From the IMG/VR virus record IMGVR_UViG_3300040801_002292, positions 1-25,238 of that record: a stretch of 25,238 nucleotides of DNA; one strand, 5' to 3'. Within the stretch, counting starts at the first letter, position 1; each line of letters begins with the position of its first letter. The translations under genes and the position numbers were made by a program. Origin of the DNA: a virus. Shown here piece by piece: positions 1 to 25,238 of the stretch. The notes under the pieces were generated by a model that searched no databases, had not been told where the DNA came from, and saw only the letters and a program-made list of their open reading frames with translations.

Positions 1-237
1 AGAATCGACGAGCGTCACGGCCTTGTTGGCGAGCGTGATGCCGCCCGCCACATAGCCCGTACCGGTGACTTCGTCGGTACCGACACCGGTACCGCCCGAG
101 TCCCAGAACTCATGCGTGTCCGCATAGGTGTACGTGTTGTCGAGCAGACCGATCTTGATGGTGTTCGCCGTGAAGTCCACGTCACCGTTCATGACGTGAT
201 ACACGCCCTCTTGATACCACTTTGCTGTTACTGCCAT
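1..237 (-). CDS. Small phage structural protein (partial, C-terminus outside window)
   Basis: The reading frame starts with ATG at 237 and runs off the left edge, giving at least 79 residues (begins MAVTAKWYQEGVYHVMNGDV). A good Shine-Dalgarno sequence, AGGAAG, lies just upstream. The visible pattern is a short N-terminal helix, then 'NTIKIGLLDNTYT', 'DTHEFWD', and a 'VTGTGYVAGGITLANKAV' strand region. I recognise this pattern from small virion proteins encoded just after the major capsid gene in many phages; the exact role (head decoration or head-tail joining) is not established from sequence. It is the last visible gene of the leftward virion operon, after the 135-aa protein. The family resemblance is from memory. 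Confidence 0.8.
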   Translation of the reverse strand, partial: MAVTAKWYQEGVYHVMNGDVDFTANTIKIGLLDNTYTYADTHEFWDSGGTGVGTDEVTGTGYVAGGITLANKAVTLVDS

Positions 238-258
238 ATATGTGCTTCCTTTCCGAGT

Positions 259-282
259 CCCCGGGAGCCGAGGCCCCCGGGG
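259..282 (-). promoter_or_regulatory. Intercistronic GC hairpin after the 135-aa gene
   Basis: CCCCGGG (259-265) pairs with CCCGGGG (276-282) around a 10-nt loop, in the 62-nt gap between two small structural genes. No T-run follows on the minus strand, so it is not called a terminator. An mRNA-stability or processing hairpin is the likelier reading. An 8-nt palindrome, CAGATCTG (292-299), sits next to it. Confidence 0.4.
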
Positions 283-299
283 TCACTCAGTCAGATCTG

Positions 300-707
300 C
301 TAGGCAGACCGGCTCGCGGAGCGGTGATAGTCGAGGTCCCGCAGCTTCACAGTTACGGTGCCAGTCGCCGCGCCGCCATCGTTGGCGGACACGACCCTCG
401 CATACCTCTTGACGATCTCCACTGGGATCACGTGCGTCTCGGCGTCGTCAGCCTCAGTCAGCTGATTGAACGCGGCCACCGCCACGGCATTCGTGCCAGA
501 GCTGTCGTCGGCCTGCTCGATTGTTACGCGCAGCTCGACTCCAGTACCGCCAAGAGTACCTGTCACGGCCTCGGCCTGGCAGATCCACGGGAACGTCACC
601 TCGGTCCACGACCCGTTTCCGGGCGAGGACACGTCGATGGTCCACGAAGGGGCCTGCGTGTCCTTGACGAAGGTTCCAACGCCAGGGTTCAGACTTGCTT
701 GTGCCAT
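300..707 (-). CDS. Small virion protein downstream of capsid gene
   Basis: A 135-residue protein starting MAQASLNPGVGTFVKDTQ. The ATG at 707 is preceded by GGGGGTGA, which overlaps the stop codon of the major capsid gene, so the two are probably translationally coupled. The sequence is beta-rich, with repeated alternating segments (SWTIDVSSP, VELRVTIEQAD, TVTVKLRDLDYH) and no membrane segment or signal peptide. Size, position immediately after the capsid gene and the beta-sandwich-like pattern suggest a capsid decoration or accessory head protein. No specific family is recognised, so the role is inferred from context. Confidence 0.75.
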   Translation of the reverse strand: MAQASLNPGVGTFVKDTQAPSWTIDVSSPGNGSWTEVTFPWICQAEAVTGTLGGTGVELRVTIEQADDSSGTNAVAVAAFNQLTEADDAETHVIPVEIVKRYARVVSANDGGAATGTVTVKLRDLDYHRSASRSA

Positions 708-719
708 TCAGTTCACCCC

Positions 720-1679
720 CTAGGCGTTCTTGATGTGCTTGACACGCACGATCGAGTACGGGTTGTAGATGGCGAGACCCGGATACCACTCGACGCGGCC
801 CAGATGCCCGGGCGCCTCGGAGAGTTCCCCGAAGTCCTTCATCTCCATTGACCCACCGAGGCCGGACAAGCCGGACACGTTCTCGTCGGCGCCGAACGCC
901 ACGAGATAGATCGATGCAGTGTCACTGTTGGTGGAGGCGCCGTCCAGCTCATCGAACCCGAGCAGCTCAGTGCCGTCAGCGTCATCACCGATGACGCGGA
1001 TCGGCCGGCCGTTGTACTCGGTCACCTTGCGGCCGAACGAATCGGTACCGACATCGATGAGCGAGTAGCCCGTGTACGTCGAGCGTGCGAGCTTCGTGAA
1101 CTTCGACCGGAGCTTCCGGTTTGCGAGGATCACTTGGGCTGACGCCTGGTTGCGGAACAAGTCGAAGGCGTCGTCAACGGCGTCGAGCGTTAGCTCCACA
1201 CCAGATGCCGTCGCGCCAACTGACTTCTCGAGGCCAAGACCTTCGTCAATGAGCGCGTTCACGCCCTTGAAGTCCTTGGCCGTGCCGGTGCCGTCGAAGA
1301 ACGACTTGTCGAACTGACGCGACATCGCCTTCGCGAACTTTGCCCACTGCTTGGCCTTGGCATCGACCTTGTCGGCCTTGACCTTGAGCAGGTAGTTGTC
1401 GATGAACACCTCGCCACCGAGAATCGACACGCCGAACATGCGCTTTGTGTCGGTCCCGAAGTCGCGGGTGTATCCCTCGTTCACGTCACGGAACTGGACG
1501 CCAGGTAGCGTGCCTTCGATCGTTACTTCGATCGCGTTCCCCTGAATAGACGTGAAGGGGAGCATCTCGAGGATCGGGGACTCTTGCGTGAGGGTCTCGA
1601 TGACGCCCCTTTTCAGGGTGTCACTCGAGTACTTGTTCGCCTCAAGAAGTGTCCACGCCCCGGAATAGTCGAAAGCCAT
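720..1679 (-). CDS. Major capsid protein (HK97-like fold)
   Basis: A 319-residue protein (begins MAFDYSGAWTLLEANKY) of the size and composition of an HK97-fold major capsid protein. Features typical of the family: an N-terminal helix followed by 'DTLKRGVIETLTQESPILEMLPF'; an extended loop region with 'GVQFRDVNEGYTRDFGT'; a helix with 'KWAKFAKAMSRQFDKSFFDGTGTAKDFKGVN', where the DG-FKG segment is common in these coats; and a later 'VILANRKLRSKF' plus a C-terminal beta segment (YNPYSIVRVKHI). The ATG at 1679 has AAGGAAGGGTGAG upstream. The gene lies directly after the scaffold-like gene and before two small structural genes, the usual order of a head module. It forms the icosahedral shell of the virion. 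Confidence 0.92.
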   Translation of the reverse strand: MAFDYSGAWTLLEANKYSSDTLKRGVIETLTQESPILEMLPFTSIQGNAIEVTIEGTLPGVQFRDVNEGYTRDFGTDTKRMFGVSILGGEVFIDNYLLKVKADKVDAKAKQWAKFAKAMSRQFDKSFFDGTGTAKDFKGVNALIDEGLGLEKSVGATASGVELTLDAVDDAFDLFRNQASAQVILANRKLRSKFTKLARSTYTGYSLIDVGTDSFGRKVTEYNGRPIRVIGDDADGTELLGFDELDGASTNSDTASIYLVAFGADENVSGLSGLGGSMEMKDFGELSEAPGHLGRVEWYPGLAIYNPYSIVRVKHIKNA

Positions 1680-1729
1680 CTCTGGCTCACCCTTCCTTTG
1701 TGTAGACGGTTGCTAAGTTGTCGTCTGCG

Positions 1730-2206
1730 TTATTTGACTGGCTTGAGACCGGCCTTGATCGCGTCGATACCGTGGAGCTTCTGCTCGTTCACGGCCGGCA
1801 CAACCTGCCCGCCTGCCTGGGTGACCTGCCGGACACGCTGATACGGATCGTCGTCGATCCCCTCCTCAACGGAGAGGAACTCCCTGACCGCGGCGTCCAA
1901 CTCGTCGCCATCCAGTCCCTTCTTCGCAAACACGTCGCGGGCCAGCTGGACCTGGGCCTCAGAGCGTTCCAACTGGATCGCCTGTGCCTTCTCTTCCAAC
2001 TCGTCCGCAGACAAGCCCTCAAGATCCTCGGGCTTCACCAACGACAGGCCCTGTTCCGAGATCACTTCACGTGATCGCCGCTGGGCCAGCTCCTGGCTGA
2101 TCGTCCGGTTCTCCCTGAGTGCGTCCTCAAGCCTTTGCCTGAGGCCCTTGCCGCCTTCCTCCCGCTCAACCCTGTCGAGTTCCTCTGAACTGAAGTCCGT
2201 CGGCAT
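1730..2206 (-). CDS. Probable capsid scaffolding protein
   Basis: A 158-residue, highly charged protein. The first 110 residues are rich in Glu, Gln, Arg and Leu and look like helix or coiled coil (for example EELDRVEREEGGKGLRQRLEDALRENRTISQELAQRR and DELEEKAQAIQLERSEAQVQLARD). The C-terminal tail is short and basic (HGIDAIKAGLKPVK), as in scaffolding proteins that bind the coat through a basic helix. The position just before the major capsid gene supports this. No protease domain is visible and no separate head protease is seen in the window. The ATG at 2206 is preceded by AGGAGA. Scaffolds diverge fast, so the call rests on composition and position. Confidence 0.75.
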   Translation of the reverse strand: MPTDFSSEELDRVEREEGGKGLRQRLEDALRENRTISQELAQRRSREVISEQGLSLVKPEDLEGLSADELEEKAQAIQLERSEAQVQLARDVFAKKGLDGDELDAAVREFLSVEEGIDDDPYQRVRQVTQAGGQVVPAVNEQKLHGIDAIKAGLKPVK

Positions 2207-2235
2207 GCTTTCTCCTACACCCGGAAAAGGTTACG

Positions 2236-2265
2236 CCCCCTGTAGCCCCGGGGAGACCCAGGGGG
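2236..2265 (-). promoter_or_regulatory. Intercistronic hairpin upstream of scaffold and capsid genes
   Basis: CCCCCTG (2236-2242) pairs with CAGGGGG (2259-2265), enclosing a self-complementary CCCCGGGG (2246-2253). A weaker hairpin, CCGAG/CTCGG (2280-2298), directly follows the stop codon of the 375-aa gene. Together they fill most of the 92-nt gap before the scaffold gene. On the minus strand only a weak CTTTTCC follows, so a strong intrinsic terminator is unlikely. Attenuation, or 5'-end protection of a capsid mRNA, is possible. Confidence 0.4.
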
Positions 2266-2298
2266 GTTCAATAGACAGCCCGAGAAGTGTCTCCTCGG

Positions 2299-3426
2299 TT
2301 AGCGGCCGCGCTGCGTGATACGGCCCGATTCGTCCAGGTCTGTGGAGAACTGGGAGCCGGTGCGGCCCAACGCAGTCTCCTGCTTCGTGACACGGTTCAG
2401 GAGCGACAACATGTCGCCCTCCTGCAACAGCGTCGCCCGCTCATACATGTCGCGGTTGATGTCCTGCACGTTCGCGCGGCGCGCCATACCCAACAGCCCG
2501 AACCTCTGCTGCGCGTACTGCGAATACGCTTGGTTCGCCTGCGCCTGCGTCACACCGGCCTCGATGAACTGCTGCACCCGCGCCTTGTCGGTCAGGGTCA
2601 GGCCCTGCCGGGTAGCGGCAGAGCCTATCAGCGCATAAGAGAACGCGGTCTGCAACTCGTCCGCCGTAAGATAGGTACCGTTCTGGTAGGCGGTCGCGGC
2701 GATGCCGTCCGCCATCTGGAGTACCGCCGCCGGGTCGGAAGAGAGAATCTGCCGCACGAACGCCTCGTCAACGACGCCCTGTTCCTGGAGGTCGAACATC
2801 ATTTCAGCGACGTGGTCCATCGCCACCTTGGCGGTCCGCTCGAGCCAGGTCGGATAGGTGATCGGCGAGGCCGTCACACGCTGATCGTACTCCCTGCCGA
2901 GGTCCCTCTGATAGGTCGGGTCGACGATCGCGTTGTACATGTCGTCAACCGACACGTCGAGGCCCGCATAGATGTAGAACGCGTCGCGGAGTTCCCGGGT
3001 GCCTCGGTCAAGAGCGTTGTACATCTGGAACCGCTCTTCAAGCTCGTTCGGGTCAACGTCGTTCTCTATCCAGAACAGGTAGTTCGACGGCGAGTCCGTC
3101 GCCGGGTCGTAGGAACCGAAGTCCTTCAACACAGACCGGTAGTCGTCGACGGCCTGCAAGTACTCGGCCTCCGACCGGTAGCGGAGGGACCCGTCCTCGC
3201 GGCGGATACCGGGAAACATCTCCTTGTACTCGGGCGTCTTGATGATGTTCGAGTAGATCTCGTCCCACGACGCGTCCTCGCGGATCATGCGGAACATCAG
3301 GTCCTCGAGACCCAGCTCCACAACCCACGGGAAGTTCGCCTCGATGTAGGCGTACAGGTCCGCCTGGTTATCGGTCATGTCGGTCACTTCGTCGGCCCGA
3401 CCCTGAGTGTCGTCCTTGTCAGCCAT
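2299..3426 (-). CDS. Virion-associated helical protein (internal virion / tape-measure-like module)
   Basis: A 375-residue, mostly alpha-helical soluble protein without signal peptide or membrane segment. Residues 60-104 contain 'NIIKTPEYKEMFPGI' followed by 'YRSEAEYLQAVDDYRSVLKDFG'. I recognise this as part of a recurrent module in large virion proteins of actinobacterial phages (a TPEY-x3-FP signature, then an EYL...Y...FG helix pair). The C-terminus ends in Gln/Arg-rich helices. It starts 3 nt after the stop of the M23 peptidase gene (ATG at 3426) and precedes the scaffold gene. With the 582- and 631-aa genes it looks like one functional set. Structural or ejection function is inferred; there is no enzymatic motif. 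Confidence 0.7.
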   Translation of the reverse strand: MADKDDTQGRADEVTDMTDNQADLYAYIEANFPWVVELGLEDLMFRMIREDASWDEIYSNIIKTPEYKEMFPGIRREDGSLRYRSEAEYLQAVDDYRSVLKDFGSYDPATDSPSNYLFWIENDVDPNELEERFQMYNALDRGTRELRDAFYIYAGLDVSVDDMYNAIVDPTYQRDLGREYDQRVTASPITYPTWLERTAKVAMDHVAEMMFDLQEQGVVDEAFVRQILSSDPAAVLQMADGIAATAYQNGTYLTADELQTAFSYALIGSAATRQGLTLTDKARVQQFIEAGVTQAQANQAYSQYAQQRFGLLGMARRANVQDINRDMYERATLLQEGDMLSLLNRVTKQETALGRTGSQFSTDLDESGRITQRGR

Positions 3427-3429
3427 TGT

Positions 3430-5178
3430 CTAGAACCCCATCTGACGGCCAAGCTGGCCGAAGGTCGTGAACATCTGGTCCCTCGCGTTCTGCGTCTCAA
3501 GCCACCGCGAGTCCTCTCGCAACGACATCTTGAACTCGGTCAGCGACTGGCCGGACTGCAACGCAGTCTGCACCGTCTTGTCCAACAGGGACGGCCGCGC
3601 CACCTCCAACTGGTTCGAGAACATCTCAAGGTACGGCGCCGCCCAGTCGGACGTCTTGATGCCCTTCGGCTTCCCCTGGTATGTGATGGAAGCCTTCTCG
3701 TCCAGGTCCTGCTCGATCTCAGCGATCGACGTCTCGTTCATTGACACCTGCTCACCGATCTTCAACGCCTCCGCCCACGGCAGCTCAAAGCCCCAGTCGC
3801 GGTACAGCTGCTGAACCTCAGCGGCCTTCGTCTCAATGTTGACTTCCTCCTGGCCCTGCGCCTTCTCCTCGTCGCGTTTGATCCTCGACCAGGGACTGTT
3901 CTCGTTCTTCTCAGCTTCGGCCTTGATCCAGGTGTTGATCACCGTCTGCTGCGTCGCCTGCCCGGACGCAACCGACAGCGCCTGCCGGTACAGCTCAGGG
4001 TTACCGGCCTCGAGTTCAGCCGGAGACACCGTCCCGTCACCGTCGGTGTCGTACACGTCGAGGCTGAGGTCCTCGCCGACATACGTCCACCAGAGGCCAG
4101 CGAGCTTCGCCGCCTCGTCGGCGATCCGGAGGTCACGCTCCGCCGTCGGCAGGTCGTCCCATTCCTTCTGCTTGACTGTCTTCGAGTCCCAGTAGTCCGT
4201 CTCCTGGAGCCGCTGCTGCAACTCGCCGGCCGACATGCCGGGCCTCGCGATCCACAGCGCGATCAGGTCGAGGACACCGCGGTCCGCCATCGCATCGGAC
4301 CCATAGATGCCCATCGCGAACAGGGCCTCTTCGATCTGCTCATCCCACGACATGCCGGGAGGAGAGCCGGCGAACGCGTCGGTAGAGCCGCCGTCCTGCC
4401 ACCCCTCGCCCATCACCAGCGAATCCCACTCGGACATGCTCATCTTGGTACCGGACGACGTCAGCTGGTCACGGCCTGCCGTGACCTCAAAGTAGACGGC
4501 CGTCGATACGCCATTGAGACCGACGATGTTCCCGACGACATAGAACTTGCCGTCGACCTCGTAGACGTCCATGCCGCGCGGTATGTACACCGTGTCAGCG
4601 ACACCGCCCTCGTAGTTATCTCCCGTCGGATACACGCTTTCGCTCCTTGCCCCGTATGACTGATTGATCAGGTTCGTCGGATCGACGGTACCCTCACTCG
4701 TGTACATCCGCATATGCAGGTGCGACCCCGTCGAGGCCGCATTCCCGCTGTTACCTACCGCCCCCAGAGTGGTGCCGGCAGAGAACGTCGTACCGACCGT
4801 GACCGGCGGCGGAGACTGCATATGCGCGAAGTAGTAGGTCACACCGTCGTCGCCGAGGAACGTGACCGTGTAGCCGCCGACACCGGTGTTGTTACCGACC
4901 GCGATGACCCTGCCGCCGACAGGCGCCCGGATCACAGACCCGGCCGGTGCCGGGATATCAACCGCATCGTGATAGCGGTCCTTGATCAGGGTGTTCGGAT
5001 ACCAGCCGCCATAGCCGGTCGCTGCCGGCACAGGGAACAGCCAGCCCGAACTATCCCCCGGATAGCCGACAACGGTCGGCATGGTCCTGCCATACTTGTC
5101 TACCGTGCTGGTCGTCGACCCGGCCGGCGAAGAAGGAGAGGATGTCGTGGGGAGGGCATCGCCTTCCAGGATAGGCAT
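3430..5178 (-). CDS. Virion protein with M23 peptidoglycan endopeptidase domain and EF-hand
   Basis: A 582-residue protein. Residues about 45-170 form an M23 (lysostaphin-type) zinc peptidase: H70 and D74 in HDAVD, H119 in YFAHM, and H153-x-H155 in GSHLHM. All zinc and catalytic positions of the family are therefore present. The known activity is cleavage of peptide cross-links in peptidoglycan, here probably to open the host wall during DNA entry. Residues 377-388 (DTDGDGTVSPAE) match an EF-hand or dockerin-type calcium loop. The C-terminal half carries an actinophage virion module: 'TDYWDSKTVKQKEWDDL' near 327-343, then a WxxP...Y helix region, ending in 'LREDSRWLETQNARD'. There is no holin or signal peptide, so a virion-borne rather than lysis enzyme is likelier. 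The ATG at 5178 abuts the previous stop codon. Confidence 0.85.
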   Translation of the reverse strand: MPILEGDALPTTSSPSSPAGSTTSTVDKYGRTMPTVVGYPGDSSGWLFPVPAATGYGGWYPNTLIKDRYHDAVDIPAPAGSVIRAPVGGRVIAVGNNTGVGGYTVTFLGDDGVTYYFAHMQSPPPVTVGTTFSAGTTLGAVGNSGNAASTGSHLHMRMYTSEGTVDPTNLINQSYGARSESVYPTGDNYEGGVADTVYIPRGMDVYEVDGKFYVVGNIVGLNGVSTAVYFEVTAGRDQLTSSGTKMSMSEWDSLVMGEGWQDGGSTDAFAGSPPGMSWDEQIEEALFAMGIYGSDAMADRGVLDLIALWIARPGMSAGELQQRLQETDYWDSKTVKQKEWDDLPTAERDLRIADEAAKLAGLWWTYVGEDLSLDVYDTDGDGTVSPAELEAGNPELYRQALSVASGQATQQTVINTWIKAEAEKNENSPWSRIKRDEEKAQGQEEVNIETKAAEVQQLYRDWGFELPWAEALKIGEQVSMNETSIAEIEQDLDEKASITYQGKPKGIKTSDWAAPYLEMFSNQLEVARPSLLDKTVQTALQSGQSLTEFKMSLREDSRWLETQNARDQMFTTFGQLGRQMGF

Positions 5179-7074
5179 CTACATCTCCTGCTTCCACACC
5201 TGCCTCAGCTGGGCGAGGCGCTCCTGGAACCTCGACGAACCGTACCCCTCACCGGAGAAGACGGCCTGCTGACCGATGGTGTTGATGTCCCCGGTACGCA
5301 TCCCGGCCCGCGCGTTCGCAGGCGTCGCCGCGTTACCCAACAAGGACTGGGCCTCGTCAGACATGCGGCCCGCATACATCTCCTCGTTCTCGCCCCACAC
5401 GTTGTGGCTGAACAGCTCCTGATACAGGTCGGTTTGGCGGAGGAGCCGCTCGGCGGTCGCGGTAGCGGACGGCACGTTCATCACCGACGGCCCCTGCGAC
5501 AGCTGCGGGTTGAACGGGTTGCCCATCATCGCCTTGTACGCGGCCACCTGCGGCGCCGCGACACCCCGAGCGACCTGCTCGATGAACGAGTCGGGCATGT
5601 CCGGCATGTTCCAAGCGGCCGCCAGGGTACGGGCCGCTTCGCGCGCCCCGTCCATGTCGACCTGCACAATGTCCTTCCCGCCCTCGAGTCGGCGCGCAAC
5701 CCAGTTCGCGCCGCCCGGGTCGAGTGCCTGGAACGCCTCGAAGCCGCCCATCACGTCAACGAGCTTTTGCAGCTCCTGGGCAGTGAACGAGTACGGGTTG
5801 GAGAACAGCCGCTCCGCGAGGTCCTCATTCACGACCCACAGCTGTGCGACGGTCGAGTTCGCGAACATGTCCTTCGCGCGCTCGAAACGGAACGCGGCAT
5901 CACCAAACGAGTAGCCGAACTCGAACTTGTCCCACTCTGACTCTGCATCGTCGAAGCGGCCCGGTGCGTTCTGGCGCCGGCCGCGTTCACGGAACGCGTC
6001 CCTCTTCTCATCTCCGGTCGGAGGGCGGCCGGCCGGTGCCGCTTCGGGAAGGTACGAGTCGTCGCCGGTCGCCGCAGCGCGAGCTTCGGCGGCCTTCCGG
6101 TTGTTGTCCGCGATGATCTCGCCCGGTGACCGCAGGTCCTTCCTGCCCTCGTTCGGGTCAATGACACCGTTTCGCTCAAGGAACTGGAACAGTGAAGCCG
6201 ACTCTGCCAGCGACAGGCCGGACAGCCTCCCGACCGCACCGAAGTGGCGGGCCTGCTCGTAGGTGATCCCAAACGCCTGAGCGACCTGGTTGATGTCCGA
6301 GACCTTGAAGCCGCCGTCAGTCATGTCCGGCTTGTACCGATCCGACCAGGTGCCGTACGTTTCGAGGGCGACCTGCACGATCGGGTCGTCCTCACCGGCG
6401 GTCCCGAGCCACGCCGCGATGGTTTCCTGCTTGTACTGCTCGGCGGTCCTCGTCGCTGTCCCGTCCGCCGCCCACTCGGTGGCTTCGAGGTAGTCGATCG
6501 CCTCCGGCGACTTCCACCCGGGCGGGAGCATCTGCTTCGGGAGGTTCGCATAGATGACGTCGTACATCTCAGAGAAGTCGATGTCGCCCCACGTGATGTA
6601 GTCCCACACGAAGACCGGGAGGCTCTCGGCAGCGGCCCGGCCCGTCATGACATCAAACGCGGCCTGTTCCTCCTCTTCCTTCTCCTTAGCCACCTCGGCA
6701 GCCTTCTCGGCATCCTCACCGTCGCCGCGGAACAGCCCCGAGAAGCCCCCCACCAGTTCGGTGTTGCCGCCGATCTGGCGAAGAGAGTCCTGCTCGGGGA
6801 GACGCGCCACGTCGCCGATAAAGTCGCCGATAAACCCCCCAATGCCGGCGTCGCCACCGACGCCGGCAGCGTCAGCGACTTCCCGCGGAGGCGTCGCCTC
6901 GACCGGTGCGGGAGGCGGCTCCGCTGAGGCCGTAGGCTGCGTCTGATACCAGGCGTACGCGTCCTGCTCCGTCTGGATGTCAGGGTTCGCGAGAGCTTCG
7001 TTGTACTGCTGCTCGTTGATGTAGCCCTCACTAGCCAACATGGCTAGGTACGCCTGTGCCGTCTTGTCTGCCAT
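5179..7074 (-). CDS. Large virion protein of unknown function
   Basis: A 631-residue protein starting MADKTAQAYLAMLASEGYIN. Order of parts: a short helical head (1-44); a Pro/Ala-rich linker (45-68); a Gly-rich hydrophobic stretch (70-115, with GIGGFIGDFIGDVA); a strongly charged Glu/Lys/Ala helix (118-140); then a long mixed helical region with aromatic-rich segments such as 'PVFVWDYITWGDIDF'. No catalytic motif is recognised. The stop abuts the start of the M23 peptidase gene (no spacer) and the start follows the stop of the 1817-aa gene directly, so the three are translationally linked. Context suggests an internal virion or ejection protein; the Gly-rich amphipathic patch could contact membrane. 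Function is inferred. Confidence 0.7.
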   Translation of the reverse strand: MADKTAQAYLAMLASEGYINEQQYNEALANPDIQTEQDAYAWYQTQPTASAEPPPAPVEATPPREVADAAGVGGDAGIGGFIGDFIGDVARLPEQDSLRQIGGNTELVGGFSGLFRGDGEDAEKAAEVAKEKEEEEQAAFDVMTGRAAAESLPVFVWDYITWGDIDFSEMYDVIYANLPKQMLPPGWKSPEAIDYLEATEWAADGTATRTAEQYKQETIAAWLGTAGEDDPIVQVALETYGTWSDRYKPDMTDGGFKVSDINQVAQAFGITYEQARHFGAVGRLSGLSLAESASLFQFLERNGVIDPNEGRKDLRSPGEIIADNNRKAAEARAAATGDDSYLPEAAPAGRPPTGDEKRDAFRERGRRQNAPGRFDDAESEWDKFEFGYSFGDAAFRFERAKDMFANSTVAQLWVVNEDLAERLFSNPYSFTAQELQKLVDVMGGFEAFQALDPGGANWVARRLEGGKDIVQVDMDGAREAARTLAAAWNMPDMPDSFIEQVARGVAAPQVAAYKAMMGNPFNPQLSQGPSVMNVPSATATAERLLRQTDLYQELFSHNVWGENEEMYAGRMSDEAQSLLGNAATPANARAGMRTGDINTIGQQAVFSGEGYGSSRFQERLAQLRQVWKQEM

Positions 7075-10000
7075 TTACACTAGCTCCTCTGTAATGTCAC
7101 CCAAGGACTGTCGATAGAAGCGGCGATAGAGCCTCTCGAACCCGTCGTATTCCTTCGACACGTCGATAGCCAGGCGGCGCAGGTACATCACCGCGTCGAT
7201 TGGCAACTCCTCGGGCGTCTCATACGAGAAGCCCCTCTCCCTCAACGCTTCACCGACCTGCCGGTACTGCACCTCGTACACGGCGAGGCCGTCATCTGCC
7301 GGCGACCCGGACGGTGCGCGGAGCCGCTCCTCCTTCTCTAACGCCGCGGTGGTAGCGTCCCCAGCCCAGTCGCCCATCTGGTTCTTCCACGCCGGGTACA
7401 TGGCCGAGATCTCGGCACGCTTCTGCTTGATGATGGCGCCAGCTACCGGGTCGCGGATCGCCTGGTCCCACGTCATTCCCATCCGGCCGAGGGTTTTGAC
7501 GGTCTCGGTCTGGTACTCGCGCCACGAGTCCCAGCCCTTCCGCGCCTCGGCCTGGTCGGTGACGAAGTTGAAGTCGCCGTCGAACACCTGCGCCTGCCGT
7601 AGCGCGTCCTCAGTGAGGGTCTTGATGTCGTTCACTGCCGGCAGCAGCGAACGCATGAGGTCCGTGACGTTGTTCGCGTCAGCGTCGTTGCTGATCATCA
7701 CCGCCTGCGGCAGGAACAGGTTCATGACCTCGTCGAACTGGGTGGCCTCCACGCCCGCAGCGCCGAGGCCCTCGCGGAGCTTCTCTCCGGGCATCGAGCC
7801 GAGAGCGACGTCCATGATCGGGGCGTTCACGCCACCGAACCGGCCGAGAGACAGGCCGTAGGCCAGCACGTTCAGGCGGTGCGCGGACTCGAGGATCGGC
7901 AGCCGGTCCCTCCACTCGGCAGACAGGTCGTAGTGGTCGTTGAGGAGGTTGTAGGTCGCCATCGCGTCCTGTATCAGGATCAGGCGGCCCAGGTCCTGTT
8001 GGAAGAACTTGCCCATGTGGCCCACGATCTTCTTCGTGAACGAGAACGGGAAGAACACGAAGTTCATTGACAGCTCCGCAGCTGACCGGCCGGTCGTGCC
8101 ATACGTGTACATCTCCCGCACCGTCTCATATGCCTTGCGGGACGAGACACCGTTCTGTTGCAGGTGCCAGAACGTGGACGCCATCCAGTCGCTGGGAGAG
8201 AAGCCGAGTATGCCCTGCGACGAGAAGCGGCGGTTCACCGAGTCCACGGCCTCCATCGCGAAGTCGCCGCGGGCCGCTGAGAAGAACTCGTCGACGATCT
8301 TGCCCCACTCCTCACCGGCGAACGACTGGGCGAGGACCTTCGAGTGGCCCTCCGCCATCCTCCGCTCCGCGATAAGTTTCCGGACTTTCCGCGGAGACTG
8401 GTTGAGCTTCAAGAGCCGCATCGACTCTTCCGGCAGCTCACCGATCTGGGAGAGGATCACCGCCTCCGTGTATCGGGACGCGTCGAAGATCGGAGACAGT
8501 GAGAACCGGAACAGGTCGCGGACGTTCGCGAGGTTGTCAGGCAGGTACAGCCACTTCATTTTGTTCGAGTTCACCGCGGCGTTCGCGACACGGTTCACCG
8601 CCGGTGAGGCCAGGCGATAGCCCTGGTGGCCCAAAGCGCCACCGATGAGGCCGCCGGCCAACGCACCACCACCGCCGCCCTGCTCTTGACCGATGTAGCT
8701 ACCGGCAGCTACGCCACCCAACGTCTGGACGTTCGTCATGTTCTTCGCCATCCGCGTACCCCAGCGGATGTCTTCGTCGGCAGTGCGGGCCAGTGAACCG
8801 CCCAGGTCCACCTTCCCGAACAGGTTCAGGGCATCGGCAACGAGCGGCCTCGACCGGAGCGTCGCCTCGATGTTGAACAGTCCGTAGCGTTGGAACCCGA
8901 GCTTCTGCGACCGCTGCAAGGCACGGAAGATCGCTTTCGCTTCATCTTCCGTGTAGCCGCGGCCCACCAGGGCCGTCATGAACTCCGAGAACTTCATGTC
9001 AGAGGCGAGACGGTCCACGGAGTACGGGAGCCTCGAGTGTTGGATGCGGTTACCCGCTCTCGAGATCAAGCCGCCCTTCGGGTGCTTCGCGGCGTCCATA
9101 ATCTCGTCGTGAATGTCCCACAGATCATGCAGCACCATGTCCATGTCGCCGCTGTTGTCCTCCAGGTTCCCCATGTCGAGGCGCAGCTTGCGGGTACCGC
9201 CAGCGTCGTGACCCATCTCGGCGATGAGGGCCGCCTTCACGTTCCGCATCTTCAGCTCGCGGACAATGCCCGGGTCCTGCCGGGAGAAGAACGAGTCGAC
9301 GTGCAGCGAGTTGACGTGGCGGCGCTTGATCGCCGCCAGCTCCGGCATCATGTCATCGAGGTGATGCGGCTGCTGGAACGCGATACCGTAGACGAGCTTG
9401 TAGCCGCGGTCTTCGAGTTCCCGGGCGAGCTGCTTCGGGATGTTCTCAACCTCAGCGGCGATGTAGCGCGCCTGCTTATCGAGTTCCTTGTACAAGGCCC
9501 TGAGCCGGTCCTGCGAGTTGGCCGCAGAGCGGCCCGTACCGGACGGGACACCGAACTCGGACCATTTCTCACTGCTGATCAGTTCCTCGATGCGGCGGTC
9601 CAGCGCCTCCTCGAGTCCCTGCATCGTCGGAGCGTCCGGCGACTCCTGCACATACCGTACGAGGCGGTTGATGTCCTTCTGGGTCTTCTTGCCGACGCCG
9701 ATGCCGGCGTCGTCGAGGGCCGCGGCGACGGCCTTGGCGCGGGCCTGGTCAGTCCACTTCGCGTCACGGGCGGTACGTTCCGCGCCCTCGAACAGCACCG
9801 CCTGGGTGCCGGTGATGTTCTCATCGATGACACGGGCAACGTCGTCGAACTTGCCAGACACGCGCAGGTTATGCACGGCCTGGCGCATCTGTAGCGTCTC
9901 CGACGCTCGGCGGGCAACGATGTTGGCGTCCTGCTTCGTCAGCGTGTCCTTCAGCGCCGGCGTGTAGTTGAATGTCGTCGGGTCCAGGTCACGGACCAGG

Positions 10001-12528
10001 GGACCCATCCACGACCGGGCCGCAGCGTCGGCTGCCTTCGAGTCGTTGAGGGCGTCTGCCGTGACGACGGCGGCGGCGCGGCGGCCGATCTTCTCACCAT
10101 ACTGGTTCGACGGGTCGAAGCTGGTCATGCGGCCATGTTCGTTCATCAGGGGCTTCAGCTTCGCATTGTCCAGGCCACCGGCCAGCCGTGCGGCCTCGAC
10201 CGCTTCCGACGCGGCGAGGTGATCGCCGTAGTTGCCGATCTTGTGGAGGTACTCGAAGATGTAGGTCTCGAGGTAGTCGACGTCCACCTGGGCGATGATG
10301 TTTTGCAGCGCCTCTTGACGCATCTCGTTGTGGCGGCGGATCAGCTTCTTGAAGTTCAAGAGCTTCTCCGGGTCGTAGCGGCGCGCCTGACCGATCGTTT
10401 CGAGGGTCGCTCCGTTGAAGCGGCGGCGGAAGGAGGTGCCGTACCTCTGCACGTCTGCGTGTACGTCGGCGGCCGCCTCCGCCGCGGTCATGCCGCCCCA
10501 CTCAGCCACCTCGTCCAGGTCGATGTCGACTACGAGCTGGCGGGAGTCGTCGACTCCCTCCCACGGCGTCGCAGACCACTCGACGTTGGACGCTTCCGGT
10601 CCGTCGACGATGCGCTTGCCGTAGAGCCTGACCTCGTTGTCGCCGACCCGGCCGCCGCGGGCGGCCGTCACGGCCTCGTCTTCATACAGCGATTCGCGGG
10701 TCATGGTGCGGCGCTGCGCCTTCACCTTCGAGTCGGTGCGGCGCTGCGTTGCGACCAGGTCCTCGCCCCACTCGAACAGGTCGTCCGTGTCGAAGTCCTT
10801 GCCACCGAACTCTGAGAGGATGTCGGCCGCGTCCTCAATATCGAGGTCGTCGTACTGGGCGAGCTGGGCGCGGAGCTGCCCCTGCACGGCCAGTACGCTG
10901 TCGCGGGTCGGTGTGTCCATGTCTGACAGCCTCGCCGAGCGGGCCGTCAGTTCCTTCACCGACCTCCGCGAGTAGCCGTCCACACCCGCAGCGACGGTCA
11001 GCCGGAACATGGCGGCACCGATCTCTTCTGGCGTCTGGGCGGGGATACCGGCGAACTCCATGACCGCCGCGGCCACGCCGCGCTTCTTCGCGGCCCGCGC
11101 GAATGCCTTCCCGGCCTCTCGCCCGCCCTGCTGTTCGACGTACTCTTTGACCGGGTGGTACCAGGCAGCGACCATCTTCTCAGACTCGGTGACCTTGCTG
11201 TAGCCCGGGGTGACGTAGAGGGCAGACCTCCCGATCAGCGACCCGATGCGCGTGTAGGTGCCTGGCTCGAAGATGTTGTTCGGGTAGAGGAACGCGTCGG
11301 CGGCGAGGTCGACCACCGCGTTCCCGAGGATCGAGTCGATCAGCGGGCCAGTCCCGGGCAAGGCACCCTCGATCGAGTAGTTGCCGGGAGCGTGCGTGTC
11401 GCCGATAAGCTGCTGCGCGTTCGACATGAAGCCGGCACGCAGCACCTGCTGGTTCGCCTTCTTCGCCAGCGCGACGCCCTTCATGTCCCGCCACTTCGCC
11501 AGGGCCATCGAGGCGGCGCGGACGTCCTTGCCGGCCTCTTGGGCCTCCCACGGGTTGAACCCGCCGGCGATCTTCCGAGACAGCCACGACGGGTCGGAGA
11601 GGCGGGCGAGGTCGGCGCCACGGTCGCCTGCCTTCACACCGAACAGGCCACGCTTCGCCACGTATTCGGCTCCGCGCAGCGTCTCGACAGCGTCCGCCGC
11701 CTTGAGGGTCGCCCTGACGCCCTTGACTCCCTTGCCGGCCACCCACAGGGCCTTGCCGGTCAGGTACACCTCGCTCACGCCGGTGAGGAGCAGCGCGATG
11801 TTGACGGCCGGGAACACCATGTCGTCGACCGGGCCGGACAGTGCGTCGATGAAGCTGAAGAAGTTCGGGTCGTCGCGGAACCTCCGCCACTTGTCACCCC
11901 AGTCGGACATCTCCGTCGCGATCTCACCGACGTCCCAGAAGAGGTCGAGTTCGGTCGCGGCACGGTAGAGGCCACGCGGTGAAAGCCACTCGTCCACCAT
12001 GTCCATGACCCTGTTGATCGGTATCGAGCCGGGTTCCTGTCCGGAGAACTGGGCCTGCGCGGTCTCGCGCGCCATCTCCCCGAAGATAGCGCGGTCCTCC
12101 GGGCGTACGCGCGGGTCACGGATCTGCGATTCGGGGATGTCGAGGTAGCCCATGTCGACGGCACGTTGGCGCCACCGCACGACCGCGTTCTCGTTGTACA
12201 CGCGCGGTGCGTCCTGGCCCGTGATGCCCGCTATGAGGCGGGCGATGTTCTGCCGGTTCGTGTAGTCGGCCGGTGTCGTTCCGACACCATCAAATGGGGA
12301 CCACAGCTCCGGTTTCCGCACAGGGAGCGGCTCGACCCGCTGGGCCGACTGGATGTCGTCCGCTACGCCGGTCAGGAACCCGCCGATAGAGTCGGGGGTG
12401 AACGGCGCTGCCGCGAGGTCGAGGGCGACATCTTCGGGGAGCTTTGGCATGCCCCAGCCGCCTTCGACCGAGCGTATTGAAGTGAGATTCTGGTCGATCG
12501 TTTTGAGACCAGGGAGTGCATCAACCAT
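7075..12528 (-). CDS. Giant internal-virion-type protein (1817 aa) with glycine zipper
   Basis: One uninterrupted 1817-residue frame. The N-terminal part contains a hydrophobic segment near residues 236-270 (VNIALLLTGVSEVYLTGKALWVAGKG). The middle is long and helical, rich in Ala/Arg/Glu. Near residues 1275-1300 is a glycine zipper, 'GGGGGALAGGLIGGALG', of the kind that inserts into membranes. Near 1490 there is an aromatic patch 'NFVFFPFSFTKKIVGHMGKFF', a pattern I recall from other large phage virion proteins. No RNA-polymerase or transglycosylase motifs were found. The start ATG at 12528 has only a weak GGTGG upstream. Its size and position between portal and capsid genes suggest a protein packaged in the capsid and ejected with DNA, perhaps forming a membrane conduit. 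This role is inference. Confidence 0.7.
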   Translation of the reverse strand: MVDALPGLKTIDQNLTSIRSVEGGWGMPKLPEDVALDLAAAPFTPDSIGGFLTGVADDIQSAQRVEPLPVRKPELWSPFDGVGTTPADYTNRQNIARLIAGITGQDAPRVYNENAVVRWRQRAVDMGYLDIPESQIRDPRVRPEDRAIFGEMARETAQAQFSGQEPGSIPINRVMDMVDEWLSPRGLYRAATELDLFWDVGEIATEMSDWGDKWRRFRDDPNFFSFIDALSGPVDDMVFPAVNIALLLTGVSEVYLTGKALWVAGKGVKGVRATLKAADAVETLRGAEYVAKRGLFGVKAGDRGADLARLSDPSWLSRKIAGGFNPWEAQEAGKDVRAASMALAKWRDMKGVALAKKANQQVLRAGFMSNAQQLIGDTHAPGNYSIEGALPGTGPLIDSILGNAVVDLAADAFLYPNNIFEPGTYTRIGSLIGRSALYVTPGYSKVTESEKMVAAWYHPVKEYVEQQGGREAGKAFARAAKKRGVAAAVMEFAGIPAQTPEEIGAAMFRLTVAAGVDGYSRRSVKELTARSARLSDMDTPTRDSVLAVQGQLRAQLAQYDDLDIEDAADILSEFGGKDFDTDDLFEWGEDLVATQRRTDSKVKAQRRTMTRESLYEDEAVTAARGGRVGDNEVRLYGKRIVDGPEASNVEWSATPWEGVDDSRQLVVDIDLDEVAEWGGMTAAEAAADVHADVQRYGTSFRRRFNGATLETIGQARRYDPEKLLNFKKLIRRHNEMRQEALQNIIAQVDVDYLETYIFEYLHKIGNYGDHLAASEAVEAARLAGGLDNAKLKPLMNEHGRMTSFDPSNQYGEKIGRRAAAVVTADALNDSKAADAAARSWMGPLVRDLDPTTFNYTPALKDTLTKQDANIVARRASETLQMRQAVHNLRVSGKFDDVARVIDENITGTQAVLFEGAERTARDAKWTDQARAKAVAAALDDAGIGVGKKTQKDINRLVRYVQESPDAPTMQGLEEALDRRIEELISSEKWSEFGVPSGTGRSAANSQDRLRALYKELDKQARYIAAEVENIPKQLARELEDRGYKLVYGIAFQQPHHLDDMMPELAAIKRRHVNSLHVDSFFSRQDPGIVRELKMRNVKAALIAEMGHDAGGTRKLRLDMGNLEDNSGDMDMVLHDLWDIHDEIMDAAKHPKGGLISRAGNRIQHSRLPYSVDRLASDMKFSEFMTALVGRGYTEDEAKAIFRALQRSQKLGFQRYGLFNIEATLRSRPLVADALNLFGKVDLGGSLARTADEDIRWGTRMAKNMTNVQTLGGVAAGSYIGQEQGGGGGALAGGLIGGALGHQGYRLASPAVNRVANAAVNSNKMKWLYLPDNLANVRDLFRFSLSPIFDASRYTEAVILSQIGELPEESMRLLKLNQSPRKVRKLIAERRMAEGHSKVLAQSFAGEEWGKIVDEFFSAARGDFAMEAVDSVNRRFSSQGILGFSPSDWMASTFWHLQQNGVSSRKAYETVREMYTYGTTGRSAAELSMNFVFFPFSFTKKIVGHMGKFFQQDLGRLILIQDAMATYNLLNDHYDLSAEWRDRLPILESAHRLNVLAYGLSLGRFGGVNAPIMDVALGSMPGEKLREGLGAAGVEATQFDEVMNLFLPQAVMISNDADANNVTDLMRSLLPAVNDIKTLTEDALRQAQVFDGDFNFVTDQAEARKGWDSWREYQTETVKTLGRMGMTWDQAIRDPVAGAIIKQKRAEISAMYPAWKNQMGDWAGDATTAALEKEERLRAPSGSPADDGLAVYEVQYRQVGEALRERGFSYETPEELPIDAVMYLRRLAIDVSKEYDGFERLYRRFYRQSLGDITEELV

Positions 12529-12555
12529 CAGAAAGCCACCCGCAGGGCGGCTCCT

Positions 12556-12927
12556 CTACAAGACGGCGATACCGCCCTCACCGTCCTCCTGGTCCTCGCC
12601 TCCGATGATCGACGAGGCGGGTCCGACGATGCCGCGCATCTCAATGCGGCGGTCATCCCAGTCGGTGACTTCGTCCCATTCGACGTCGTCACGCTTCTCA
12701 AACACCACCGGCGCCTCTTCGTCACCGTACGGCTGCCAGTGCGCGGCGGGGACCTTCATCAGCTCGTCCTCGATCAATATCCGATCGGGTATGCCCTTCG
12801 GATACGCCTTACAGACCTCGGTGCCGAGGGCATCGACCTGGTAGTGCTTGCAGAACTTGCACATCGGTCCGCCGAGCATGTTCCGCATCGCAGCGTGCGG
12901 GTTCCGCTTCGGGTCTGGTACAGCCAT
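12556..12927 (-). CDS. Small cysteine-rich protein with a CxxC motif
   Basis: A 123-residue protein starting MAVPDPKRNPHAAMRNMLGG. The open frame extends further upstream, but that part overlaps the beta-helix gene; the ATG at 12927 is chosen because GCAAGGAG precedes it and the overlap then disappears (4-nt gap). The motif 'CKFCKHYQVDALGTEVCKAYPKGIP' gives CxxC plus a third Cys, followed by 'AAHWQPYGDEEAPVVFE'. This matches a widespread small family with the order C-x2-C-x-H, C-x-A-(F/Y)-P-x-GIP, then H-x2-P and GD, seen in bacteria and in phage head regions. Metal binding is plausible but one or two ligands are uncertain. The tail is acidic and Gly-rich. Function unknown. Confidence 0.75.
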   Translation of the reverse strand: MAVPDPKRNPHAAMRNMLGGPMCKFCKHYQVDALGTEVCKAYPKGIPDRILIEDELMKVPAAHWQPYGDEEAPVVFEKRDDVEWDEVTDWDDRRIEMRGIVGPASSIIGGEDQEDGEGGIAVL

Positions 12928-12931
12928 AGCC

Positions 12932-14059
12932 CTACAGCTCCTTGCGATATTCGTCGGGATTGAGGTTCGGGTCGTAGGTGTTGTCGTGGAAATCGACAGG
13001 CACATGGAACCACGACGACGTTTGCGTCCCGTCCGGCTTGTACCAGCGGTGCGTATTCCCATACACCTCAGCTTCGGGACGGCCTTCCCACGAAGAGAAC
13101 GGCTGATTCGACAACGGCCTCGCCTCGCCATACACGACATTGCCGTACACCTTCAGGTTCGGGCCGTCGATGCATTGGATACCGACCTGTCCCGGATTGA
13201 TGAGTACGTTGTTGCGGACCGTGATGTTGCCGTTATTCGGCGAACCCTCACCGTCCGACAAGATGATGCCCGTACCAGACGCCGACGACCAATCGTCGTT
13301 CTCCAAATAGTTGTTCTCGATGACGATGCCGCCAGAATGCCACGTCGAGATCATGTCCTCCGTGTCGCCGCCAATGAAGACACTGTTTCGCACGGCGCCG
13401 CCCACCGATTCGGCGAACTGCACATAGTTCGAGTGGCCCGACCCGATCGTGCCGTCACCCACGTTGCGGCCGCGCACGTTCTCAATCACCACATCGGTTG
13501 AGTTGTAAACATAGATGCCGCCCACCACGTTCTCGAAGTCGATGTCGTGAATGTAGGCGCCGTCCACGTTGCGGATCGTCACCGCAATCGTACCCTCGGT
13601 GATAGAGAGTTCGCTTAGCTCGATGTCGGTGCCGCCGTCAATGACAATCGGGTCGCTCGCCGGATACGCCAGGAACGGAGTCTCGGAGCCGGTAGGCAAC
13701 GTCGTCGTAGATGTCGTCGTAGACGAAGACGATGTGGTCGTGGTTGTCGGCTCCGTCGTGGTTGTGGATGAGGATGTCGTTGTCGCCGGGTCCGTGGTGG
13801 TAGTGGTAGTAGATGGTGATGTTCCTTGGTTGATAATGTTGTCTTCAAAGTAGGCGAGAGCGACCATGACGGCGTGCGCATATTCTTGCGGCGAAGCCTC
13901 CCCGTTGTAGTAATACGCCGGGTCGCCCTCGATATAGCCACGCTCAACTGCCTCAGTGAACGACTCAACATGATCCGGATTCGGCGCAGTCGCCCACGCC
14001 ACACCCGCAGCAAACAGCAACACGACAAGAACCAAAGCAAAAACGCGGAACCTCGTCAC
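12932..14059 (-). CDS. Secreted beta-helix protein with Thr/Ser linker (probable moron)
   Basis: A 375-residue protein. Residues 1-25 form a classic signal peptide: basic TRFR, hydrophobic VFALVLVVLLFAAGVAWA, cleavage near AWA/ATA. Residues 26-79 form a small helical domain. Residues 80-122 are a nearly pure Thr/Ser linker. Residues 125-365 show parallel beta-helix repeats with Asn ladders (for example VIENVRGRNV, IVIENNYLEND, ITVRNNVLINPG, KVYGNVVYGE), as in pectate-lyase/NosD-like folds. Export of a phage-encoded protein from the infected cell, or display at its surface, is implied. Carbohydrate binding or cleavage is possible but no catalytic residues can be assigned. The start is GTG at 14059 with AGAGGA upstream; the first upstream ATG hits a stop after three codons. 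It sits between structural genes and has its own promoter candidate. Confidence 0.85.
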   Translation of the reverse strand: MTRFRVFALVLVVLLFAAGVAWATAPNPDHVESFTEAVERGYIEGDPAYYYNGEASPQEYAHAVMVALAYFEDNIINQGTSPSTTTTTTDPATTTSSSTTTTEPTTTTTSSSSTTTSTTTLPTGSETPFLAYPASDPIVIDGGTDIELSELSITEGTIAVTIRNVDGAYIHDIDFENVVGGIYVYNSTDVVIENVRGRNVGDGTIGSGHSNYVQFAESVGGAVRNSVFIGGDTEDMISTWHSGGIVIENNYLENDDWSSASGTGIILSDGEGSPNNGNITVRNNVLINPGQVGIQCIDGPNLKVYGNVVYGEARPLSNQPFSSWEGRPEAEVYGNTHRWYKPDGTQTSSWFHVPVDFHDNTYDPNLNPDEYRKEL

Positions 14060-14094
14060 AACCCCATATCCTCTTTTCTGAATCCCATTTCCAT

Positions 14095-14123
14095 ACCCTA
14101 CTCGCCGTTCATGACGCGGTCAA
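14095..14123 (-). promoter_or_regulatory. Candidate sigma70-like promoter for the beta-helix gene
   Basis: On the minus strand, TTGACC (14118-14123) is followed after exactly 17 nt by TAGGGT (14095-14100), a TAnnnT -10 element. The -10 overlaps the TAG stop of the 1701-aa gene. Transcription would start roughly 35 nt upstream of the GTG start of the secreted beta-helix gene. Such a private promoter is typical of accessory genes inserted in phage structural operons. It rests on motif match only. Confidence 0.4.
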
Positions 14124-17100
14124 AGACCTGCACCACCTCAACGTTCGCGGCCTCCATCTCCGGGCGACTGATGCGGCCGATGTCGTACCACTCCTGGATC
14201 TTCTCGCCGGTCGAGTTCGCTGCCGCGACCGACGCCTTCACAAAGCGGAGTTCCTCAGCGGTCAGGTTCTCTGGCCGCAACACCGCCTCAGTGTAAAGCT
14301 CAGCGAAGTACTCCTGCGGAGACGACTGGGCATATCCGGAGATGCCTGTCGCGGTCCCGAGCTTCGAGCGTTGGAGACGTTCGAGCGTCGACAGCCACTC
14401 CCGGTATGCCTGCCCGTTTTGGCCGTGGAACTCAAACGACTGGTGGATCACGTGGCCGGCCTCATGGACGATCACGTGCTGGACCTCGTCACGGCCGGCC
14501 GATGCGATGGACGCGTCGCGGCCCATCTGTTCTTCGACTAGCCACAGCCTCTGATCGAACTGGACGCCAGACGACCTGGTCTTGTTCCGCTTGTACCCGG
14601 GGAGGCTCCGGTTCGCGAAGGTGCGGCCCAGCTCGCCGTCGTGGCCGGGCAAGATACCGAATCGCATGACCCTCACCGCGGTGCCGAGCAGTGCCGGCGA
14701 TAGTTGCAGGTCTTCAGCGACCTGTATCCGCGGACTGGTATTGAGTCCGTACACCGCCCCGATGTCGTCGACAGCTCCGCGGAGCAGTTCGACCTTCATG
14801 TCGGACTTCGCCTCGATGGCGACGCCGGCGTTTGGATTCGCACCGGCGGCCTTGATCCTCTCCTCGAACTCAAACTCGAGGAGAATGCGTTCCGCGTCGT
14901 GGTCCGGGGTGTCGGACGTGAACATCGCGTCCTTCGACTTCCGCGGCGCCATCATCTGGCTGAGGCGGGGGTTGGCAGCCTTCTCGAGGTCCAGGGCAGA
15001 ATCGGTCTGTTGCAGCTGCTTGCGGCGAGAGTGGTAGCCGAACTGGTCGAAGCGGTCCGAGATCTGGTACCCGGCGGCCTGCACGGCGGTCGCGGCGTCA
15101 GCGAAGTCCTTCGCGTTCGTCGTTGAGATCTGGACGCCGCCGGGGCCGAGCTGCAACTGGACGAGTCCCGTGCCGACCTCCCCTTCGTCCGGCGCGAGGA
15201 ACGAGCCGGTGTCGGCGGTGGGCCGCATCACAGGGACCTCGCCGTTGAGGTCGAGGACGGCGCGCTGCACCTTGGCGCCGTCGATGGTGGAGTCTTCCGC
15301 GAAGATGTCGCCGTCCTGTGGGAACGACAGCTCCTGCGCTTCGAGGGGATAGGCGACGATCAGGTCACGGTCGAAGCGGACCGTGCGTTCCTGCTCGTCG
15401 ACGTACATGACCGCCTTCGCCTGTTCGCGTGTGCGTTGACCATCTACGAGGCCGCTCGGCAGCTGGTTCGCGCCTGACAGTTCGGAATGTGGGACGTACG
15501 CTGTGCGGCGGTGGCCGGACGCGTAGTGGCCGCCCGGTGCGGTGCGTACCGTGCCAGTCACAACACCGTCACTGTACGCGTACTCGTCGACGGCATGGAA
15601 CTTCCGGTCGTTCACCCACAAGCGGCCGTCCGAGTAGAGAGTAACGTTCCGCACCCCCTCAACGCGCGACGCCCGATCGATCAGCTGGTCAATGTCCTGC
15701 CACTGCACATAGCCGGTACCGAAGTCGAGGAGAATGAAGCGGCTGCCCTGCTCACGTCCGTCCGCGAACATGAGCTGACGCGGATCGGTCAGGCCCTCCT
15801 GCCGATAGTCGACGTAGTTCATCGAGTAGCCGGTGGCCTTCCCCGACGGGAGCGTAATCACTGACCGATTGTCCTGCTCCACCGCAGTCGCACCGTACTG
15901 GCCGCCGTCCTGCGGCCAGAAGTAGCCGTCCATGAACATGAGGCCGGACCGGGTCGCGACCGACTCCTGGTTGAACTCTTTCCCCAGATCGAACACGGTC
16001 TGATAGTCGAGGCCGAACACGGTGAGGCTGCCCTCGTCGTCCCCGAAGTAGCGGCCATCTGTCTCCATGACAGCGTCCTCGGCCGTTGCGCGGTCAACGC
16101 CGAACTGCTTCTGCACCGCAGATACGAGCTTCTCGCGAAGTTCCGCATGCCGCGCCGCATTCTTGGTGGTGGTGCCGCGAGGCACCGACGAGATCGAGAC
16201 CCAGTCGTGGGTCGCGAACGGAGACCTCGCCTCGTCCTGGAGGGCCTCGGGCGACAGGTCATCGAGCATCGTCGCGGTGATCAGCGGCGTGGCCGACTGG
16301 GCGGTCGTGCCGACCGCCTCGGTCGCCACCGGCTCGACAGAGAGTTCCTCCGAGAGAGAGATCAGGGCCTGGCGGCCCTGCGGCGTGTCCGGGTCAACCT
16401 CGAAGAGGACCTTGTTGCCGGGACCGTTCAGGTCAATGGCGCTGCCCTGCCAAACGCGGGTACGGACCGGGACCGGCATGCCGGTGACGGGGTCCACGTC
16501 GTTCTGCACTTCCTTGATGTGGTCGATCACGGACGTGACCTTCCGCGGCTTGCGCGGCACCATCATCACCCGGCCACCGACCTCGACGGTCGGGAGCGGA
16601 ACCAGATGCGGCAGCGCATCAACCACACCGTCGGCCTCGATGTCAGCCCATACCCGATACGACTGGTCTGGCATCCTCTCGAGGACAACCGGCTGCCCCG
16701 CGCCGCGACGGTTCCCGGTCGCAGAGGCGGGCATCGCAGACGGCGACGGCAGTCGCTGCGTGTCGGTCGTCACGTTCGTCGTCAGCGCGGCGAGGCGTGG
16801 ATGCAGCTGGGGGTTGCCGTCGAGGTGGTCATGGATACCGGAATGAGACACGTTGTTCCGGTACAGCTCGGCGTAGGCCGCGTCGTTTTCGAGCCGCTCC
16901 GGATCGGCATGGCCGAGCTGGCGTTGCCGCTGCTGGCCCTTCTTCTCGCCCGCCTCGATGAGGATCGGTTCGCCCGTGACCGGGTCGAACATGTCCTTGA
17001 CCCTCCCCTGCTCCACCTCCGAGAGTGTCTCGGACTGCATCCGAGACCACAGCCACGTCTCGGCCTGCGCCATGCGGGCGTTGTCCCACTTCGGGTTCTG

Positions 17101-19203
17101 CTCGTACAGGGCGCGGGCCATCTCGGTGAGGAGCGTGTAGCGCTCCACGTCCTCTTCCTTCGGGACGTTCTCCCACGCGGTCTTGATCAAGGCCCGGGCC
17201 TTCACCGGGTCCATGCCGTTGGCGATCATCGACTCGTAGGCGGCCCCGAAGTCGTCGGGGCCGGTGATCGTCAACCGCGTCCCGGGTATGGTCTGGGAGA
17301 AGCCGGCGCGGCGCTCACCCTTGCCGCGCTTCCCGCCCTCCATCGTGATCGCCTTCTTCGACGGCATCAGCATCGACCCCCACGCGACCCGGTTTTGATG
17401 CACGTCCATCGTGTACGAGGTCGGTGCTAGGGCCGCGAGGGACGAGTAGAAGTTCCCAAACTTGAACGAGCGGAACAGGACGTTGAGTGGGATGTCGCCA
17501 TCCCAGATGGCGTCGAGCGAGTTGACGTCACGTTCGGTTGTGGCGCCCATGTTCTTCCGCTCGCCCGTCTTCTCGTTCGGCTTGGTGAGGATGTTCTCCT
17601 TCTGCGAGTAGTACTGGATGCCCAGCTCGCCGGCCTGCTCAACGTTCTGGTCTGCCTGCGCGAGCCAGGCGTTGCGGCGGCCACCGACCGTCCCAGACGA
17701 CATGATGTCGATGCCCCACTGGCCCTCCCGCAGCGCCTGCGCTGCGATCTCCTGATACTGCTGCGACGTCGGGTCCATGCCGGCGCCATACTCGAGGATG
17801 TAGTGGATGCCGCCGATGAGGTTCGCAGGTATCCATGCCGTGTTGGCTGACATCGCAGCGAACGTGGCCGCGATCTTCCGCTTGTCGATTCCGGTCTGCT
17901 CGGCGAGGTACCGGATCGTCTTGTTGGCGCGCCGATACCAGAGGCGCTGGTGCTTCGCGACCTTGGAACCGTACTGTTCGTTGACGCGTTCACGGGCGAG
18001 GTTGTGGTTCGCGGCCATCTCGCCCAACACGGTGGCCCACTGCACGGCCCACATCTTGTCGTAGAGGGACTTCTCGCCGCCGATGTCGTAGAAGGTCCCA
18101 CTGTTCGCGTCGATGGTCCGCTGGTTCGGGAGGAGGAACTCGTTGAAGCCGAACAGGATGCGGGCCTGTCCGACACCGTCGACCCGGTCATAGATGATCT
18201 TCGCCACGTCGAACTGGGGGAGACCTACGAGGTCTGCGCCGATACCGACATCGCTCAGCGCCTTGAAGATGTCTGCGATGGCGGCGATCGCGAACCCGCT
18301 GCCCTGGTCTGTGGCGAGGTGGGCGAGCAGCGTCTCGGACCGGGCCTCCGTCTCCTGCAAGTCGACGAGGCCGATCTTGCCCTGCTCCCAGTCCTTACGC
18401 CTCTGCTCCAGCACGGCCGGGTTCACGGCGTCCACGTCGAGGAGTCCCTGGGACTCTGCGTTGACGATGGCCGCTATCGCATGCTGCGCGAGCGAGAACT
18501 CCCAGTCCTGCTGCGACACGCCCTCCGGTACAGACCACCCTTCGGTCTCGGCGAGCCGCTGGCCGATACCGGCCAGCTCGACGTCCATGCCGTCGGCGGC
18601 GGTGAGGCCGGGACGGTCCATCTTGTCCACCACATACCACGCGAGGTCTTGATACGACTCGGTGTCGAACACGTCAGCGACGTCCGGCATCAGCCGGCGG
18701 AAGAGACGCTGCGACATGTTCTTCGCGTCGCCCGTGTACTGCCCGGTGGTCGGCGTCGAAGACATGATCTGTGTCTTCTCGTCCGGTGTGAAGGTCGGGG
18801 CCTCGCCCGGCAGAGCCATGTACGGGTCGGCGGCTGCGTCCGCGGCGGGCAACTGGGCGAGCTGCTGACGTGCCGCGTCGGCACGCTGCCGCGACTTCAA
18901 CTGGGCGGCGGTCTGGATGCCGGCGATCGTCATCGCGCCACCGGCGAACGGCAACAGGGCGAGGCCACGCTCCACCGGACCCAACGGGGACGTCGGGTCC
19001 AGTGCAGACATGGCGTCCTTGATGTCGCCGATGGGAGAGAACTCGATGAAGTCGGTGACCGCAGACTCGAGGGACAGGCCCTCGCGGTTGATCGACGGAC
19101 GCATCAGGTTCGCTGCCGACTCGAGTCCGGCACCGATGCCGGACTCGCGGGTCGCAGTGAGAATGTCCGGCTGCTCCTCAGCCTGGCGCTGATCGATAGC
19201 CAT
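14098..19203 (-). CDS. Giant multidomain (polyvalent-type) protein with C-terminal HEAGH metallopeptidase motif
   Basis: A 1701-residue protein. The start chosen is ATG at 19203, in TGATG overlap with the preceding stop; an in-frame GTG at 19236 would add 11 residues. Around residues 422-605 there is a helical domain with 'LWYRRANKTIRYLAEQTG', 'AATFAAMSANTAWIPAN' and 'KFGNFYSSLAALAPTSYTMDVHQNR'; this resembles a phage family I recall as DUF7178. Around 998-1085, 'NAARHAELREKL' with 'DGRYFGDDEGSLTVFG' and 'LGKEFNQESV' resembles DUF3293-type domains. Near the C-terminus is a gluzincin-like zinc peptidase: H1580-E1581-A-G-H1584, with E1631 or E1635 in QEYFAELY as third ligand. Its position after the portal suggests packaging into the head and delivery to the host. 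Domain names are from memory; the HExxH motif is directly visible. Confidence 0.75.
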   Translation of the reverse strand: MAIDQRQAEEQPDILTATRESGIGAGLESAANLMRPSINREGLSLESAVTDFIEFSPIGDIKDAMSALDPTSPLGPVERGLALLPFAGGAMTIAGIQTAAQLKSRQRADAARQQLAQLPAADAAADPYMALPGEAPTFTPDEKTQIMSSTPTTGQYTGDAKNMSQRLFRRLMPDVADVFDTESYQDLAWYVVDKMDRPGLTAADGMDVELAGIGQRLAETEGWSVPEGVSQQDWEFSLAQHAIAAIVNAESQGLLDVDAVNPAVLEQRRKDWEQGKIGLVDLQETEARSETLLAHLATDQGSGFAIAAIADIFKALSDVGIGADLVGLPQFDVAKIIYDRVDGVGQARILFGFNEFLLPNQRTIDANSGTFYDIGGEKSLYDKMWAVQWATVLGEMAANHNLARERVNEQYGSKVAKHQRLWYRRANKTIRYLAEQTGIDKRKIAATFAAMSANTAWIPANLIGGIHYILEYGAGMDPTSQQYQEIAAQALREGQWGIDIMSSGTVGGRRNAWLAQADQNVEQAGELGIQYYSQKENILTKPNEKTGERKNMGATTERDVNSLDAIWDGDIPLNVLFRSFKFGNFYSSLAALAPTSYTMDVHQNRVAWGSMLMPSKKAITMEGGKRGKGERRAGFSQTIPGTRLTITGPDDFGAAYESMIANGMDPVKARALIKTAWENVPKEEDVERYTLLTEMARALYEQNPKWDNARMAQAETWLWSRMQSETLSEVEQGRVKDMFDPVTGEPILIEAGEKKGQQRQRQLGHADPERLENDAAYAELYRNNVSHSGIHDHLDGNPQLHPRLAALTTNVTTDTQRLPSPSAMPASATGNRRGAGQPVVLERMPDQSYRVWADIEADGVVDALPHLVPLPTVEVGGRVMMVPRKPRKVTSVIDHIKEVQNDVDPVTGMPVPVRTRVWQGSAIDLNGPGNKVLFEVDPDTPQGRQALISLSEELSVEPVATEAVGTTAQSATPLITATMLDDLSPEALQDEARSPFATHDWVSISSVPRGTTTKNAARHAELREKLVSAVQKQFGVDRATAEDAVMETDGRYFGDDEGSLTVFGLDYQTVFDLGKEFNQESVATRSGLMFMDGYFWPQDGGQYGATAVEQDNRSVITLPSGKATGYSMNYVDYRQEGLTDPRQLMFADGREQGSRFILLDFGTGYVQWQDIDQLIDRASRVEGVRNVTLYSDGRLWVNDRKFHAVDEYAYSDGVVTGTVRTAPGGHYASGHRRTAYVPHSELSGANQLPSGLVDGQRTREQAKAVMYVDEQERTVRFDRDLIVAYPLEAQELSFPQDGDIFAEDSTIDGAKVQRAVLDLNGEVPVMRPTADTGSFLAPDEGEVGTGLVQLQLGPGGVQISTTNAKDFADAATAVQAAGYQISDRFDQFGYHSRRKQLQQTDSALDLEKAANPRLSQMMAPRKSKDAMFTSDTPDHDAERILLEFEFEERIKAAGANPNAGVAIEAKSDMKVELLRGAVDDIGAVYGLNTSPRIQVAEDLQLSPALLGTAVRVMRFGILPGHDGELGRTFANRSLPGYKRNKTRSSGVQFDQRLWLVEEQMGRDASIASAGRDEVQHVIVHEAGHVIHQSFEFHGQNGQAYREWLSTLERLQRSKLGTATGISGYAQSSPQEYFAELYTEAVLRPENLTAEELRFVKASVAAANSTGEKIQEWYDIGRISRPEMEAANVEVVQVFDRVMNGE

Positions 19204-19640
19204 CAGGACAGGATCTCCAAGACCTGCCGCGCCCACTCACGGGTCGCGTCAGAGACCTCACGCGACTGTGACAGCTGAACGAGCAGGGCCTTACGGGCCT
19301 CCTGTTGCGAGTTGCTTTCCCTGATCGGTGACCGTTCCCGGACCAGCCGCTGGTTCAGCGGCACATTCGGCCGGGTCGTTCCGTGCATCAGCGGCGCGGG
19401 AACCCCCGGAGGAGGCGAGCCAGGGCGGCCAGGCCCGGAAGGCATCGGCGAGATGCCGGCAGGCTGGAGCGGTTGTCCGCCGCCGCCCGGCCCAGCCTGT
19501 GGGCCTCCCGGAGGAGCGGCACCAGTCGACGGGAGTTCCTGTTTGAGTCGCGCAAGGTCAGCCTTCTCACCGTACGTTCCCGACGACGGCTTGTTCACCG
19601 ACGTGTTCGCGGTGGGTGTCTTCTCAATCTCACCTGGCAT
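19203..19640 (-). CDS. Pro/Gly-rich small protein between portal and giant protein
   Basis: A 145-residue protein (MPGEIEKTPTANTSVNKPSS). Residues about 38-85 are a low-complexity Pro/Gly segment (PPGGPQAGPGGGG, PSGPGRPGSPPPGVPAP), probably disordered. The C-terminal 50 residues are helical and charged (ESNSQQEARKALLVQLSQSREVSDATREWARQVLEIL). It begins 2 nt before the portal stop and its TGA overlaps the next ATG. The low-complexity part resembles the C-terminal tail of the portal. No family is recognised; a head-assembly accessory or connector between portal and the internal protein is possible. Confidence 0.7.
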   Translation of the reverse strand: MPGEIEKTPTANTSVNKPSSGTYGEKADLARLKQELPSTGAAPPGGPQAGPGGGGQPLQPAGISPMPSGPGRPGSPPPGVPAPLMHGTTRPNVPLNQRLVRERSPIRESNSQQEARKALLVQLSQSREVSDATREWARQVLEILS

Positions 19641-19641
19641 G

Positions 19642-21435
19642 TCAGCCCTCCTGCATCACCTGAGCGCCGAGCGTACCGCCCGGCCCGGCCGGCGTGTTGA
19701 TACGGGCGAGGAGGTCCGCGCCCGTCGGTGGCGCCGGAACGCCGGGGGCCTGCCCAGGAGCGGCCCCCGGCACCGGTCCCCCGCCCCCAGGTAGCATGGG
19801 AGGGCCAAGACCAGATGGAATCGCATTCTGCGCCTGCTCCTCGGCGGGCTTCACAATGTACTCCTGGTAGATCTGGAACAGGTCTTCGCCCTTGTCGCGC
19901 GCCTCCGCGATCTCCGGCAACGCAGAGTCGGGGATGGTGCCAGCCTCGAGGCCCTGCATGATCTTCGCCAGGGCCATGCTGCGGAACTTCTCCATGTCGA
20001 TGCGCTTCAGCTCGCGGGCCACATCGGTCATGCCGTCGATGTTCTCCATCACGAACTCGCGTGAAATGTACTCGTTCTGCCCGTACTGGATGTGCAGCAC
20101 AGCGGACTGTGACGCGTCGCGGCCCAGGCCGAGGCCGTACTCGACACGGACCTGGTTCTCGAGATCGATGTCCAGCTTCGGGTCGTAGTCGAACAGGAAC
20201 GACTGGTTGCGGAGCGTACCAGCGGCCCGCTTCTCGCCCGGGAACATCTTGTAGTCCACCTCGTAGGCGAGGCGGAGTGCGCGCTCGAAGGCGCGCTGCA
20301 AGATCTGGTGATAGGTGCGGATCGCGGTGTTCATCATGCCCGCCGAGGCTTCGAGGAACTTCGCGGACGCGATCGACTGATCGATCTCGCCGGGCCTTCC
20401 CTTCGGCCAGCGGCCACCCAAGTGAATGTTGTCCATCAGCGCGTCGAGGTCGCGCTGCACGTCCAGCGACGACACGGCCGGCGGCACCCGGCCGATCGCG
20501 CCGTTCGGACCAAGTTCGATATACGACCCGCCGCCATACGGCAGCACGCCAATCAGGTCACGGACCCAAATGTCCGAGTAGACCGCCTGGTCCGAGTAGT
20601 CGAGCATGATGCCCATCAGCCGGACATGCGCCTCCAGCAGGCCAACAACCTGGTCGAACTGGCCGCGGAACTCGCCATCGAGCGTGATCCGCGAACCGAT
20701 CACAACCGGACAGGCCGAGACCTTGTTCTCGATCCGCTCCAGCTCGATCGGCACATACTGCATCTCGGGAGAACCTGCCGGCGAATAGTTCACCTGGCCG
20801 CCCTCAACCATCCCGACCAGGACATACTCGTCGGCGTCGTAGTACTCGACGACCGTCACCGTCGAGTTCTCCTGCACGTCGCCATCGACGTCAGCGAACC
20901 AGTCGAGGATCTTGTACTGATATGCGGCCGGTAGCTGCGTGAAGTACACGTTGCGGGCAAACATCACCCTCCGCGGCTGGTCACCGGGCCGGAAGCCCGG
21001 CTCCGGATAGCAGAACCGCGGGTCGCGGCGTTCAATCAGCGGGACCCGCTGCTCCGTGTCGGGCGTGATCGTCCACACAAACATGCCGTACGCGGCCGCG
21101 TCCATCACCGAACGGGGAATCAGCAGGTCAACGTCGTTCCGTTGCAGATAGTTCGCACCGATCTGCTCCATCCGCGCTGCCTTGTCCTTCGCACGCGGAC
21201 CGTCCTTCATCGGCTGCACACGCAACGTCGGCACCAACGATGCCGACTCGGCCGTGTCCTCCATCGCGATCTGCACCATGTTCGGCGACCGGTTCGCAAC
21301 CGACTCCTCATCGGGGTCGAACACCTCGATGTCGCCGCGGACCACACCGTCCATCAGGGCCTTCCGAGAGTCCCACTCCGAATAGCGTTGCCGCCAGTTC
21401 AAGTACATGTCGGGGAGCTGTTGTATGTCGAGCAT
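19642..21435 (-). CDS. Portal protein
   Basis: A 597-residue protein of typical portal length, encoded after the terminase. Family-like features include an N-terminal 'YLNWRQRYSEWDSRKALMDGVV' helix; 'LIPRSVMDAAAYGMFVWTI' (wing region); 'ERRDPRFCYPEPG', where a specific Asp-Pro-Arg-x2-x-Tyr-Pro segment is common in portals; a long helical stem region around 'DQVVGLLEAHVRLMGIMLDYSDQAVYSDIWV'; and 'GEIDQSIASAKFLEASAGMMNTAIRTYHQILQRAFERALRLAYEVD' (crown or stem helix). The C-terminal 55 residues are Pro/Gly-rich and probably disordered. The portal forms the dodecameric DNA channel at one vertex and docks the terminase. The ATG at 21435 overlaps the upstream TGA (TGATG). Confidence 0.9.
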   Translation of the reverse strand: MLDIQQLPDMYLNWRQRYSEWDSRKALMDGVVRGDIEVFDPDEESVANRSPNMVQIAMEDTAESASLVPTLRVQPMKDGPRAKDKAARMEQIGANYLQRNDVDLLIPRSVMDAAAYGMFVWTITPDTEQRVPLIERRDPRFCYPEPGFRPGDQPRRVMFARNVYFTQLPAAYQYKILDWFADVDGDVQENSTVTVVEYYDADEYVLVGMVEGGQVNYSPAGSPEMQYVPIELERIENKVSACPVVIGSRITLDGEFRGQFDQVVGLLEAHVRLMGIMLDYSDQAVYSDIWVRDLIGVLPYGGGSYIELGPNGAIGRVPPAVSSLDVQRDLDALMDNIHLGGRWPKGRPGEIDQSIASAKFLEASAGMMNTAIRTYHQILQRAFERALRLAYEVDYKMFPGEKRAAGTLRNQSFLFDYDPKLDIDLENQVRVEYGLGLGRDASQSAVLHIQYGQNEYISREFVMENIDGMTDVARELKRIDMEKFRSMALAKIMQGLEAGTIPDSALPEIAEARDKGEDLFQIYQEYIVKPAEEQAQNAIPSGLGPPMLPGGGGPVPGAAPGQAPGVPAPPTGADLLARINTPAGPGGTLGAQVMQEG

Positions 21436-21662
21436 CAGGCCCTTTCAGAGAACTTCATGAGGGATCTCTCGTAACCGGAAAGGCTGCGGCCCTCCCGTAT
21501 CTCAAACGCGCGCCCCCGTACATCTTCGTCAGAGGCGTCGCGTGGCATCACGAAATACGTCGGATTCCCGTCGCTGCCGATCGTGCCGCATACCATCTCG
21601 TCAGGCCCCGCCTCGCGCTGTGCGCGCTGAAAGCGGCGCTTGTTCTTGTAATCGCTCAACAC
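21435..21662 (-). CDS. Small conserved-looking protein between terminase and portal
   Basis: A 75-residue protein, MLSDYKNKRRFQRAQREAGP at the start, then 'TYFVMPRDASDEDVRGRAFEIREGRSLSGYERSLMKFSERA'. Basic N-terminus, one short beta segment, helical end. The first codon is GTG at 21662, followed by TTG; the Shine-Dalgarno sequence is weak, so the exact start is uncertain. The TGA overlaps the portal ATG. I recall similar small proteins between terL and portal in actinophages, but no function is known. Confidence 0.65.
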   Translation of the reverse strand: MLSDYKNKRRFQRAQREAGPDEMVCGTIGSDGNPTYFVMPRDASDEDVRGRAFEIREGRSLSGYERSLMKFSERA

Positions 21663-21686
21663 CTCACAGAGCCGCCCACAGAACGT

Positions 21687-23564
21687 CTACTCCGGATGCC
21701 AGATCCGGGGATCGATATTCGGCGGAGACGGCTCCTCGTCGATCTGGAACTCCCGCACGGCGGCATGGTCCGTCGGGGAACCGATCGTCATACGACGATA
21801 CCCCGCCGCCGACGCGGACAGATGACCGGGCCGCTGCTGCGACACAGGGACCGGGTCGACGCTCTGCGACTGGAAGTCGACGATGCGGCGGCGCCGCTTG
21901 ATCCGGTTCGGCACCCTCGCATGCGAAAACATCGGCATATGCGCCCGGTGCAGCAGATCCCGCACACCCAGATCAGCGAACCAAAACGACATCACCCGGT
22001 CCGACGTCTGCGCCATCGGGAACCCGATCAGCTCATCCAACAGCGGCTGCATCCGCTGCGCCGTCGGCGCATTCGCCCACGGAATCGACACCATCTCCGC
22101 ATGGAACAACGTCGCCATCGACTCCACACCAAACTGCGGGTCCCACTTGTTCGTATGCGTATGGTGCGGCGTCACCCGCACACCCCTCCGCGCCAAATGC
22201 TGAATGACCTCCTGGTTGTACTGGATCAGCTGCGACTGCAAACCATTCGACTCCACCCGAAACTCAAACAACGGGTACTGCTCAACCCACTCGAAGATCT
22301 TGTCCTTGATCTGCGGCGCCTTCATCGCCCGCTGAGCATACGTCTCAACAAGGAACCGCTTCCCCGTCTCCAAGTCGACACCCAACAAACAGAACGCCGT
22401 GAACCCAGACGACTTGTTCGCCCCCGCCGGGTCCAGGCCGGCGATCAGACGCCACCGCGGATCCCAATGCCCAAACACCCGCGACGTGTCCTTGCACTGG
22501 TCCAAGATGTCCTGCGTAAACGACGCGCCCAGGCCCGGCACATCCACATTCTGATACACCAACTGGAAGTCCGCCGGCTTCATCTCAGACTTGTGGATCA
22601 ACACCTGACTGAACGGGAAATGCTCCGGCCACAACACCTGCTCCAGCTCCGCATCGATCAAAGCCGGATAGCGAATCACCTTGTACCCGGGCCGGGTCCC
22701 GAGCGTGTAGTAGATATCCCCTGCCGATACCCGCGTACCGACCCACACTGCCTGGCCGGACTTCCCGACACGGGACAGGGCCTCCTTGTCGATCCACTCC
22801 AACATGCTCGCAACCCGGTCCGGGTTGTTCGAGTTCTCCAACGTCGCAACGTCATCGAACTTGATCTTGTCAAACCGCTTCCCATAGATCTGCGTCCCGA
22901 ACCCCAGCGCCGTCACCGTCGCGTCCTTCTCCGCACGAGTCCGGCCCGACACGATAATCTCCTGAGCGTTCCACGTCGCCTGACCATCCGGCTTGAACGG
23001 CCCATAGTCATCGATCAGGTTCCCGTCGCTGTTCTCATACAGCTCCGGGTTCGTCAGGATCTCCTGGATCTGGCGGATGAACGTCTCCGCGAACCGCGAC
23101 GACTTCGACACAATCGCCGTACGCGTATCCCGGTCACGGCAAATGTCATACACCGTATGAAACACCGAAATCAACGTCGACTTCGAGTGATACGGCGGGA
23201 TGTTCACCAACACCCGCCGAGCATCCGGCGCCTCCAGGGCCTCCACAATCTCGAGATGGAAATCCGGGAGCTGATGATGCACACCACAGTCAGGACACAC
23301 CCAGCCGCCAAAGTACCGGTCAAACCACACCTTGAAAGACGGGAAGGGCCGCGACGCCACATCGGCGCGCGCGGCCACCTCCCGCTTCGCCTGGTCCACA
23401 CGTTCGTCCATGAGCCTACGAGCATCACGCAACCGAACATTCAGATGCTGCCGCGAAACACCGAACTTCTCCGCAGCCGCCCTCTGTGTCATACCCTCAT
23501 CAAGCACCGCCTGCTCAGCGGCCTCGAACTTCCGGGCCTTCGACCAGGCATCATATCTCCCCAT
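21687..23564 (-). CDS. terL: Terminase large subunit with N-terminal helix-turn-helix
   Basis: A 625-residue DNA-packaging motor protein. Residues 14-50 (EAAEQAVLDEGMTQRAAAEKFGVSRQHLNVRLRDAR) form a helix-turn-helix of the type usual in small terminases. Residues 90-97 (CPDCGVHH) could bind zinc. The ATPase has the deviant P-loop IPPYHSKST (122-130) and a Walker B region KIKFDD (233-238). The RNase H-like nuclease has D378 in AGLDPAG, E438 in FRVESNG and probably D522 in TSDRVMSFW. It cuts and pumps DNA into the head through the portal. The ATG at 23564 has only a weak G-rich Shine-Dalgarno sequence. No separate small terminase gene is seen, so the fused helix-turn-helix may supply DNA recognition; this is inference. 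Confidence 0.92.
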   Translation of the reverse strand: MGRYDAWSKARKFEAAEQAVLDEGMTQRAAAEKFGVSRQHLNVRLRDARRLMDERVDQAKREVAARADVASRPFPSFKVWFDRYFGGWVCPDCGVHHQLPDFHLEIVEALEAPDARRVLVNIPPYHSKSTLISVFHTVYDICRDRDTRTAIVSKSSRFAETFIRQIQEILTNPELYENSDGNLIDDYGPFKPDGQATWNAQEIIVSGRTRAEKDATVTALGFGTQIYGKRFDKIKFDDVATLENSNNPDRVASMLEWIDKEALSRVGKSGQAVWVGTRVSAGDIYYTLGTRPGYKVIRYPALIDAELEQVLWPEHFPFSQVLIHKSEMKPADFQLVYQNVDVPGLGASFTQDILDQCKDTSRVFGHWDPRWRLIAGLDPAGANKSSGFTAFCLLGVDLETGKRFLVETYAQRAMKAPQIKDKIFEWVEQYPLFEFRVESNGLQSQLIQYNQEVIQHLARRGVRVTPHHTHTNKWDPQFGVESMATLFHAEMVSIPWANAPTAQRMQPLLDELIGFPMAQTSDRVMSFWFADLGVRDLLHRAHMPMFSHARVPNRIKRRRRIVDFQSQSVDPVPVSQQRPGHLSASAAGYRRMTIGSPTDHAAVREFQIDEEPSPPNIDPRIWHPE

Positions 23565-23646
23565 ACCAGACCGCCCCCAAAGAGAACCCTTGACCGCACA
23601 GGGACCAAGCTGTTACGGTCCCCCACAGAACAACCCCGCCCCACCA

Positions 23647-23664
23647 GCCTATCAAACGATAGGC
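23647..23664. repeat. Perfect inverted repeat, candidate operator
   Basis: GCCTATCAAACGATAGGC: a 7-bp perfect inverted repeat around the tetraloop AAAC, 83 nt upstream of the terminase start. Its lower GC content and short length suit a dimeric repressor or activator site in the leader of the leftward operon; as RNA it would be a small hairpin. No second copy was seen in this window. Confidence 0.4.
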
Positions 23665-23956
23665 GACACCCCACGGGCGAATAGATAGAGAACCAGCGGT
23701 TGTCCCACCCGCGACAAGGGACACGCCACCAGCAGGCGAAAATGCTGCACCGGGATCGTGTCGCCGGCACAGGCACGAAACTTGGACCGAGTCGAATGGT
23801 CATCCGAGCGAAACATCCGAGGCCCCGCGTCAAGGCGTAACCGGAGCGGCAGCCAACACTCACCCGGACCAGTAGCAAACCAACCACCATTGAGACCGTT
23901 CACGCCCCCACAACAGGGGGGCCGGGGCCGTCACCAACAAACAGAACCGGCAAGAG

Positions 23957-23983
23957 GCCGCCCCCCCCCAAAAGGGGGGCGGC
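23957..23983. repeat. GC hairpin with homopolymer arms
   Basis: GCCGCCCCCC (957-966 in the 23-kb block) pairs with GGGGGGCGGC (974-983) across a CCCAAAA loop. A smaller hairpin GCCCCC/GGGGGC spans 23904-23922. Neither has a T-run on either strand, so they are not called terminators. Confidence 0.5.
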
Positions 23984-24026
23984 ACCAGACACCCCAAACC
24001 AGACCAGAACCAGACCAGCACCAGAC
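23984..24026. repeat. Phased direct repeats of ACCAGAC
   Basis: ACCAGAC occurs at 23984-23990, 23998-24004, 24009-24015 and 24020-24026, with spacings of 14, 11 and 11 nt. The centre is a perfect tandem of the 11-mer AACCAGACCAG (23997-24007 and 24008-24018). Repeats one helical turn apart are typical of sites where a protein binds cooperatively on one face of DNA. Candidates are a terminase recognition (pac) site, origin iterons or operators. Confidence 0.55.
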
Positions 24027-24051
24027 GCCGGCGGAAACCGCCAGCCGGCGT
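24025..24051. repeat. Inverted repeat next to the ACCAGAC array
   Basis: ACGCCGGC (24025-24032) pairs perfectly with GCCGGCGT (24044-24051); the interior can add GG/CC around an AAA loop. It abuts the phased repeat array. No T-run follows on either strand. Confidence 0.5.
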
Positions 24052-24136
24052 ACCAGTCACCACCAACAAAAGCAAGAAAACAAGCCGCACACACACGCAC
24101 CCTTCCCCCACCCGCGCTTCCCGGACCTTATCGACC

Positions 24137-24161
24137 CCCCTCCACGTTTCGGCGTGGGGGG
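24137..24161. repeat. Hairpin at the composition switch (1)
   Basis: CCCC-T-CCACG (24137-24146) pairs with CGTGG-GGGG (24153-24161), a 9-bp stem with one bulged T and a TTTCGG loop. GGGGGTTTCCC follows on the plus strand, which is too weak a T-run for a confident terminator call. Confidence 0.45.
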
Positions 24162-24181
24162 TGGGGGTTTCCCGCCTCGAG

Positions 24182-24200
24182 GAGACGCTGTCAGCGTCTC
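24182..24200. repeat. Hairpin at the composition switch (2)
   Basis: GAGACGCT (24182-24189) and AGCGTCTC (24193-24200) form a perfect 8-bp stem with a 3-nt loop. It lies between two other strong hairpins. Confidence 0.5.
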
Positions 24201-24215
24201 TCCGGCCCTGTGGCC

Positions 24216-24252
24216 GCACGGTTCGACAGACTGCACAGTCTGCGAGCCGTGC
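24216..24252. repeat. Long hairpin at the composition switch (3)
   Basis: A 37-nt near-perfect hairpin: GCACGG/CCGTGC outer stem, a T-G wobble, TCG/CGA, one bulged A (24226), then CAGACTG/CAGTCTG as inner stem (227-233 with 236-242). Smaller hairpins follow: TTCCTG/CAGGAA (24253-24268), GGCAGG/CCTGCC (24284-24297) and CACCAG/CTGGTG (24326-24345). It is the strongest structure in the divergent region apart from the ribozyme. Confidence 0.55.
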
Positions 24253-24340
24253 TTCCTGCCACCAGGAACAAGACCAGGCCCGGGGCAGGCCCCTGCCTCC
24301 ATGTAATACCGTGCCTACGGCCGCACACCAGCTTCGTGTC

Positions 24341-24356
24341 TGGTGGTGGTGGTGGT
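24341..24356 (+). repeat. GGT microsatellite
   Basis: About five tandem GGT units followed by further GGC/TGG-rich sequence, at the start of the G/T-rich side of the divergent region. Possibly slippage-prone; no function is assigned. Confidence 0.5.
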
Positions 24357-24499
24357 GGGCTGGTGGCTGGCCTGGCCTCTGGCCCTGCCTGCTCGAGGTC
24401 CCTGTGTTGCTGGCCCAGTTGTGTGCATTTCCGCACGTTTTCGTGTCATCGCCATTCGTCGATTGCCTCAAACCGTTGGTGTGTAAGGGTTTCCTCGAG

Positions 24500-24529
24500 T
24501 TGACGGGGTGTTCTGGGCGTGTGTAGTCT
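24500..24529 (+). promoter_or_regulatory. Candidate sigma70-like promoter for the rightward transcript
   Basis: TTGACG (24500-24505), an 18-nt spacer and TAGTCT (24524-24529) form a plausible promoter of high-GC Gram-positive type. Transcription would start near 24536. This gives a leader of about 320 nt before the gene at 24855, and the leader would include the hammerhead ribozyme. A short CTCGG/CCGAG hairpin (24528-24545) overlaps the predicted start site. Confidence 0.45.
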
Positions 24530-24684
24530 CGGGTCACGAACCGAGTTGAGGAGGACACGGCGAGGACGGCCTACCCCAGATGAAACCCACAGCACCCCGG
24601 GGACGCACCTGCGGAGCCGCACGGATCGGAGCGGCGAACACTTGAGCAGGGGAGACGAGGGTGGTGGGTAGCCCCACATGACCA

Positions 24685-24704
24685 CCAGGACCGGAGGGTC
24701 CTGG
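24685..24704 (+). promoter_or_regulatory. Leader hairpin upstream of the ribozyme
   Basis: CCAGGACC (24685-24692) pairs perfectly with GGTCCTGG (24697-24704) around a GGAG loop, 19 nt before the ribozyme. Part of it (CCTGG) could alternatively pair with CCAGG at 24829-24833, just after the ribozyme core, extending stem II. The two folds would be mutually exclusive. Confidence 0.5.
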
Positions 24705-24723
24705 GCGTTGGCTGTGGGAACAA

Positions 24724-24830
24724 GGCGAAACAACGAGTCCCTGCTGAGTGTGGGGGTGTGCCGAGGCCCGCTGAGGCCATGCGGCTGATCGTTGTCCACC
24801 GGGTGTGGCCCTGCCTGGTGCTGATGAGCC
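24724..24830 (+). ncRNA. Type II hammerhead self-cleaving ribozyme
   Basis: All conserved hammerhead elements occur in circularly permuted type II order (open at stem II). Stem II 5' strand GGC (24724-24726); core GAAA (24727-24730); stem III CAACGA (24731-24736) with TCGTTG (24789-24794), six perfect pairs on top of A15.1-U16.1; U16.1 at 24795; cleavage-site C17 at 24796. Stem I CACCGGGT (24797-24804) pairs with GCCTGGTG (24813-24820; six Watson-Crick and two wobble pairs) around an 8-nt loop. Core CTGATGA is at 24821-24827, and the stem II 3' strand GCC at 24828-24830 includes the conserved G10.1-C11.1 pair. Stem III encloses 52 nt that can fold further (GCCG/CGGC, 24760-24763 with 24782-24785). 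The clear part of stem II is only 3 bp, the weakest part of the model. Cleavage would fall between 24796 and 24797, 58 nt before the downstream start codon, leaving 5'-OH on the mRNA fragment. Confidence 0.82.
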
Positions 24831-24840
24831 AGGGCAATCG

Positions 24841-24854
24841 AGGAGGACATGACC
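24841..24854 (+). promoter_or_regulatory. Shine-Dalgarno deciding the start of the rightward gene
   Basis: A perfect AGGAGG at 24841-24846. The ATG at 24849 is only 2 nt away, too close; the in-frame ATG at 24855 is at the optimal 8 nt. The site begins 10 nt after the ribozyme core, so ribozyme folding or cleavage could affect its accessibility. Confidence 0.75.
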
Positions 24855-25223
24855 ATGTCGAGGAGTTTGTTGGTGTCGTCGGAGCGGCGGGAGCGGAAGA
24901 TCGAAGACCTCCGGGTGATTGAGCGGGACATCGTGGTGCGGCACCGTGATGCCGAACGTGTCAAGGCGTTCGGGCTGGACGCTGCGGCGACGGCCCGGAC
25001 GAAGGTCGAGGTGGAAGAGTTCATCACCGGCACGGGCCGTCATGCGAACGTGAACGTCCACGCCGACCGCGGTGTCGGTGTCGACAATGTGTTCGGTCAG
25101 GTGCTGGGCGATTCGGTGGCGGTGACGGTGGGGAATGTGACGCTGTTCGTCACCCTCGAGCAGGCCCGTGAGCTGGTCGCCCAGTTGCTGGGCGACGGGG
25201 TGGAGCGGATGGCGGACGAGTAG
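24855..25223 (+). CDS. Rightward hypothetical protein in a ribozyme-led transcript
   Basis: A 122-residue protein from the ATG at 24855 (124 residues if the ATG at 24849 were used), ending with TAG. The N-terminal 50 residues are highly charged and helical (ERRERKIEDLRVIERDIVVRHRDAERVKAF, then TARTKVEVEEFITG). The middle is beta-like (HANVNVHADRGVGVDNVFGQVLGDSVAVTVGNVTLFVTLEQ) and the end is a short amphipathic helix (ARELVAQLLGDGVERM). No signal peptide or catalytic motif. No family recognised. It is the only rightward gene in the window, divergent from the virion operon, so it may start the early or replication-side operon. A long leader with a hammerhead ribozyme precedes it. Confidence 0.8.
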   Translation: MSRSLLVSSERRERKIEDLRVIERDIVVRHRDAERVKAFGLDAAATARTKVEVEEFITGTGRHANVNVHADRGVGVDNVFGQVLGDSVAVTVGNVTLFVTLEQARELVAQLLGDGVERMADE

Positions 25224-25238
25224 CCGAAACACCCCTTC

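Follow-up and report, generated by a model that had tools for sequence, protein, structure and literature searches.

A predicted self-cleaving type II hammerhead ribozyme in the leader of a divergent phage operon, and arrays of such ribozymes at gene junctions of related contigs

We analysed a 25,238-nt stretch of viral DNA (positions 1 to 25,238 of IMG/VR record IMGVR_UViG_3300040801_002292, henceforth the window), in which a hammerhead ribozyme lies within a 1.3-kb region between the terminase gene and a rightward gene of 124 amino acids. The features of the region are the following:

21687-23564, minus strand: terminase gene (PHROG terminase large subunit)
24500-24529, plus strand: promoter-like TTGACG-18-TAGTCT, found by eye only
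24724-24835, plus strand: type II hammerhead ribozyme including its pseudoknot strand (Rfam RF02276 and descriptor)
24724-24726 with 24828-24830, plus strand: stem II, GGC with GCC (from sequence; G24724-C24830, G24725-C24829, C24726(11.1)-G24828(10.1))
24727-24730, plus strand: catalytic core strand GAAA (G12 A13 A14 A15.1; sequence and Rfam alignment)
24730-24795, plus strand: stem III and loop (24730-24736 with 24789-24795; 52-nt loop with two predicted hairpins)
24796/24797, plus strand: predicted cleavage site, after C17 (C24796 = H17; GUC 24794-24796 directly 5' of stem I)
24797-24820, plus strand: stem I hairpin (24797-24803 with 24814-24820)
24821-24827, plus strand: catalytic core strand CUGAUGA (sequence and Rfam alignment)
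24831-24835, plus strand: 3' pseudoknot strand AGGGC, pairing with loop I GCCCU 24808-24812
24840-24847, plus strand: Shine-Dalgarno (SD) sequence GAGGAGGA, 4 nt past the pseudoknot strand
24849-25223, plus strand: first gene of the rightward operon, 124 aa, start at 24849
25223-25238, plus strand: second type II hammerhead, 5' part only, cut off by the contig end

Viral contigs, phages, PHROGs and Pfam yielded no relative of the 124-aa gene, and a stricter promoter scan reported no promoter, TTGACG-18-TAGTCT not being recovered. The terminase-divergent region also holds two strong inverted repeats at 24182-24253 (GAGACGCTGTCAGCGTCTC and GCACGG...CCGTGC). Elsewhere in the window, a 582-aa protein encoded at 3430-5178 on the minus strand resembles, by eye, an M23-type peptidase in its N-terminal part.

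According to a first-pass annotation of this DNA, a noncoding leader that runs opposite to the terminase operon contains a complete type II hammerhead; the sequence, the Rfam Hammerhead_II model and a strict descriptor (core, stems and their order) all agree with that description. The copy has the type II topology, with loops closing stems I and III and stem II open, and it contains everything that the type II core requires, i.e., CUGANGA (as CTGATGA in the DNA), GAAA, the pairs G10.1-C11.1 and A15.1-U16.1, and an H17 other than G at the UH cleavage site. Stem III, annotated with 6 bp, comprises 7 bp when the A15.1-U16.1 pair is counted (A24730(15.1)-U24795(16.1) to A24736-U24789), while stem I, annotated with 8 bp, was counted as 7 bp (C24797-G24820 to G24803-C24814), or 9 with wobble pairs. 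The cut that had been placed after 24796 follows both from the sequence and from the Rfam match. Absent from the annotation was a 5-bp pseudoknot between loop I and the tail (G24808-C24835 to U24812-A24831), which has the usual register (2-3 nt after G10.1) seen in 98 of the 120 non-redundant copies whose pseudoknot has at least 4 bp among the matches listed in the survey below. Most type II copies found here have a stem III loop of 2-5 nt, whereas the 52-nt, two-hairpin loop of the window copy is among the largest of the type II set (among the matches listed).

Hammerhead_II matched over the whole model at 24723-24838 (+) with 35.2 bits, corresponding to an E-value of 8e-4 over all of Rfam and both strands and of 1.9e-7 for the window record with this family alone. 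The Rfam search that had been proposed as a check was thus positive by E-value but slightly below the gathering threshold of 37 bits, which is a curation cut-off and not a structural feature; two array copies in the related contig L041 likewise scored just under it (34.7 and 33.3 bits). The missing bits were probably cost by the 52-nt stem III loop. The strict descriptor matched once in the window and not at all in 10.1 Mb of simulated first-order Markov sequence of the same composition, bearing out the earlier view that chance assembly is improbable. These comparisons confirm the element, at the level of sequence, as a type II hammerhead for which self-cleavage is predicted. No type I or type III hammerhead was found in the window, and its Rfam matches to mir-6012 and M23 were at chance level.

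The fold energy of the hammerhead region was unexceptional (z 0.48), and we rejected this z-score as uninformative. In the minimum free energy structure computed without the pseudoknot, neither stem I nor stem II survives; this competing fold beats the hammerhead fold by about 7 kcal/mol, a lead that does not yet count a pseudoknot energy of about -7.5. Energies alone would therefore not have pointed to the hammerhead.

The second copy, which the first-pass annotation had also missed, starts with the final G of the stop codon TAG (25221-25223) of the 124-aa gene. Its sequence CGAAACACCCCTTC recurs unchanged in complete hammerheads of L040 and L280. Wherever else CGAAACACCCCTTC occurs in the loci examined, a complete hammerhead begins with it (L040, L280 and further copies of these contigs); in the window, Rfam gave a weak match at this second copy (25203-25229, 11.5 bits). 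The window thus carries one complete hammerhead and one ended by the contig edge, on the same strand, the former being the first of a probable array, which lay beyond the reach of the annotation, as did the four related contigs with complete arrays (L040, L041, L280 and L296). In each of these, an operon divergent from the terminase gene has hammerheads at successive junctions.

A terminase search returned 26 related loci, and Rfam detected hammerheads in two of these records, both as arrays divergent from the terminase gene, with three copies in one (G003) and five in the other (G004). L280 and L296, with the same operon arrangement, came from pattern scans (among the matches listed). The maximum in a single operon was reached in L296, with a type III leader copy and nine type II copies at successive junctions, as counted by a looser rule (the strict descriptor finds six of the nine); several of them overlap the upstream stop codon by its last base. 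By contrast, no hammerhead was present in eleven further terminase relatives for which 2 kb or more of upstream sequence was available, so the trait is lineage-specific and not essential to this phage group.

Several other RNA features accompany these arrays. About 250 nt of leader RNA are conserved upstream of the first ribozyme (L040 1165-1440, L041 12000-12275, L280 9165-9465) and gave no Rfam match; window positions 24530-24796 are partly alignable to them, with GGGGAGAC in common. At gene junctions downstream of the hammerhead arrays, L280 (13474-13575, +) and L041 (7474-7554, -) have tmRNA-like RNAs consisting only of a tRNA-like domain and a short insert (61.6 bits, above the gathering threshold of 47, and 44.5 bits, just under it, respectively). 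ARAGORN found no tRNA in L040 or L041. Past the last hammerhead of L041, an element is repeated at junctions (~9480-9370, 8910-8800 and 8290-8190, -) that consists, by eye, of a small tRNA-like fold, a hairpin and then CAGCAATACCAACGAGGAG, and it may be another processing signal.

We then considered type II copies more widely, in a survey based on scanning viral contigs for copies whose stem III has CCCC/GGGG, taking the matches listed only. This GC-stem pattern replaced a first pattern, CTGATGAG-N-CGAGGAG, whose matches in viral contigs (among those listed, one per stretch) were on reading mostly chance. Applied to all loci examined, the descriptor found at least 282 distinct type II copies in at least 110 loci, with up to eight per locus. 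Among the matches listed, the stop codon of an upstream open reading frame adjoined stem II in 178 of 282 copies (compared with 331 of 5640 random positions), and an SD with a start codon followed within 45 nt in 189 of 282 (compared with 370 of 4423 random positions, a figure slightly favoured by the first pattern, which required CGAGGAG downstream). For about a third of the copies no adjoining stop, or no SD with a start, was found. In multi-copy loci, every copy lay on one strand in 64 of 64 cases (among the matches listed). Type II ribozymes therefore tend to lie between the stop codon of one gene and the SD of the next, and neither strand, position relative to the stop codon nor the pseudoknot had been selected for in the survey. 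Stem III was 88% GC among the matches listed, a figure biased upward because a GC-rich stem III was part of the pattern by which much of the set was picked out; it often carried UUCG or GNRA loops, and its hairpin had a median energy of -10.7 kcal/mol. Most of 100 genes directly downstream of hammerheads had no known function (one was ArdA) and none had a PADLOC match; the median length in the whole set of 121 downstream genes was 82 aa.

Since a plain MAFFT alignment of the copies misaligned the stems, pairing was assessed by the descriptor and by re-pairing loops and tails between copies. A pseudoknot of at least 5 Watson-Crick pairs was present in 75 of 152 non-redundant copies, against 7.2% after re-pairing, and 82 different pseudoknot words of at least 4 bp occurred, mostly in one register (both among the matches listed). 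At the second pair of stem II, U-A, G-C, C-G and A-U all occur, pairing there being required by the descriptor, and the third pair, which the descriptor does not require, was present in 143 of 152 copies. The idea that only type II copies occur between genes failed, as L294 has a type III-like intergenic copy with a stem III mismatch. In addition, low-GC phages (L282, L283, L285, L287 and L289) have type I hammerheads, apparently directly after stop codons (by eye), with an SD-like word inside the closed stem III hairpin.

In all four related contigs with complete arrays the leader copy is a type III hammerhead, and the SD of gene 1 is contained in ACGAGGAG, the 3' strand of its stem III. An equivalent arrangement built from other stems occurs in L284, L290 and L293, where a type II copy follows gene 1 (in L290 by eye). 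Across six type III leader sequences every cell pairs, and both partners have changed in 9 of 18 pairs, a number that none of 500 shuffles reached; since the search pattern fixed part of stem III, this covariation evidence rests in stems I and II. The predicted openness of the SD rises from 0-0.10 in the uncut leader to 0.21-0.69 in the cut product, figures that assume separated products, which a stem III of 8-10 bp (about -12 kcal/mol) may hold together for some time; for type II copies, and for the window copy, it hardly changes on cleavage. Type III leader hammerheads of related and unrelated phages are thus predicted to unmask the SD when they cut.

The survey also reached a laboratory phage. 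Streptomyces phage R4, whose recorded host is S. coelicolor A3(2), has nine type II hammerheads above the Rfam gathering threshold in the region L281, and another locus, L210, is identical to its relative Streptomyces phage Paedore. Three annotated R4 mini-genes, gp60.1, gp67.1 and gp75.1 (L281 2623-2706, 4986-5078 and 7934-8035), contain one type II hammerhead each and are probably not genes, and the annotated starts of gp72, gp76 and gp81 each overlap a ribozyme, so the annotation probably needs correcting. One annotated gene of the hammerhead region encodes an OCR-like antirestriction protein.

Taken together, our main reading, to which we assign a probability of about 0.72, is that the window ribozyme, a type II hammerhead predicted to cleave itself, serves in mRNA processing for a rightward phage operon that is probably early. 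In the phage-infected cell, it would cut the leader at 24796/24797, in the nascent or the finished transcript, and thereby detach noncoding 5' RNA (roughly 260 nt if the promoter seen by eye is assumed), so that the mRNA of the first gene would start with a 5'-hydroxyl and a folded segment (stem I and the loop I/tail pseudoknot) just before the SD. Further copies, from the one at the contig end onward, would cut after each stop codon. The two halves would be held by stem II alone, usually of 3 bp, so that only this stem must open; the GC-rich stem III hairpin, with one overhanging base, would then form the 3' end of the upstream message, and stem I the 5' end of the downstream one. Each ribozyme would thus act at once as RNA separator, 3'-end protector and 5' insulator, and a long polycistronic transcript would probably be resolved into single-gene units with hairpin-capped ends, to the presumed benefit of the phage. 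Type II may be used between genes because its stems I and III stay closed and leave hairpins on both new ends; protection of these ends is inferred from the structure.

Several alternatives have to be weighed against this processing of the operon mRNA. The hammerhead could serve mainly to insulate or stabilise the following gene at its 5' end, with separation from the upstream gene as a by-product. Engineered hammerhead insulators of the RiboJ type cut off the RNA upstream of them and give the remaining message a structured 5' end, and the window copy, with stem I and the pseudoknot immediately ahead of the SD, lies in a leader without an evident upstream gene on its strand. However, in arrays the upstream stop codon also marks where copies begin, and their stem III forms a strong, GC-rich tetraloop hairpin, which suggests selection on the upstream product too, and we consider a mainly insulating role unlikely. 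A second alternative is that the enlarged stem III loop binds a ligand or protein and so sets the rate of cleavage in the operon leader. Its unusual size and two-hairpin fold would suit such regulation, which Perreault et al. raised as a possibility for phage hammerheads (PMC3088659), but the insert occurs in no relative found here and related leaders use a type III hammerhead instead, making this very unlikely. Equally slim is the chance that the hammerhead sequence is chiefly a recombination site for shuffling small-gene cassettes, cleavage being incidental: some homologous genes do keep both flanking hammerheads between relatives (L280_1 and L296_3, similarity 0.98 and 1.0) while other genes in the arrays have different neighbours, yet pseudoknot words differ between copies with pairing kept, and stems of leader copies covary, which points to selection for structure rather than DNA identity. 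Finally, a chance or decayed sequence without activity, as the score under gathering and the unremarkable folding energy might suggest, is very improbable given the complete core, three stems and pseudoknot, their absence from 10 Mb of random sequence, the arrays in relatives and the partial copy at the next stop codon.

Beyond mRNA processing, we tentatively suggest, as a doubtful extension, that the operon might be run by ribozymes alone. A leader hammerhead would gate gene 1 (in relatives by masking the SD in stem III until self-cutting) and a type II copy at each further junction would yield end-capped mRNAs; in the window, a type II copy whose enlarged stem III is possibly a sensor would have taken the place of this gate.

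Phage hammerhead arrays of the kind that the window copy probably begins were already reported in 2011. The remark in the first-pass annotation that the purpose of hammerheads in phages is largely unexplained therefore needs qualifying, since Perreault et al. 2011 had already found clusters of phage hammerheads on either side of genes and proposed that they process transcripts (PMC3088659). In that study, cleavage of tandem hammerheads was shown in vitro, and for Agrobacterium ardA also in E. coli; the mapped mRNA 5' end of the haloviruses HF1/HF2 lay within 3 nt of the predicted cut; and a loop I pseudoknot was described as widespread among natural hammerheads, one type II example depending on it for rapid cleavage (PMC3088659). 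The words “Shine-Dalgarno” and “ribosome” are absent from its main text. We found no later study of phage hammerhead arrays in the open-licence literature, and neither a measured stop/SD placement, a near-saturated operon like that of L296 nor a natural SD-containing stem III in open-licence papers.

With type II hammerheads in general (Rfam RF02276; PMC3088659), the window copy shares the core, the open-stem-II permutation, the short stem II and the loop I/tail pseudoknot. The clustered hammerheads of prophages and haloviruses (C. scindens, A. caulinodans, A. tumefaciens ardA; HF1/HF2) likewise flank single genes or short blocks, they include a leader copy near the start codon of an early gene, and some of the genes have anti-restriction functions (PMC3088659); by contrast, here the stop/SD placement was measured over 282 copies (among the matches listed), and the L296 operon has copies at successive junctions together with a leader copy. 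The regular order of stop codon, ribozyme and SD, with hairpins on both type II ends, offers a specific, testable reason for phage hammerheads, a question dating from 2011, and the processing suggested then can now be tested in a laboratory phage. Theta (HDV-like) phage ribozymes have also been proposed to process phage transcripts, but they have another fold and are linked to tRNA trailers, not gene junctions (PMC10879173). Unlike RiboJ-type insulators, the elements described here are natural, lie in phage operons and have no known ligand. Engineered SD-masking hammerhead switches hide the SD in a ribozyme stem as the type III leader copies do, whereas the SD next to the window copy is not hidden in this way; if active, type III leaders with the SD in stem III would be a natural counterpart of these engineered ribozyme switches.
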